Of a stretch of 59,845 nt of DNA, positions 1 through 59,845 are shown one piece after another. Positions within the stretch are counted from its first letter, which is position 1. Each line of letters starts with the position of its first letter. The stretch spans positions 1-59,845 of the forward strand of contig JAIMAY010000013.1 of NCBI GenBank assembly GCA_023511725.1. Reading direction: 5' to 3'. Below the pieces are notes generated by a model. That model saw only the letters and a program-made list of their open reading frames with translations, made no database searches and was not told the DNA's origin. This DNA is from Alicyclobacillus sp. (lineage in GTDB: Bacteria > Bacillota > Bacilli > Alicyclobacillales > Alicyclobacillaceae). The position numbers were made by a program, and so were the translations under genes.

Positions 1-2
1 TG

Positions 3-119
3 GAGCTGCGGATCACGGTGCGCGGTGGGCAGGATGCGCCAGAAGCCGCGGGCGGGATCCTCATGGACAGGGTGTGGATGCACGCGGCGAGCATCGAACT
101 GGAGCCCGCGGAGGATTGA
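3..119 (+). CDS. C-terminal end of an unrecognised protein (partial)
   Basis: The frame is open from the left edge for 38 codons and stops with TGA at 117-119. The peptide ends in DRVWMHAASIELEPAED, which I do not recognise. It would end 10 bases before the stop of the sirtuin gene that converges from the right, which is normal packing. The gene body lies outside the window, so family and function cannot be given. The frame choice rests only on openness and spacing. Confidence 0.45.
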   Translation, partial: ELRITVRGGQDAPEAAGGILMDRVWMHAASIELEPAED

Positions 120-129
120 GGGACGGTTA

Positions 130-888
130 TCACGCCGCCGAAAACACCGCCCGCGGCAACACCTCGCCGACCTTCGCGTGGATCACGAGATCGGCCACGT
201 CATCGTAAGGGGTTTCGTCCAGGTTGATGATGGCGAGGCGGGTGCGCTGCCGATCAATCCACCCCGGCAGACTCGCCACCGGCTCGACGGTCAGGGAGCT
301 GCCGATGACCAGCAGCAGGTCGCACTCACGCGCGGCCAGCAGCGCCCGCTCGTAGTGCCGCACCGGTTGGCCAAACAGGACCGTGTCAGGGTACAGGATA
401 TGGTCACAGTCGCCGCCCTTCATCGTGAACGCATGGCAGCGCGGGACATCCTCCCGCAGCACGTGGTCCAGCCCGTAGACCGCGCCGCACACCGGACAGT
501 ACGCGCGCTTAGCCGATCCGTGCACCTCAAACACCCGCCGGCTCCCCGCCTTCTGGTGCAGGCCGTCGACATTCTGCGTATAGATGGACACCGGCTTGCC
601 CAGCTGCTCCAGCGCCGCCAACGCCAGGTGTCCCATGTTCGGCTCCGCCTGCACGTACTCCGGGCGCAGGAACACCGACTTGAACCGCGGCCAGAACGCC
701 TCCGGGTACCGGCGCAGGTACTCATCCGACATGGCTTCCAGCAAGGTGTGGTCCTGCCAGACGCCGTTTTCGGATCGAAAGTCGGGAATGCCCGACTCGG
801 TGCTCATCCCCGCGCCCGTCAGCACCATGATGCGCCCGCTGTTCTGCAGCAGGCGCGCAAGCTCCTCTATCTCCGTCGACCATGTCAT
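130..888 (-). CDS. SIR2-family NAD-dependent protein deacylase (sirtuin)
   Basis: Predicted cytosolic sirtuin of 252 residues that removes acyl groups from lysines using NAD+, giving nicotinamide and O-acyl-ADP-ribose. Visible motifs in order: the NAD-binding GAGMSTESGIPDF near residue 25, TQNVDGLHQKAG, the catalytic His in EVHG, a four-cysteine zinc module (CPVC, then two spaced Cys), and VIGSSLTVEPVA. Length fits bacterial CobB/SrtN proteins. ATG at 888 is preferred because AAGGAG lies 8 bases upstream; an in-frame GTG at 897 overlaps that site. It appears monocistronic and reads away from the tandem repeat array. The acyl-group preference cannot be read from sequence. Confidence 0.93.
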   Translation of the reverse strand: MTWSTEIEELARLLQNSGRIMVLTGAGMSTESGIPDFRSENGVWQDHTLLEAMSDEYLRRYPEAFWPRFKSVFLRPEYVQAEPNMGHLALAALEQLGKPVSIYTQNVDGLHQKAGSRRVFEVHGSAKRAYCPVCGAVYGLDHVLREDVPRCHAFTMKGGDCDHILYPDTVLFGQPVRHYERALLAARECDLLLVIGSSLTVEPVASLPGWIDRQRTRLAIINLDETPYDDVADLVIHAKVGEVLPRAVFSAA

Positions 889-1008
889 CGCTTTCACTCC
901 TTGTCGGGCCCCGTCGCGGTCCTCCCCCGATCCGCCACACCATTGTCGCTCCCTTCAGAATACGCCAACGGGTGCACGAACGGAAGGGGGTGACGCCTCC
1001 ATCCTGTG

Positions 1009-1680
1009 GGTAGCGGGGTTTTCCCGCCTTATGGGGCGTGATCGCGGCACCGGTGAGGCGAATAAGCCGGTTTTCCCGCCCTATGGGGCGTGATCGCGGC
1101 CTCGGTGAGGCGGATAAGCCGGTTTTCCCGCCTTATGCGGCGAGACCGCGGCCTTCGGCGGAGGGAATAAGCCGGTTTTTCCACCTTATGTGGCGTCCAG
1201 ACGGCCCCCACAGCGCGGATAAGCCGGTTTTTCCGCCTTATGCGGCGTCCAGACGGCCCCCACAGCGCGGATACGCCGGTTTTCCCGCCTTATGCGGCGT
1301 CCAGACGACCCCCACAGCGCGAATAAGCCGGTTTTCCCGCCCTATGCGGCGCGATCGCGGCACCGGCGCCGCGGATACGCCGGTTTCTCCGCCTTATGGG
1401 CATGATCGCGGCACCGGCACCGCGGATAAGCCGGTTTTTCCGCCTTATGTGGCGTCCAGACGGCCCCCACAGCGCGAATAAGCCGGTTTTCCCGCCTTAT
1501 GCGGCGTCCAGACGACCCCCACAGCGCGAATAAGCCGGTTTTCCCGCCTTATGCGGCGCGATCGCGGCACCGGCGGAGCAGGCTGACACCTATAACGGGG
1601 TTTTCCCGCCTTATGAGGCGCCCCGGCAGCGCCGGCCGACGCTACAACAGGCCCATCCCCCCTCATGAGGCAGGCGACTC
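1009..1680. repeat. Tandem array of about 12-13 copies of a 52-bp unit with two alternating linker types
   Basis: The core reads roughly (A)ATAAGCCGGTTTTCCCGCC then TTATG. Its T-run starts at 1019, 1071, 1123, 1176, 1228, 1280, 1332, 1384, 1435, 1487, 1539 and 1601, so spacing is 51-53 bp except for a 62-bp last step. A further decayed copy lies near 1654. Each core has an imperfect dyad: ATAAG pairs with CTTAT, then a C.C mismatch, then CGG with CCG around a T-rich loop. Cores are joined by one of two linkers, type A (TCCAGACGGCCCCCACAGC) or type B (GATCGCGGCACCGG). Order from the left: B, B, B-like, A, A, A, B, B, A, A, B. The period is not a multiple of three and no ribosome binding site is visible, so I read it as non-coding. 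Confidence 0.9.
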
Positions 1681-1778
1681 CCCAGCCCCCCGGTTGTGCA
1701 TGCGTCCAGCAAGGCATACAATGGCCTCGAGCGCGCGATCCATCGCCCTTATCACGCATTTGGCGAGGAGTGTGAACC

Positions 1779-2216
1779 TTGATCCGGCTTCGTGGCCACC
1801 ATCTGCTGTGCTTATTGGGATACCGAGGGATGGGATACTCCGAGGCGTACGCGGAAAATATGACGCGCGTTCATGACCAACTGCGGAGGCGACCGGAGAC
1901 GATGGTGATGCTGACGGCCGGGCCGGATGACCTATGCGCGCACTTCCCGCCGGATCAGCCCTATCACTGCCAGGACGCCAACGTGCATGAACGCGACGCC
2001 GCCGTGTTGCGACGTTTGGGTCTACGGGTGGGTGGTGTGGTGGCGTGGGGTGAGATTGAGCGGCGATTGGCCGCGCAATTTGTGCCGGAGGATATCCCCC
2101 GCCTGTGCTGCACGTGCCCATGGCTCGCCTACGGCGTGTGCGAGGACGGGGTTCGGCGCATTCGCGCTGGGGAGGGCCTGTATCCCGTGCTGCCGAAGGA
2201 GACCGATCACGCCTGA
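1779..2216 (+). CDS. DUF1284 family protein with a cysteine cluster
   Basis: Protein of 145 residues. The start MIRLRGHHLLCLLGYRGMGY and the cysteine-rich end (LCCTCPWLAYGVC) match what I know of the DUF1284 family, whose function is not established. Cysteines also occur at LCAHF and HCQD. The spacing suggests a metal or iron-sulfur site, which is an inference. The start is TTG at 1779 with GGCGAGGAG 8 bases upstream. It stands alone, about 100 bp downstream of the 52-bp repeat array, so any promoter must lie within or just after that array. Confidence 0.82.
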   Translation: MIRLRGHHLLCLLGYRGMGYSEAYAENMTRVHDQLRRRPETMVMLTAGPDDLCAHFPPDQPYHCQDANVHERDAAVLRRLGLRVGGVVAWGEIERRLAAQFVPEDIPRLCCTCPWLAYGVCEDGVRRIRAGEGLYPVLPKETDHA

Positions 2217-2384
2217 CCCCCGCCGCAAAGCACTCCCGCCGGGCAGTGCCGCCCTCCGCTCCCGCTGCAACGCCACCACATCACGCGACCAGCACGCCGC
2301 TCCGCCCGCTGGGCACCACACCCCGGCCCCGCTGCGCACCGCACCATCGCCACCACGGCCGGGCGGCGCTGCTCTCGCCCCCCA

Positions 2385-3656
2385 TCACTCGCCCGTCCCC
2401 GCCCGCTCCATCATGTGTACCGCGGGCGTGTCGATCCGCCAGCACACCACCAACGCCAGCAACTGCAGGAGTGTGGCTACGCTGGCGACGGGGCGCAGAC
2501 CGCCGGTCTGGGCGAGGGCGCCAGCGCCGGCGGAGCCAACGGGCCGCGCGGCCCACGCCAGCGTCCGCGAAAACGTCATGGTGCGCGCCAGCAGCTCATC
2601 CGGTACCGCCAACTGGCGAGCCGTGGTGGCGAGCGTATTCCATACCTCGATAGCCAGGGACTCCAGCACCAGCGCCCCGCCGATGGCCCAAGTGGCGGCG
2701 GGAAATGCGAGCAGCGCAAGGGTCGACAGCAGAAGCAGCAGGCCGCACGCGCGCCACGGCCAGCGCTGCCGCCAGTACCGTCCGCACCGTACCGCCACCA
2801 GGGACCCGACCAGCGCGCCCATGCCGACCCCCGTCAACACCACGCCGGCGATCCCGGCCGCCATCCCCTCCCGCGTCGCCCGTTGCAGCACGTAGAAGGC
2901 GGCGGTGTAGACGCCGTCGCTCCAGATGTTGACAAGGGCGGCCGTGATCGACAGCTTGCGCAGCAGCGGCTGCTGGCGAATGACGCGCATCCCCTCCGCG
3001 GCATCGCGCACCGCCCCACGCATGGCCGCCGCAAGGCGCGCACCCCAGGCTGCGTCGGGCACGGACCCCTCATCCGCAGTGCCTCCTCGCTTATGCGATT
3101 TTTCCGGAAGCCATGCCAACGCGGCGGCCGACGTCAGATAGGTCGCCGCATCCAGGGCCATCACGGGAGCGGGCCCGAACAGACTCACCCACAGGCTGCC
3201 GACGACGGGCCCGGTCAGCAGGGCGACAGCCTGACCCGCCTGAAGCCAAGCGTTGGCGGAAGCCAGCGACTGGGCGCTCACCAGCTGTGGCATGACGGTA
3301 CCGTATCCCGCGTCAAACCAGGCCGACAAAACATTCATCAAAATCAACGCAACGTACAGCCACGCCGTCGTCAACACGCCGCAAGCGGCAGCCGCCGGGA
3401 TAGACACAACGCACAACGCGCGCAGCAGATCCGCCGTCACCATAGATCGCCGTCGATTGCGCCTATCCATCCACACCCCCGCGGGGATGGGGGCCAGCAC
3501 ATACACGACGGTCTCGAGGGCGAAGGCAGCGCCGAGCTGAGCTCCAGAGCCTGTCCGCTGAAGGAGCAACCAGGGCAGCGCGAAGTTGGTCCATTGGCTG
3601 CCCATCGCCGACAGGCTCTGCGACAGTGCGAACATCAGCCATGCCCGGCGCCGCAC
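2385..3656 (-). CDS. MFS transporter, EntS-like exporter type
   Basis: Membrane protein of 423 residues with about 12 hydrophobic segments, of the MFS group that includes enterobactin and macrolide exporters. N-terminal MFALSQSLSAMGSQWTNFAL and the loop GVWMDRRNRRR (the MFS motif between TM2 and TM3) are clear. The substrate is unknown. GTG at 3656 is favoured because AGGAGG lies 9 bases upstream; the frame stays open further upstream without a good site. A second MFS of the same general type lies at 5230-6531 on the other strand, with an amino acid permease between them. The 168 bp separating it from the DUF1284 stop holds nothing I can identify. Confidence 0.85.
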   Translation of the reverse strand: MRRRAWLMFALSQSLSAMGSQWTNFALPWLLLQRTGSGAQLGAAFALETVVYVLAPIPAGVWMDRRNRRRSMVTADLLRALCVVSIPAAAACGVLTTAWLYVALILMNVLSAWFDAGYGTVMPQLVSAQSLASANAWLQAGQAVALLTGPVVGSLWVSLFGPAPVMALDAATYLTSAAALAWLPEKSHKRGGTADEGSVPDAAWGARLAAAMRGAVRDAAEGMRVIRQQPLLRKLSITAALVNIWSDGVYTAAFYVLQRATREGMAAGIAGVVLTGVGMGALVGSLVAVRCGRYWRQRWPWRACGLLLLLSTLALLAFPAATWAIGGALVLESLAIEVWNTLATTARQLAVPDELLARTMTFSRTLAWAARPVGSAGAGALAQTGGLRPVASVATLLQLLALVVCWRIDTPAVHMMERAGTGE

Positions 3657-3727
3657 GCACCTCCACCTCCTCGATGCGCTGCGGCAGGCCGCCCCACACC
3701 GGCGCGCCACGCGCACCTCTCAAGCCC

Positions 3728-5071
3728 CTACGACTGCGACGGTTTCGCCGCGAACCAGCCGAGGATGATCAGCACCAACACCACCGCGACGCAGACGGTG
3801 CCCCACAACGGGGTCGTCCAGACGACGCCGATGAAGATCAGCGCAAGGACGATGATGGCCACCCACGCGCCGACGCGCAGACCGGGATGACCCGGCACCG
3901 ACTTGAGGTACGCGGCCGCCAGGATAATCCAGACGAGCACCACCGAGTAGCCTGGAATCGTCATCAGATAATTGAAGGTCTGCCCCTTGGCAAAGAAGGC
4001 GATGACGACGCCGACATACAGGAACACCGTGCTTACCAGCAGCGCTCGCACCGGTACGCCGCGCTGCGACAGGTGCGCGAACCAACGCGGCGCCTGACCG
4101 CGCAGCGCCTGGTTGTAGAGCATGCGCGACGCTGCGTACATCCCGCTGTTCGTCGCCGACAGAACGGCCGTCAGCATGACAAAGTTCATGATGTGCGGCA
4201 CGTACGGCACACCGATGGCCTGGAACACGGTGACGAACGGACTCTCCCCGTGGCCGAACTGGTTCCACGGCACGAGGCTGACGATCATCAGGATGGGCAG
4301 GACGTAGAACAGCAAGATGCGGACAATGACGCCCCGCGCCGCGCGCAGGATGGTCCGCTCCGGCTGCTGCGTCTCACCCAGGGTGACACCAATCATCTCC
4401 GTCCCACCGAACGAGAACATCACCACGAGGAACGAGGCCAGAAAGCCGTTCCACCCGTTCGGGAAGAGCCCTCCCTGATCCGTCAGGTGGCGGAAACCGG
4501 GTCCCGGATGTCCGCCGAAGCCGGTGAACAGCAGCACCGCGCCGCAGATGACGAACAGCGCCAGGACGACGATTTTCACGCCTGCCAGCCAGTATTCCGT
4601 CTCGCCGTAGATGCGCACCTGGAAGATGTTGATCAGCGTCATCACGACGGAGACAATGAGCGCCAGCAGCCACAGCGGCACCTGCGGCAGCCAGAACGAC
4701 AGAAAGCCCGCCGCCGTCGCCGTTTCTGCCGCCATCACCAGCACCCAGTCGAGCCAGTACAGCCAGCCGATGACGTGGCCCAGGAAGGGGCCCAGTGCGG
4801 GAGACACAAGGTCCCGAAACGTCCGCGCCCCCGGCTGACGAATGGCCATCTGCGCCAAGCCCTGCATCACAAACAACAGGATGATGCCGCCTATCAAGTA
4901 GGTGAAAATGACGCCCGGACCCGCGGTGCCGATGGAGCTGTCCGAGCCGCGGAACAGCCCTGCGCCGATGGCGCCGCCCAGAGCCATCATGATTACGTGG
5001 CGCGGCCTAAGGCCCCGCTGGAGGTCATCTCCCCGCCCCGACGCGGTGTGTGGGTTGAATGCTTGCTCCAT
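3728..5071 (-). CDS. APC-superfamily amino acid permease
   Basis: Integral membrane permease of 447 residues with about 12 TM segments. The N-terminus RHVIMMALGGAIGAGLFRGS is the TM1 consensus of the AAT family (proton-coupled amino acid uptake), followed by STAGPGVIFTYLIGG-like TM2 residues and MAIRQPGARTF. The Glu-containing segment FGGTEMIGVTLGETQQPERT after mid-protein is also family-typical. Start ATG at 5071 with AGAGGAG upstream. The substrate cannot be assigned; the family includes proline, GABA, lysine and aromatic amino acid carriers. A LysP-like permease of the same superfamily lies at 38488-39978. Confidence 0.9.
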   Translation of the reverse strand: MEQAFNPHTASGRGDDLQRGLRPRHVIMMALGGAIGAGLFRGSDSSIGTAGPGVIFTYLIGGIILLFVMQGLAQMAIRQPGARTFRDLVSPALGPFLGHVIGWLYWLDWVLVMAAETATAAGFLSFWLPQVPLWLLALIVSVVMTLINIFQVRIYGETEYWLAGVKIVVLALFVICGAVLLFTGFGGHPGPGFRHLTDQGGLFPNGWNGFLASFLVVMFSFGGTEMIGVTLGETQQPERTILRAARGVIVRILLFYVLPILMIVSLVPWNQFGHGESPFVTVFQAIGVPYVPHIMNFVMLTAVLSATNSGMYAASRMLYNQALRGQAPRWFAHLSQRGVPVRALLVSTVFLYVGVVIAFFAKGQTFNYLMTIPGYSVVLVWIILAAAYLKSVPGHPGLRVGAWVAIIVLALIFIGVVWTTPLWGTVCVAVVLVLIILGWFAAKPSQS

Positions 5072-5193
5072 CCCTGTCTCTCCTCTGCTTTCTCCTCTGA
5101 GGTCTCACCCAAGCATGCAGCGCAGCAGGGCGCCGCGTGGCGGCCGCGCTGCCCAACCTGCCGCCTTCCCTAACGCTACAACATCTGTCAACC

Positions 5194-5223
5194 TTCCACA
5201 ATAGCCTCACGAGTCGTTATACT
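5194..5223 (+). promoter_or_regulatory. Possible promoter placing the next start near the transcript 5' end
   Basis: TATACT at 5218-5223 resembles a -10 box, with weak TTCCAC at 5194-5199, 18 bases upstream. The downstream ATG at 5230 is only 7 bases beyond the -10 and has no clear Shine-Dalgarno sequence. If this is the promoter, the MFS message would be almost leaderless. This rests on hexamer matching only. Confidence 0.25.
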
Positions 5224-5229
5224 GGAAAC

Positions 5230-6531
5230 ATGGATACCGATATCACCCTCATGTCCTCCGCGACGGACGCCTCGCTCTGGAAGAACCGCGACTTCGTAAA
5301 GCTCTGGGTGGGCCAGGCGGTCTCACAGATTGGATCGCGCCTCACGAGGGAAGGTCTTCCGCTGGGGGCCGTGATAGCCCTGGGCGCCAGCCCCATCCAG
5401 ATGGGGTGGCTGGAGGTCGTCGGCACCTTGCCGGTCACCGTGCTGGGCCTTGTCACCGGCGCGCTGCTGGATAGGATGCCGCGCCGGCCGTTCCTCATCG
5501 CCACCGACGTGCTGCGCTTTGCCGTGCTGATGGCTGTGCCGCTCACCGCGTGGTTCGGTCACCTCTCGATGTGGCTGCTGTTTGTGGTGAAACCCCTGGT
5601 CGACGTCCTCACCCTCGTCTTCAACAGTGCGTATCAGGCGTATCTGCCGAGGCTCGTCGAACGTGCCCAGATCCTGCGCGCCAACTCGGTCTTAAGCATG
5701 ACGCGCTCCTTCGCGGAGATGACGGGCCCGGGCCTCGCCGGTATCCTCGTGCAGTGGCTGAACGCACCCGTGGCCATCTTCATCGACGCGCTGACCTACC
5801 TGTTCTCGGCGGCAGCCGTGGGCCTCATTCGGCGACAGGAGCCGGCCCGGCCATTCGCGGCCGATCCCGCCACCCCCACCTTCGGCTCGGCCCCGCCAAC
5901 TCAGAAGCATCTGCTGCGCGAGATCCGCGACGGTCTGCGCGTCCTGCGCAACCATCGGATCCTGCGCGCCATCACCCTCACTGCCGGCACTGTCTCCTTG
6001 TTCGAGGGCACCTACTTTTCGATGGACGTCCTCTTTGCCATGCGCGACCTGCATCTGCCCGCAGGACTGTTCGGGATCACCGTGTGCTTCGGCGGCCTGG
6101 GCGCGCTCGTCGGTGCCGCGGTCACACCACGTCTGGCGCGGCGGGTCGGTACAGGACCTTGGCTGGTGGCTTCCGGTTTGCTCATGGGTGTATTCAACCT
6201 GCTGATGCCGTCCGCACGCGGTCCGGCATGGGAGGCTGCGCTGTTCCTCATGGGCGCGCAGGTGCTCGGCGACTTTTGCGGCGTCTCGTATGGCGCCGTG
6301 GAAACCACAGTCCGTCAACTCAGCGCGCCCGATGAAGTGCTCGGCCGCCTGACCAGCGTGTACAACCTGCTCGCGTCCGTCCTGTTTTCTGTAGGCGCCG
6401 TGCTCGGCGGGTATGCCGCCACCTGGCTTGGCCTGCGCACCGCGCTGTACTTCGCGGCAGCGGGCATGGGGCTCGCCGCCCTCTGGCTGCTGACCGCACC
6501 CATTTTGAGGATCCGGGAGGGTTCCGCATGA
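5230..6531 (+). CDS. MFS transporter, macrolide/siderophore exporter-like
   Basis: Membrane protein of 433 residues. The pattern FVKLWVGQAVSQIGSRLTR and the TM2-TM3 loop GALLDRMPRRPFL identify an MFS drug or siderophore exporter-type protein; about 12 hydrophobic segments follow. ATG at 5230 (MDTDITLMSSATD) is the best start, although its ribosome binding site is poor; ATG at 5251 is an alternative. Its stop overlaps the S9 peptidase start by 4 bases (ATGA), so the two are translated from one message. The substrate is unknown. Coupling to a prolyl-oligopeptidase hints at peptide-derived cargo, which is only an inference. Confidence 0.85.
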   Translation: MDTDITLMSSATDASLWKNRDFVKLWVGQAVSQIGSRLTREGLPLGAVIALGASPIQMGWLEVVGTLPVTVLGLVTGALLDRMPRRPFLIATDVLRFAVLMAVPLTAWFGHLSMWLLFVVKPLVDVLTLVFNSAYQAYLPRLVERAQILRANSVLSMTRSFAEMTGPGLAGILVQWLNAPVAIFIDALTYLFSAAAVGLIRRQEPARPFAADPATPTFGSAPPTQKHLLREIRDGLRVLRNHRILRAITLTAGTVSLFEGTYFSMDVLFAMRDLHLPAGLFGITVCFGGLGALVGAAVTPRLARRVGTGPWLVASGLLMGVFNLLMPSARGPAWEAALFLMGAQVLGDFCGVSYGAVETTVRQLSAPDEVLGRLTSVYNLLASVLFSVGAVLGGYAATWLGLRTALYFAAAGMGLAALWLLTAPILRIREGSA

Positions 6532-8360
6532 CACAACCGCAATCCACCTCGACCGCCGGTGCTCGCAGCATCCTGCCCGTCTCGCGCTACATGGAAATCC
6601 GCTCGGCCAACGGGCCCGCCTACAGCGCGGATGGTCACACGCTCTACTTCCTGACCAACATCACCGGCATCCCACAGGTGTGGGCACAGCGCCCCGACAC
6701 ACCCTGGCCGGTGCAGATCAGCTTCTTCGCGGATCGGGTGATGGCTGTCCACCCCAATCCGGTCCGGCCCCTGTTGGCCATCAGCGCGGATGAGGGCGGC
6801 AGCGAAAACGCGCAGCTCTACCTCGCCGACGCGGATGGGTTGAATCCCCGGCCCATCACGGCCGACCCTCGCTTCATCCACAGCTTCAATGTGTGGTCGC
6901 CAGACGGACGCACGCTGGTGTACAGCACCAACCGCCGCGACGGGCGCCACTTCGACATCTGGCAGTATGACGTGGAGACAGACGAGCACAGCCCAATCCT
7001 GGAGAGTGACCACACTCAGGCGGCCGTCGCCGTCTCGCCGGACGGCCGATACTTGATCATCTCCCGCCGCACCTCGAACCTGAACAATGACCTTTATCTG
7101 ATGGATCGGCATGACCACAGCCTGCGCCACCTGACGCCACACGCCGGGGACGTCGTTTACGAATCGCTCCACTTTGCCAAAGATGGCCAGGCGCTGTATC
7201 TCCTGTCCGACCGGGACAGCGAATTCACCCGAGTGGCGCGCTTGGACCTGACGAGCGGCGCATGGACGTGGCTGACGGCGGATGTGTGGGACGCCGAGTC
7301 GCTGGAGCTCTCGCCGGATGGCCGCTATCTCGCGTACGCCGTAAACGAGGACGGCACCTCGCAGTTGTACATCGTGGATCTGACGCAGGACAGCCCGACC
7401 GCGAGGCGCATCGAGGGCGTGCCGGAAGGCGTGATCGCGGAGATCACATGGCATCCAGGCAGCCGTCGCATCGCCTTCACCCTGTCCAGCCCGCTGCACG
7501 CGGTGGAGGTATGGACGGTGGACATCCCGGACGGTGCGGTGCAGCGTGTCACATATGCGAGCGCGTCGGGTGTACCCGCGTCGTTCTTCGTGGCGCCGGA
7601 GCTCGTCCGCTACCGCTCGTTCGACGGCCTGGAGGTGCCGGCGTTTTACTATCGGCCGAACGCGCCCGGGCCGTACGCGGTGGTCGTGTATGTCCACGGC
7701 GGCCCCGAGTCGCAGAGCCGTAACAGCTTCAACAGCGTGATCCAGTACTTCGTACAGCGCGGCTACGCGGTGTTTGTGCCGAATGTGCGCGGTAGCTCGG
7801 GGTACGGCCGTACCTATGTGCACCTGGACGATGTGCGAAAGCGAATGGACTCCGTCGCGGATCTCGCTGCCGGCGTGCGCTGGCTGACGGAGCACGGCGA
7901 TGCGGATCCGAAGCGGATCGGCGTGATGGGAGGCAGTTACGGCGGCTTCATGACATTGGCGGCCGTCACCCACTATCCCGATCTGTGGGCGGCCGGAGTG
8001 GACATCGTCGGCATCGCCAACCTGCGCACCTTCATCGAGAACACGAGCCCCTACCGGCGCCACCTGCGCGAAGCGGAATACGGCACGATTGAGGCGGACG
8101 GGGAATTCTTTGACCAGATCTCGCCGATTCACCACGTGGACAAGATCCAGGCGCCGATGATCATCATCCACGGCGCCAATGACCCCCGCGTGCCCGTCGG
8201 TGAGGCCGAGCAGATGGTGGCGGCGCTGCGCGCTCGCAACCATCCGGTGGAGTACCTGCGCTTCGAGGACGAGGGGCACGGGGTGGTCAAGCTCGCGAAC
8301 CGCATCGTGGCTTACGGCCGCATTGCCGACTTCCTCGACCGTACGCTTGGCATGGGCTGA
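6528..8360 (+). CDS. S9 family prolyl oligopeptidase/acylaminoacyl peptidase
   Basis: Serine peptidase of 610 residues without a signal peptide, so probably cytosolic. The N-terminal 350 residues form a WD40/TolB-like beta-propeller, with repeats such as SPDGRTLVYSTNR, SPDGRYLIISR and SPDGRYLAYAV. The C-terminal alpha/beta hydrolase domain starts near YVHGGPESQS. The catalytic Ser lies in GGSYGGFM, the Asp in HGANDPRVP and the His in DEGHGVV. The family cleaves short peptides or removes acylated N-terminal residues; the propeller excludes folded proteins. It is coupled to the MFS transporter by a 4-base overlap. The start is fixed by that overlap. Confidence 0.93.
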   Translation: MTQPQSTSTAGARSILPVSRYMEIRSANGPAYSADGHTLYFLTNITGIPQVWAQRPDTPWPVQISFFADRVMAVHPNPVRPLLAISADEGGSENAQLYLADADGLNPRPITADPRFIHSFNVWSPDGRTLVYSTNRRDGRHFDIWQYDVETDEHSPILESDHTQAAVAVSPDGRYLIISRRTSNLNNDLYLMDRHDHSLRHLTPHAGDVVYESLHFAKDGQALYLLSDRDSEFTRVARLDLTSGAWTWLTADVWDAESLELSPDGRYLAYAVNEDGTSQLYIVDLTQDSPTARRIEGVPEGVIAEITWHPGSRRIAFTLSSPLHAVEVWTVDIPDGAVQRVTYASASGVPASFFVAPELVRYRSFDGLEVPAFYYRPNAPGPYAVVVYVHGGPESQSRNSFNSVIQYFVQRGYAVFVPNVRGSSGYGRTYVHLDDVRKRMDSVADLAAGVRWLTEHGDADPKRIGVMGGSYGGFMTLAAVTHYPDLWAAGVDIVGIANLRTFIENTSPYRRHLREAEYGTIEADGEFFDQISPIHHVDKIQAPMIIIHGANDPRVPVGEAEQMVAALRARNHPVEYLRFEDEGHGVVKLANRIVAYGRIADFLDRTLGMG

Positions 8361-8505
8361 CGTGGTCCCTCGCGGGCCATCTGGACGGTCCGCACCGGCG
8401 TGCATGCCAACGCTGGACAGCCGTGGCCGTCGGACCGCTTATGACGGTGGCCGGGTATGCGTGAATCGCCGCTTGCCCACACTGAGGCAGCAGGAGGTGT
8501 GGTGC

Positions 8506-8700
8506 ATGATGGCGGACCTGCCGGTCAACCCCTGGACCGCGGATGCCGGACCGCCGCCTTCGTTCACGCCGCCGGCGGCCAACCTGGACGACGGCTCGCT
8601 GCAGCGGCTGCAGGCGTTGGAGGAGGAACTCCGGGCGCAAACGGGGCGCAACATCGTGGTCGTCGCGTACGACAACGGCCCGCGCCCCAGGTTCAGTTGA
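8506..8700 (+). CDS. Small hypothetical protein, 64 residues
   Basis: The short frame begins with ATG at 8506, preceded by CAGGAGGTG at a suitable distance, and ends just before a strong terminator hairpin. The protein has a Pro-rich N-terminus (NPWTADAGPPPSFTPPAA) followed by a helix-forming stretch (LQRLQALEEELRAQ) and a short beta-like end (NIVVVAYDN). I do not recognise the family. The excellent ribosome binding site and the terminator right after the stop support a real gene. It may be co-transcribed with the S9 peptidase 145 bp upstream. Confidence 0.7.
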   Translation: MMADLPVNPWTADAGPPPSFTPPAANLDDGSLQRLQALEEELRAQTGRNIVVVAYDNGPRPRFS

Positions 8701-8711
8701 AGATGACGAAA

Positions 8712-8739
8712 CGGGCGATCCCGATGCCGGGATCGCCCG
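8712..8739. terminator. Bidirectional rho-independent terminator
   Basis: A perfect 12-bp stem, CGGGCGATCCCG pairing with CGGGATCGCCCG, around the loop ATGC. It is flanked by GAAA on the left and CTTTC on the right. It sits between the convergent small gene (stop 8700) and the methyltransferase (stop at 8769 on the minus strand), so it can end both. Confidence 0.85.
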
Positions 8740-8768
8740 CTTTCACACCCCTCGCCATGGCCGAGGTC

Positions 8769-9875
8769 TCACAGCTCGCCCCAGACCTGGTGGGCGACCT
8801 CGACCACGCGCGACAGCTTCGCCCACTGCTCATCCTCCGTCAGCAGGTTGCCCTCCTCCGTGGAGGCAAACCCACACTGCGGACTGATGCACAGCTGCTC
8901 CAAGGGGACGTACTTGGTGGCCTCGGAGATTCTGCGCTTGAGCAGGTCCACCGGCTCGAGGTCGCCAAACTTCGACGTCACGAGGCCAAGCACGATGCGC
9001 AGATCCGGGCGCTGCACGAATCGCAGCGGTTCAAACCCGCCCGCGCGCTCCGAGTCGTACTCCAGGAAGAAGCCGTCGATGCGAAGCTGCGTGAACAGCA
9101 CCTCCGCCACCGGCTCATAGCCACCGGAGGCAATCCACGTGGAACGAAAGTTGCCACGGCAGATGTGCATGGTGATGGTCAGGTCCGACGGGCGTCCCTC
9201 AAGCGCGCGGTTGATGGTATCTGCATAGCGCTGCGCCAGCCTGTCCGGGTCCCACCCCTTCTGTTTCATCTGCTCGCGCTGCTCCGTCGAGCATAAGTAC
9301 GCCCACGACGTGTCATCCAGTTGCAGGTAGCGGCAGCCCGCGTCATAGAAGGCGGTAATGGCCTCCCGATAGGCGTTCGCTAGATCATGGAAAAACTCAT
9401 CCTCGTCCGGATAGACGGCCCTGTCCACCTCGCCGCGGAAATGCAGCATGCTGGGGCTGGGAATGGTCATCTTCGGCGTGCTGGACCCTGCCACCGACTT
9501 CAGATAGCGGAAGTGCTCCAGCATCGGGTGCCCATCGAAGCCCAGCTTACCGGCGACACGGATGCCGCGCCCCGGCGTCTGCACGTTGTGGAACTGAATC
9601 CCCTGATCCGTCCGGAATCCCTCGACGCCCTGAAGTCCTTCCAAGAAATCAAAGTGCCACCACGCGCGACGAAACTCTCCATCGGTCACGTCGCGCAGGC
9701 CAATCTCCTGCTGTCGACGCACAACGCGACGGATCTCCTCGTTTTCTATGTCGGTCAATGCCTCGCGGCTGATCTCCCCGCGCTGCGCCTGTTGCCGGGC
9801 TTGCTTCAGCTTCTCCGGTCGAAGCAGGCTCCCCACATGGTCCGCCCGGTATGGAGGACGATTCTGTCCACTCAA
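8769..9875 (-). CDS. MetE C-terminal-like cobalamin-independent methyltransferase (YxjG/YxjH type)
   Basis: Protein of 368 residues covering only the catalytic barrel of cobalamin-independent methionine synthase. Motifs: RADHVGSLLRP at the N-terminus, DGEFRRAWWHFDF, QLDDTSWAYL, and the zinc ligands His and Cys in TMHICRGNFRS plus the late Cys in ISPQCGF. The family includes B. subtilis YxjG and YxjH and moves a methyl group to homocysteine or a related thiol; the true methyl donor is not known here. TTG at 9875 is preferred because GAGGTG lies 6 bases upstream; GTG at 9884 is the alternative. No S-box riboswitch was seen upstream, unlike in B. subtilis. Confidence 0.88.
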   Translation of the reverse strand: MSGQNRPPYRADHVGSLLRPEKLKQARQQAQRGEISREALTDIENEEIRRVVRRQQEIGLRDVTDGEFRRAWWHFDFLEGLQGVEGFRTDQGIQFHNVQTPGRGIRVAGKLGFDGHPMLEHFRYLKSVAGSSTPKMTIPSPSMLHFRGEVDRAVYPDEDEFFHDLANAYREAITAFYDAGCRYLQLDDTSWAYLCSTEQREQMKQKGWDPDRLAQRYADTINRALEGRPSDLTITMHICRGNFRSTWIASGGYEPVAEVLFTQLRIDGFFLEYDSERAGGFEPLRFVQRPDLRIVLGLVTSKFGDLEPVDLLKRRISEATKYVPLEQLCISPQCGFASTEEGNLLTEDEQWAKLSRVVEVAHQVWGEL

Positions 9876-9885
9876 GGATGTCACC

Positions 9886-11594
9886 TCATTCTGCTGACGG
9901 TATGTTCTGGCCTTCTGGCAGGTCTAATCTTCCACCCTGGGGCTCATGCACCCGATGACATGACGGAACAGCGCTTTGCATCAAGGGCATCGTCAGCGTC
10001 ACCGTCGTGCCCACCTGCGGGGCGCTCACCACATTCAATGAACCGCCGTGCTGCGTGAGGATATGCGCGCCGCCGCCAATCCGATGCCGGCGCGCTGCGG
10101 TTTGGTCGTCATGGGGGTCTCGCCCACCCGCTCCAGCACTTGCGGTGGCATGCCAACCCCGGCATCCTGTACCGTCACGCACCACGCGGCACGAGGTCCG
10201 AGGCGCGCCGGCGAACAGCGCACCCACACCTCGGCGCCCGGCGACGACGCCTCCACCGCATTGCGCAACACATGCATGAGGGCCAGGTGCAAACGCCGGC
10301 GGTCACCCAGGATATGCACCGAATGACCGGCCTGCGTGGCGAGGCATGGCATGCACCGGTCCAACACGAGACGTACGCCCAGTTCCTTGGCCAGCGGCTC
10401 CACGGCAGCCAATGCGTCACTCACCCAGTCGGCTACAGGCACCGGCTCCTCCTCACTGCTGACCGGCGCCGTGAGTTCGAGGATGCGCCCAACACTGGAC
10501 TCAATGTTGTCGAGCTCGTCCAGCAACAGCTGGAGCGCGTCGCCCGATGGCGGGTGCCCGTCCCGCCACATCTGTAGAAAGCCTCGCACGGTGGTCAGCG
10601 GATTGAAGATTTCATCCGCCAGGCTGGTGGCGACCCGGCCAATGGATGCCAGTGTTTCTGCCAGACGCGCCTGGGTCTCCAACCGCCGCCGATCCGTGAT
10701 ATCCTGCAACGTGCCGCGGTAGTACAGGCGGCCGTCCGGTGCGACCCGTGGCCGGCAGACGGTGTGAAGCAGCCGCTGCTCGCCGTCCAGCCGTATGATC
10801 CGGTACTCCAGGTCGAGCGGGATGCCTTGCTCCGACAAAGCCCGCAAGGCAGCGCGCACGGACTCCCTATCCGCGGGATGAATCCTGTCGAACAGGAAGG
10901 CATGCGACACCTCGCTGTCCACCGGCGGTAATCCGAAAATCGCGGCAGTTTCCGCCGTCCAGCGGGAAATGCCGCCCACCACGTCCGCTTCCCACGTGCC
11001 AATCCGGGCCATACGCTGCGCATCCCGGAGCGCCTCGTTCAGCGCCGCCAGTTGTCGCTCCCGCCGGCGCAGTTGCACCGCCGCCAACGCTGCCCCTGCG
11101 TGGTCCGCCAAGGCCCGGATCCAACGGACCTGTTCCCCTGCGGGGCGACCGGGATGAGGCATGTACATGGCGTAGGTCGCATAGATCCGGTCGCTGAACC
11201 CGATGGGGACCGACCACACGGCTCGCACGCCGAGCACGTCGGTCCAGCGCCGGAACGGTGCCCACAAGGGATCTGCATGCGTGTCCTCCACCACCACCAA
11301 GCGGCGCTCCTGCACGGCCAGCCCACAGGCCCCTCGCCCGAACGGCAACTGCATGATGACCCGCCGGTATGCGGGAGGCAACGCCTCGCAACCCGGTCCG
11401 GGCGTCAGGATGCGCTTCTCCTCGTCCACCCACATGCAGGTGACCAGTCCATTGGACAGCGTATCGCGCATACGGGCAATCAACTGCTCCAACACCTGCT
11501 GCGCATCCTCCGCTTGCCACAGCGGTTCCCATACGCCACTCGCGCCGGCACCGGCCTCGGCCGTTCCCAGACGTGGGTGCGCCTGCTGGCCCAT
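9886..11594 (-). pseudogene. GAF/PAS histidine kinase, frameshifted and lacking the phospho-accepting His
   Basis: The kinase would be about 569 residues: an N-terminal GAF-like sensor domain (ELIARMRDTLSNG-type start to about residue 170), a PAS domain (RIGTWEADVVGG to ITDRRRLE), a dimerisation helix and a HATPase domain. There is no TM segment, so it is cytosolic. The usual H-box HEIRNPLT reads ADEIFNPLT, with Asp (codon GAT) in place of His. Near 10054-10060 the ATPase frame breaks after GIGLAAAR. The expected continuation ILTQHGGSLNVVSAPQVGTT is in another frame and stops at 9886, consistent with one missing base. The unrepaired frame ends at 10035. Start ATG 11594 has GGAGGG 6 bases upstream. 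Its repaired stop lies just before the methyltransferase. Confidence 0.8.
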
Positions 11595-11691
11595 ACGTGT
11601 CCCTCCACGCAAATCCGTCGTTGGCGGCCCTGTACCTGGATCCCCAATCCAGTCGCCAACTGCCAGTATAGCACAACCGACCGATACCCGA

Positions 11692-14451
11692 TCACATGTT
11701 CGTGTTGACAAATCCCGACCGGGGCTCCTGGATGTCGACAACCTCGCCCGTTTCGAGGTCAAACCACGCCCATTCCGTCACGCCAGGGATATCGACGATG
11801 GCCTCGACCGGCCAGATCACCGCACAGGTGTCACCCGCAGATGTATCGGCATAATGCCCTCGATAACGCAGACCCTCCGGGTGGAAGAACACCCGTTCCA
11901 CCACGAACTCATCGTTGTCGTGATGAAGGGCCAATCCGGAGCTGCCGGGACGAATGACACGACGCAGCCGATCCGATGCGGCGGCCACCTCCGCCCCGCC
12001 TGCGAACGGTGTGAGGATGGACGCAGACGGCGTGTCAGCCAGACCGCTCAGGGTCAGAATGGCCTCCCACGTGGCCTGGCGCTTCAGTTCTATCCACGGG
12101 TCAGACACGATGGACTGATCTTCATCGGCCTCGAGGTCTGGCTCCGGGGCCAGGTTGCGCACGACCACCCGGCCGGCGTCGGGCAGACGCCGGAATACCT
12201 CCGGAAACACATCGGGGTCGAGGAGGCGTCCGGACAGGCGAAGGCTTCCGTAGGTTTGATCATAAAGGCAAAGGAATCGCTGTCCCCGCCGAAGCGTCAG
12301 CCCGTCCAGGCGGAGTGTGCCCGTGGCAAAGCCGAGATCGCGCCGGTCAAAGGGGACCACCAAGAGCAGTGCCTCGTAAATGGCCTCCGCCACGGCATCG
12401 GCGACGACCAGCGGCTCCTCGAATACCGGATGCCGGAGCAACACACCGGTGGTGAAGAAGGTCCGCGCGAAGGTCCGACGTGTGTAGCTTAACCCGCGCA
12501 CATCCCGGCTGGCGATTGGATAAGCCATCCGCAGCCTGCGACCGCCACGGCGCTCCTCAAATCCCACCACCTGCTCGCGGATCTGCAGGTCTGTTTCCAC
12601 CAGCACGGCGTCACCGCGCTGCTCCGCCCGCTTGGTGGCCTCATGATGAAGCGCCGGGTACACGGTGGCGGGCGGCATCAGCGGGCGTGTGAAGTATTGA
12701 TGTTCGGGACGCACAATGATCTCGCGTCGATGCGTGTGCACCTGAACCACCCTATACGGCCTCGCCATATAGTAGTAAACCGCCCCGGGATAGGCCTCCC
12801 GCAGCACCTGGCCGTAGGAGAGCTGGCCTCGTCTCTCCAGGTTTGGGCCGCGCAACTGCACGCGGAACTGTACCTCCACGTCTCGGAGGGGAAAGCTGTG
12901 GTTCGGATCATCCCCTGCTTCCATCTTGATGGATTGCAGTTCCAGGGGCACCTGCCCCGTGCGTTCCTGCTGACAGAGCTCCGCGAACCCATCCGGCCAC
13001 TCTATCTCGCGGTCCAACACGATGGGCGCATCCTCCGAGGGGACACCGGACACCATGTCCCACTCACCACCGCTGCGCGCCAAGCACAACGCATGAATGT
13101 ACTGCACGCGGCGGTTTTCAAGATACAACGTGGAGTCTTGCAAAGGCCGTTCCAGCAGGCTCTCCGGGTGTCTGAACACTTGCACGTCCAGCACGGATCC
13201 TGTGTGGATGACGATGACCCGACCCGGTCCGTGCCGGCCCACGCGGCCGAGGCGTTGCCAGAAACTCGTACCAGACGCCGGCACACCGACCAAGACGGCC
13301 ACATCCAAGTTCGGGATGTCCATCCCCAGCTCCAGTGCGCTGGTGCTGATCACACCCCTTACGCCCCCCGCGGTCAGGCGCCGCTGGATCTCGCGCCGGT
13401 CCTCCTCCTCGTACCCAGCGCGGTAGGGCAAAATCTGCAGTGGTTCAAACGCAGCCAAGTCCTCGGCAAGTTGCGCACCCTCATCCTCGGGCTCGAGGTC
13501 CTCCTGCCGCTGTGACCGTCGGCGGGCCAAAATGGTGGACACCATCTCCGTCTGCCGGCGACTGTCCACAAAGACAATCACCCGGTGCGACGTGCGCGTC
13601 GTCAACCAGTTCAATAGGCGAACCAGACCCTGCAGCAGGTCCGCGTCCGAGGGTTGGACCAGTTCCACGGTGACAGGATGCCTGGGCGACGTGTCGAAGT
13701 CCGGCCCGACATGCTCAAACGGCACGCCGAACAAACGGCGAACGTGATGCTCCGGAGACTCGATGGTGGCAGAGGCACACACATAGCGGTAATCACCCCC
13801 CAATCGGCGGCATGCCTGATGGAGGCGGCGAAACAGATAGGCGGCGTTTGAACCAAAGACCCCGGAGTACGTGTGAACCTCGTCGACCACGACCAGCCGC
13901 AATCTGCGCAGGAAGCGGCGAACGGGGGGCTTATCAAGGCTAGATAGAAACCACGCGTGCAACACGTCGGGCGTAGAAATGATAACGCGGTGGTTGCGCA
14001 AAACGCGTTCACGGACGCCCACGTCGATACCGCCGTCAATGCGGCCCACCTCCGCCGCCACCCCAGCCGCGTGAAGAGCCGCGCGCCATCGCTCCTCCTG
14101 CTCCGCGCCGAGGGCACGCTGAGGATAGATGGCGAGAACGGTCGCGTTCGGATCGCGCGCAAGCACGTCGATTCCCGCCAAGAAGAAGACGAGACTTTTG
14201 CCCGAGGCGGTGCGGGTGCTCAGACACACCGAAACCCCTCTCACGAAGGCGCGCATGGAGGCAATCTGGTGTTGATAGAGACCGTTTGGATAAGCTGAAC
14301 TTGCATACTCCAGCGCGGCGGGGTGCAACCCCGGCACGTCAAGCAGCCCGGTGACCGCCTCCCTCCCGGGGAGCAACATACGGCCCGCGCTTTGCCAACC
14401 CAATTGTTGTGGAAACACCGCCCACGCATCCATGCTCGCTTGCGAGTCCAC
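11692..14451 (-). CDS. Large DEAD/DEAH-box helicase, MrfA/Lhr-like superfamily 2
   Basis: Predicted ATP-dependent DNA helicase of 919 residues. Motifs in order: QHQIASMRAF (Q-like), Walker A STRTASGKSL near residue 100, TPDVLHAWF, Walker B DEVHTYSG, motif III CASATIES, then the second RecA domain with VFVDSRRQTE, STSALELGMDIPNLD and motif VI QRLGRVGRHG. The motif pattern resembles the B. subtilis YprA/MrfA group, which acts in DNA repair, but the C-terminal half (about residues 460-919) has no obvious cysteine-rich DUF1998 signature and I do not recognise it. GTG at 14451 with GGAGG 7 bases upstream is preferred; the open frame extends to 14643 but crosses a terminator hairpin. No nuclease or restriction partner is adjacent. 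Confidence 0.85.
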   Translation of the reverse strand: MDSQASMDAWAVFPQQLGWQSAGRMLLPGREAVTGLLDVPGLHPAALEYASSAYPNGLYQHQIASMRAFVRGVSVCLSTRTASGKSLVFFLAGIDVLARDPNATVLAIYPQRALGAEQEERWRAALHAAGVAAEVGRIDGGIDVGVRERVLRNHRVIISTPDVLHAWFLSSLDKPPVRRFLRRLRLVVVDEVHTYSGVFGSNAAYLFRRLHQACRRLGGDYRYVCASATIESPEHHVRRLFGVPFEHVGPDFDTSPRHPVTVELVQPSDADLLQGLVRLLNWLTTRTSHRVIVFVDSRRQTEMVSTILARRRSQRQEDLEPEDEGAQLAEDLAAFEPLQILPYRAGYEEEDRREIQRRLTAGGVRGVISTSALELGMDIPNLDVAVLVGVPASGTSFWQRLGRVGRHGPGRVIVIHTGSVLDVQVFRHPESLLERPLQDSTLYLENRRVQYIHALCLARSGGEWDMVSGVPSEDAPIVLDREIEWPDGFAELCQQERTGQVPLELQSIKMEAGDDPNHSFPLRDVEVQFRVQLRGPNLERRGQLSYGQVLREAYPGAVYYYMARPYRVVQVHTHRREIIVRPEHQYFTRPLMPPATVYPALHHEATKRAEQRGDAVLVETDLQIREQVVGFEERRGGRRLRMAYPIASRDVRGLSYTRRTFARTFFTTGVLLRHPVFEEPLVVADAVAEAIYEALLLVVPFDRRDLGFATGTLRLDGLTLRRGQRFLCLYDQTYGSLRLSGRLLDPDVFPEVFRRLPDAGRVVVRNLAPEPDLEADEDQSIVSDPWIELKRQATWEAILTLSGLADTPSASILTPFAGGAEVAAASDRLRRVIRPGSSGLALHHDNDEFVVERVFFHPEGLRYRGHYADTSAGDTCAVIWPVEAIVDIPGVTEWAWFDLETGEVVDIQEPRSGFVNTNM

Positions 14452-14587
14452 CCTTACCCCTCCGACCATCGTCCGCCCCGCGCGCGCAAGCGATGGCCGC
14501 TCCGTTCGGGACGCGAAAATTCTGGCTTCTATTACTCTACCACATGTCGGAAGGAAGAGACAGGCAAGGACCCGCCAGAGCGCGAAA

Positions 14588-14619
14588 CGCCCCGGCCGCC
14601 ACGTTGAGCGACCGGGGCG
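14588..14619 (-). terminator. Terminator hairpin
   Basis: CGCCCCGG pairs with CCGGGGCG around a 16-base loop that can add a CGC/GCG step. On the minus strand it is followed by TTTCGCG. It lies just after the stop of the small membrane protein at 14644 and upstream of the helicase start. Confidence 0.6.
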
Positions 14620-14643
14620 CGGAGCGATGGAAGCGAACTTCAT

Positions 14644-14973
14644 TCACCACCAAAGCAAACCCCAGAGCGCATAGATGATGAGAAAGGATACAGCCCAGCG
14701 CGCCCAACCACCGTACGGACCGAATCCATAGCCATAACCGTAGCCGGGTGCACCCCAGCCGCCGGCGCCGCCCCACCACGCCAGGGTCAGGTCCTTGGCG
14801 GGCTGGACCTCCAGCGAGTCCCGCGCGAGTTGTACAGGAATCTCCCGCCGAGGGCTGAGCACAATCATTGCCGTTGGCGTAATCCGTTCCACATACCCCG
14901 TGTGTTCACCATAGGGCGTGCGAAAGCGTACCCACTGCCCTACGTATGGCTTGCACTGTGCCATCGAAACCAC
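14644..14973 (-). CDS. Small membrane protein with a Gly/Tyr-rich linker and C-terminal TM segment
   Basis: Protein of 109 residues. The N-terminal half (CKPYVGQWVRFRTPYGEHTG to QLARDSLEVQP) looks like a small beta-barrel or SH3-like fold. A Gly/Tyr/Trp-rich linker (GAPGYGYGYGFGPYGG) and a single C-terminal hydrophobic helix (WAVSFLIIYALWGLLWW) follow. GTG at 14973 is favoured because GGGAGGT lies about 6 bases upstream; ATG at 14964 is possible. I do not know the family. It follows the YjcZ-like gene on the same strand and both end in similar hydrophobic helices, which suggests a spore or envelope role (inference). Confidence 0.7.
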   Translation of the reverse strand: MVSMAQCKPYVGQWVRFRTPYGEHTGYVERITPTAMIVLSPRREIPVQLARDSLEVQPAKDLTLAWWGGAGGWGAPGYGYGYGFGPYGGWARWAVSFLIIYALWGLLWW

Positions 14974-15020
14974 ACTGTCACCTCCCTCGTCCTCCTGTGC
15001 TCGGCGTGCCCGAGAGAACA

Positions 15021-15053
15021 GAACGGGGCGTGGCGCAGGTCCACGCCCCGTTC
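15021..15053 (-). terminator. Rho-independent terminator after the YjcZ-like gene
   Basis: A perfect 13-bp stem, GAACGGGGCGTGG with CCACGCCCCGTTC, around a 7-base loop. On the minus strand it is followed by TGTTCTCT. It lies 12 bases after the stop of the 39-codon gene. Confidence 0.8.
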
Positions 15054-15064
15054 GTCCGTCCGGA

Positions 15065-15184
15065 TCAATACACGGGCGTCGTCGTGCACGTCGTCGTGGT
15101 ATACCCCGGAACGAGGAGGAAGAACAGCACAAAGATGATCAGGAACACCACGGCCCAACGGGTGTAAGCACCAAACACACCCAT
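15065..15184 (-). CDS. YjcZ-like small sporulation membrane protein
   Basis: A 39-residue protein beginning MGVFGAYTRWAVVFLIIFVL and ending in a Thr-rich tail (TTTTCTTTPVY). One hydrophobic helix fills the middle. YjcZ-family proteins in Bacilli are tiny, Gly-rich at the N-terminus and carry one such helix; several are made during sporulation. The start ATG at 15184 has an ideal AGGAGGTG 8 bases upstream, and a strong terminator follows the stop, so the gene is well supported despite its size. The Thr-rich tail is not typical of YjcZ, so the family call is tentative. Confidence 0.75.
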   Translation of the reverse strand: MGVFGAYTRWAVVFLIIFVLFFLLVPGYTTTTCTTTPVY

Positions 15185-15392
15185 CGCGTGTCACCTCCTT
15201 CCACGCGGCATGGTGCAGCGTATGCCAGGAGGCGGGTGCACTGTCGCGGTTCCTGTCCTGATCTCGCCCCCATCCCGAGACCTACCTGTCAAATTTCGCA
15301 CATCGGGGCATGTCGGTGAGCGACAGAAAATTCCCACTTGCTCCGAAAGTGTGTGGCGAAGCAAAGCACACGGAACGCCGGGAGGGATCCTT

Positions 15393-17123
15393 ATGAAGAG
15401 ATCGGCAAAATGGCTGGCGCTGCTCGCCGGCGTGGGCATGGCGGGAGCCACCGTCGGGCTGCCCACCATCCACGCGGAGACCGAGTGGACGAATACTGCC
15501 ACGCAAGCGCTCCAGCTTAACCAGGCCACGCTCCTCGGGGCACTCCCTGATGAGACGCCGCTTCGGATTGCCGTCGTGTTGAAGCTGCCGAATACAGCGG
15601 CGCTGAACCAATTCATCCGCGACGTCAACACGCCAGGCAGCCCGTCCTACGGTGAGTATCTGACACCGGACCAGTTCACGGCACAGTTCGGCCCGAGCCA
15701 GGCCAGCGTGGATCAGGTGGTTTCATATCTGCAGTCGCAGGGGTTCACCAACATCGAGGTCACGCCCAATCATCTGTTCGTCACGGCTCAGGGCACGGCC
15801 GGCCAGGTGGCGAAGGCGTTCAACACGCACTTGGACCAGTACCTGCAACAGGGGCGTACCGTCTATGCCAACAGCCTGCCCGCGCATGTGCCAGCGGCGC
15901 TTGCGGGCATCGTGGGCGCTGTGCTCGGCCTGAACAATGCCGTGCAGATGCGGCCTTTCCTGGCCAAGCCGTCGGCGCACCCGGTGGCGTCGGCCCAGAC
16001 CTCCGTGCAGCGCGCCACAACCACAGTCAACAACCTGCTTCAATCCGCAACCTCAGCCCCGGCCGCGGGTGGCGTAAGCCTGCCCAACTATCCGGCGAGC
16101 TACACGCCGCAGGGCTTCCAGAAGGCGTATGACGTCGGCAAGACCCCCACAGGCTGGCAGACGGCCATCGCCATCTTCACAGCCGGTGACGTCAGCCAGA
16201 CGTTAAAGGACCTGCGGACGGAAGAGACCCAGAACAAACTCCCACAGGTGCGGGTATCGGTGGTCCAATGCGGCATCCCTGGAACAGATACGAGCGGCGT
16301 CCCCGAATGGGACATGGACACCCAGTACTCCACAGGGATGGCAGGCACCGTGTCGCAACTGTACCTGTACAACGCCACGTCCCTGGCGGATTCCGATCTC
16401 GCCCTCGCCTTCAACCGCTTCGTCACGGATCGCAAAGCCAAGGCTGGCAGCGCCTCGTTCGGGGAAGGCGAGTGGGCGGCCTTCCTGGACGGCGCGATGT
16501 TGGCCGATGATGAGATCTTTGCAGAGGCCGCGGCGCAGGGGCAGACGGTGTTCGCATCCAGCGGCGATACGGGCGGATTCAGCCCGGTCCTGGTGGGGAC
16601 CAACGGCGTTCCCGCGGGCGTTCCGGACGTCAACTACCCGGCCTCGTCGCCTTACGTCGTGGCGGTGGGCGGCACAACGCTGCTGACCAACAGCGACGGG
16701 ACGTACAATAACGAGATCGCCTGGCTGGCGGGAGGTGGCGGCCCCAGCGAATGGGAGGTCGCGCCCTACTGGCAGAGCGGTATCGTACCGGGATCCGCAG
16801 TAGGCAAGGGACTGCCCGATATCTCCATGGATGCGGACCCGAACAGCGGCGCCGAGGTGTGGGTGGACGGTCAGATGCAGGTGTATGGTGGAACCAGCCT
16901 CGCATCGCCGCTTGCACTGGGCGTCTGGGCACGGTTGGAGACTGCCCACGGCAACCGGCTAGGCTTTGCAGCTCCGCTGTTCTACGCTAAGGCGGGCAGC
17001 AGCGGCTTCCACGACATCATCCTCGGCGACAATGGCCCGTATCCGGCCACACCCGGCTGGGACTACGCGACGGGGCTCGGCACCATCGACGTCAGCCAGA
17101 TGAACAGCATCATCGGCAAGTGA
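15393..17123 (+). CDS. Secreted S53 family (sedolisin/kumamolisin-type) acid peptidase
   Basis: Precursor of 576 residues: signal peptide (about 1-29, ending PTIHAE), then an activation pro-domain (VVLKLPNTAALNQFIRDV through residue 200), then the catalytic domain. Catalytic Glu and Asp lie in PEWDMDTQYSTG, the oxyanion Asp in FASSGDTGG and the Ser in GGTSLASPLALG. The C-terminal calcium site is DIILGDNGPYPAT followed by GWDYATGLG. The family is active at acid pH, which fits an acidophilic host. Start ATG 15393 has GGGAGGG 7 bases upstream. It is monocistronic, with a hairpin terminator after the stop. Confidence 0.95.
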   Translation: MKRSAKWLALLAGVGMAGATVGLPTIHAETEWTNTATQALQLNQATLLGALPDETPLRIAVVLKLPNTAALNQFIRDVNTPGSPSYGEYLTPDQFTAQFGPSQASVDQVVSYLQSQGFTNIEVTPNHLFVTAQGTAGQVAKAFNTHLDQYLQQGRTVYANSLPAHVPAALAGIVGAVLGLNNAVQMRPFLAKPSAHPVASAQTSVQRATTTVNNLLQSATSAPAAGGVSLPNYPASYTPQGFQKAYDVGKTPTGWQTAIAIFTAGDVSQTLKDLRTEETQNKLPQVRVSVVQCGIPGTDTSGVPEWDMDTQYSTGMAGTVSQLYLYNATSLADSDLALAFNRFVTDRKAKAGSASFGEGEWAAFLDGAMLADDEIFAEAAAQGQTVFASSGDTGGFSPVLVGTNGVPAGVPDVNYPASSPYVVAVGGTTLLTNSDGTYNNEIAWLAGGGGPSEWEVAPYWQSGIVPGSAVGKGLPDISMDADPNSGAEVWVDGQMQVYGGTSLASPLALGVWARLETAHGNRLGFAAPLFYAKAGSSGFHDIILGDNGPYPATPGWDYATGLGTIDVSQMNSIIGK

Positions 17124-17131
17124 TCCCATAT

Positions 17132-17162
17132 GGCCGCGGTTCTCTGCAGGGAGGCCGCGGCC
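17132..17162 (+). terminator. Terminator hairpin after the S53 peptidase
   Basis: GGCCGCGG pairs with CCGCGGCC around a 15-base loop that may add CTC/GAG pairs. The following GCTGTTTCTG is only weakly T-rich. It begins 8 bases after the peptidase stop. Confidence 0.6.
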
Positions 17163-17239
17163 GCTGTTTCTGCGATGGTCCGCACCGGCTGCGAGGGCCT
17201 GTAGCACGCACCGTCTGGAGCACCCCGCGACTTTGGATG

Positions 17240-17248
17240 TGGTATAAC
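17240..17248 (+). promoter_or_regulatory. Extended -10 promoter of the glycosyltransferase gene
   Basis: The sequence TGG then TATAAC at 17243-17248 matches an extended -10 element. No good -35 box is seen. It lies about 50 bases upstream of the GTG/ATG region of the glycosyltransferase at 17301. Confidence 0.4.
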
Positions 17249-17300
17249 GGAGGGAGCACAGCATTGATCAGCGCTGTGGTCTGGGAAGAGGGGATGCCGG

Positions 17301-18221
17301 ATGACGTCGCCGCGGGTGAGCATCATCATGCCGGTGTACAATGGACAGGCCCATCTTCAGGAAGCCATGGACAGCGTGTTGCGCCAGGTCTGGCAAGACT
17401 GGGAACTGATCATCGTCGATGATGGGTCCACGGACGCCACCGCCGACATCCTGCGTGCGCAGGCGGACGCTCGAATCCGGTTCGTGTGGCAGCCTCATCA
17501 GGGTATCGTGGCGGCGCTGTTGCACGGCTTGGCGGAAGCGCGCGGCGAGTACATCGCGCGGCTCGATGCAGATGACATCAGCCGACCGGACAGGCTGGTC
17601 CGGCAAGTGACGTGGCTCGACGCGCATCCGGAGGATAGCCTCGTGGCCAGCGACTATGACTGGATTATCGACGGCGTACACGTCCCCCACGGCCGGATCC
17701 TGCCGCAGTCGCATGAGGGCGTACGCGCTCACCTTTTGTTCTGGTGTTGCATCTGCCACTCCAGCGTGATGTGGCGCAGAGCGGATTTCGAAGCCCACGG
17801 CCTGGTCTACCGCGACGCCTTCCCGCACGCCGAGGATTATGACCTGTGGGTCCGCGCCGTCGATCACGTCCGCTGCACCATCCTCCCGGAGAGACTGGTC
17901 GCCTACCGGCAGCATCCGGCCCAGGTCACGCAGACGCACTTCGGGCCGAGCCGCATCTCCGGCAGGCGCCTGCACGCCCTGCTCCTCGACCGCCTCGGTA
18001 TCGCCTATACGGAGGAGGAACTGGATGTGCACACGCGCTGCCTGGAAGCGGCCGGCCCGGCATTTGACGCATGGTGTCAACGGTTGCTGGCGCACAACGA
18101 ACGTGTCCGCGTGTATGATCCCGCCGCGCTGGCTCAGGCCATCGATGAGATCCGGCGCTTCCGGCGGATCCCCCCCGCGGCGCGGATCATCCCGTCCAGC
18201 GGCGGAACCGGCGGAAGTTGA
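17301..18221 (+). CDS. Family 2 glycosyltransferase
   Basis: Predicted GT-A fold glycosyltransferase of 306 residues. N-terminal [20 protein letters not shown] and [13 protein letters not shown] bind the nucleotide-sugar, and [14 protein letters not shown] carries the DxD metal site. The acceptor-side region [14 protein letters not shown] holds the ED-type base. No TM segment is visible, so it is likely a cytosolic or peripheral enzyme that transfers one sugar. The substrate is unknown. Start ATG 17301 follows a GAGGGGATG stretch. Its end overlaps the convergent BadI-like gene by 35 bases. No other polysaccharide genes are adjacent. Confidence 0.88.
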
Positions 18222-18999
18222 CAGGCCGCTTCTCCACGAACGCCTGATTGCCCTCCTGCGCTTCTTCCGTGCCGTAGTAGAGCGCCAACGCGCTCATGCC
18301 GAGTCGCGAAATGCCCTCGATATTGTCGCTGTCGGCGTTGAAGGAGTACTTTGCCAGCTTGAGCGCCGTTGGGCTTTTGTCGAGAATCTCCTCGCACCAG
18401 CGCCGGACCTCGGCGTACAGCTCATCATGCGGGACCACCTTGTTCACCAGACCCATGCGCTCCGCTTCCTCCGCCGTATAGCGGCGGCAGAGATACCACA
18501 TCTCGCGCGCCTTCTTCTCGCCCACGACACGGGCGAGGTAGGCCGTGCCGAAGCCGGGATCGACGCTGCCCACCTTGGGGCCCACCTGGCCGAACACCGC
18601 GCGGTCCGAGGCAATGGAGAGATCGCACAGCACATGCAGCACGTGACCACCGCCGATGGCGTAGCCGTTCACGGCGGCAATCACCGGCTTCGGGATTCCG
18701 CGGATCACCGCGTGCAGGTCTTCGACATCCAGGCCGATCTCGGATCGGCTTCGTCCCCCATAGCCTCCCGCCGCACCGGTACTAAGGCGCGCCTTCTGGT
18801 CACCTCCCACACAGAACGCTTTGTCCCCCGCTCCCGTCAGCACCACCACCCCAATCTGCCTGTCCGCCCACGCATCCTGAAAGGCATGGATCATCTCCTC
18901 CACCGTCAGCGGCCGGAACGCGTTCAGCACCTCCGGACGGTTGATGGTGATGGTGGCAATACCGTCTTCCTTCGTGTACAGGATATCCTGATAGGCCAT
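18187..18999 (-). CDS. badI: Crotonase-family enzyme, BadI/MenB-like (probable 2-ketocyclohexanecarboxyl-CoA hydrolase)
   Basis: Enzyme of 270 residues. MenB/BadI subgroup marks are [55 protein letters not shown] and [13 protein letters not shown]. MenB closes the naphthoate ring; BadI, a close relative, opens the ring of 2-ketocyclohexanecarboxyl-CoA to pimeloyl-CoA. I prefer BadI because the next two genes upstream in the operon look like BadH and AliA and no menaquinone gene is nearby. ATG 18999 has GGAGGAGGG upstream. It is the third gene of the aliA-badH-badI-like operon. The MenB/BadI split needs a tree, so the symbol is provisional. Confidence 0.75.
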
Positions 19000-19037
19000 G
19001 CCCGGTTGCCCTCCTCCGTGTCCGGTTGCTCCGTGAC

Positions 19038-19805
19038 TCAGCACATGGTCAGCCCGCCGCTGACGCTGAGCGTCTGGCCGGTGATGTACGCCGCCTCGTC
19101 CGAGGCCAGAAAGTGCACGGCCCCGGCGATGTCCTCCGGCGTGCCCAGGCGCCGAAACGGGATGGATCGTTTCAGCGCCTCCACGAGGTTCGGGTTATCG
19201 CCCGCCACCTCCGCGAGCAGCGCCGTATCCGTAGGTCCCGGACAGACTGCGTTGACGTTGATGCCGTATCGCGCCACCTCGCGCGCCACCGTTTTGGTGA
19301 AGGCAATGACGCCCCCCTTCGCCGCCGAGTAGACGGCCTCGCCGGTGGAACCCACGCGCCCCGCATCGGATCCAATGCTGATGATCTTCCCGTACCGGCG
19401 CGGGATCATCTCGCGCAGCACGGCCTGCGTGCAACGGATGGGTCCGAGCAGATTGATCTCCACGATGCGCCGCCATGTCTCCTCCGTACTGTCGATGAAC
19501 GGCTCGACCTTGTCCCAACCGGCGTTGTTGACGAGCACGTCTATCCAGCCATACGCCCCCCGCACCGCCGCCACCATGGCGTCCACATCCGCGCGCGAGC
19601 AGATGTCGCAGCGCACCGCGATGGCGTCGGCGCCATCCTCGCGGAGTTCGGCCGCCGCGCGCTCGGCGCCGTCGCCATCCAGGTCGGCCACCACCACGCG
19701 GTGCCCGGAAGCCGCGAATCGCCGGGCGATGGCGTGGCCGATGCCGCGTGCGGCGCCGGTGACGATGACGACGCGCCCGCCTTCGGCCTGCTGTGATGCA
19801 CTCAT
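19038..19805 (-). CDS. badH: SDR-family dehydrogenase, BadH-like (2-hydroxycyclohexanecarboxyl-CoA dehydrogenase)
   Basis: Short-chain dehydrogenase of 255 residues. The Rossmann motif is [11 protein letters not shown] near residue 18, then [11 protein letters not shown], the catalytic Ser in [17 protein letters not shown], the YxxxK pair in YSAAKGG, and [13 protein letters not shown]. The stretches [20 protein letters not shown] and SVSGGLTM closely recall Rhodopseudomonas BadH, which oxidises 2-hydroxycyclohexanecarboxyl-CoA with NAD+. ATG 19805 has AGGAGG 7 bases upstream and overlaps the ligase stop by 4 bases. The symbol rests on recalled similarity and operon context. Confidence 0.78.
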
Positions 19806-21436
19806 TGCACGTCCTCCTTCGCCCACTCGCGCAGGATGTACTTCTGGATCTTGCCGCTCGGCGTCCGCGGGAAGGCATCCACGACGCGCACAAACTCGGG
19901 CCAGTACGGTCGCGCCACGCCTTTGTCGCGCAGGAACGCCTGCAGGTCCTCCAGCGTAAGCGGCGGTGTCTCCGGCTTCTGGATCAGGAACGCCATCGCC
20001 CGCTCCTGCAGCCGTTCATCCGGCTTGGCCACCACCGCCGCCGCCTGGATGTACGGATGCTCGTGCAGCACATCCTCCACATAGCTGACAGGGATGTTCT
20101 CGCCACCGCGGATGATGATGTCCTTGGTGCGACCCGTGATCTTGATGTAGCCGTCCTCGTCCATGACAGCCCGGTCACCGGTTATGAACCAGCCGTCGGT
20201 GGTGTAGCAGGCAGCGGTGTCGGCCGGATCGCCCAGGTAACCGACGAACAACTGACTCCCGCGCGCCTGCAGATCCCCTTCCTCGCCGGGAGCGCACGGG
20301 GATCCGTCGCTTCTCACCACCCGCACCTCCATCCCCGGGAACACAATGCCGTCGGTGGTCGTCAACTTTTCCACGGAATCATCCGGCTTGGTCACGGTCA
20401 CCAGCGCATTCTCCGTCTGCCCCCAGCCGGCCAGCACCTTGCAGTTCGGCACCAACTCCAGCGCCTGCCGGATCACGGGACGCGGAATGGGGGCACCGTA
20501 GCAGCCCCAGATGCGCAGGGAACTCACGTCGTGTTCATAGAGATTGGAGGCGTGGATGAAGTCATACAGGAACGGGGTGGCGCCGTTGGTCACCGTGATC
20601 CCTTCGCGCTCCACCAGTTCCACGAACTCCGCGGGATTCCACGCCTCCTGGTAGATGGCGCTCGCACCAAGCATGGTCGGTAGTCGGACGCCGTACAGGA
20701 AACCGGTCTGATGCGCGAACGTCGAGGCCATGTGGAAGACGTCGTGTTCCGTGACCCCCATACGCTGCGCCCACGCGACGATGGGGCCGTTGAGCGTGTT
20801 GTGCGTGTGGATGACGCCTTTCGGCAGACCTGTGGTACCCGAGGTGAAAATGAGTTCCGTGGGGTCGTCGGGGTGTGGGCGGTAGGCATCGAGATCGGTG
20901 TCGTGGTAACGTTCCTCCCACGGGGTGTCGAGGAAGCTCTCCCAACTGCTCGGCCGCGTGCGGCCTACAATGAGCAGGTTGGGAATCTCCGGCAGTCTGT
21001 CGCGCATCCCCGCCAGCATGTCGGGATACGAGAAACCGCGGAAGTTGTCGGGGATCACCAGCAGCTTGGGTTTCGCCGCATTCAGCATCGCTTCGAGCTC
21101 GCGTCCGCGGTAGATGGGGATGAGCGGATTGGAAACAGCGCCGATGCGCGTGAGGGCGTAGTGCAGCACCACCCACTCGCACCAGTTCGGCAGCTGGAAC
21201 GACACCACGTCGCCGGGCCGGATACCCATCTCCAGCAGGCCGTAGGCACACCGATCCACATAGCGCACCAACTCCGAGAACGTGTAACTGTACATCCCAT
21301 CTCGTATGGCCAGCTTGTCGGGGAACCGTGCCGCCGCGTCGTGCAGGAAGTCGACGCTGGTTTTATCCGGCCACCATCCCATCTCCCGGTATCGCCGCTG
21401 GTCCTCCGGCGAATGCGGATTGTACGTGGCTTCCAT
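19802..21436 (-). CDS. aliA: Acyl-CoA ligase, AliA-like (cyclohexanecarboxylate-CoA ligase)
   Basis: Adenylate-forming ligase of 544 residues that would activate an organic acid with ATP and CoA. Motifs: the AMP loop FTSGTTGLPKGVIHTH near residue 200, GWGQTEN (A5), the Asp in DGWFITGDRAVMDEDGY, KDIIIRGGENI (hinge), and the catalytic Lys in PRTPSGKIQKYILRE. It is the first gene of an operon followed by BadH- and BadI-like enzymes, so cyclohexanecarboxylate is the favoured substrate; a medium-chain fatty acid is the alternative. ATG 21436 has AAGGAGGG 9 bases upstream. Ring-desaturating dehydrogenases (AliB) and BadK are not in the window. Confidence 0.8.
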   Translation of the reverse strand: MEATYNPHSPEDQRRYREMGWWPDKTSVDFLHDAAARFPDKLAIRDGMYSYTFSELVRYVDRCAYGLLEMGIRPGDVVSFQLPNWCEWVVLHYALTRIGAVSNPLIPIYRGRELEAMLNAAKPKLLVIPDNFRGFSYPDMLAGMRDRLPEIPNLLIVGRTRPSSWESFLDTPWEERYHDTDLDAYRPHPDDPTELIFTSGTTGLPKGVIHTHNTLNGPIVAWAQRMGVTEHDVFHMASTFAHQTGFLYGVRLPTMLGASAIYQEAWNPAEFVELVEREGITVTNGATPFLYDFIHASNLYEHDVSSLRIWGCYGAPIPRPVIRQALELVPNCKVLAGWGQTENALVTVTKPDDSVEKLTTTDGIVFPGMEVRVVRSDGSPCAPGEEGDLQARGSQLFVGYLGDPADTAACYTTDGWFITGDRAVMDEDGYIKITGRTKDIIIRGGENIPVSYVEDVLHEHPYIQAAAVVAKPDERLQERAMAFLIQKPETPPLTLEDLQAFLRDKGVARPYWPEFVRVVDAFPRTPSGKIQKYILREWAKEDVQ

Positions 21437-21508
21437 GGAGCCATCCCTCCTTCGATGCTCTCCTTGTCCACGTGATAGATATGTGAGTCTTCTGCCATTT
21501 TAGCACAC

Positions 21509-21532
21509 AAAAAAGGTGGCGATCCCGCCACC
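21509..21532 (-). terminator. Rho-independent terminator after mscL
   Basis: On the minus strand GGTGGCG pairs with CGCCACC around a 4-base loop and is followed by TTTTTT, a textbook terminator 24 bases after the mscL stop. Confidence 0.9.
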
Positions 21533-21556
21533 TCCCGCACACGCCATGGTTCGTCC

Positions 21557-22015
21557 TCACCCGTCCGCCACAGCGCTGTCCAGCACCGATGTGCACTGTG
21601 GGCAGCGTGTCGCCGCCACCGGAATCTCGCTGCAGCAGTAGGGGCACGCCTTCGTCTTCGGCACATCCGGCTCCTTGTGGCGCGCGCGGAGCCGGTTGAC
21701 CGGCTTGATGATCAGGAACATCACCGCTGCCACAATCAGGAAGTCTATCACCGCGTTCAGAAACTGCCCGTAGGCGATGACCGGCACCCCCGCCGCCTGC
21801 GCCGCGGACAGGCTCGGATAGGACCTGCCGGAAAGATTGATGTATAGGTCATTGAAATCGATGCCCTTGAGGATCCAGCCGATGGGCGGCATGATCACGC
21901 CTTTGACCAAGGTGTTGACGATGTTGGTGAACGCAGACCCAATCACCATGCCCACCGCCAGGTCGATCACGCTCCCGCGCGAGATGAATTGACGAAATTC
22001 CCTCCACCAGGACAA
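21557..22015 (-). CDS. mscL: Large-conductance mechanosensitive channel with a C-terminal zinc ribbon
   Basis: Homopentameric inner-membrane channel that opens under high membrane tension to release solutes. The N-terminus WWREFRQFISRGSVIDLAVGMVIGSAF (read here in two parts) is the MscL signature, with TM1 there and TM2 at NAVIDFLIVAAVMFLI. The 152-residue protein has an unusual end: CPYCCSEIPVAATRCPQC, a zinc-ribbon-like four-cysteine module after TM2. TTG at 22015 has AGGAGG 7 bases upstream; the ATG at 22021 is only one base from that site, so TTG is more likely. Confidence 0.9.
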   Translation of the reverse strand: MSWWREFRQFISRGSVIDLAVGMVIGSAFTNIVNTLVKGVIMPPIGWILKGIDFNDLYINLSGRSYPSLSAAQAAGVPVIAYGQFLNAVIDFLIVAAVMFLIIKPVNRLRARHKEPDVPKTKACPYCCSEIPVAATRCPQCTSVLDSAVADG

Positions 22016-22038
22016 GCTCATACCTCCTCGCCTCTGCC

Positions 22039-22953
22039 TCATTGCACTTGCGACAACTGCTTTACCCACGCGGCTCCCTGTTCTCTCAAAGTCTCCCTGA
22101 ACACCTTGACCACAGCGGGTTCAAACTGCGTGCGCCGAGTCACCACAGAAAACATCCTCAGCACCGGGGTACCAGGGGTCGCCAACACGCACAAGGACCC
22201 GTGTTGGAGCTCGCGGCGCACGGCGCATGCAGACAGTAGTGTGATGCCTAGGCCCGCCTCTACCCCTTCCTTGATGACCTGGGTCGAGCCAAGGGACATG
22301 ATCCGACGGGGGACAATGCCCAGTTGCTCCAGAAACCGATCCTGATGAAATCTTGTGCCGGACCCAGGCTCCCGAATCAACCACGCCGTCTCTGCCAGCA
22401 TCTCCACACTCACCGGACGGACGTTGCACAGAGGATGGTTTACTGCGGCAACGACCACCATCGCATCCGTCGCAAGCGGTTCCACCAACAGTCCGTCTCG
22501 CGGCACCACGTCACCCTCCACAATACCTAAGTCGAACGTACCTGCCTCGACGCATGCCATCACACGTTGGGTGTTGGCAATCTCGATGACTGGCTCCACC
22601 CGCGGATAGCGTTGCAAAAACCTGGCCACCAGGTGCGGTAAGACGCACTCACCGAAGGTGTAGCTTGCACCGATAGTCATCCTGCCGGCTACATCCCCGG
22701 AAAGCTCTTGAACCGTTCGCTCCATCTGGCGTTGCAACTGCAGAATCTGCTTGGCGTAGTAATACACAACTTCACCTGCTCGATTGAGCCGTACCCGTTT
22801 CGTGGTGCGCTCCAGCAGCTGCACGCCAAGATACTGTTCAAGCAGTCGAACCTGCTGGCTGACTGCCGGCTGCGTGGCATGCAGCGCGTTGGCCGCATGC
22901 GTGAATCCGCCATGTTCAACAACGGCGACAAAGGTTTCGAGCGCCCTGTCCAT
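22039..22953 (-). CDS. LysR-family transcription regulator (CysL/YeiE-like)
   Basis: Regulator of 304 residues. The winged helix-turn-helix is at residues 1-60 (FVAVVEHGGFTHAANALHAT then QPAVSQQVRLLE). The periplasmic-binding-like effector domain follows (IGASYTFGECVLPHL, FDLGIVEGDV, GSGTRFHQDRFL, GLGITLLSACAVRREL). Subgroup features match CysL/YeiE/CbbR regulators of sulfur or carbon assimilation. It is divergent from a YeiH-type transporter with 138 bp between, the usual layout for LysR proteins and their targets. It most likely controls that gene and itself. Confidence 0.9.
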   Translation of the reverse strand: MDRALETFVAVVEHGGFTHAANALHATQPAVSQQVRLLEQYLGVQLLERTTKRVRLNRAGEVVYYYAKQILQLQRQMERTVQELSGDVAGRMTIGASYTFGECVLPHLVARFLQRYPRVEPVIEIANTQRVMACVEAGTFDLGIVEGDVVPRDGLLVEPLATDAMVVVAAVNHPLCNVRPVSVEMLAETAWLIREPGSGTRFHQDRFLEQLGIVPRRIMSLGSTQVIKEGVEAGLGITLLSACAVRRELQHGSLCVLATPGTPVLRMFSVVTRRTQFEPAVVKVFRETLREQGAAWVKQLSQVQ

Positions 22954-23001
22954 CCTATCCCTCCCTCCTCGAATCCCTCATCAGCCTGCTTGTCCATTTA
23001 T

Positions 23002-23025
23002 AATAGATTACTTATGGATTCTATT
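23002..23025. promoter_or_regulatory. Candidate LysR operator
   Basis: AATAGA and TCTATT form an inverted repeat with a 12-base spacer in the divergent LysR/YeiH intergenic region. The region is AT-rich compared with its surroundings. The layout fits a LysR T-N11-A type site, but the assignment is by position and symmetry only. Confidence 0.4.
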
Positions 23026-23091
23026 CAAATCATGTATTTCACAAATGAACGTCCCATCTCTACCATGGACCTCAGGCAAAAGGAAAGGGAG

Positions 23092-24099
23092 ATGGACAGC
23101 GTGACAGCGTGGCGCGGCTGGTTGGGTGGATTGGTGTTCACCATGGTTATGGGCATCGTCGGCTTGGGTCTCGCGCGGCTACCGGTATTGGCAGACGTGG
23201 GTTCGATGGCCAGCGCCATCCTTGCGGCCGTACTGTACCGGCAGGTGGCCGGCTATCCCGAGTCCTTGCGACCTGGCATTGAGTTCAGCAGCAGGTGGCT
23301 GCTTCGCACAGCCATTGTTCTTTACGGCCTTCGTCTCAATCTCGCGGTCATTATGCACCAAGGCTGGGTGCTGTTGATCCGAGACGCCCTCACCATCTGC
23401 GTGACCTTGGCTACCATGTGGGGGTTCGCCCGATTATTTCGGGCGAACGGGAGATTACCTCTTTTGCTGGGGGTTGGGACGGGGATATGCGGCGCCGCCG
23501 CCATCGGTGCTGTGGCATCGATTCTTGCAGCTAACGCAGAGGAAACGGCACTCGGCGCCGGTATGATTGCACTGGTGGGAACGGCATTCGCAGTCCTGGA
23601 TACGCTCATCCGTCCGGTGGTAGGGTTGACGCCGAACCAGTACGGTATATGGACGGGCATCAGTCTGCACGAAATTGCCCATGTGGCACTGGCGGCCGCA
23701 CCCGCCGGGAGTCAGGCGCTCACCTTGGCTCTACTCGCCAAACTGGGGCGCGTACTATTGTTGGTTCCCCTGAGTTTCGCATTCCTGCTCTGGAAGAAGC
23801 GCCAGATGAGGCATCAGCAAGGGCGGGAGGCCGTTGAGGCACGAATCCAGTTCCCGTGGTTTCTTGTTGGATTTGTAGCATGCAGTGCACTGACCACCCT
23901 GTTCCCGCACCTTGTCCCCAAGAGCTTGAGCGATGGGATCACGACCCTGTCTTCGTTCATGCTCACCATGGCCATGGTCGGGCTCGGCCTCAACGTTCAT
24001 TTCTCCTACTTACGTAGACATGCCGGCCGGCCTCTTGCCGTGTTGGTCTGCACATCGTTGGTGCTGTGGGCGTTCACATGGCTTAGCCTGCGTCTGTGA
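23092..24099 (+). CDS. YeiH family (UPF0324) membrane protein, putative sulfate exporter
   Basis: Integral membrane protein of 335 residues with about 10 TM segments. Family marks are LRPGIEFSSRWLLRTAIVLYGLRL (read in two parts), GVGTGICGAAAIGAVASI, GIWTGISLHEIAHVALAA and MLTMAMVGLGLNV. UPF0324/YeiH proteins are annotated as putative sulfate exporters, with weak experimental support. ATG 23092 has AAGGA about 7 bases upstream; the frame is open further back and GTG 23101 is also possible. It is divergent from the LysR gene, its likely regulator. Confidence 0.88.
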   Translation: MDSVTAWRGWLGGLVFTMVMGIVGLGLARLPVLADVGSMASAILAAVLYRQVAGYPESLRPGIEFSSRWLLRTAIVLYGLRLNLAVIMHQGWVLLIRDALTICVTLATMWGFARLFRANGRLPLLLGVGTGICGAAAIGAVASILAANAEETALGAGMIALVGTAFAVLDTLIRPVVGLTPNQYGIWTGISLHEIAHVALAAAPAGSQALTLALLAKLGRVLLLVPLSFAFLLWKKRQMRHQQGREAVEARIQFPWFLVGFVACSALTTLFPHLVPKSLSDGITTLSSFMLTMAMVGLGLNVHFSYLRRHAGRPLAVLVCTSLVLWAFTWLSLRL

Positions 24100-24114
24100 T
24101 GGATGGGGCCAGGT

Positions 24115-25662
24115 TCAGCCTTCGTCTGCAGCCACCCGCGGCAGCCGCACCGTGAACGCGGTGCCTCGCCCGACCTCGCTCTCGCAGGAGATGCTGCCCC
24201 CATGCGCCTGAACGATGGATTGCGTGATGGACAGCCCCAGCCCTGCGCCGCCGTGACGCCGGGACCTGGCTTTGTCGACGCGGTAGAAGCGCTCGAAGAT
24301 GTGCGGCAGGTGCTCCGGCGGAATTCCAGTGCCGTTGTCGGCGACACGCAGCACAATGTGCTCCGACGTCTCGGCCAACGCGATGTCGATCCGGCCTTCC
24401 TCCGCATCTGTGTGCTGCACCGCATTCTGCACGAGATTGAACACCACCTGCTTGATCTGGTCCCGGTCAATGCGCGCGTACACGGGACCTTCCGGCAGAT
24501 GCACGGCGAGTGTACGGTGCTCCGCCAGGATGCGCAGCTGCGGCAGCAGCTCCCGGATGACTTCGTCCAGTCTGTCGCGCCGCATCTCCGGCGCCGGTTC
24601 CCTGTCGAGGCGCGCCAGCGTCAGCAGCCCCTGTACCAGCTTGGTGAGGCGTTCCGATTCATCGTACATGCTCTCGAGCGCCTGCTGCAATTGTTCGGGC
24701 TGGCGCGCGGCGCCGCGCAGCAGGACCTCCAGAAAGCCATGGATGGCTGTTAGGGGCGTGCGCAGTTCATGCGAGGCATCCGCCACGAAGGCGCGCATCC
24801 GCTCGCGGGCGTCGCGCTCCGCGGCGAATGCCGCGGCCAGCCGCTCGAGCATCTGATTGAAGGATCTCGCCAGCGACGCCACCTCGTCCTGCGCCCCCTC
24901 GGCGCGAACGCGCTCGTCCAAGTTGCTCACGCCGATGCGCTGGACGGTGTCGACCATATCGGACAACGGCACGAGCGTCCGCCGCAGCGTGGCGCGCAGC
25001 ACGACGAAGCCCAGCACCAGCGCGGCCGCGGCGACAATCAGGAACGCCAACAACTGCTGGATCAGCACGTGCCGCAGCGGCGAGATGTCCGCCGCCACCT
25101 GCACGACGCCGAACGGCTGCCCGGGTGGGCCGACCGGGACGAGCACCAGCAGCGCGCGGTAGCCTTCCGGCGCCGTCACCACATCGTAATCATCGGCGCC
25201 CACACCGCGGGTGAGAGCCTGCGCATACGTCTGGGCGGGAAGCTCGGGTGAGGCGTGACCGCCGACGAGCCCGGTGAGATCGTAAAAATCCCCCTGGCTA
25301 TCAATGAAGGCGACGGCGGTGCCGGGCATCGTGATCGAAAAGGGGACGGCCCGGTCCGGATCTCGTCCGCCTCGGTTCTGCGCGAAGCTGATCCACACCT
25401 GGGACGGTGTGGAGAACACCTGGCTGCGGATGGTCTGCGCTGTGTTGGCGTAGATGAAGCGGCTCATCCAGGCGTACTGCACAACGCCGATGAGCACCAG
25501 CAGGCCCGCCAGGATCCACAGCGACCGGGCCAGCAGTTGCCCGCGCAGCGATGTGGGAGCCAGCGCACGCCGGACGGGCGCCGGCAGGCGGCGCCACACG
25601 CCTTCGGCCGCCTGACGAGCCCTGCGCCACACCGGCGCCACCCCCTTCCAGGGAAGGTTCAC
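24115..25662 (-). CDS. HAMP-domain sensor histidine kinase
   Basis: Membrane kinase of 515 residues. TM1 (LARSLWILAGLLVLIGVVQY) and TM2 (LLAFLIVAAAALVLGFVVL) flank an extracytoplasmic sensor of about 150 residues. Then come HAMP (ATLRRTLVPLSDMVDTV), the H-box FVADASHELRTPLTAI with the phospho-accepting His, the N-box NLVQNAVQHTD, G1 VADNGTGIPP and G2 HGGAGLGLSI. All catalytic elements are present, unlike the other kinases in this window. Its GTG start overlaps the regulator stop by 4 bases (GTGA). With HtrA first in the operon, it probably senses envelope or secretion stress, in the manner of CssS (inference). Confidence 0.93.
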   Translation of the reverse strand: MNLPWKGVAPVWRRARQAAEGVWRRLPAPVRRALAPTSLRGQLLARSLWILAGLLVLIGVVQYAWMSRFIYANTAQTIRSQVFSTPSQVWISFAQNRGGRDPDRAVPFSITMPGTAVAFIDSQGDFYDLTGLVGGHASPELPAQTYAQALTRGVGADDYDVVTAPEGYRALLVLVPVGPPGQPFGVVQVAADISPLRHVLIQQLLAFLIVAAAALVLGFVVLRATLRRTLVPLSDMVDTVQRIGVSNLDERVRAEGAQDEVASLARSFNQMLERLAAAFAAERDARERMRAFVADASHELRTPLTAIHGFLEVLLRGAARQPEQLQQALESMYDESERLTKLVQGLLTLARLDREPAPEMRRDRLDEVIRELLPQLRILAEHRTLAVHLPEGPVYARIDRDQIKQVVFNLVQNAVQHTDAEEGRIDIALAETSEHIVLRVADNGTGIPPEHLPHIFERFYRVDKARSRRHGGAGLGLSITQSIVQAHGGSISCESEVGRGTAFTVRLPRVAADEG

Positions 25663-26339
25663 GGCAGATCCACGCGGTAGCCGGCACCGCGAATCGTCCG
25701 GATCAACTGCCTATCGGTGTCACCCAGCTTCTCGCGCAGGGACCGGATGTACACCTCGACGATGTTGTCCTGACCGCCAAAGTCATAACCCCACACGGCA
25801 TCGAGGATCTTCTGCTTGCTGAGCACAATGCCGTGGTTGATCAGGAGATAGCGAAGCAGCTCGTACTCGGTGGCGGACAGGCTGAGCGGCTGCCCCTGGT
25901 ACGTGATCTCGCGCCGCTGCTCATGAATGGTGAACGGACCCACCACCCACTCGTCGACCAGTTGCGGGAACTGATTGCGAAGGCGCGCGTGAATGCGTGC
26001 CAGCAGCTCCTGAAAGCTGAACGGCTTGACCACGTAATCGTCGGCGCCAAGGTTGAGGCCTTTGACCCGGTCCTCCACCTCGTCCTTTGCTGTTAGCATG
26101 ATAATGGCAAACGATCCGAGTTTGCGCAGCATCTGCACAACCTCAAAGCCGTCCGGCCCGGGCATCATCACGTCGAGGATGACCACATGGGGCTGCACCT
26201 CGCGTGCCAGGCTCACCGCCGTCAGGCCATCCGGCGCCGTCCACACCTGAAACCCCTCGTTGCGCAGACCGAGTTCCAGAAAGCGGACGATGCTTTCCTC
26301 GTCATCCACCACAAGGATCTTCACATCACTCGCGCGCAT
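25659..26339 (-). CDS. OmpR/PhoB-family response regulator
   Basis: Regulator of 226 residues. Receiver domain: ILVVDDEES acidic pocket, phospho-accepting Asp in VVILDVMMPGPDG near residue 55, Thr in MLTAKD and Lys in VVKPFSFQEL. The C-terminal winged helix begins near residue 130 (EYELLRYLLINHGIVLSKQKIL, shown in part) and ends TIRGAGYRVDL. It sits between htrA and its kinase, 6 bases after the htrA stop, so the three form one operon. A likely target site is the 11-bp direct repeat upstream of htrA. Confidence 0.94.
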   Translation of the reverse strand: MRASDVKILVVDDEESIVRFLELGLRNEGFQVWTAPDGLTAVSLAREVQPHVVILDVMMPGPDGFEVVQMLRKLGSFAIIMLTAKDEVEDRVKGLNLGADDYVVKPFSFQELLARIHARLRNQFPQLVDEWVVGPFTIHEQRREITYQGQPLSLSATEYELLRYLLINHGIVLSKQKILDAVWGYDFGGQDNIVEVYIRSLREKLGDTDRQLIRTIRGAGYRVDLP

Positions 26340-26345
26340 CGTAGA

Positions 26346-27593
26346 TCAGCCCTGCGGTGACGCCGAGAGGCTGCCGAGCGTCACGTTCAGCGTGAGTTTC
26401 TGGCTGCCGCGGTAGACTGTGATCGACACCGTCTGACCCGGCTTGTAAGAGAACAGCGCTGTTCGCAGATCCGCCTCGTCCTGCACGGTCTTGTTGCCCA
26501 CAGCGACAATGACGTCACCCTGCTGCAATCCCGCCTGTTTGGCCTGCGAGGACGTGACAGCGTAGACGTATACGCCATACGTCACCGGCACATCCGGCCA
26601 GTACGCCTGTGGCACCGACGACAACGAGTACGCCTCGATGCCAAGGGCGGGGTGCTCGACATGGCCGGTGGTGAGGATCTGATTCACCACGTCGCTCACC
26701 TCGTTGGCCGGGATGGCGAAGCCCATGTTCTCAAAGCCGGTCTCGACGATCTTGCTGCTGTTGATACCGACAATCTGGCCGCTGGTGCTGAGCAGCGGAC
26801 CACCGCTGTTGCCCGGATTGATGGGCGCGTCGGTCTGGATGACGCTCTGATAGTCGAGCACCGTGTTCTCGTCATCCGGCGCCAACACCGGCATTAGACG
26901 CTGAATACCGCTCACGATACCGGACGTCACCGTCTCGCGGAAATCGAGCCCGCCAGGCGCCCCGATGGCAATGACCTCCTGACCCGGAACCACCTGATCC
27001 GAGTTGGCGAACGCCACCGGCTGGATGTTCTTCACCTGGCTGACCGGCACGCGAATCACCGCGAGGTCCGTGTACGGATCCGCGCCAACCACCGTGGCCT
27101 GTACGTGTGTGCCGTTGGACAGCACAATCTCCAGCTTATCCGCGTTGTACACCACGTGGTTGTTGGTCACGAAGTAGCCGTACTGGCTGTCCTTCTTGAT
27201 AAGCACACCGGAACCGACGCCGGACTCCTGCAGTCCCTGGGATTGGTTGAAGAAGCCACCGCTCGACTGGTAATTGACGATGGCCACCACCGCCGGCTCG
27301 ACCGCTTGATAGATGGCGGTGATATTGGTGGCGCCGGCGCTGGAAGTCAGATTCTGCACCGTGATTGGCCCGGAAGTATTCGAGTTGGTCTGCGTCGTGC
27401 TCGGCTGTGAGGCGACGGTATTGCCCGCCGTCCCCATGGGAATCCAGTTGTTGCGCAACCCCGTCACAAAAATGCCGGCGGTGACAGCGGATCCGATGAC
27501 CGCGGCACCCACCACCGATGCGATTTGTTTGAATGCAGCGCCGCCGCTGCTGCGATTGGGTCTGGGTTCGCCTGTCTCCTGGTAGAATCCCAT
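26346..27593 (-). CDS. HtrA/DegP-like membrane-anchored serine protease with PDZ domain
   Basis: Protein of 415 residues with a short cytosolic N-terminus, one TM helix (VVGAAVIGSAVTAGIFV, about 27-45), a trypsin-like domain and one C-terminal PDZ domain. The triad is His in TNNHVVYNAD, Asp in PYTDLAVIRV and Ser in INPGNSGGPLLS. The PDZ domain covers GIEAYSLSSVPQ to NVTLGSL, with GLQQGDVIVAVG. It degrades or refolds damaged proteins at the outer face of the membrane. ATG 27593 has AAAGGGGTG upstream. It is first in an operon with a two-component system, which suggests stress feedback. Confidence 0.94.
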   Translation of the reverse strand: MGFYQETGEPRPNRSSGGAAFKQIASVVGAAVIGSAVTAGIFVTGLRNNWIPMGTAGNTVASQPSTTQTNSNTSGPITVQNLTSSAGATNITAIYQAVEPAVVAIVNYQSSGGFFNQSQGLQESGVGSGVLIKKDSQYGYFVTNNHVVYNADKLEIVLSNGTHVQATVVGADPYTDLAVIRVPVSQVKNIQPVAFANSDQVVPGQEVIAIGAPGGLDFRETVTSGIVSGIQRLMPVLAPDDENTVLDYQSVIQTDAPINPGNSGGPLLSTSGQIVGINSSKIVETGFENMGFAIPANEVSDVVNQILTTGHVEHPALGIEAYSLSSVPQAYWPDVPVTYGVYVYAVTSSQAKQAGLQQGDVIVAVGNKTVQDEADLRTALFSYKPGQTVSITVYRGSQKLTLNVTLGSLSASPQG

Positions 27594-27655
27594 CGTCCAT
27601 CACCCCTTTGCGTCTATAAGAATGGGGCACGGACCTGAATCCTTCTTGATGAGAA

Positions 27656-27673
27656 GCTGAAAGTTTGCTGAAA
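27656..27673 (-). promoter_or_regulatory. Candidate response-regulator site: 11-bp direct repeat
   Basis: On the plus strand GCTGAAA occurs at 27656-27662 and again at 27667-27673, exactly 11 bp apart. OmpR/PhoB-type regulators typically bind paired repeats at that spacing. It lies 63-80 bp upstream of the htrA start, suitable for autoregulation. Confidence 0.35.
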
Positions 27674-27674
27674 A

Positions 27675-27698
27675 TGCGCCGGTGGGTGCCGGCGCATG
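27675..27698 (-). terminator. Rho-independent terminator after the aldo/keto reductase
   Basis: ATGCGCCGG pairs with CCGGCGCAT around a 6-base loop and is followed on the minus strand by TTTTC. It lies 15 bases after the reductase stop. Confidence 0.85.
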
Positions 27699-27712
27699 CT
27701 TGACGCCCTGTT

Positions 27713-28543
27713 TCAGTCAAAGAAATGGTCTGGGTCCGGGCCGCACCGTTCGTTGCGGTTAAGGCCGCTGATCCTGGCCATCTCTTCCTCCGTGAGTTCA
27801 AAATCGAAGATGTCCGCATTGGCGCGGATGCGGTCCGCGTGCACCGACTTCGGGATGGTCACCACGCCACCCTGCACATCCCAGCGCAGCACCACCTGCG
27901 CCGGAGTCTTGCGGTACTTCTGCGCAATCTCGGTGATCACCGGGTCCGTCAGCACCCGCCCGCGCATCAGCGGCGCCCACGCCTCCAGCTGGATGCGGTG
28001 CTGCTCGCAGTATACCTTCAACGCCGCCTGCGTCAGGTAGGGGTGATACTCCACCTGGTTTACCATGGGTGCGATGTCGCACACCGCAAGCAGCTGCTCC
28101 AAATGATGCACGTGAAAGTTGCTGACACCGATGGCGCGGACGTAACCGTCTCGGTACAGCTTCTCCAGCGCACGCCAGGTCTCCGCGAACTTTCCGGGCA
28201 CCGGCCAGTGGATCAGATACAGATCCACCACATCCAAGCTGAGGCGCTTACGGCTCGCCTCAAACGCGCGCAGCGCTTGGTCATACCCATGGTCCGTGTT
28301 CCACACCTTGGTCGTGACAAACACCTGCTCTCGGGGGATCCCCGACTCGCGGATGGCGCGGCCGACATCCTCCTCATTTTGATAGAACGCGGCGGTGTCG
28401 ATGCTGCGGTAACCGTGCTCCAGCGCTGCGCGCACGGCCTCGTAAACCTCTTCGCCTGGCTGAGCCTTGTACACGCCGAGCCCAAACCACGGCATCTCGA
28501 CCCCGTTTGCCAGCCGAACCCTCGATTGCAGGGTGAGCGTCAT
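27713..28543 (-). CDS. Aldo/keto reductase
   Basis: NADPH-dependent oxidoreductase of 276 residues, TIM-barrel fold, cytosolic. Motifs: MPWFGLGVYKA, the Asp and Tyr of the active site in GYRSIDTAAFYQNEEDVG, Lys in VTTKVWNTDHG, His in YLIHWPVPG, GVSNFHVHHLEQL, and the cofactor end IPKSVHADRIRANADIF. It matches the B. subtilis YvgN/YtbE type, which reduces methylglyoxal and other aldehydes. ATG 28543 has AAGGAGG 9 bases upstream. Only 5 bases separate it from the permease gene upstream, and a terminator follows. Confidence 0.93.
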   Translation of the reverse strand: MTLTLQSRVRLANGVEMPWFGLGVYKAQPGEEVYEAVRAALEHGYRSIDTAAFYQNEEDVGRAIRESGIPREQVFVTTKVWNTDHGYDQALRAFEASRKRLSLDVVDLYLIHWPVPGKFAETWRALEKLYRDGYVRAIGVSNFHVHHLEQLLAVCDIAPMVNQVEYHPYLTQAALKVYCEQHRIQLEAWAPLMRGRVLTDPVITEIAQKYRKTPAQVVLRWDVQGGVVTIPKSVHADRIRANADIFDFELTEEEMARISGLNRNERCGPDPDHFFD

Positions 28544-28548
28544 ACACG

Positions 28549-29880
28549 TCAACCTCCTTGCACCTGGACCGCCCGCGGGCGGCGAAAGATGAGGTGTTCC
28601 AAAACCAGGCACACCATCAGACCGACGAGCAGCCCGTTGGCGAGGATGTTTCGCAGCCAAGCGGGCAGTCCTTCAAAGGCTGCCGGTGGCATGAACATCA
28701 GGCCAATCCCTATCATCAACGATAATCCTATCACCAGTAGGTTGCGAGGTGTCGGCCGCTCACCCATCAGGTCCCGGATACCGAACCCCATCATCTGCGA
28801 GAACGGCACGAACAGCGAAGCGTAAGCCACCTCCTGCGGGAGGTGGGCAAACAGCCTCCCCACCGGGGGCAACAGACCAATGACGAGCGTCACCGCCGCG
28901 CCGATGAGGAAGGGCAGCCGGCGGCGAATCCCCGTCGTGCCGATGAATCCCCCTGACACGGAGAGGGGAACCACACCGACTACCGAAAACAGCGAGGATA
29001 GGATGAGCCCGATGCCGTTTCCGAATATACCACGCCGGTAGGTCGCGGGCGTGATCTCGCGATTCAGCGCAATGCCGCCGACAATCAGGCTGGCTATTAC
29101 GTTGCTGATCAGAATCAGCGCGGTCAACACGGACGTGATGACAATCCCCGTGTCCCACACCGGAGTCCCCCACACAAACGGCTGCGGCAAGGCGAACCAG
29201 CCTTCGGGTGCGCTACCGGGATGGGACGGCGTACTGGCACTCCCGGCGGTCACACCGAGCAACGCGGCCCCCGCCCAGCCTGCGGCAATTCCGAACAGCG
29301 GCCCAAGGCTACGCCAGACACCCGGGGCCTTCAGCGACACCACAAGGACCACCAGCACGACCACGAACGACACGAGGATGACTCGCCCATCCAGGTGCCC
29401 GGTCCGCGAAATCCCAAGCATGCTATGAAAGAAGGAGCCCGACATCTGCGCCACCAGCAACACCAGATACACGCCCGTGACGATGGGCGTAAACATTCGC
29501 CGGATGTGCACGACCCACGGCATAAGACCGATGACGGCGATGAGCACGCCCGCCACCAGCATGCCGAGTTCCAACTGCCGCAGCAACAGCGCGTGCCCGG
29601 TTGCGGGCGTGATGGTGGCGAGCAGGATGAACAGCGCCCACCACATACCCGCCGCACCTTCGGCAATGGGCAGCCGGTGGCCGACGAATCCCTGGACGAG
29701 CGACGCCAATCCGGTCACCACGAGCATGTGCTGCATGAACACCGACATCTCGGCTGCCGACATCCTGAATGCGGCGCCCACGACCACCGGAACGACAATC
29801 ACGTTCGTCAGCAGGAACACAGCCCACTGCGAACTCTCCAAGGCAGTCACGAGAGCGCCGGACCTCTCCGCCTGTGCCAA
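28549..29880 (-). CDS. NCS2 family (xanthine/uracil-type) permease
   Basis: Membrane protein of 443 residues with about 12-14 TM segments. Family-like features: FLLTNVIVVPVVVGAAF in TM1, GLASLVQGFVGHRLPIAEG in TM3, GNGIGLILSSLFSVVG and SVSGGFIGTTGIRRRLPF. Nucleobase carriers of this family are proton or sodium symporters; this member is divergent and its cargo is uncertain. Start TTG 29880 follows GGAGAGGGGAGA. It is the second gene of an operon (17 bases after the dehydrogenase, 5 before the reductase). Confidence 0.82.
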   Translation of the reverse strand: MAQAERSGALVTALESSQWAVFLLTNVIVVPVVVGAAFRMSAAEMSVFMQHMLVVTGLASLVQGFVGHRLPIAEGAAGMWWALFILLATITPATGHALLLRQLELGMLVAGVLIAVIGLMPWVVHIRRMFTPIVTGVYLVLLVAQMSGSFFHSMLGISRTGHLDGRVILVSFVVVLVVLVVSLKAPGVWRSLGPLFGIAAGWAGAALLGVTAGSASTPSHPGSAPEGWFALPQPFVWGTPVWDTGIVITSVLTALILISNVIASLIVGGIALNREITPATYRRGIFGNGIGLILSSLFSVVGVVPLSVSGGFIGTTGIRRRLPFLIGAAVTLVIGLLPPVGRLFAHLPQEVAYASLFVPFSQMMGFGIRDLMGERPTPRNLLVIGLSLMIGIGLMFMPPAAFEGLPAWLRNILANGLLVGLMVCLVLEHLIFRRPRAVQVQGG

Positions 29881-29897
29881 CCGGTCTCCCCTCTCCT

Positions 29898-30830
29898 TTA
29901 CCCAGCATTCACCCCGGCCGCCTGGCGGAGGCTGCGCGCCACCGCCGCCATGTCATCATCCGCAAGGCCATGCGCCTGTGCTTCGAGGTACGCCGCGTGT
30001 GCAGCCAAAGTGGCCGGTGCCGGCACGGATTGCTGCGCATACCACGTCGCAGCCAACCGCAGGTCCTTCGTCATGTGCTTTAAGGCGAACGAAGCCGGGA
30101 ATTCATCGGCGAGCCACATCCCGCGCTTGCCGGCCAACAACAGGGACCACATCCCCGTCTCGGCCAGCACATCGAGGAAAGCCGCACGCCCCAGGCCCGA
30201 CTTATCCGCGGCGGCCATGCACTCACCCGCGGCCTCGACCACCAGCCCGAGGTACGCATTGACGAGCAGTTTCATCGCCGCACCGCTGCCGACCGGACCC
30301 AGGTGGTAGAGCTTGCGGCCGATCGCGGCCAGCACCGGTGTGACCTCGCGCAAGGCGGCTTCGGAACCGCCCGCCACAATCACCAGTTGCCCCGCCTGCG
30401 CCGGCTGGACGGATCCCAGCACAGGCGCATCCACGAACTCCACCTGCCGGTCGGCCAGCTCGAGGGCCAGCTGCTTCGTCTCGTCCACCCCAATGGTGCT
30501 GTGATTCACCACGATGGTCCCCGGCGCCAGCCCTTCCACTGCGCCGAAGCTGCCAAACAGCAACTCGCGAACAGCCGGGCCATCCGACACCATGAGGTGC
30601 ACAGACTTCGCGCCTTCCACCGCCCCCGCCGGCGTCTGCGCACGGCGTGCCGGCCCCAGGTCCGCGTCGCGGGCGGATCGATTGTACACAGTCACTTCGA
30701 ATCCCCGCCGGATGACGTTCTGCACCATCGGCGTACCCATCGCGCCAAGACCCAGCCAGGCGACGCGCCCGCCGTAACGCGCGGGCGACGTCTCCTCGGC
30801 GGGCAGCGCGGCCAAATCGAGGTCCCGCAT
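29898..30830 (-). CDS. 3-hydroxyisobutyrate dehydrogenase-family NAD(P)-dependent oxidoreductase
   Basis: Beta-hydroxyacid dehydrogenase of 310 residues. The Rossmann signature is VAWLGLGAMGTPMVQNVIRRG (in part) near residue 23. Then NHSTIGVDETKQLA, the substrate loop DAPVLGSVQPAQAGQL, and the catalytic Lys region GSGAAMKLLVNAYLG. It would oxidise or reduce small 3-hydroxy acids such as 3-hydroxyisobutyrate or tartronate semialdehyde. ATG 30830 has GGAGG 9 bases upstream. First of a three-gene operon with a nucleobase-type permease and an aldo/keto reductase. The 187 bp upstream to the kinase remnant hold only a weak -10-like TACACT on the minus strand. Confidence 0.9.
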   Translation of the reverse strand: MRDLDLAALPAEETSPARYGGRVAWLGLGAMGTPMVQNVIRRGFEVTVYNRSARDADLGPARRAQTPAGAVEGAKSVHLMVSDGPAVRELLFGSFGAVEGLAPGTIVVNHSTIGVDETKQLALELADRQVEFVDAPVLGSVQPAQAGQLVIVAGGSEAALREVTPVLAAIGRKLYHLGPVGSGAAMKLLVNAYLGLVVEAAGECMAAADKSGLGRAAFLDVLAETGMWSLLLAGKRGMWLADEFPASFALKHMTKDLRLAATWYAQQSVPAPATLAAHAAYLEAQAHGLADDDMAAVARSLRQAAGVNAG

Positions 30831-31017
30831 GCGCTCCAGCCTCCTCCGATGCGGTTTTAACACCATCGGCAGTGTAGCACATGGGTGTGGCTGCCTGGAA
30901 ACGGCGGGGAGATCACGGTGGTTATCCGAATCCCGACGGGTGGTCTTCAGCACTGGTGAACAACGGCGGACACGTGGGAGAACGGATCGACAGCCGTACA
31001 CCCCGAACCGGCTTGAG

Positions 31018-32176
31018 TCACCCTGCAGCATGGCCATCGCGTGGAATCCGTACCATCACGGTGGTCCCCTCTCCCAGCCGGCTGCTGGCGTGCACTTCCC
31101 CCCCGTGCATCTCCACAATTTGTCCTCACAATCGAGAGCCCCAGGCCACTCCCGGGTCTTTCGCCACGCGACTTGTCCGCCTTGTAGAACCGGTCGAAGA
31201 TATGAGGCAGATCATCAGGTCCGATGCCGATGCCCGTGTCGCTGATTGAAACCTCAATCCAATCGCCTTGCGGCTCCAACTTCACGGTGATGCGACCGCA
31301 GGGGTCCGTAAACTTGATCGCGTTGCTGATAAGGTTCATCCAGACCTGCCGAAGCAACTCCTTGTCTGCGGTTACGTCCATCGCAGGCAGTGAGACGACG
31401 ATATCCAACGCCTTTTCCAACCACAGGGGCTCACACGCGAGCATCACTTCTCGAAGTTGCCGGTCCAACCGATACCTTTCTTTTACGAACGGGTGCTGTC
31501 CCGATTCCAGGGACGTCAATTTCAGCAGATTATCGCTCAGTCGAGACAGGCGACGGCTCTCCAGTTCAATCACGTCGAGATAGTGTTGACGCTCCTCCGG
31601 CTGCAGGTTGTCCGACTTCAGTGCTCTCACAAATCCGAGGATGGATGTGAGCGGCGTTTGTATTTCGTGCGATACGTTGGCGATAAACTCTTGCCGCATG
31701 TACTCGATTTGCTCCAGTCCCTTGGCCATGTCTTCCACGGTGGTGACCAGTTGGTACCAGGGGTGTCGTGGGTCTACAGACCCACCGCCTACCTCCACCC
31801 GGGCCTTGAAATTACCGCGGCCAATTTCCGTCAACGTCCGAAGCAACGCATCCCACCACAGACGGTGTCCATCGAGTCGCCCCCCTACATCCATCGCATG
31901 CAATGCGGCACCTGTTAAAGCTGTCAGAAAGAGTGCGCTGGCGGCGCTGAGCATAAAGCGCACGTAGCCCCCGAGCGGCCAGTGCCACACCCGAACCGGA
32001 AGCTCCACCAACCAGTAGGCTACGGTGAAAATGATGAACGCTCCACCGAACGCTACGCTGGCGTGTTGTATCGCTCGGCCCACACGCTTGCCGTGGGCGC
32101 GCTGTTTGGTAGCATTCGCCGTCGCGGGTGGCGTGATGGCTCCTTCTTGGTGAGGTCGCGAAGAAGACTGGCTCAT
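31018..32176 (-). pseudogene. PhoR-like sensor histidine kinase with a frameshift in the ATPase domain
   Basis: The kinase would be about 385 residues: N-terminal basic tail, TM1 (VAFGGAFIIFTVAYWLV), TM2 (FMLSAASALFLTALTGA), a HAMP-like linker, H-box FIANVSHEIQTPLTSI, N-box NLISNAIKFTD, G1 SDTGIGIGPDDLP, G2 GSGLGLSIVR. After SIVR (about 31125-31130) the frame carries one extra base. The expected continuation, IVEMHGGEVHASSRLGEGTT, is in another frame and stops at 31018, while the unshifted frame runs to 30947 as non-family sequence. The GTG/ATG start region overlaps the regulator stop by 4 bases. The loss falls after the ATP lid, so partial activity cannot be excluded. Confidence 0.82.
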
Positions 32177-32847
32177 GCTTCCACTTCCAATCTGTAACCC
32201 AAGCCTCGGACTGTGCGGATGCGAAACGGGTATTCTTCCTCCGGGAAGCGTTCACGCAAACGCTTGATGTGCACGTCCACCGTGCGCTCATCCCCCGCAT
32301 AGTCGATGCCCCAGATCTGTTCAATCAATTGGTCCCGTGACAGCGTTCTGCCCGGTGAACAGGCCAGGGTGAAGAGGAGCTGAAACTCTTTGGGGGGAAT
32401 GGCCATCCGCCTGCCCTTCCGTTCCACCTCGTACGTTTCACTGTTCAAGCGCACACCGGCCACATCAAGCACATGGTCCACCAGGATCTTGTAACGCCGC
32501 AAGAGGGCGTGGACACGCGCCAACAATTCCTCCGCCTCAAACGGCTTGACGAGATAATCATCAGCCCCAAGATTCAAGCCACGCACTTTTTGCGGTGTCT
32601 CTCCCAGGGCGGTCAGCATCAAGATAGGGATGTCGGTATACCGGCGCAACTCTTCGCACACACGCCACCCGTCCCAACCTGGCATCAGGATGTCCAGGAT
32701 AATGAGATCAGGCTGGTGCTCCTCCCACATGGTAAACGCTGTCCTACCGTCCGCGGCCTCCAGCACAGTGAAGCCGTCACGTTCCAAGGTGATGCGCACC
32801 CATTCACGGATATGCTCGTCATCATCCGCCACCAGAATGACAGCCAT
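32173..32847 (-). CDS. OmpR/PhoB-family response regulator
   Basis: Regulator of 224 residues: receiver with VADDDEHIREW, phospho-accepting Asp in LIILDILMPGWDG, MLTALGE, Lys in YLVKPFEAEEL; winged helix from about residue 130 (PPKEFQLLFTLACSPGRTLS) to VRGLGYRLEVEA. It pairs with the frameshifted kinase by a 4-base overlap. It is divergent from a DrrAB-type exporter with a symmetric operator candidate between, so it probably controls both. Confidence 0.94.
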   Translation of the reverse strand: MAVILVADDDEHIREWVRITLERDGFTVLEAADGRTAFTMWEEHQPDLIILDILMPGWDGWRVCEELRRYTDIPILMLTALGETPQKVRGLNLGADDYLVKPFEAEELLARVHALLRRYKILVDHVLDVAGVRLNSETYEVERKGRRMAIPPKEFQLLFTLACSPGRTLSRDQLIEQIWGIDYAGDERTVDVHIKRLRERFPEEEYPFRIRTVRGLGYRLEVEA

Positions 32848-32913
32848 GACCGCTTCCCTTGCCTCCTTTCGCGGTCCGCTTCAGCCACATTGTCCGCATT
32901 CTACCACGCGAAT

Positions 32914-32953
32914 GTGAACGCCGTATGAACCGTTCTGTTCATGTTCCGTTCAC
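32914..32953. promoter_or_regulatory. Nested inverted and direct repeats: candidate operator of the response regulator
   Basis: GTGAACG (32914-32920) and CGTTCAC (32947-32953) are perfect inverted arms. Inside them ATGAAC and GTTCAT form a second dyad on the same centre. In addition, GTTC occurs at 32932, 32937, 32943 and 32948, giving an 11-bp direct repeat GTTCTGTTCAT / GTTCCGTTCAC, the usual spacing for OmpR-family dimers. TAAAGT at 32963-32968 could be the -10 for the ABC operon. Confidence 0.6.
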
Positions 32954-33003
32954 AAACACAGGGTAAAGTGGGGGCCGGATTGCACAGAGAGGAGTGGGAC
33001 AAC

Positions 33004-34022
33004 GTGCCAAGGTTACCGCTTGACGCTACGGGATGGCCTTCGAGGGAGGCCCACGAGGCCATCCGGGCCACCGGCTTACGGAAAGTCTTTGGCAGCCAAC
33101 GTGCCGTCGATGGGGTGGATCTGTTCGTCCCCACGGGCACGGTGTACGGCCTACTGGGCCCGAACGGCGCAGGCAAGACGACCATCGTTCGCATGTTGTC
33201 CACGTTGTTGCGACCTGACGGCGGATCAGCTCGCATCTTTGGCTATGACGTGGTCAGACAGGCCCAGGAGGTACGCCGATGGATCAGTCTGACGGGGCAG
33301 TATGCTGCTTTGGATGAGTCGCTGACGGCGGAAGAGAACCTGATCATCTTTGCCAAACTTCTGGGTCTGCGCCACAGTCAGGCAAAGCGGAAGGCCATGA
33401 GCATGCTGGAGGAGTTTGGCCTGACGGAGGCGGCAAAGCGACCAGTCAGGCGACTGTCCGGCGGCATGCGCAGGCGATTGGATCTAGCGGCGAGCTTGCT
33501 CGGACAGCCCCGCCTCATCTTTTTGGATGAGCCGACCACAGGCTTGGACCCTCGGACGCGCGCGCAGGTCTGGAATACCATTCGGCGGCTTGTCAGCGAG
33601 GGTACCACGAGTTGCTGACCACGCAGTATCTGGACGAGGCCGACCAACTTGCGGATACCATCGGCGTCATGGACCGAGGAAAGCTCATCGCGCAGGGGAC
33701 CTCGGATGAGTTGAAGCAGTCCGTGGGCGGATCCTCTCTCCACCTGACTGTGCAACCGGCGGAAAGGATGCATGAGGTCCGCGAGGTCATCGAACGCGTG
33801 CTGGGCAGCCAGACGTCGTTGTCCCCGGAACAAGGCGAGATTCGAACCTCCCTGCGCGACATCAGTCGCGTCCCAGACGTGCTGATCATCCTCAGGGAAC
33901 ATGGAATTCGGGTGATGGAGATGAGCGTGAAACAACCCACACTGGATGAGGTGTTCATGGCACTCACCAGCCTCCGGACAAGCGGACAAAGTGAGGGGGA
34001 AACGAACCATGAGCAGCACTGA
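33004..34022 (+). pseudogene. ABC exporter ATPase (DrrA-like), frameshifted before the H/Q-loop
   Basis: The first frame has Walker A GPNGAGKTT, Q-loop TGQYAALDESLTAEENL, signature RRLSGGMRRRLD and Walker B LIFLDEPTTGLDP, then stops at 33618 after VSEGTTSC. The remainder, LLTTQYLDEADQLADTIGVM through a DrrA-type C-terminal domain, is in another frame ending at 34022. One missing base near 33610 explains both. GTG 33004 has GGAG 9 bases upstream. A repaired product would be about 339 residues, normal for DrrA. Downstream translation could restart but would lack the ATP site, so the exporter is broken if the lesion is real. Confidence 0.82.
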
Positions 34023-34818
34023 ACGCGCTGTCCAGCCGCGACTGCCAAACCGCGTCTCGTTCACCGTCGGCCTTCACCAGTCCTTGGCCATGGCGTACAG
34101 GGGATTACTGAAGCTACGCCGGACGCCTGAACAGTTCTTCGACGTGACCCTTCAGCCCATCATCTTCACGCTGATGTTCACCTACATCTTTGGCGGGGCT
34201 GTGTCGGGCAGCGTCAAGGCATACCTGCCCATCGTCATCCCGGGCATCCTCGCGCAAACGGTGATCACCGCTTCCGTGGTCACGGGCGTCCAGCTGCGAG
34301 ATGACATGGACAAAGGTGTGTTTGACAGGTTCAAGTCGCTGCCCATTGCTCGCATCGCCCCTTTGGCCGGCGCGCTGCTTGCCGACACGGTACGTTATCT
34401 GGTCGCCACGGTCATCACCCTGGGTTGCGGTTGCCTGTTGGGGTATCGACCCGGTGGAGGTATCGGTGGTGTTATTGGTGCCGGATTGCTGCTCTTGGCC
34501 TGCGCGTTTTGCGTCAGCTGGATCTTTGCCTTTCTTGGCGTGATAGCCCGCAATGCCGCTAGCGTGCAGGGCATCTCGATGATCATTCTGTTTCCGCTCA
34601 CCTTCTTGTCGAACGCGTTCGTTCCCGTGCACACGCTGCCCCAGCTCCTTCAGGACTTCGTGCAGGTCAACCCGGTGTCGCACGTCATAAGCGCTGTCCG
34701 CGACCTCTTGAACCATGGCAGCGTGGGTCAGGAATTCGTGCTGTCAGTGCTCGGAGCCGCCGTGATAGCCGTGGTGTTCGCGCCGCTGGCGGTGTTCACC
34801 TACATGCGGCGAGTGTAG
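34009..34818 (+). CDS. ABC-2 type exporter permease (DrrB-like)
   Basis: Membrane subunit of 269 residues with six TM segments. N-terminal helix (RGLLKLRRTPEQFFDVTLQP), then IIFTLMFTYIFGGAVSG, the conserved loop IPGILAQTVITASVVTGV, and late FLSNAFVPVHTLP typical of DrrB-like permeases, followed by VNPVSHVISAVRDL. The family exports lipophilic drugs or lipids. ATG 34009 lies inside the ATPase end (14-base overlap), so it depends on the ATPase frame for translation. The gene is intact even though its ATPase is frameshifted. Confidence 0.9.
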   Translation: MSSTERAVQPRLPNRVSFTVGLHQSLAMAYRGLLKLRRTPEQFFDVTLQPIIFTLMFTYIFGGAVSGSVKAYLPIVIPGILAQTVITASVVTGVQLRDDMDKGVFDRFKSLPIARIAPLAGALLADTVRYLVATVITLGCGCLLGYRPGGGIGGVIGAGLLLLACAFCVSWIFAFLGVIARNAASVQGISMIILFPLTFLSNAFVPVHTLPQLLQDFVQVNPVSHVISAVRDLLNHGSVGQEFVLSVLGAAVIAVVFAPLAVFTYMRRV

Positions 34819-34911
34819 CGCGGTGCAGGAATACCCACGGCGCCCCTGATGCACGCTAGCGACTGATTGCGCCTTCGGCGCAGCAGGTACGTCCTGGGAG
34901 GGATAACCACG

Positions 34912-35244
34912 GTGGACAATCGCCACGTGTTGGAACAGACGTTGCAGAGCTACGAATTGGCCAACGAAGCCCTGATCAAGGTCTGGAATGATCTCAGCGA
35001 CGATGAGATCCGCATGATCCTGGCGAAACAGCAGAACCGTTTGGAACAGATTGCGCAGCGGATGTACCACGAGGAGAAAGAGGAGGAGCGCTCGGAGGTG
35101 TTCACCAACACCTTCATGAACTTCGAGCGCGCGAACCGTTACCTGTACGACAACTGGGATCACATCCCGTTTGGTGAACGGCTCAATCTGCTGCAGAAAC
35201 AGTGGAACCGGCTTGAGGAGTTGCGCAAGCGGCTCGTACACTGA
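34912..35244 (+). CDS. Helical hypothetical protein, 110 residues
   Basis: The protein is charged and almost entirely helical, with two similar-looking halves (LQSYELANEALIKVWNDLSD and FMNFERANRYLYDNWDHIPF), which suggests an internal repeat of a YELAN...W-D/N helix-turn-helix unit. I do not recognise the family. GTG 34912 has GGGAGGGATA upstream. It stands 28 bp before the aspartate decarboxylase on the same strand and may share its message. Confidence 0.75.
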   Translation: MDNRHVLEQTLQSYELANEALIKVWNDLSDDEIRMILAKQQNRLEQIAQRMYHEEKEEERSEVFTNTFMNFERANRYLYDNWDHIPFGERLNLLQKQWNRLEELRKRLVH

Positions 35245-35271
35245 GGCCCGCGCCGGGAGGTGACCTGAGGC

Positions 35272-36906
35272 ATGTCCATCACGCCGCCGCGCACAACGCC
35301 CTCGCCCTACACCGAGATCGCCGAACTCAGCCCGTTTGAACTCAAGTCTCGTCTGGCCGATCTCGCCCGGGGCCACGAACGCACAAGCACCCGCGCGCTG
35401 CTGGACGCCGGGCGTGGTAATCCGAATTGGATTAGCGTGACGCCGCGCGACGCCTTTTTCGTACTCGGCCAATTCGCCATGAGCGAGTGTCGGCGTACGT
35501 GGAGCGAGGGAGACCTGGCGGGCAAACCGCGCAGGGGCGGCATCGGCGAGCGGTTCGCGGCCTTCGCAGCGGCTCATCGCGACCTTCCCGGCGTGACGCT
35601 GCTGGAGCGGGTGCTGGAGCTTGGCACGCGGAAACTCGGCCTCACCCGCGATGAATGGCTGTACGAGCTGGTCGATGGTATCGCGGGAGACAACTATCCC
35701 GAGCCGGATCAAATGTTGCCACGCATCGAGCGCCTCGCCCGCCTGTTCATCGCGCGCGAGATGTGCGATGACGCCGTGGACCCCGACAAACTGCGCATCT
35801 TCGCCACGGAGGGCGCCACGGCGGCCATCTGCTACATCTTCGATTCACTGGTCGCGAACCGATTGCTGCGGCCGGGGGACCGGATTGCCATGGGCGTCCC
35901 TATCTTCGCGCCGTATCTGGAGATCCCGCGACTGCCGCGGTTCAACTTCGATGTCGTCGAAATCCGCGCGTCTTCTCACGATGCGGCGGGCCATCACACG
36001 TGGCAGTATCCGCCCGAAGAATTGGACAAGCTGCGCGACCCGTCCATCCGCGCCTTCTTCCTGGTCAACCCGAGCAATCCCCCCTCCGTCGCGATGGCGG
36101 ACGACTCGCGGCGGCGGTTGGTGGAGGTGGTGAGGCGGGATCGGCCGGATTTGATGATCCTGACGGACGACGTCTACTGCACGTTTGTTGACGGCTTCCG
36201 CTCGCTGCTCGCCGAACTCCCGCGGCAGACCTTGGGCGTCTACTCGCTCTCCAAGCACTTCGGCGTCACCGGCTGGCGGCTGGGCCTCATCATTCTGTAC
36301 GAGGACAACGTGTTCGACGACCGGCTGCGGCACCTGTCCGCGGATGTGCAGCGCGAGGTCGCCACGCGCTACAGCGTGATCTCGCAGCATCCCGAGCAAC
36401 TGGCATTCATCGACAGGCTCGTCGCAGACAGCCGCCTGGTCGCGCTCCATCACACCGCGGGGTTGTCCACGCCGCAGCAGGTGCAGTTGGCGCTGTTCCT
36501 CGCCTTTGCGCTGATGCCGGAAGGCCAGCGCTACAAGCAGCAGGTGCAGGACATTTGCCGGCGCCGGATGCGGCTGTTATACGAGGGGCTCGGCCTCGAC
36601 ACGCCGCAACTCCCCCTGGGGGCCGACTACTACACCGAATTTGACCTGGAGGAATGGGCACGGCTCCACTATGGTGCGGAGTTTGCCGCGTATCTGACGG
36701 AACACCACCACCCGCTCGAGGTGATCTTCCGGCTCGCCGAGGAAGACGCCATCATCTGCCTACCCGGCGGTGGCTTTGACGCACCGCAATGGTCCCTGCG
36801 CGTTTCGCTGGCCAACCTGGATGATGACGCTTATCCCCGCATTGGCCAAGCACTGCGCCGCATCCTGGACGGCTATGTGAGCGAGTGGCGCAAGAATGGA
36901 GGCTGA
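35272..36906 (+). CDS. aspD: Bifunctional aspartate aminotransferase/aspartate 4-decarboxylase
   Basis: PLP enzyme of 544 residues, fold type I, longer than ordinary aminotransferases. The N-terminus SPFELKSRLADLARGHERTS and LDAGRGNPNW are marks of the aspartate 4-decarboxylase (Asd/AspD) group. The PLP Lys is in YSLSKHFGVTGWRLG, the substrate-binding Asn in VNPSNPPSVAM and the Asp in LTDDVYCTF. It converts aspartate to alanine and CO2, consuming a proton. In other bacteria it pairs with the AspT antiporter for proton motive force and acid resistance; no AspT is adjacent here. ATG 35272 has GGGAGGTG upstream. Confidence 0.9.
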   Translation: MSITPPRTTPSPYTEIAELSPFELKSRLADLARGHERTSTRALLDAGRGNPNWISVTPRDAFFVLGQFAMSECRRTWSEGDLAGKPRRGGIGERFAAFAAAHRDLPGVTLLERVLELGTRKLGLTRDEWLYELVDGIAGDNYPEPDQMLPRIERLARLFIAREMCDDAVDPDKLRIFATEGATAAICYIFDSLVANRLLRPGDRIAMGVPIFAPYLEIPRLPRFNFDVVEIRASSHDAAGHHTWQYPPEELDKLRDPSIRAFFLVNPSNPPSVAMADDSRRRLVEVVRRDRPDLMILTDDVYCTFVDGFRSLLAELPRQTLGVYSLSKHFGVTGWRLGLIILYEDNVFDDRLRHLSADVQREVATRYSVISQHPEQLAFIDRLVADSRLVALHHTAGLSTPQQVQLALFLAFALMPEGQRYKQQVQDICRRRMRLLYEGLGLDTPQLPLGADYYTEFDLEEWARLHYGAEFAAYLTEHHHPLEVIFRLAEEDAIICLPGGGFDAPQWSLRVSLANLDDDAYPRIGQALRRILDGYVSEWRKNGG

Positions 36907-36999
36907 AAACGCCGCAAAGCCATCCCGCATGTTCGCGTGGGTGGCGCTGGAACCCATGACGGCGGAATTCAGGGTCCCAGCGCCGCTCCATCATCGACC

Positions 37000-37840
37000 T
37001 CAGCGCGCGAATAGGTACATCAATACAATGTTCACAGCCAGGAGGATGATGGCCGTCGGTACTTGAGCCTTGATCACACCATACTTGTTGGGCAGATCAA
37101 GAAGCGCAGCAGGAACAATGTTGAAATTCGCCGCCATCGGTGTCATCAACGTGCCACAGTAGCCCGCGAACATTCCGATGGCCGCAAGACGGTTGGGGTT
37201 GAGTCCAAAGCCGTGAATGAGAAACGGCAGTGCAATCCCCGCCGTCATCACCGGAAATGCCGCGAAGGCATTGCCCATGATCATGGTGAACAGCGCCATG
37301 CCGATGCAGTAGGCGAACACCACCCAGAACAGAGAGTGGGTCGGGATGATGGCTTGTGCACCGTGGGCAATGACCGTGCCGACGCCGGCAGCCGTAAAGA
37401 TGGTGCCAAGCGTGGCGAGCATCTGCGGAAGTACGGCCGCCCAGCCAATCGCCTCGAGTAACCGGCGCGACTCTCGGACCGACGTCGCAGGTGTGCTTCG
37501 CGTCAGCCCGAGTGCCACGATGAGAGCGATCACGGCCGCGACGCCGAGCGAGACAAGTGTGATGTTCTTCGGATCAAACAATGCCTTGCTAGCCACCGTG
37601 ACACCTTTCATGGTCTCACTAAAGATCACTGTGAGGACCGGGATCAGGACGGCAGGCAGGAGTAACCAAGAGCCGTAACGCTGACGAGCAGCCCCGCGCT
37701 GCTCCGGTGTCGCCTCACCGTAGCTGCCGGTGCGCAACCCCCCGAATCCCGCCAGCACCACGAGCACCAAGACCAGGACACCCGTCCACAGCGGGGGAAT
37801 GACTTTGCCCAGCAAAAGCGTGACCGCATACACCAGATAA
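37000..37840 (-). pseudogene. DUF979 membrane protein, N-terminus missing
   Basis: From YLVYAVTLLLGKVIPPLWTG onward the sequence is a normal DUF979 membrane protein with about eight TM segments (GVLVLVLVVLAGFGGL, MIMGNAFAAFPVMTAG, AGYCGTLMTPMAANFNIVPA), ending RNIVLMYLFAR-like. The first TM region and any start codon with a ribosome binding site are absent. Upstream the frame runs into the DUF969 coding sequence. DUF969/DUF979 proteins are usually encoded as an adjacent pair of unknown transport role. It is probably not translated alone. Confidence 0.75.
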
Positions 37841-38329
37841 GATGTCCTCCCCAAAGAAGAGGCCAATGTTATCGACGGCAGCCGAGTGTGCACGAATCGT
37901 CTGCCGTACATCTTCCGTCAGTTCGCCAAATCTCGCCTCTGCCGCGCCCTCGGCCATCGGGGCGACCAAGGGGCGCACCATTTGCGGATGACCGCCAAAG
38001 CTCGTCAACCCCAATGCAGCGGCCACCTCGCGGATCAAGAGATAGATGTTGAGGATGCGCCCGGTGGTGGCGCCGCGAATGCGCTTCACGAGATGTTCCG
38101 CCTGCTCTCGAAGGCCATGTCGCTCCAGAATGCCGATGACGGGAAGCGTCAAGATAAAAATGGACATATAGCGATTGGTCGTGAAAGCGGTTCCAAATTG
38201 AGTAAGGATGGTCGATAACGACTCATGCGCCAATAACCCGGTCACAAGTCCGCCGACTGTCACCGTCAGCAGTGGATTGATGCGCAGCAAGAAGCCAAGA
38301 ATGACCACGGCCACACCAATCAAGACCAT
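37841..38329 (-). pseudogene. DUF969 membrane protein, C-terminus missing
   Basis: ATG 38329 has AAAGGAGG 9 bases upstream. The product begins MVLIGVAVVILGFLLRINPL and continues through LTLPVIGILERHGLREQAEHL and LAAALGLTSFGGHPQMVRPL-like family sequence to NIGLFFGEDI. There, near 37841, the family match ends. The open frame goes on out of register to 37715 through DUF979 coding sequence. The missing parts (roughly the last 60-70 residues of DUF969 and the first 40 of DUF979) imply one internal deletion of about 300 bp or an equal gap in the assembly. Confidence 0.75.
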
Positions 38330-38441
38330 GCGGAAAGACCTCCTTTGCTCCAATGCCGTCTCGCAGTTCACGATATTATGGCCAGGATCTCCGTGGACCT
38401 CGCCTGCGGAGAACGGGGCCACTGCTTCGGGAGAATATAGT

Positions 38442-38471
38442 AAGGCGTGGACCCAGACAAGTCCACGCCTT
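38442..38471 (-). terminator. Terminator hairpin after the LysP-like permease
   Basis: AAGGCGTGGA pairs perfectly with TCCACGCCTT around a 10-base loop, 16 bases after the permease stop. On the minus strand the tail ACTATATTC is only weakly T-rich. Confidence 0.7.
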
Positions 38472-38487
38472 CCTCGCTTATGAAACG

Positions 38488-39978
38488 TCAGTCGCCATCG
38501 AAATTCACCTCATGCAGCGGCACCACGCGCGTCTTCTTGATCAGCTTGTAGCCGAACCACAGCGCCAGGAACAGCGGAATCCCCACGTACGTCGCCACCA
38601 CGCCAGCCCAATCAATCTGGCCACCGACGAATGCGCTGATGTCCTGACCGATGATCACGACCGCGCACAGCACTGCGGCGAAAATCGGTCCGAACGGGTA
38701 CCACTTGGCGCGATACGCAAGCTGGTTGAGGTCACGGCCCTGAGCCACGTACGCCTTGCGGAAGCGGTAGTGGCTGACCGCCACGCCAAGCCAAGCCAGA
38801 AAGCCCGTCAGGCTTGCGGCATTCAGCATCCAGGTGTAAATGGCGCCGTTGCCAACCAACGATGACAGGAAGGCAACGAAGCCGATCACGGTGTTGACAT
38901 ACAGAGCATTCATCGGCACACCGCGGCGATTCACCTTGGCAAACACGCGCGGCGCCTTCCCCTCACAAGCGAGCGCCCAGAGCATACGGCTTGAGGCATA
39001 CAGCGACGAGTTGCCCGCCGACAGCACGGCCGTCAGGATGACCGCATTCATGACCGCCGCCGCGAACGCGAATCCTGCATGCTTGAATACCAACGTGAAC
39101 GGACTGATGGCGACGTTATCCACGCTGGCGTTGAGCAGGTTGGGGTCCGTGTACGGGATCAGCATGCCAATCACGAAGATGGCCAGCACATAAAACAGCA
39201 GGATGCGCCAGAACACATTACGGATGGCGCGCGGCACGTTGCGCTCCGGGTTGTCGCTCTCGCCAGCGGCCAGCCCGACCAATTCCGTGCCCTGGAACGC
39301 GAATCCGGCCACCATGATGGTGCTCAACAGCCCCAGCCAACCGCCGTGGAATGGCGTGCCACCGGTCATGAACGTGTGCCAACCGACTGCGTGGCCGCCC
39401 AGGATGCCGAAGATCATCGCCAGGCCGACAATCAAGAACACGATGATGGTGAGCACCTTGATGCCAGCGAACCAATACTCACCTTCGCCATAACCGCGAA
39501 CCGAGAACACATTCAACAGGAACAAAATCGCCAGGAACAGCGCGCTCCACAGCACCGAGGGTGTGTGCGGGAACCAGTACTTCATCACGATGGCGCCCGC
39601 CGCCAGCTCGGCAGGGAGCGTGACGGTCCACGTATACCAATAGTTCCAACCCAGCGCGAAGCCGAGCGCCGGATCCACAAAGCGGGTCGCGTACTGTTCG
39701 AACGATCCCGCAATCGGCATGAACGTGGCCATCTCTCCGAGGCTGGTCATCACGAAGTACACCATGATGCCGACAATGATGTACGCCAACAGCGCACCGC
39801 CCGGACCGGCGGTGGAGATGGACGAGCCGCTGGCGACGAAAATCCCCGTACCGATGGCGCCGCCGATGGCAATCATCGAGAGGTGGCGGGATCTGAGGTC
39901 ACGACGCAGGCCGACCTCCCGCCCGAACCGCGCCATCCGTGCAACACGCCCCGTTTCCGCAGGCATGGACGTTGACAT
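38488..39978 (-). CDS. APC-family amino acid permease, LysP-like
   Basis: Membrane permease of 496 residues with 12 TM segments. TM1 IAIGGAIGTGIFVASGSSIS, STAGPGGALLAYIIVG, and the loop GEMATFMPIAGSFEQYATRF match the lysine/general amino acid permease (LysP, GabP) group. GFAFQGTELVGLAAGESDNP carries the conserved Glu. ATG 39978 has AAAGGAG 7 bases upstream. No lysine riboswitch or T-box was recognised in the 240 bp upstream, so the lysine assignment rests on likeness alone. Those 240 bp hold a T-rich stretch on the minus strand and the Amt terminator. Confidence 0.88.
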   Translation of the reverse strand: MSTSMPAETGRVARMARFGREVGLRRDLRSRHLSMIAIGGAIGTGIFVASGSSISTAGPGGALLAYIIVGIMVYFVMTSLGEMATFMPIAGSFEQYATRFVDPALGFALGWNYWYTWTVTLPAELAAGAIVMKYWFPHTPSVLWSALFLAILFLLNVFSVRGYGEGEYWFAGIKVLTIIVFLIVGLAMIFGILGGHAVGWHTFMTGGTPFHGGWLGLLSTIMVAGFAFQGTELVGLAAGESDNPERNVPRAIRNVFWRILLFYVLAIFVIGMLIPYTDPNLLNASVDNVAISPFTLVFKHAGFAFAAAVMNAVILTAVLSAGNSSLYASSRMLWALACEGKAPRVFAKVNRRGVPMNALYVNTVIGFVAFLSSLVGNGAIYTWMLNAASLTGFLAWLGVAVSHYRFRKAYVAQGRDLNQLAYRAKWYPFGPIFAAVLCAVVIIGQDISAFVGGQIDWAGVVATYVGIPLFLALWFGYKLIKKTRVVPLHEVNFDGD

Positions 39979-40223
39979 GGACGTTCTCCTTTCTCGCTCA
40001 CATGACGAGGGTGCGCAGTTGCGTCGCACACCCGATGCTCTTACGCGGCATGGAGGTTGTATAAAAACACATCACAGCTTATGAATCTATCAACGTTGTC
40101 CATCCTACAACGACGAACTGGCCCTCACAAGCTGTAATCCTTTCCTACGTTAAAGCATCACACCACCTGCACTCCCAGCACAATGAGCTGAATTTTCGAA
40201 TCATACAGATGACAGCCAAGCCC

Positions 40224-40244
40224 CCGATCCGGCGCAAGGATCGG
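40224..40244 (-). terminator. Possible terminator after the ammonium transporter
   Basis: CCGATCC pairs with GGATCGG around a 7-base loop, with GCC/GGC just outside. It lies 26 bases after the amt stop. The minus-strand tail is G-rich and not T-rich, so termination may be weak. Confidence 0.4.
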
Positions 40245-40269
40245 AGGCAAGGCACCGCGCCCCATGGCC

Positions 40270-41568
40270 TCACGGGCGCGACGAAGGTGACTGATCACCG
40301 GACAACCACACCATGGCCACAGGTTGCTCACGCTCAGGAGGAGCAAACAGCGCCTGCCGGCCGTCCCCGAACCGCTCCAGCTCGTTGTAGGCCGGAATCC
40401 CGTGCAGGGCAATGTCGAGTCCGTCCTCCTCTTCCTCATCGGATACCCGTAGGCCGAGAACCCGCCGCAAGCCGAGCCCCATCGCCGCGGTGGTGCCCAG
40501 CCCCCAGGCCACCAGGGCGCACACGCCCAGCGCCTGAACCATCAGCAGGTGGATGTGGCCTGTGGTGAGCAACCCTTCCTGAGCGTCCAACAAGCCGACG
40601 GCGAGCGTGCCCCATACGCCGCCCATGCCGTGAACGGCCACCGCACCCACGGGATCATCGACCTGCAGCCTATCCACCCATCCTGTGCCCCAAACGACGA
40701 GCATTCCGGCGACAAGGCCGATGAGCAGCGCCGCCCAGGTGTGAACCCAGGCACAGCCCGCCGTGATGGCCACGAGCCCTGCGAGGGAACCGTTGATGGC
40801 CATGCTCGGATCCGCCACCTTGAACTTGGCCATCGTCACCAGGATGGCCGCCATGCCGCCCGCGGCCGCGGCGATGAACGTGTTCAATGCAATCGGGGCA
40901 AGCGCCGCGCTGGAAGCGTTCAGCGTGCTGCCCGCATTGAAACCAAACCACCCGAACCAGAGGATGAACGCGCCCGCCGATGCCAGCGGAATGTTGCTCG
41001 GCGCAAACACGTTGACCGACCCATCGTCGTTGAATCGGTTGCGCCGAGGCCCCAACAGATAGGCCAGCGCCAAAGCCATGGCGCCCCCGAGCGCATGGAT
41101 GGCCGCGGACCCGGCGAAGTCCTTCATCCCCAGCCGCGCCAGCCAGCCGCCACCCCACACCCAGTGCGCGGAGATAGGGTAAATGAGACCGCACGTGAGG
41201 ATGACCGTCACGATATAGGCGGAAAACCTCATGCGTTCCGCCACCGCGCCGGAGATGATGGAAGCCGCCGCGATGGCAAAGCCGAGCTCGAACAGCACGA
41301 AGGCTGCCGTGGGCAGATCCGTCGGTGCGAGAACGGGCCCGATTCCAATCAGGCGAAGCAGGTCACGACCGAACGCGAGATGCACACCCAGCAGATAAAA
41401 GGCCAGCGCGCCAAACGTCAGATCCACGAAGATCTTCATCGTCACGTTGACCGCATTCTTGGTCCTTACCAAACCTGCCTCCAGGAGGCTGAACCCACCT
41501 TCCATAAACAGCACCAGCGCAGCGGTCAGCACCACCCACACCGTGTTGACGGCTGTGGCCTGCGGCAT
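40270..41568 (-). CDS. amt: Ammonium transporter
   Basis: Amt/Rh channel of 432 residues with 11 TM segments, carrying ammonium into the cell. Marks: MEGGFSLLEAGLVRTKNAVN in TM1-2, SAHWVWGGGWLARLGMKDFAGS, HALGGAMALALAYLLGPRRN and the pore residues in GFNAGSTLNAS and VHGMGGVWGTLAVG. The C-terminal cytosolic tail is long (about 70 residues after ALGLRRVLGLRVSDEEEEDGLD). It follows glnB by 30 bases, and a PII protein of this type plugs Amt when nitrogen is plentiful. ATG 41568 has a GGGGGG stretch upstream. Confidence 0.95.
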   Translation of the reverse strand: MPQATAVNTVWVVLTAALVLFMEGGFSLLEAGLVRTKNAVNVTMKIFVDLTFGALAFYLLGVHLAFGRDLLRLIGIGPVLAPTDLPTAAFVLFELGFAIAAASIISGAVAERMRFSAYIVTVILTCGLIYPISAHWVWGGGWLARLGMKDFAGSAAIHALGGAMALALAYLLGPRRNRFNDDGSVNVFAPSNIPLASAGAFILWFGWFGFNAGSTLNASSAALAPIALNTFIAAAAGGMAAILVTMAKFKVADPSMAINGSLAGLVAITAGCAWVHTWAALLIGLVAGMLVVWGTGWVDRLQVDDPVGAVAVHGMGGVWGTLAVGLLDAQEGLLTTGHIHLLMVQALGVCALVAWGLGTTAAMGLGLRRVLGLRVSDEEEEDGLDIALHGIPAYNELERFGDGRQALFAPPEREQPVAMVWLSGDQSPSSRP

Positions 41569-41598
41569 TGTGTCAGCCCCCCGATTGCACCGATCCTT

Positions 41599-41949
41599 TC
41601 ATGGCTGCAGTTCGTCGAGTGTTTCGTCCACCTGACCGGTGCGGATGTTGTAAGCCTGCAGGACGTCATAGACAAAAATCTTGCCATCGCCCATCCGTCC
41701 GGTTTGTGCTGCCTGGATGATGGCCTGCACTGCTCTGTCGAGATAGGCATCGGAGACCACAATCTCCAGCTTGAGCTTCGGGTGCAGGTTGATATCATAC
41801 GTGTGTCCGCGGTACACACCCTGCACATCCTTCTGCTGTCCCCGACCCTGCGCGGGGATGACCGTGAACCCCGTCACCCCCACCCCTCGCAGCGCTTTGA
41901 TCACGGACTGCAACTTCTCCGGACGGATGATGGCGTCGATCCGCTTCAT
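41599..41949 (-). CDS. glnB: Nitrogen regulatory PII protein
   Basis: Trimeric signal protein of 116 residues that binds ATP/ADP and 2-oxoglutarate and gates Amt. Marks: MKRIDAIIRPEKLQSVIKAL, the GVTGFTVIPAQGRG segment, the T-loop with VYRGHTYDINLHPK (NrgB/GlnK-like form), and TGRMGDGKIFVYDV. ATG 41949 has GGAGGACG upstream. It is first in the glnB-amt operon, opposite to the B. subtilis nrgA-nrgB order, and is preceded by a TnrA/GlnR box. Confidence 0.94.
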   Translation of the reverse strand: MKRIDAIIRPEKLQSVIKALRGVGVTGFTVIPAQGRGQQKDVQGVYRGHTYDINLHPKLKLEIVVSDAYLDRAVQAIIQAAQTGRMGDGKIFVYDVLQAYNIRTGQVDETLDELQP

Positions 41950-41971
41950 GAACGTCCTCCTCACAGGTTAG

Positions 41972-42025
41972 ATTGTATTACGCATGGCGTCGTCTTGTCG
42001 ACTGCTTATGTCATAATTCATGACA
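41972..42025 (-). promoter_or_regulatory. TnrA/GlnR box and -10 of the glnB-amt promoter
   Basis: TGTCATAATTCATGACA at 42009-42025 fits the TnrA/GlnR consensus TGTNAN7TNACA at every fixed position. TACAAT on the minus strand at 41972-41977 is a good -10 box. The box centre would lie about 50 bases upstream of the transcription start, the place from which TnrA activates nrgAB in B. subtilis. This predicts activation under nitrogen limitation. Confidence 0.8.
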
Positions 42026-42209
42026 TAAAACGTGAGATTTTTGTCACAGGCGCGCAGTGTTGTCCGTGCATAAGGCCGTTCTCTGCGCCGCAGCCTGTTC
42101 CTGCCGGGATTGTACCATGGTGGCGCGCTTTCCATCCGGCTTCCACGAAGGATACGGGGGCGGGACGTCGAATCCTTCCGGCATCCAATATCCCAGGAGG
42201 TGGCTCGGC

Positions 42210-42899
42210 GTGTGGGTGGTGGCCCATCGCGGTGGTGCAGAACTGTTTCCTGAGAACTCTCTTACGGCATTCTCGAAACTCGCCGAACTCGGCGTGGACC
42301 TGGTGGAATGCGACGTCCACTTGAGCAAGGACGGTCAACTTGTCGTAATCCACGACGACAATCTGATGCGTACAGCCGGCGTGGACAAGGCGGTCGCAGA
42401 GATGACCGTGGATGAGCTCCGACAGGTCGATGTGGGAGACGGTTACGGCGTGCCCACACTGGCCGAGGTGCTGCAGACCATTCCGGTCCCCGCCGCCATT
42501 GAGCTGAAGACACCCGCCACCGTGGCGGCGCTCGAACGGTTGCTCACGGAACGCCCCAGTTTGGTGGAACGGGTGGCCGCGCTGTCGTTCTTCCATGACA
42601 TCCTCCGGTACCTGCGCGGCCATTTTCCCAAGCTGGTGTGCGGCGCACTGCTCGCGGGCTACCCCGTGGATCCGGTGCATGTCGCCAAATCCGCCGGGTG
42701 TGAGCTTTTGGTTCTCCATTTCGAAGGTGTGACGGCGGAGTACGTGAAGCGCTGCCATGCAGGCGACGTTCAGGTCACGGTGTGGACGCCGAATCGTCCC
42801 GAGGACATTCGCCGCATGATCGATGCGGGTGTGGACGGCATCGGGTCGGATCGGCCGGACCTGGTGATTCAGATCCTCAAGGAGCGCGGCCTGCGATGA
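42210..42899 (+). CDS. Glycerophosphodiester phosphodiesterase
   Basis: TIM-barrel enzyme of 229 residues that hydrolyses glycerophosphodiesters to glycerol-3-phosphate and an alcohol. Active-site residues: VVAHRGGAELFPENSLTAF (HR and EN), then the metal-binding ECDVHLSKDGQLVVIHDD with His, and IELKTP. There is no signal peptide, so it is cytosolic. GTG 42210 has AGGAGG about 9 bases upstream. It overlaps the MFS start by 4 bases (ATGA); the pair may import and cleave a phosphodiester. Confidence 0.93.
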   Translation: MWVVAHRGGAELFPENSLTAFSKLAELGVDLVECDVHLSKDGQLVVIHDDNLMRTAGVDKAVAEMTVDELRQVDVGDGYGVPTLAEVLQTIPVPAAIELKTPATVAALERLLTERPSLVERVAALSFFHDILRYLRGHFPKLVCGALLAGYPVDPVHVAKSAGCELLVLHFEGVTAEYVKRCHAGDVQVTVWTPNRPEDIRRMIDAGVDGIGSDRPDLVIQILKERGLR

Positions 42900-44170
42900 G
42901 CCATCCGCCGCATCTTGCCGCACAGCCCAGTCCCGGCCGGCCGGACGAAGCGTATCCCGCGGATACGCGCCCCGCGCTGATTCACCTGCTCGGCCTCGCC
43001 GGGCTGAGTCGCAACGTCGGGTTCGCCGCGAACAAGGTGTTCTCAGCTGCGCTTTTGGAATCGTTTCATGCGTCGGAGGCCGTGATCGGCCTCGTGCTCG
43101 GTCTCGAGGGACTGTTCGGCCTGATCTTGAATCCGCTTACAGGCAGCCTCTCGGATCTCACGGCGCAACCCGGGATGAGGCGCAAGGTGTATGTGCTTGC
43201 GTCCCTCCCGCTCGCGGCACTCTTGTGGCTGTGGTTCTTTCACGCGCACAGCTTTGCAGTGGCCGCGACGGCACTCACCCTGTTTTACGCGGTGCAGCAG
43301 GCGGGAATCAGTCCGTACCACGCGTGGATGCCGGAGATTGTCTCGCCGCCGCGCTGGGGCGTTGCGTCCGGTTACCTCAACCTGTGGTGGCAATTGGGGA
43401 ACCTGCTCGCCTTTCTCGTCATCCCCATGGTATGGACCCTCTCCCACCCGGGCGGGGTATGGCTGACCGTGGCGCTGATTGCCTTAGGCGGTCTGGTCAC
43501 TGGCCTGGCCGTCCCGGAAGGCCGTGGGGCCATCACAGCAGGCGCAAGCGCGCTCACAGGATCTGCCCGCCTGCGCGCCTACGCCGCCCTCCTGCGCGGT
43601 CCCATGCTGCTGTACTTCGGGGGCCAGGCATGCGCATGGCTTGCCTTCGAGTCCATCGCGTCCTTCTTCACGCTGTTCATCGTCCACGTGGCGCATGGGC
43701 AACTGCTCGACTCCGCGCTGGCCATGTCTGTGTTCACCGCTGCCGCCATGGTGGCCGCGCCCCTCGTTGGGCGGCTGTATCGAAGGTACCGTCCGGAAAC
43801 CGTGATGATTGCCGTGCTCGCGGTGTTCGGTCTGATTGCACTGGCCGGTCTGTTCGTCCGGCACATGCTGTGGGTGTACATTCTGGTGGGCGTGGAAGGA
43901 CTCTTCTGGTCAGCCAACCTCACGGTCGCCTACGCCCTGGCCGTGGACCTGCTGCAGCGCAGCGCACCGGATCCTGAGACCGCGGCCCGCCTGCGTGGTG
44001 GACTGTACGGCATGACGAACTTCGTCCAGTCCATTGGCCTGATGGTGGCCGCACCGGTCGCAGGCGCCGTGATCCGCGCCGCCGGCGGCAACTATGCGGG
44101 AATGTTCATCGTCTGCTGCGCCGCGGCGTGGCTCGGCGCCGTGCTCACCGCCCTGCTGCGCCGGCAGTGA
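42896..44170 (+). CDS. MFS transporter
   Basis: Membrane protein of 424 residues with about 12 TM segments. LEGLFGLILNPLTGSLSDLT is the TM2-TM3 motif; FYAVQQAGISPYHAWMPEIV and RWGVASGYLNLWWQLGNLLA recall the sugar-cation (SLC45/MFS) type. The substrate is unknown. Translation is coupled to the GDPD gene by a 4-base overlap, which suggests a glycerophosphodiester or similar cargo (inference). Confidence 0.83.
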   Translation: MSHPPHLAAQPSPGRPDEAYPADTRPALIHLLGLAGLSRNVGFAANKVFSAALLESFHASEAVIGLVLGLEGLFGLILNPLTGSLSDLTAQPGMRRKVYVLASLPLAALLWLWFFHAHSFAVAATALTLFYAVQQAGISPYHAWMPEIVSPPRWGVASGYLNLWWQLGNLLAFLVIPMVWTLSHPGGVWLTVALIALGGLVTGLAVPEGRGAITAGASALTGSARLRAYAALLRGPMLLYFGGQACAWLAFESIASFFTLFIVHVAHGQLLDSALAMSVFTAAAMVAAPLVGRLYRRYRPETVMIAVLAVFGLIALAGLFVRHMLWVYILVGVEGLFWSANLTVAYALAVDLLQRSAPDPETAARLRGGLYGMTNFVQSIGLMVAAPVAGAVIRAAGGNYAGMFIVCCAAAWLGAVLTALLRRQ

Positions 44171-44295
44171 TAATCCGTGGATTCCTCGATTGTCGAATAA
44201 CGTTCCATCCAATTCCGCATCTGCCCGGCATATTTCCTCACTCCGACCATACGGTGTTCTGAATGATGATGCCGATGGGATGAGGAGTGGCTCGG

Positions 44296-45486
44296 GTGTT
44301 CAAATTTCTGGCCGCGGCCCTGCTGGTGTGGGGCACGCTGGTGAGAGATTTTCGGCCGTTGGAAATCCTGATGCTCCTTTGGAGCGTGTACCTGTTCGTG
44401 GTCTGGATGGCGGGCGTGTTCGGCACGCCCCGCTTTCAGTACGGGGCGTGGCGCTACCGCCCGTTCATCAGTATCCTGGTGCCGGCGCGCAACGAGGAAG
44501 CTGTGATTGAGCAGACCGTCCGGTCTCTGGCAAAACTCGCGTACCATCGAGACGGCCGGCGGAACTTTGAGGTGATTGTCATCGACGATGGCTCCACGGA
44601 CGAGACGCCCGCCATCCTGGACAGGTTGCAGCAGGAACTGTCCGTGCTTCGCGTGGTGAGGCGCCCACGGGAGGCGGGCGGAGGCAAAGCCGCCGCGCTC
44701 AACGAGGGTCTGCGCTACGCGCGGGGAGACGTGATTGGCGTGTTCGATGCCGACAGCCGCGTCAAGCGACACTTTCTGCGCTATCCGCTGATGTACCTCG
44801 CGGATCCTCGCGTGGCCGGCGTGCAGACCGGCGTGCGGATGTACAACGCGAGAGATAACCTGCTGACGCGCCTCCAGGATTCGGAGTTCGCCATCTTCTG
44901 CGGATATCTTCAGAAGGCACGGGCACTGCTCGGTGGCTTTGTCGGACTGGGAGGCAATGGTCAATTCGTCAAGAGAGAGATGCTCCAGGCTGTCGGCGGT
45001 TGGACCGTCGGCAGTCTCACCGAGGATTTGGATCTGTCGATCCGGATGCTGCTCGCGGGCTACCGGATTGCCTACTGTCCGGAGGCCGCCGTTCGCCAAG
45101 AGGCGGTGCGCACATGGCGCGCCCTGTTTCGCCAGCGATCGCGCTGGGCGCAGGGGAATCTGCAGGTGGCGCTGCGGTATTATCGCGTGATTCGCCGAGC
45201 GCATCTGCCCTGGGCACGAAAGCTGGACACGCTCCTGTACCTTTCGGGTTCTGGTCAGCCGCTGCTGGTGGCAGCCTCGCTTTACGCCGGCGCAGCCACG
45301 TGGATGTGGCCGTCGGCGGTGCACACCCTGCCTTCCGCCTGGCTCTGGGTGCCGCCGCTGGTGACGCTGGCGGTTCTGCGCTACGCCTGGCGCCGCGGCC
45401 GGGTGCAGTGGGATAAGACCCTCCACACCGGCGGGAAGCGCACGCCGGGCCGGATGGTTACAGACTCGCCAGCACCGCCCCGATGA
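44296..45486 (+). CDS. Processive family 2 glycosyltransferase, membrane-bound
   Basis: Protein of 396 residues: N-terminal TM helices (LEILMLLWSVYLFVVWMAGV), a GT-A domain and C-terminal TM helices. It has the D, DxD, D, QxxRW set of processive enzymes: VIDDGSTDET, FDADSRV, TEDLDLS, RQRSRWAQGN. This set belongs to cellulose-, hyaluronan- and PNAG-synthase-like proteins, so it probably builds or extends a surface polysaccharide. GTG 44296 has AGGAG 8 bases upstream; GTG 44287 is inside that site. Its end overlaps the convergent exporter gene by 29 bases. Confidence 0.86.
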   Translation: MFKFLAAALLVWGTLVRDFRPLEILMLLWSVYLFVVWMAGVFGTPRFQYGAWRYRPFISILVPARNEEAVIEQTVRSLAKLAYHRDGRRNFEVIVIDDGSTDETPAILDRLQQELSVLRVVRRPREAGGGKAAALNEGLRYARGDVIGVFDADSRVKRHFLRYPLMYLADPRVAGVQTGVRMYNARDNLLTRLQDSEFAIFCGYLQKARALLGGFVGLGGNGQFVKREMLQAVGGWTVGSLTEDLDLSIRMLLAGYRIAYCPEAAVRQEAVRTWRALFRQRSRWAQGNLQVALRYYRVIRRAHLPWARKLDTLLYLSGSGQPLLVAASLYAGAATWMWPSAVHTLPSAWLWVPPLVTLAVLRYAWRRGRVQWDKTLHTGGKRTPGRMVTDSPAPPR

Positions 45487-46327
45487 TGGTCAACAGGCCA
45501 CCCACCCAGGCGGCGCCGGCCACGTGCTCGTGCATCCAGGCAACGCCAAGGAGCACCGTCCACACCGGCAATAGGTTGATGTAGGGTGCCGCCAGCTCCG
45601 GTCCAACGCGCTGCACACCGACGTTCCACGCCAGATACGCGCCGACGGACGCGAGCGTGGAGACGTAGAGGACCGCGAGGAGCACCGGGATCGACACGTG
45701 AATGCTGCGAATGTCCACCGTGCCGATGCAGCTCAGGGCGCTGAACAGCGTGCCGTACACCGCCGCCCCCGCGGTGAGTGTCAGCGAATCCGCGACATGG
45801 GCGAAGCGGCGGCCCATGACCGTGTACAGGCCCCATGCGAGGGCAGCCAGGATCATCTCCAACTCACCCCACCACGACGCCCCCGCACCACCATGGCGCG
45901 CGGCCATCAGGATGAGGACGCCGGCGACGGACAAAAGCGCGCCGATCCACGCCCGCGCCCGCACGCGGGTGCGCAACAGCAGGGGCGTGAAGATGAGGAT
46001 GGCGACCGGGATGAAGGCGGAGATCATGCCGGCGACCGCCGCGGGCAAATGGCCGAGCCCGAGGTACGTCAGGGTGGAGAACGCGAAGATACCGACGAAC
46101 CCGAGCGGCGCAAACGGCCACCACAGGCGCAACACCGGAAGCCGCTGTCCACGTACAGCGAGCAGGATCCACAGCTCCAGGCTGGAGAGCAACCAGCGCA
46201 CCGTATTCAGCAACGTCGCAGGCATCGACGGGGCCAGGTAGCGCCCGCACAGGTAGTTGCCGCTCCAGAGGAGCGTGGCCACGACCAACAACAAGAAACC
46301 ACGCCAACGTCCTCCGGCGCTGATCAT
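45458..46327 (-). CDS. EamA/DMT-superfamily metabolite exporter
   Basis: Membrane protein of 289 residues with ten TM segments in two EamA repeats. Marks: LWSGNYLCGRYLAPSMPATLL at the start (RhaT/EamA-like), FSTLTYLGLGHLPAAVAGMIS, and the second repeat with YLAWNVGVQRVGPELAAPYI. It probably exports amino acids or nucleosides. The ribosome binding site of ATG 46327 is weak. It is divergent from the MEDS-domain kinase remnant. Confidence 0.88.
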   Translation of the reverse strand: MISAGGRWRGFLLLVVATLLWSGNYLCGRYLAPSMPATLLNTVRWLLSSLELWILLAVRGQRLPVLRLWWPFAPLGFVGIFAFSTLTYLGLGHLPAAVAGMISAFIPVAILIFTPLLLRTRVRARAWIGALLSVAGVLILMAARHGGAGASWWGELEMILAALAWGLYTVMGRRFAHVADSLTLTAGAAVYGTLFSALSCIGTVDIRSIHVSIPVLLAVLYVSTLASVGAYLAWNVGVQRVGPELAAPYINLLPVWTVLLGVAWMHEHVAGAAWVGGLLTIIGAVLASL

Positions 46328-46359
46328 CTGTCCGTCACTGGGAGACCATCCCCCTGCTA

Positions 46360-46368
46360 TGGTATAAT
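46360..46368 (+). promoter_or_regulatory. Extended -10 promoter of the MEDS kinase gene
   Basis: TGG followed by TATAAT (46363-46368) is a perfect extended -10. No -35 match is seen. It lies about 95 bases before the likely TTG start, leaving a long leader. Confidence 0.55.
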
Positions 46369-46462
46369 CGGCTGAAAATGTCTTGAAGGCCCAGAACCGT
46401 GTTCCATCTGTACATCGACGCTATTCGCGGCGTTCGTGGGGCGTAGAAGGGAAGATTGTGAC

Positions 46463-47627
46463 TTGACCCAGCGGTCCCGGGTTCGGCTGACCCATCACCA
46501 CGAGGTCGAAGACGGCTCCCATCTGCTCTACCTGTATCAGGACGAATCATCGTATCTTTCCAACCTCAACATGAATTCTACCGCTCCCCGGGCGACTTCG
46601 GGAGGGGAATCGTCCTCGAGCGCCTCAAAGGCTTGGTCGATCCGCACGTGCGCGCTGGCCACGTGCTCCGATGTGGGGACTCGTCTGCGCCAGCGCCACG
46701 CCGGAAATTGCCCTGGCCCTCACCGATTACGAGGCGGCCTGCGATGTCACCATCAGCCCTCTTGGCTACCTGACGGTCTGTGCCTACCCCGCCGATAGAA
46801 TCCCGGCGTCCCTCGCCATAGATCTCATGCGCAGCCATGCCTATCTGCTCACAGACCGCGAATTCACCGCCTCCCCCACCTACGCGCGGCGGTGCGCAGA
46901 CGCCGAGGTCAGTGCCACGCTCAGCGAACAGGTGCGGATCGAATCGGAAGTCCGGGTCTACCGGCAGAAGCTGGATTTCTTCCAGGTGGTTTCGCACGAG
47001 GTGCGCAACCCGCTGACCATCATCCGCGCGTACGGGTCCATGCTGCTCGACAGCGAGACAGATGAGGACAAGCGCGCCAAGCTGGCGAGCATCGTCGACT
47101 ATGCGACCGTGATCGATCACGAGATCTCCCACGTCCTCGCCACCGAGGAGATGCTGGCGGCGGATGCGCTGTGGTCACGGCGCCTGCTGCCGTTCACCCC
47201 CATCCTGGACGAGGTGCTGGAGGTGATGACGGCCAAGGCGCGCACGCAGAACATCCGGCTGGTCACCGACATCCAGTTGCCGCACGGCTGTACCTGCATC
47301 GGCAACCGGATGGCGCTCAAGCTCGTCTTCTCCAACATCCTCAGCAACGCCATCAAGTACAGCCCGGAAGGCTCTCAGGTGTACATGTCCTGCCGCGCCG
47401 ACGGCCCACTCCTGACCTTCGTCGTGGAGGACCACGGCGTCGGCATGACGGAGGAGCAACTCGCGCGCCTGTTTCGCAAGTATGAGAAGTTTAATCAGGA
47501 AGCGACCGGGCAAGGCATCGGCCTGTACATGGTCAAGATGCTGGTGGACAAGATGGGCGGCAGCATCGACATCCAGAACCGGGTCGGCGAGGGAACGCGG
47601 GTTCAGATTGAACTTCCCATTCTCTGA
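46463..47627 (+). pseudogene. MEDS-domain histidine kinase with an internal deletion and a frameshift
   Basis: Three frames carry parts of one protein. Frame one from TTG 46463 gives THHHEVEDGSHLLYLYQDES then SYLSNL. From about 46574 a second frame gives FYRSPGDFGRGIVLERLKGL then VDPHVRAGHVLR. From 46671 a third frame gives MWGLVCASATPEIALALTDY onward through the MEDS end, H-box FFQVVSHEVRNPLTII, N-box NILSNAIKYSP, G1 EDHGVGM and G2 GQGIGLYMVK, to stop 47627. MEDS domains usually have about 60 more residues between the first two pieces, so a deletion plus a one-base loss is inferred. A product from 46671 would keep the kinase core but not the full sensor. Confidence 0.75.
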
Positions 47628-47677
47628 TTACCCATGAGGCAGATGGGCTGTCCCGTGCCAATCCGTCGCCGTCGCCC

Positions 47678-48859
47678 CTAGAGTCTGCCACTGCAGGCGG
47701 CCCAGAGCACGAGCAGGAGAAACTCCAACCAGCCACGCAGGCGCTTGGCGGGCTGCTCGACCAGCACCGCCTCCACCACCAACTGGTGCGCAATGGGGGC
47801 TCGATACAGCGGGGTGACGCGCAGGGACCACCACTGGTGGAGGAGAAACACGAACACGCCGAGCCCCAGCCAGCCGGTCACGGGCGGCGCAGGCCGCGTG
47901 GCGACGATAGCTACCGCCGAGATGTAGGCGAGATCGCGCAACAGGCCCATCCTACGCAGGCCGCGGCTGAGAAGAAGCCACGTGACTGGCGCGAGCGGGC
48001 GGCCCAAGACGCGCTCTCCAAGTCGAACCCATCGGCGCGGAAGGTGACGGAATATGTACCGCACCCGTGACGGCCTGTCTTCGTCCTCCGGTACCCACCG
48101 CATGATCCAAGCCATGCTCGTATCGCCAGTGAGGTTCGTCCATTCGGAGGAAGCTGCGACAACCACCGCCACTGCCGACACGAGTCCGCCACAGCATAGC
48201 CACACGGCCGCCGCAGAAGCTGGAGCGTGTGAATGGGAAAGCGTCAAGCGCATCGACCACGCCGACGGGATGTAGGCGAGGTACCGTCCCAGGCTGCGCC
48301 CCACGCGAATCATCCAGCGGCCGCCACTGCGGGCGAGCCGAGCGTGCACCGCTAGACGCAATCCGGCCTCGTACAGGCACCATCCCAGAGTCCAAAGCAG
48401 CCATGTGCCGGCACCGACCCCACTCAGACGCGTGAGAGGGAGAGTCAGCACCCACAGGGACAGCGTGCCGGGGAGCGAGTACAAGCAGGTCTCGAGCCAT
48501 AGCGCAGCCATCACCGCTCGCGATGACACGCCAGCCAAGCGGAGCCACACGGCATCGACGCTCTCCAGCGGCACAGCAACATGACCGTAGACGATGGAAT
48601 GCGCCAGATACAGCGCCGCGCCGAGTAGCACCGAGATCAACGCAGGCACCGGCAGGTGGAGTTGAAGAGCGATATGGGCTAACACCGGCGACCATCGTGC
48701 CGGATGTTCGTAGCGCCACAATATCCAGCCAAGCACGGCCAGTCCTGGGAGCACGATATAGAAAAACACCACCCAATCCACACTGACCCGCAGCAGCAAT
48801 CGCCACCGTTCACGCCGCCTGCGCCACCGCCGGACAAGCCACTCGCCTAGGACCATCAT
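47678..48859 (-). CDS. ABC exporter permease, EcsB-like
   Basis: Membrane protein of 393 residues with about eight to ten TM segments, beginning MMVLGEWLVRRWRRRRERWR and containing VVFFYIVLPGLAVLGWILWR. Position and topology match EcsB, partner of the EcsA ATPase in Bacilli, which affects secretion and competence; the transported substrate is not settled. ATG 48859 overlaps the ATPase stop. The middle (SHSHAPASAAAVWLCC) is a further TM region. Sequence likeness to EcsB is modest, so the call leans on context. Confidence 0.75.
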   Translation of the reverse strand: MMVLGEWLVRRWRRRRERWRLLLRVSVDWVVFFYIVLPGLAVLGWILWRYEHPARWSPVLAHIALQLHLPVPALISVLLGAALYLAHSIVYGHVAVPLESVDAVWLRLAGVSSRAVMAALWLETCLYSLPGTLSLWVLTLPLTRLSGVGAGTWLLWTLGWCLYEAGLRLAVHARLARSGGRWMIRVGRSLGRYLAYIPSAWSMRLTLSHSHAPASAAAVWLCCGGLVSAVAVVVAASSEWTNLTGDTSMAWIMRWVPEDEDRPSRVRYIFRHLPRRWVRLGERVLGRPLAPVTWLLLSRGLRRMGLLRDLAYISAVAIVATRPAPPVTGWLGLGVFVFLLHQWWSLRVTPLYRAPIAHQLVVEAVLVEQPAKRLRGWLEFLLLVLWAACSGRL

Positions 48860-49632
48860 GCCCCCCCACTTTCTGCATCCAGCGTCAACCGCCGCTTGTG
48901 CAGCGCTAGGAAGATCTCCTCCAGACTCGCCCCGTCCGATCCCACCTTTTCCCGCATCTCCTCCAACGTCCCCGCGAGCAGCACGCGTCCGTCCATCAGC
49001 AGGAGGTAGTCGTCGCACAGTCTTTCCGCCCAGTCGAGCACGTGCGTCGACAAGAGGACGGCGGCGCCGCCGTCACGGGCCTCCGCCAAGAGAGATCGGA
49101 CCTCGCGGATGGACAGAATGTCGAGACCGATGAAGGGCTCATCCACCACGAGCACGTCGAACGGAAACGCCAGCGCCAGCACCACCATGAGCTTCTGCAA
49201 GGTACCCTTCGAGCACTCGTGGGGGAACTTGTCCAGGTGCGGCTCCAACGACAGGCGTTTCACCAGCACCTCCACCCTGTCCTGCACGCGACTCGTCTCC
49301 ACATCCGTCATACGCCACAGCCGTTGCTTCCATTCCACATGCTCGCGCAGCGTCAGGTCCGCATAGTAGAGCGGTTGCTCGGGCACGTAGGCCATATGCC
49401 GCCGGAGCGCTGGCGGCACCCCGTCATGCCTTAGGTCACGCAGTTCCCCGTTCACCTCCAGGGTCCCCTCGCACGGCACCAGCCCCAGCAAGCCACCGAT
49501 GATGGTGGACTTTCCAGCACCGTTGGGTCCAATCAGCCCGAGCATCCGCCCGCTCTCCAGCGTGATCGAGACGTCGCGCACAATGGGATGGCCGCCTCGC
49601 TCAATGCGAAGATTGCGCAGAGCCAAGCGCAC
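48856..49632 (-). CDS. ABC transporter ATPase, EcsA-like
   Basis: ATPase of 258 residues: Walker A GLIGPNGAGKSTIIG, Q-loop YVPEQPLYYADLTLREH, signature HECSKGTLQKLMV (a CSKG form as in EcsA), Walker B VLVVDEPFIGLD, H-loop LLSTHVLDWAE. The CSKG signature and EPFIGLD agree with the EcsA subgroup. Start GTG 49632 has AAGGGGTG upstream. Forms an operon with the EcsB-like permease by stop/start overlap. Confidence 0.9.
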   Translation of the reverse strand: MRLALRNLRIERGGHPIVRDVSITLESGRMLGLIGPNGAGKSTIIGGLLGLVPCEGTLEVNGELRDLRHDGVPPALRRHMAYVPEQPLYYADLTLREHVEWKQRLWRMTDVETSRVQDRVEVLVKRLSLEPHLDKFPHECSKGTLQKLMVVLALAFPFDVLVVDEPFIGLDILSIREVRSLLAEARDGGAAVLLSTHVLDWAERLCDDYLLLMDGRVLLAGTLEEMREKVGSDGASLEEIFLALHKRRLTLDAESGGA

Positions 49633-49758
49633 GTTGCGTGGTCACCCCTTCTCTTGCAGTCTTGGGTCACATTCGCCAGAGTGTCACTCGTTTCCTGCCG
49701 AAACATGGTCAGCGACGGGCGTGATGAACGGAGTGATAAGGTAAAATACACCAAGTAT

Positions 49759-49787
49759 TTGACACTGCACTGTGAAAGTGCTACCAA
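49759..49787 (+). promoter_or_regulatory. Possible promoter/operator of the symporter gene
   Basis: TTGACA at 49759-49764 is a consensus -35 box; 17 bases on is a poor -10 (TACCAA). GCACT GTGAA AGTGC at 49768-49782 is an inverted repeat in the spacer and could be a repressor site. The region is much more AT-rich than its surroundings. Confidence 0.35.
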
Positions 49788-49833
49788 CAGAAGATGTGGC
49801 CGCGAAAGGGAATACAGAGAAAGGGAGAGAGAC

Positions 49834-51450
49834 ATGACACACGCCCTGTTTCACGCGTCCGCGGTGGACGATGTGCTGATTGTGGCCTACTTCGTGTTCG
49901 TCATCGGCGTCGGTTGGCTGCTTCGGCGCAGTGTCCGCACGGGCGAGGACTTCTTCCTCTCGGGCAGATCCATCCCCGCATGGATCACGGGACTCGCCTT
50001 CCTATCCGCGAACCTCGGCGCACTCGAGATCCTCGGCATGACGGCCAGCGGCGCGGAATACGGAATGCTCACCACGCACTTCTACTGGATTGGCGCCATC
50101 CCGGCGATGCTGTTCCTCGGTCTGTACATGATGCCCTTTTACTACGTCTCGAAGGTGAGGTCCGTCCCGGAGTATCTCAAGCTCCGCTACAACGAAGCGA
50201 CGCGAGCGGTCAATGCCATCTCGTTCGCCGTCATGACGGTGCTGACCTCGGGCATCAGCCTGTATTCGATGGCCCTCATCTTCCAAGTCCTCATCGGCTG
50301 GAGCCTGACCACCAGCATCCTCATCTCAGCCGTGGTCGTGCTGATCTACGTGGCGCTCGGCGGCCTGACCAGCTCCATCTACAATGAGGTCGTGCAGTTC
50401 TTCCTGATCTGGATTGGCCTTTTGCCGATCCCGCTCCTCGGCCTCCACGACCTTGGCGGCTGGAACGGCATGATGGCCCGCTTGCCGGCCGGGTTTGGGC
50501 ACCTCTGGTCCAATCTCGGCAGCCCCAGCGCGAACCCCATGGGCATCGGCTGGCTCGGCGTGGTGCTCGGCCTTGGGTTCGTGCTATCGTTCGGTTACTG
50601 GACGACGGACTTTCTGGTCGTGCAGCGAACGCTCGCCGCACGGAATCTGCGGGCTGCGCAGAACACGCCCATCTATGCGGCGTACTTCAAGATGCTGGTG
50701 CCGATTCTGGTCATCATCCCAGGTCTGATTGCACTCGCACTGTTTCCGAACATCGGGCACACACCGGGGCAGAGCTACAACCTCGCGCTGCCACTGCTGA
50801 TTGCCAAGTATTATCCGCCCGGTATGCTGGGGCTGGGTCTGACCGCCATGCTGGCCAGCTTCATGAGCGGCATGGCCGGCAACGTCACGGCATTCTCCAC
50901 CGTGTGGACGTACGACATTTACCAGAGCTACTTTCGCAAAGACGCACCGGACAAGCATTACGTTGCTGTCGGTCGGTGGGCCGTGGTGATTGGCGTGCTC
51001 ATCAGCATCGGCACCGCCTATTTCGCCGCCAGCTTCCCCAGCGTCATGGATTACATGCAGACGCTGTTCTCGTTCTTCAACGCACCGCTGTTCGGCACGT
51101 TCCTCTTGGGCATGTTCTGGAAGCGCGCCACCCCATGGGGCGGCTTCTGGGGACTGCTGTGCGGCATTGTCAGCGCGATTCTGATGTACGTCCTGATCCC
51201 GGCCCACGTTTTCACCAGCCCGGACGCCGCCAGCTTCTGGCGTGCGTGGTGGGCGTGGCTGATCACGGTTGTGGTCACCGTGGTGGTCAGCCTCGCCACC
51301 CGACCGAAGCCGGAAGCGGAACTTGAGGGGCTCGTCTACGGCGTAACCCGCCTGCCGCGTTACAGCCACCTGCCGTGGTACAAGCGGCCGGGGTGGCTCG
51401 CTGGGATAGCCCTCGTGATCCTCGTGATGCTGAACGTTTGCTTCTGGTGA
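49834..51450 (+). CDS. Sodium:solute symporter family protein
   Basis: SSS-family carrier of 538 residues with 13 TM segments. Marks: DFFLSGRSIPAWITGLAFLS, SANLGALEILGMTASGAEYG, FVLSFGYWTTDFLVVQRTLA, and the sodium-site region LGLTAMLASFMSGMAGNVTA. The family moves sugars, vitamins or carboxylates with sodium; the substrate here is unknown. ATG 49834 follows AAGGGAGAG. A small membrane protein follows 106 bp later on the same strand, a pairing often seen with this family. Confidence 0.9.
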   Translation: MTHALFHASAVDDVLIVAYFVFVIGVGWLLRRSVRTGEDFFLSGRSIPAWITGLAFLSANLGALEILGMTASGAEYGMLTTHFYWIGAIPAMLFLGLYMMPFYYVSKVRSVPEYLKLRYNEATRAVNAISFAVMTVLTSGISLYSMALIFQVLIGWSLTTSILISAVVVLIYVALGGLTSSIYNEVVQFFLIWIGLLPIPLLGLHDLGGWNGMMARLPAGFGHLWSNLGSPSANPMGIGWLGVVLGLGFVLSFGYWTTDFLVVQRTLAARNLRAAQNTPIYAAYFKMLVPILVIIPGLIALALFPNIGHTPGQSYNLALPLLIAKYYPPGMLGLGLTAMLASFMSGMAGNVTAFSTVWTYDIYQSYFRKDAPDKHYVAVGRWAVVIGVLISIGTAYFAASFPSVMDYMQTLFSFFNAPLFGTFLLGMFWKRATPWGGFWGLLCGIVSAILMYVLIPAHVFTSPDAASFWRAWWAWLITVVVTVVVSLATRPKPEAELEGLVYGVTRLPRYSHLPWYKRPGWLAGIALVILVMLNVCFW

Positions 51451-51556
51451 GACACGGCGACACGGATGCCGCCGCTCCCTGAGGCCACGAATGGCCCGCT
51501 GTAAGTGATGCCGGTGCCCGATGGGGCCCCCGGCATGGAAAAAGGAGGATTTCCTG

Positions 51557-51817
51557 ATGTCGGATCCGTCAGTGACCCGCAACCGTTCTACAGACCCGCG
51601 CACCTCGTCCCCTGCACCGAAGTGGCTTGACCTGCGCCGCATCATCGGCGTGCAGTTGGCATTCTACGGTATCCTGCTCGCTGTCTACGGCCTCATCGCC
51701 CGCCCAACCACCGCTTCTACCCGCTGGAACATGGACTTCTATTGGGGACTTGTCGTATGCCTCGTCGGCGCCGTGTTCCTGCTCGCCTCCCTGCGACCGC
51801 CACGCACCGAGGATTGA
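51557..51817 (+). CDS. Small two-TM membrane protein next to the symporter
   Basis: Protein of 86 residues with a polar N-terminus (SDPSVTRNRSTDPRTSSP) and two hydrophobic helices (IIGVQLAFYGILLAVYGLIA and FYWGLVVCLVGAVFLLASL). ATG 51557 has a near-ideal AAAGGAGGA upstream. Proteins of this layout often sit beside SSS carriers in Bacilli; the function is unknown and might be an accessory subunit. Confidence 0.8.
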   Translation: MSDPSVTRNRSTDPRTSSPAPKWLDLRRIIGVQLAFYGILLAVYGLIARPTTASTRWNMDFYWGLVVCLVGAVFLLASLRPPRTED

Positions 51818-51921
51818 CTCACCGGATGGACCACGGGCGTGCCGTGGCTAGGCAGATGTGACGGGAATTGACGGCACCGCCAGCATTGCTCATGGTCAGG
51901 CCAGTCCGTTTTATGTAGACT

Positions 51922-53214
51922 ATGAGCATTGAATCCGGTACACAGGTCGGCATGTCGGCGACAGGACGGAGGTGCACCGTCGCGTTGTTCGTTTACTTCG
52001 TCTTTGCCTATCCCTTCATCATGAGCCTCGTCTGGATGATGGGAGCATTGGTGTTTTATTGGCGACGTGAGCGCGGCACACCGTCCTCGCCTCCGGTCCT
52101 CGAAGAGGCTCCGCTGGTCTCGATCCTGGTCCCGGCCTTTAACGAGGCGCGGATCTTGCGCGATACACTCACACGATTGCGCCGGTTGACCTACCCGAAC
52201 TACGAAGTGCTCATCCTGGATGACGGCAGCACGGACGAGACCTCGGATGTCCTCCGGGAGGCGATGGAAGCGGACCCCCGCTTGCGGGTCGTGCACCTGT
52301 CTCAACGGCGAGGCAAGGCGCATGCTCTGAACGCTGGTGTGTACGCCGCGCGCGGCGAGCTTCTGATCACCGTGGACGCGGACGCCGTGCTTCATCCGGA
52401 TGCCATCCAGTACCTCGTCGCCCACTTCATCCAGCCTGGGGGAGAACGCGTCGGCGCTGTGACCGGGAACCCGCGCATTCGCAACCGCGCCACCCTGCTG
52501 GCGAAGATTCAGTTGGTGGAATACGGCAGCATCATCGGCCTGATTAAGCGAGCCCAGCGTGTGTTGGGAAAGGTGATGACGGTTTCCGGCGTGATCGCCG
52601 CCTTTCGCAAACGTGCGGTGCTGGACTGTGGCCTGTGGGACGAAGACATGGTGACCGACGACATCGCGATTTCCTGGAAGTTGCAGCGCCGTGCATGGGA
52701 CATCCGCTATGAACCCAAGGCGCTGTGCTGGATGTGGGTTCCAGAAACCGTGCGCGGTTTGTGTCGGCAGCGCATGCGCTGGGTGCAAGGCGGCATTGAA
52801 GTGCTGATCCGCCATCGAGACATCCTGGTGCAATGGCGACAGCGCCGCCTCGTCCCAGTCTATTTGGAAGAAGCGCTCGGCGTGGTGTGGGCGTATGCAT
52901 GGACGGTGTCCACCCTTTGGTTGTGTGTCCAGGCTCTCCGCGGCCAGGTGCCATGGAACCTGGTGCAAACGGGCGGCACGTGCTTGGGGCTGATGTCCCT
53001 CGTGCAGTCTGCCACCGCGCTTTGTTTGGAGAAGCGGTACGAATCCGGCCCGCTCGCCCGGTACTACTTCTACGCCATCTGGTACCCGGCGGTGTATTGG
53101 ATGCTGGGAGCGATGGCGGTCGTCATGGCTACCCCGCGAGCCATTGTGCGCACGCTGCGGGCCCCTGGGCGGTATGCGGTTTGGAGCAGCCCGGACCGCG
53201 GGGTGTCGACATGA
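51922..53214 (+). CDS. pgaC: PgaC/IcaA-like poly-N-acetylglucosamine synthase
   Basis: Membrane GT2 of 430 residues: N-terminal TM helices (VALFVYFVFAYPFIMSLVWM), GT-A domain and C-terminal TM helices. Processive motifs are ILDDGSTDET, VDADAVLHPDA, VTDDIAISWKLQ and QRMRWVQGG, the PgaC/IcaA pattern for beta-1,6-N-acetylglucosamine polymer. ATG 51922 has no clear ribosome binding site; TTG 51985, after GGAGGTG, would give a 21-residue shorter protein and may be the true start. Overlaps the PgaD-like gene by 4 bases. No PgaB/IcaB deacetylase or export gene is adjacent. Confidence 0.85.
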   Translation: MSIESGTQVGMSATGRRCTVALFVYFVFAYPFIMSLVWMMGALVFYWRRERGTPSSPPVLEEAPLVSILVPAFNEARILRDTLTRLRRLTYPNYEVLILDDGSTDETSDVLREAMEADPRLRVVHLSQRRGKAHALNAGVYAARGELLITVDADAVLHPDAIQYLVAHFIQPGGERVGAVTGNPRIRNRATLLAKIQLVEYGSIIGLIKRAQRVLGKVMTVSGVIAAFRKRAVLDCGLWDEDMVTDDIAISWKLQRRAWDIRYEPKALCWMWVPETVRGLCRQRMRWVQGGIEVLIRHRDILVQWRQRRLVPVYLEEALGVVWAYAWTVSTLWLCVQALRGQVPWNLVQTGGTCLGLMSLVQSATALCLEKRYESGPLARYYFYAIWYPAVYWMLGAMAVVMATPRAIVRTLRAPGRYAVWSSPDRGVST

Positions 53215-53765
53215 GACACCGTGACCCTGGTCACGATGACGAGCTCATCCAGACCAGCCATGACAAGATACCCGCATCCCGGCGGTGGCTGGAGGCGTTG
53301 CTCACAATGTCGGGATGGGTGTGGATAGCGTCCGTGGTCTTGCAAACCGCCGCTTCCGCGCTGCTGTGGGCGCTGGGCGTTCGACAGATACGGCTGTACC
53401 TGGTGGGCGGCCCGTCTCCTGGCACGTTGCTCACCCTGCTGCGTGATGCGGCCACCATGGCCCTGTTGGCGCTGCTCACCTTTACGGCCTGGGCCTACTA
53501 CAATCAACGCCGATACGGCGCCCTGAAGCGCCGCCGCTCTCCGCCTCCGGTATCGCAGGAGGAACTTGCTGCCATGCTCCAGGTGGACGAGTCCGCACTG
53601 GCGAGGTTGCAGCGAAGCCGATGGGTGGAGTGGGCATACGATGCCACCCGCCCATGCACGAGCGAGCGCGTCACACCTCAGACCTCGGGCCCAACCGGTA
53701 CCGACGGGTCCACCCGTACCTCATCGGCGACCGAGAGCGCACCCGGGCGCAGGGCGCGGCGGTAG
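53211..53765 (+). CDS. pgaD: PgaD-like accessory protein
   Basis: Protein of 184 residues with two TM helices (LLTMSGWVWIASVVLQTAAS and MALLALLTFTAWAYYN). The motif TAWAYYNQRRYG after TM2 and the coupling to a PgaC-like synthase point to PgaD, which activates the synthase. The C-terminal 75 residues contain a predicted helix (SQEELAAMLQVDESALARLQ) and a polar tail. The start is set by the ATGA overlap with pgaC. The symbol depends on context and topology, as PgaD proteins are poorly conserved. Confidence 0.7.
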   Translation: MRHRDPGHDDELIQTSHDKIPASRRWLEALLTMSGWVWIASVVLQTAASALLWALGVRQIRLYLVGGPSPGTLLTLLRDAATMALLALLTFTAWAYYNQRRYGALKRRRSPPPVSQEELAAMLQVDESALARLQRSRWVEWAYDATRPCTSERVTPQTSGPTGTDGSTRTSSATESAPGRRARR

Positions 53766-53930
53766 GATTTCACGCGCAGTATTGCCGTGGGGATAGCCGC
53801 GGTGAAAAACGAGTCCGGCGACGATCACCAGCAGCGGAGCCGGAGATGCGACACACCGCGCCCGACGCCTCCCACACCGTCCCTGCCATCGCATTCCACA
53901 ACGACGTCCGGAAACCTGCGCTCCCGCCCA

Positions 53931-54662
53931 TCAGGCCAACGCCGCAAGCTGCGCCGCCACGTCGCCCGTGCACAACCCGCCGTGGTAGCAGATGAGGTAC
54001 TGGATGTCGAGCGCAGCCAGTTTCTTCAGCGATGCTTTCGCCTGCGCCAGATCCGGCGTCGCGCCCGGGTTGGGGCCGACCGGCTTGCCATGGTCCGCGG
54101 CCGTCGCATCACCGGCCACCACCGTGCGGCTCGGAATGTGGTAGAGGCTGATGTGGCCAGGCGTGTGCCCAGGGGTGTGGATGATGCGGATCCCCCCGCA
54201 GTAGGCCAGCTCCTCGCCGTCGCGCACCGGCCGCGTCACCTTCGCGTGCGGTGGATTGCGGAAGACCGCCTCCAGCTTCTCGCGGACCTCTGCCGGAAGC
54301 CCTGCCAGCCGCTCCGCCATGCGGCTGCTGTTCATCTTGATCAGCGGCCGCTCGCCCTCGATGTAGGGCTTGTCATCGACGTGCGCCACGACCTCCACAT
54401 CGCGCCCGAGCGTGGCGAGAATTTCAGGCAGGCCACCGATGTGATCGATGTCCTGGTGCGTCAGGAGGATGGCACGAAGCTGGTCCGGAGAGATGCCCGC
54501 GGCCTCCATCTCGGCCCTGATCAGCGGCCAGTGTCCGGGCATGCCCGTGTCCACCAGCACAGCCTCCTGGCCGTCGTACAGGACGGTGGGATGGATGGCC
54601 ATACGATGGCCCATGACATCTGCATGGATCTCAAGCATTTCAACCCCGTTTGTCACCTTCAT
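53931..54662 (-). CDS. Metallo-beta-lactamase-fold hydrolase
   Basis: Cytosolic enzyme of 243 residues with the binuclear metal motifs: LLTHQDIDHIGGLPEIL (HxxxDH), His in HTPGHTPGHISLYH, Asp in VVAGDATAAD and His in CYHGGLCTG. Close in type to B. subtilis YflN/glyoxalase II-like hydrolases; the substrate is unknown. ATG 54662 follows GGGAAG; GTG 54656 is another option. It is divergent from the MerR gene across a 133-bp region with a palindrome and could be part of the same response. Confidence 0.88.
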   Translation of the reverse strand: MKVTNGVEMLEIHADVMGHRMAIHPTVLYDGQEAVLVDTGMPGHWPLIRAEMEAAGISPDQLRAILLTHQDIDHIGGLPEILATLGRDVEVVAHVDDKPYIEGERPLIKMNSSRMAERLAGLPAEVREKLEAVFRNPPHAKVTRPVRDGEELAYCGGIRIIHTPGHTPGHISLYHIPSRTVVAGDATAADHGKPVGPNPGATPDLAQAKASLKKLAALDIQYLICYHGGLCTGDVAAQLAALA

Positions 54663-54711
54663 CGCTTCCCGGTACCCGGAACGCGGGTCCGGATTCACCT
54701 CCAAACCTAAC

Positions 54712-54742
54712 GTTGACGTCAACTTTCTGTTTCGGATAGTAT
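54712..54742 (+). promoter_or_regulatory. MerR-type promoter with palindrome over the -35
   Basis: GTTGACGTCAAC at 54712-54723 is a perfect 12-bp palindrome. It contains TTGACG (54713-54718), an 18-base spacer and TAGTAT (54737-54742). MerR proteins act on promoters with long spacers, usually with the dyad between the boxes; here the dyad overlaps the -35, so repression is also possible. Confidence 0.5.
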
Positions 54743-54795
54743 CATGACATGGGAACGTACGCAAATCACGTGCCGGTCGGATGGGAGGACGGCCC

Positions 54796-55248
54796 ATGGA
54801 CGGGCAGGCGCCAAACCTGTGGACTGTAGAACAAGTCGTTAAACACCTCGGGATCACGCCGCGCACACTTCGCTACTACGAGGAGCTTGGCTTGATTACC
54901 CCCGCAGCCCGAACGCCGGGCGGTCATCGGTTGTACGATGAGGCGACGGTCGCCGAGGTCGCCCACATCCTGCGGCTCAAGGACACGCTGGGCTTCCCCC
55001 TGCGCGAGATCCAGCAGCTGCTGGCGGCAGAACGTCAGCTGCAGGCGCTGCGCGAGAGCTATCATCGCCAGGAGGCCCATCCCGAGGCCCGCCGGCGCGT
55101 CTTGATGCAATTTCGCGATGTGCTGGTGGACGTGATGGGGCGGATTGACGAGAAGATGGCCGCGCTCACCGCGTTGCGCGAACGATATGCAGAGAAGCTG
55201 GCACGCGTGGACCAGCGGCTGCGTGGGGACGGAGGCGAGCAACCGTGA
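54796..55248 (+). CDS. MerR-family transcription regulator
   Basis: Regulator of 150 residues. Helix-turn-helix and wing: WTVEQVVKHLGITPRTLRYY then EELGLITPAARTPGGHRLYD. A coiled coil runs from about residue 75 to the end (LREIQQLLAAERQLQALRES, MAALTALRERYAEKLARVDQ). No effector domain or metal-binding cysteines, so it senses something through the coiled coil region or a partner. ATG 54796 has GGGAGGA 7 bases upstream. It overlaps the downstream exporter by 4 bases and probably controls that drug pump. Confidence 0.93.
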   Translation: MDGQAPNLWTVEQVVKHLGITPRTLRYYEELGLITPAARTPGGHRLYDEATVAEVAHILRLKDTLGFPLREIQQLLAAERQLQALRESYHRQEAHPEARRRVLMQFRDVLVDVMGRIDEKMAALTALRERYAEKLARVDQRLRGDGGEQP

Positions 55249-56960
55249 CGAAGGGGGAAACCCCAGGGAGAGTCAGCTACAAGTGGATTGCGTTGTCCAA
55301 CACCACGCTGGGGGTGCTCATGGCCAGCATCAACCAGTCCATCCTGATCATCGCGCTGCCCGTCATCTTCAATGGGTTGCACGTCAACCCGCTCGCTCCG
55401 GGGCAAACGGGGCTTTTGCTGTGGGTGCTGTTGGGCTACAACGTGGCCACAACCGTTTTGCTGGTGCTGTTTGGACGCCTGTCAGATCTGTTTGGCCGTG
55501 TGCGCTTGTACAACCTCGGATTTCTCGTCTTCACCGGCGGTTCCCTGCTCGCCTCCGTCGTCTGGAGCCAGGGCACCGCGGGCTGCGTGGAGCTCATTGC
55601 CGCTCGCGTTATCCAGGGCATCGGGGCCGGATTTCTCTTCTCCAACAGCGCCGCCATTCTGACCGACGCGTTTCCGACGGAGCAGCGCGGGCTCGCCCTC
55701 GGCCTGAACCAGATTGCCGCCATCGGGGGCAACGTGATCGGCCTCGTGGTCGGCGGACTCCTGGCTGGAACCGGACACTGGCGCTGGGTGTTCCTGGTGA
55801 ATGTGCCGATTGGCGTGATGGGCACCGTGTGGGCCTACATCGCGCTGCGCGAGACCGTGCGGCGCAAGGCGCATCCGCACCTGGACATCCCCGGCAACGT
55901 GCTGCTGCTCGCCGGCCTGGTGGCCGTGATGCTCGGTCTCACGTATGGCATCTTGCCGTACCGGTCTTACACGATGGGCTGGCACAATCCATGGGTGTTG
56001 GCGCTGCTGGTCGGCGGGGTGGTCGTGCTCGCCGCGTTCGTGGTGCTGGAGAGCCGCACTCCCGAGCCCCTGTTCCAGGTCCGGCTCTTCCGGATCTGGC
56101 CCTTCACCGCCGGAAACCTCGCCGCGCTACTTTCCTCGCTTGCGCGCGGCGGGCTTCAGTTTATCCTGGTGATTTGGCTGCAGGGCATCTACCTGCCGAT
56201 GCATGGTGTGCGCTATGAGGACACGCCGCTGCTGGCCGGGCTGTACACGCTGCCGCAGATGCTGGGGTTCCTGTTGGCGGGGCCCGTCAGCGGCTACCTG
56301 TCCGACAGGTTTGGCGCTCGCACGTTCAGCACGCTGGGCATGTTGGTCACGGCGGCCGGCTTCGGCCTGATGGCCACGCTGCCGATGGACTTCTCCAAGT
56401 GGTTGTTCTGGACGTATCTGTTCATCATCGGTGTCGGGATGGCGCTGTTCTCATCGCCCAACACCGCCGCCATCATGAACGCCGTTCCGCCCGAGCACCG
56501 CGGTGTGGCCTCCGGCATGCGATCCACCTTCAACAACGCCGGCACGATGCTGAGCATGGGCCTGTTCTTTTCCATCCTGATCACGGGACTGGCGCAAACG
56601 CTGCCGGCCGCGTTAGCGAGTGGCCTGACCACGCACGGCGTACCGGTTACAGTGGCCAAGGGCATCGCCTCGCTGCCGCCCACCGTATCGCTGTTCGCCG
56701 CACTGCTCGGTTACAATCCGCTGAAGAGCCTGCTCGCGCCGACGGGCGTGTTGCACGAGATGCCACCGCAGCAAGCTGCGTACCTCACGGGACAGACGTT
56801 CTTCCCCCATCTCATCGGCGATCCATTCATGCACGGCCTTCGCCTCACCTTCCTGGTTGCACTGGGCATGGCGCTGATGGCGGCGCTGATCTCGTGGCTG
56901 CGCGGCGGGCGGTATGTGTACCAGCGGGGACGACAGGCGAACGAGGCACAGGCCCATTGA
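55245..56960 (+). CDS. DHA2-family (EmrB/QacA-type) MFS multidrug exporter
   Basis: Membrane protein of 571 residues with 14 TM segments. Marks: LGVLMASINQSILIIALPVI in TM1, LLGYNVATTVLLVLFGRLSD and DLFGRVRLYNLG (TM2-3 loop), VIQGIGAGFLFSNSAAILTD in TM4, and the antiporter motif C in GGNVIGLVVGGLLAG. It would export amphipathic drugs in exchange for protons. Start GTG 55245 overlaps the MerR stop (GTGA), so the two are co-expressed. Ends 12 bases before the convergent phosphoesterase. Confidence 0.92.
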   Translation: MTKGETPGRVSYKWIALSNTTLGVLMASINQSILIIALPVIFNGLHVNPLAPGQTGLLLWVLLGYNVATTVLLVLFGRLSDLFGRVRLYNLGFLVFTGGSLLASVVWSQGTAGCVELIAARVIQGIGAGFLFSNSAAILTDAFPTEQRGLALGLNQIAAIGGNVIGLVVGGLLAGTGHWRWVFLVNVPIGVMGTVWAYIALRETVRRKAHPHLDIPGNVLLLAGLVAVMLGLTYGILPYRSYTMGWHNPWVLALLVGGVVVLAAFVVLESRTPEPLFQVRLFRIWPFTAGNLAALLSSLARGGLQFILVIWLQGIYLPMHGVRYEDTPLLAGLYTLPQMLGFLLAGPVSGYLSDRFGARTFSTLGMLVTAAGFGLMATLPMDFSKWLFWTYLFIIGVGMALFSSPNTAAIMNAVPPEHRGVASGMRSTFNNAGTMLSMGLFFSILITGLAQTLPAALASGLTTHGVPVTVAKGIASLPPTVSLFAALLGYNPLKSLLAPTGVLHEMPPQQAAYLTGQTFFPHLIGDPFMHGLRLTFLVALGMALMAALISWLRGGRYVYQRGRQANEAQAH

Positions 56961-56972
56961 ACAGGGTGGCGG

Positions 56973-57968
56973 CTAGCTGCGCCAGATGGCCGTGATGGGC
57001 TGGACGGTACGACTCCGCCCCAGTGGCGGGAGGTGGTACATGTCCTCCAGCGTGCGCAGCAGGCTGAAGTGGTTCGCGGCCACAGCGTACTGGCCGGGGC
57101 GGACCATCGGGCCGACGAAAATCGCGGGAACGCGGTTGTCCGCCGATTCATCGTCCTCGTCCCACGTGATGATGAGGAGGCTGTTGTGCCGCTGCGCCCA
57201 CCGGACATACGCGTCAAGATGCTGCTTCAGCCACGCGTCGGCCTCGTCGACGGTTCCGTCGTGCATGTCGTGCTGAAGGTTCGGAATCACGAAGGCAACG
57301 GTGGGTAGGCGTGAGAAGTCGCTGGGGAATGCGGAAAATGGCTGACTTTCGTCCGCCGGCACATTGCTGAAGTTGATCCACGGACAGTGTTTGCGGGCAT
57401 ACGTCGCCCCGATGGGCAGGCCGACCACCCCATTGTTGCAGCCCGTAAACCCCGCGTTGGGCAGATCCTCTGCGTATCCCGTGAATGTGAGTCCCGCGGC
57501 GCGCAACTCACTCGCCAGGTTGGGTGCGTCGAACGTGTGCGGACAGGAGTCGTCGGTGACCCCCTGGTTGGAACCCGAGAACAGGTCCAGGTAGTTGGGC
57601 TGGCTCGGATGCTCCACCGCGTGATAGTTGGTAAGGGTAGCCCCGTTGCGCATCAGTTGGTTCAGGTACGGCGCCTTCGGATTGCCTGCAATCTCAGCGT
57701 ACGAGTGATTCTCCTCGATGACGATCACGACATGCTCCGGCACCGGCCCCCGCCACACCATCTGGCCGCCGGTTGCTGGGACCGGCGGCATGCTGTGCAG
57801 CGCGCTTGGGCCGGACGGCGATGTCTCGTTCGGCCCAGCGGAATGCAGACCGGCGACCGTGTTCCCAGCCGCGGGCGACTGGACGGAGCCGCAACCCGCC
57901 AGGATAAGCGCGGACAGGGTGAATGAGGCGGCCATTCGCATCGCGGATGGTGGGCAATGGTGATTCAT
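56973..57968 (-). CDS. Lipoprotein phosphoesterase (acid phosphatase/phospholipase C family)
   Basis: Secreted lipoprotein of 331 residues. The N-terminus has a lipobox, LSALILAGCGS, with the acylated Cys near residue 25. The phosphoesterase domain (Pfam phosphoesterase, alkaline-phosphatase superfamily) begins HVVIVIEENHSYAEIAGNPK and continues with EHPSQPNYLDLFSGSNQG, FVIPNLQHDMHDG and ITWDEDDESADNRVPAIFVG. ATG 57968 has AGGAGG at good spacing; the frame continues upstream into the CRISPR array, but that part is not coding. It likely releases phosphate from extracellular esters. Confidence 0.88.
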   Translation of the reverse strand: MNHHCPPSAMRMAASFTLSALILAGCGSVQSPAAGNTVAGLHSAGPNETSPSGPSALHSMPPVPATGGQMVWRGPVPEHVVIVIEENHSYAEIAGNPKAPYLNQLMRNGATLTNYHAVEHPSQPNYLDLFSGSNQGVTDDSCPHTFDAPNLASELRAAGLTFTGYAEDLPNAGFTGCNNGVVGLPIGATYARKHCPWINFSNVPADESQPFSAFPSDFSRLPTVAFVIPNLQHDMHDGTVDEADAWLKQHLDAYVRWAQRHNSLLIITWDEDDESADNRVPAIFVGPMVRPGQYAVAANHFSLLRTLEDMYHLPPLGRSRTVQPITAIWRS

Positions 57969-58286
57969 GGGACTGACCTCCTGGTGGATGGATACGGTAT
58001 ACATTAAGGTTGGTACGTGGACCTGGCTTGCCATGACAGGGAGTCCCCGGGCCCTGCCGGCACCAAGCCGATACCGTAGACCTGCGACCGCTGATTTGCG
58101 CGAACCCCCATCGACGCGAAAATCCCGGGAGGTTCGCGAAATGGCGAAAGCCCGCGACAAGTATGGAGTTTCCATGGATGTTATGGTAGAGTATACCCAG
58201 TCACATGAGGCATTCGAAGCCAACTGCCCGCCGGTTCGCGAAATACGACTGAAAATCCGCGCCGGGCGTGGGATGAGAGACGAGGC
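57969..58286 (+). promoter_or_regulatory. Probable CRISPR leader with promoter and repeated motifs
   Basis: 318 bases without a gene. GGTTCGCGAAAT occurs at 58131-58142 and again at 58233-58244. CGCGAACC at 58099-58106 is inverted to the first copy. GAAAATCC recurs twice. TTTCCA (58169-58174), 17 bases, then TATACC (58192-58197) is a plausible promoter about 80 bases before the first repeat. The side matches leader placement, since the repeats end in ATTGAAGC on this strand. Confidence 0.55.
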
Positions 58287-59633
58287 GTTGATCCGCGGGA
58301 TCGTTCCGCGGCCCCATTGAAGCATCTCCTATCAGTGCGGTCTGCCTACCACATAGAGTTGATCCGCGGGATCGTTCCGCGGCCCCATTGAAGCTTCTTC
58401 AATGTTTCTCTTGCTCCTTCCTTATCCTGTGGTTGATCCGCGGGATCGTTCCGCGGCCCCATTGAAGCGCGCTCGTAATCGCACCGTCCTGGATGAGCGC
58501 GGTCGTGTTGATCCGCGGGATCGTTCCGCGGCCCCATTGAAGCCTTGCGGAAGATGTCGGGTAGCGGATTGATGCGGTGTTGATCCGCGGGATCGTTCCG
58601 CGGCCCCATTGAAGCAAGGAACGCGCGCGCCGTTTCAACCGCGCGTCGAGTTGATCCGCGGGATCGTTCCGCGGCCCCATTGAAGCGCAGGCCTGCGGCA
58701 AGATAATGCTCAACGATGGGAGTTGATCCGCGGGATCGTTCCGCGGCCCCATTGAAGCGGCGATGGCGGCGAGACCGTCGATCACGGTGTTGGCAAGTTG
58801 ATCCGCGGGATCGTTCCGCGGCCCCATTGAAGCGTGATAGGCAAGATACCGCCATAGTCCTTGATGGGTTGATCCGCGGGATCGTTCCGCGGCCCCATTG
58901 AAGCCGACCCTGGGCCATATCGTGTTGACGGACTTGCGGCCAGTTGATCCGCGGGATCGTTCCGCGGCCCCATTGAAGCGGAGTTCCGGTTCACGGACCT
59001 TGTGCGCGAGAACCGTTGATCCGCGGGATCGTTCCGCGGCCCCATTGAAGCCCGAACTGGAGGGAGGTGATACAAATGGAGATTCGCTAGTTGATCCGCG
59101 GGAGCGTCCCGCGGCCCCATTGAAGCCACAGACCCAATCGGGCTGCCGCTTCCAAGTCCTCCGTTGATCCGCGGGAGCGTCCCGCGGCCCCATTGAAGCC
59201 GTCAAGCGCATGCACTGCCCAAGGATGCGAGTATCGTTGATCCGCGGGAGCGTCCCGCGGCCCCATTGAAGCCACGCCGCCCCCGACCAGCACCACGAGG
59301 CTTAGCACGTTGATCCGCGGGAGCGTCCCGCGGCCCCATTGAAGCATCGTCGTCGCCGCGCTCGTGGTCGGCATCCTACGTTGATCCGCGGGAGCGTCCC
59401 GCGGCCCCATTGAAGCGGGTTGGTCCGGCCGCTCGGCGTCGCCGTCCCGAAGTTGATCCGCGGGATCGTTCCGCGGCCCCATTGAAGCTCGCTCGCTCGT
59501 TGTTTTTCGCGTTTTTTCGTTCGGTTGATCCGCGGGATCGTTCCGCGGCCCCATTGAAGCAGGTTGGTCGTCACCACTACCGCGCGCCATGCCTCGGTTG
59601 ATCCGCGGGAGCGTCCCGCGGCCCCATTGAAGC
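58287..59633 (+). CRISPR. CRISPR array, 19 repeats of 37 bp in two variants, 18 spacers
   Basis: Repeats start at 58287, 58358, 58432, 58507, 58579, 58650, 58722, 58797, 58868, 58943, 59015, 59090, 59163, 59236, 59309, 59380, 59452, 59524, 59597. Each begins GTTGATCCGCGGGA and ends GCGGCCCCATTGAAGC. Spacers are 34-38 bp and look unique. Variant A has T at positions 15 and 19, variant B has G and C. Order: 11 A, 5 B, 2 A, 1 B. Positions 7-14 pair with 18-25 around a 3-base loop; position 19 is a G.U wobble in A and G-C in B, which keeps pairing only if the plus strand is transcribed. The end ATTGAAGC is typical of class 1 repeats. No cas gene lies in this window, so the subtype is open. Confidence 0.97.
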
Positions 59634-59641
59634 TACCTTGC

Positions 59642-59845
59642 CTACGAAACATGGTGGATCAGCCGCTCCTCCAGCCAGCTGAGGACGTCGGCCCAGACCT
59701 CTTCGCGGCAGGTCTCGTTGAGGAGTTCGTGGCGTGCGCCTGGGTACAGCCTCAGGCGCACGTCGTTTACGCCAGCCCGTCGCAGGGCGTGGGCGAGTCG
59801 CTGGACGCCCCGTCCACGGTTGCCCACGGGATCGTCGGCGCCGGA
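59642..59845 (-). CDS. C-terminal part of an alpha/beta hydrolase (monoacylglycerol lipase type, partial)
   Basis: The frame is open to the right edge (68 codons). It shows the acid of the triad in SGADDPVGNRGRGVQ and the catalytic His in YPGARHELLNE, followed by VWADVLSWLEE. GADDPVG and ARHELLNE are typical of serine hydrolases of the S33/monoacylglycerol lipase group. The nucleophile region lies outside the window. The stop is 8 bases beyond the last CRISPR repeat, so the array abuts this gene directly with no trailer. Confidence 0.85.
   Translation of the reverse strand, partial: SGADDPVGNRGRGVQRLAHALRRAGVNDVRLRLYPGARHELLNETCREEVWADVLSWLEERLIHHVS

Follow-up and report, generated by a model that had tools for sequence, protein, structure and literature searches.

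In nucleosome-positioning DNA, AT-rich steps recur about once per helical turn. The REP and BIME elements of E. coli and other bacteria are short, imperfect, intergenic palindromes that occur many times per genome and are often clustered at regular distances. REP palindromes have a tag of the GTAG or CGTC type at their foot (PMC3733652), and REP/BIME units alternate in orientation (PMC2817692). Two further systems concern DNA wrapping. The E. coli motif for DNA gyrase is 130 bp long, with a 10.75-bp GC periodicity, two 47-bp arms and a 36-bp centre; the paper on it likens the phased GC content to nucleosome patterns and reports that gyrase sites are over-represented in BIME-2 (PMC6379681). Phased GC content and gyrase wrapping are also discussed in a preprint (PMC12393610). 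Octamer rings of RemA, a protein of Bacillus subtilis, have been proposed to wrap DNA and to protect AT-rich direct repeats of 7 bp separated by 3-bp gaps, that is, one every 10 bp (PMC8481266).

The element described here shares traits with each of these systems. It occurs as an array in the window, by which we mean the whole analysed stretch of 59,845 nucleotides from an Alicyclobacillus sp. genome. Like nucleosome-positioning DNA, it carries AT-rich steps spaced by about one helical turn, but it differs in its specific palindromic sites, and none of 25 genomes has a match to the archaeal-type histone fold (PF00808), on which ground an archaeal-type histone was rejected. Among the titles and abstract openings listed in searches of open-licence literature, we found no description of such a repeat.

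The 52-bp array and its copies in one genome

Twelve copies of a 23-bp imperfect dyad, with the consensus ATAAGCCGGTTTTYCCGCCTTAT, span positions 1010–1614 of the window, all 12 in a single orientation. The steps between them are 52 bp, apart from one of 53, one of 51 and one of 62 bp. TRF assigned the period of 52 a score of 512 and found a second period of 207 bp with four units. The sites match the consensus at 17–23 of 23 bases; base-shuffled windows gave 2.2 matches of at least 15 per window on one strand. A search of the genome for the 23-bp core pattern with one mismatch returned 143 matches, and its reversed control 0. The TRF score, the site scores relative to the shuffles and this last comparison exclude chance for the array, and they bear out the description in an earlier note of about 12 imperfect-dyad cores at a 52-bp period. 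The array sits between two diverging genes, and the features of the region are as follows.

130..897, minus strand: Sir2 family gene (Pfam), neighbour of the array
1010..1032, plus strand: site 1, degenerate, 17/23 to the consensus
1062..1084, plus strand: site 2
1114..1136, plus strand: site 3
1167..1189, plus strand: site 4
1190..1218, plus strand: example of a class B linker
1219..1241, plus strand: site 5, exact consensus
1271..1293, plus strand: site 6
1323..1345, plus strand: site 7
1346..1374, plus strand: example of a class A linker; one AT pair lies close to the helical phase of the sites
1375..1397, plus strand: site 8
1426..1448, plus strand: site 9, exact consensus
1478..1500, plus strand: site 10
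1530..1552, plus strand: site 11
1592..1614, plus strand: site 12, preceded by the 62-bp step, about six helical turns
1644..1666, plus strand: degenerate 13th unit, 12/23 to the consensus
1779..2216, plus strand: DUF1284 protein gene (Pfam), neighbour of the array

The linkers do not strictly alternate between two unrelated types, as had been claimed in the earlier note. Their order from 1 to 11 is A, A, A′, B, B, B, A, A, B, B, other, so that two main classes are set in blocks, and linkers 3 and 11 are outliers. Identity is 93–100% among B linkers, 75–89% among A linkers (1, 2, 7 and 8) and 50–64% between A and B. The sequence GCGATCGC, which we take to be the octamer of cyanobacterial HIP1, is frequent in linkers of the window (1325–1374) and of other arrays in the genome, and two of its three copies in the window lie inside the array.

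Repeats of 23 bp with linkers of 28–29 bp resemble the layout of a CRISPR array. However, linkers are reused within the array, the very point on which the earlier note had separated it from CRISPR, and this reuse refutes such an identity. In addition, the unit is present at 28 places in the genome and has relatives in other genomes, and a separate CRISPR-like array with differing spacers lies in the same window. We therefore regard a CRISPR array or a chance satellite as practically out of the question. The separate array (58271–59560) has 18 repeat copies ending in ATTGAAGC, in two repeat variants.

A genome-wide search for the unit, which the earlier note had proposed, found 27 places in the 2.66-Mb genome besides the window array (BLAST, two-unit consensus). 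The total of 28 reflects our own merging of 110 BLAST matches, with one 20-bp match at E 0.91 omitted. Three of these places (C28:8130, C36:8551 and C71:7280) have only a single site or fragment, and the longest arrays have 14 units. A contig end is at most 1 kb away at nine of the 28 places, as is expected since repeats break assembly. The window and 22 further stretches of the genome give 151 consecutive site distances of up to 160 bp, of which 148 are 51–53 bp and one is 62 bp. Given 28 places in the genome, a single partition-type site, one of the earlier suggestions, is not supported. The note had also named a finding that would refute its own reading, namely a common scattered repeat whose copy number is random and whose phasing is not conserved; this is half true, since the unit is indeed dispersed and variable in copy number, but its phasing is conserved. 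In this genome, CCGG is favoured in left halves and GCGG in right halves, which makes the commonest site directional, with a mismatch.

Relatives in other Bacilli and the four-site form

None of the other 58 genomes of the order contains the exact core. When we searched for ATAAG-N13-CTTAT occurring twice with a gap of 24–34 bp, eight of 398 genomes of the class matched, including that of the window, and the reversed control gave 0. In the genus g92, 11 of 40 genomes have pairs spaced by 51 bp with at most two mismatches, at 1–16 pairs each; the reversed control gave one match each in six of the 40, and one of the 11 positive genomes also has a single pair. Paenibacillus cymbidii has 56 pairs (control 0), Cohnella nanjingensis also carries arrays, and genome G015 has 134 pairs with at most three mismatches (control 2). 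In a phylum sample of 299 genomes, which included none of the other known element-bearing genomes, the only match at one mismatch was in the genome of the window. Both this count and the g92 pair count are undercounts, because 51-bp spacing alone was read. The sites of the relatives differ from the window core in their inner sequence, and the distribution of the family across Bacilli is patchy.

A scan of genome contigs yielded 16 stretches, five from P. cymbidii, two from Cohnella and nine from other organisms. Six of the seven P. cymbidii and Cohnella stretches have arrays, and the seventh has one site at its far end (7947–7969 of 8000). The nine stretches from other organisms have one exact match each and no array. 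The same is true of four stretches from viral contigs, each with one exact match and no 52-bp array. One of these four, an IMG/VR contig, has, beside its exact palindrome, irregularly spaced repeats of TAAGGCGG (4512–4913). Plasmids gave no match to the P. cymbidii array or the window array as query, and phages none to the window array.

A search with set spacings found 45 four-site elements outside the window genome: 17 in G041, 15 in G015, four each in G399 and G001, three in G163 and one each in G070 and G336. Their sites are spaced 51-61/62-51 or 51-72-51 bp, within a base or two, and some elements are tandem copies of one another. The stretches L137 3606–5216 and G015:C1:460597–461344 show a four-site element repeated in tandem with its flanks, 389–416 bp apart, and a continuous array with pairs every 112–113 bp. 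Among the loci listed for contig C1 of G015, density seems higher within about 1 Mb of coordinate 0.

The elements are intergenic. None of 40 tested four-site elements (of the 45) overlaps a gene according to a simple gene caller, which labels 52–79% of the DNA with four-site elements as coding and which missed the DUF1284 gene beside the window array. Of 37 four-site elements, 24 are flanked by genes in tandem, seven by divergent and six by convergent genes. In the window genome, seven places are convergent, five divergent and seven tandem, a count that wrongly puts the window array in the tandem class, and nine are at contig ends. One match, 27 bp long and located at the end of a contig, overlaps an open frame. 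The neighbouring genes had no common theme when their proteins were judged by eye, with Pfam applied to the genes of the window alone.

Transcribed hairpins, such as tandem terminators or a structural RNA, would be a further way to read palindromes with A/T ends, and by eye the lone palindromes in unrelated genomes are terminator-like. The lack of a convergent bias among flanking genes argues against this idea, as do the scarcity of covariation and the fact that an RNA needs no helical phasing. Rfam gave only a sub-threshold mir-138 match in 5 kb of the window, and for the loci of seven relatives it gave unrelated riboswitches and no match to the element at gathering score. We consider transcribed hairpins extremely unlikely.

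Helical spacing, base conservation and half-site pairing

Because the four-site search fixed its spacings, we took evidence for quantisation from counts of free distances, and the comb analysis used sites with a score of at least 9 of 10 from four genomes, 1.24 Mb in all. At distances of 24–260 bp, G015 and G041 have peaks at 51, 61–62, 112–113 and 163–164 bp, with smaller counts elsewhere, and G399 has peaks at 51, 72, 123 and 174 bp. There are 186 distances of 30–105 bp, and 179 of them fall at 30–32, 41–42, 49–52, 61–64, 72, 81–83 or 94–95 bp. After removal of near-duplicates, 72 distances (24–105 bp) give a resultant of 0.81 at 10.4–10.5 bp. When distances of 49–53 bp are also left out, the resultant for the remaining 41 is 0.749, and the highest value among 20,000 random sets is 0.502. 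The reversed-half control, with nine distances, lacks the comb.

The comb covers 3 to 9 helical turns, and its unit corresponds to a single turn of the DNA helix. A fit with free phase puts the period at 10.46 bp (95% bootstrap 10.10–10.72), and the regression slope of the distances is 10.47 (10.27–10.65) with a slightly negative intercept. Under the assumption of whole-turn spacing, the fit is best at 10.24 bp (bootstrap 10.20–10.28), or 10.30 bp without the 51-bp class, a figure that depends on that assumption. Left-handed wrapping, as suggested by the 10.24-bp fit, was dropped once the free-phase fit gave 10.46 bp; 10.5 bp and smaller values agree equally well with the period, which would be compatible with either sense of wrapping. 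A subtype in G015, ATAGGGATC...GATCCCTAT, has a spacing of 41–42 bp, about four helical turns.

Part of the regularity comes from copying, in that paired sites are alike in direct orientation (z 5.6 and 3.0 in 35 non-redundant pairs) and the arrays look like tandem expansion.

The helical signal continues between the sites. AT-rich triplets lie at intervals of about 10 bp, also in linkers without other conservation, and in g92 the AT content peaks near positions 1, 11, 21, 32, 41 and 51 from the site start, with two of the peaks in the linker. The amplitude of this linker comb exceeds that of all 3000 shuffles in g92, in G041 and in the window genome, and is significant in G015 (p 0.004); in P. 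cymbidii, with eight pairs, it is not (p 0.07). Among linkers less than 60% alike, the comb persists, with 0 of 3000 shuffles reaching it in g92 and G041 and p 0.007 in G015. In all nine of the arrays tested among the 28 places in the window genome, the 10.4-bp harmonic is the largest, with 23–39% of the AT variance, and the other harmonics hold up to 18%. The AT combs of outer flanks are contaminated by adjacent sites.

The element could instead be a strong DNA gyrase wrapping site, functionally similar to E. coli BIME-2. Its AT comb is similar in kind to the phased GC content of the gyrase motif and could likewise favour wrapping. However, the element has discrete palindromic sites, and its AT profile has no visible 36-bp centre. 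The periods, 10.46 bp and the reported 10.75 bp, are not cleanly separated: 10.75 bp lies just above the free-phase range, yet the resultant there is 0.79 against 0.81 at best, whereas under the whole-turn assumption the mean cosine is −0.095 at 10.75 bp versus 0.80. Overall, a gyrase site seems quite improbable.

An AT-rich repeat every 10 bp, as is characteristic of RemA sites, is found in the element, which also resembles RemA regions in occurring in Bacilli and in the wrapping proposed. It could accordingly be a regulatory wrapping site for a known wrapper of Bacilli such as RemA or LrpC. RemA-like genes occur in 20 of 25 genomes, namely 14 of 15 element-bearing genomes, including that of the window, and six of ten others. 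By contrast with RemA regions, the element has strong 23-bp palindromic sites. Moreover, the element-rich genome G041, which is second to the window genome in the strict pairs of the class search, has no RemA-like match, and neither do four congeners. We judge a site of this kind to be very improbable.

Conservation at orthologous loci was measured in nine aligned g92 groups, with gap columns set aside and the near-identical group D excluded; groups C and E are in neither conservation count. Bases are conserved at 387 of 404 half-site positions, 469 of 527 positions in the inner 13 bp (89%), 726 of 958 in linkers (76%) and 821 of 1101 in flanks (75%). Only the inner figure is free of a selection bias, since the loci were picked by half-site match. 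The inner bases are more conserved than the linkers (Fisher p 2e-10) and linkers do not differ from flanks (p 0.54), with bases treated as independent. An earlier count that scored gaps as mismatches (linkers 59%, flanks 62%) is superseded by this gap-free count. Inner bases exceed linkers in eight of nine groups and flanks in eight of nine. The respective exceptions are group H (inner 40/52, linker 46/56), in part due to a loop inverted between orthologues, and group J (inner 28/33, flank 56/60). Group A keeps an upstream pair of the reference poorly, and its half-sites are conserved at 65 of 80 positions overall.

The inverted loop belongs to site 2 of group H, in which the orthologues L240 and L241 have A/T loops that are exact reverse complements of each other. 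Template switching at a hairpin could be the cause.

If hairpins were maintained, the two halves of a site should vary together; mostly, they vary independently, which indicates that hairpin pairing is not what is kept. In the window genome, the types of the two halves agree a little less than in shuffles (2.83 versus 2.93, sd 0.04), and in 135 unique g92 sites the half matches equal the shuffled value (1.948 in both cases, sd 0.073; z 0.00). The 35 non-redundant pairs give within-site z values of 1.7 and 0.2, and 2.6 for inner halves across the linker. In 13 elements of G041, the within-site values for the four sites are 0.3, 3.5, 0.3 and 0.7, with 2.3 for site 2 when pooled; several half-site pairs there exceed a z of 3, one of them within a site, in an inconsistent pattern. 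On the whole, the pairing data agree better with duplicated sites whose halves are read separately than with hairpins under conservation.

These observations also bear on selfish or mobile extragenic palindromes of the REP kind, which spread through single-stranded hairpins and have no host function. The element is an extragenic, imperfect palindrome in the range of 20–40 bp and in many copies, its family is dispersed, intergenic, sporadic and variable in copy number, and loops can invert between orthologues, as hairpins allow. Y1 transposases are present in five of ten element-bearing genomes, but matches to the Y1/RAYT family (PF01797) are absent from the window genome, G015, G041, G336 and P. 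cymbidii. A RAYT-driven REP was rejected for the window genome on its 0 matches. The element further departs from REP/BIME in that its unit consensus, GATAAG...CTTAT, has no GTAG-type foot (only site 1 of the window begins with GTAG), in that the window sites point one way instead of alternating, and in its spacing of mostly whole helical turns. Compensatory pairing is scarce, with the value of 3.5 at site 2 in G041 as an exception, and neither the distance comb nor the conserved inner bases at orthologous loci would be expected of neutral hairpins. An origin as REP-like palindromes is thus unlikely.

A proposed helically phased assembly site

Our reading, drawn from sequence comparison, is that a DNA-binding protein probably assembles on the array, whose sites are helically phased. 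The earlier note had listed a phased protein-binding array among its explanations. The phasing now has comparative support from the distance comb, the conservation of inner bases, the independence of the halves and the AT comb of the linkers, and from these patterns we infer protein binding, reading by dimers, bending or wrapping, and the history of the element. The patchy distribution of the family, the share of copying in the regularity and the scattered pairing signal count against this reading.

Each 23-bp site consists of two inverted half-sites, each made up of ATARS and about four lineage-specific bases, and the halves would be recognised largely independently of each other, in the manner of a protein dimer. 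Since the sites are mostly whole helical turns apart, the dimers would share one face of the DNA. The AT-rich steps, about one per turn in both sites and linkers, may let the DNA curve toward that face, and the intergenic DNA would end up bent or wrapped in a nucleoprotein structure. The four-site element of about 190 bp may represent the ancestral form, from which runs of sites would have expanded into arrays in P. cymbidii, Cohnella and the window genome. Taken together, the data point to recognition at the level of DNA and from the same face. Given that no theme was apparent by eye in the flanking genes, a structural role, in local topology or chromosome folding, would be the likeliest.

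A broader idea is possible, although we hold it tentatively and with considerable doubt: some Bacilli may carry dedicated chromosomal wrapping elements that are analogous to nucleosome-positioning DNA. Such elements would have rows of dimer sites one or more whole turns apart, an AT comb running through the linkers, a putative lineage-specific protein, and four-site modules, lengthened in some genomes into long arrays.

If the phased reading is right, the elements would constitute a family of intergenic repeats in bacteria that follows a design rule open to measurement, in which sites are placed mostly at whole helical turns and a rotational AT signal lies between them. They would also point to a new DNA-bending or DNA-wrapping protein in Bacilli, for which the sequence could be used as bait. 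The elements offer a test of whether selection on DNA geometry, as opposed to RNA or coding capacity, can keep repeat families.
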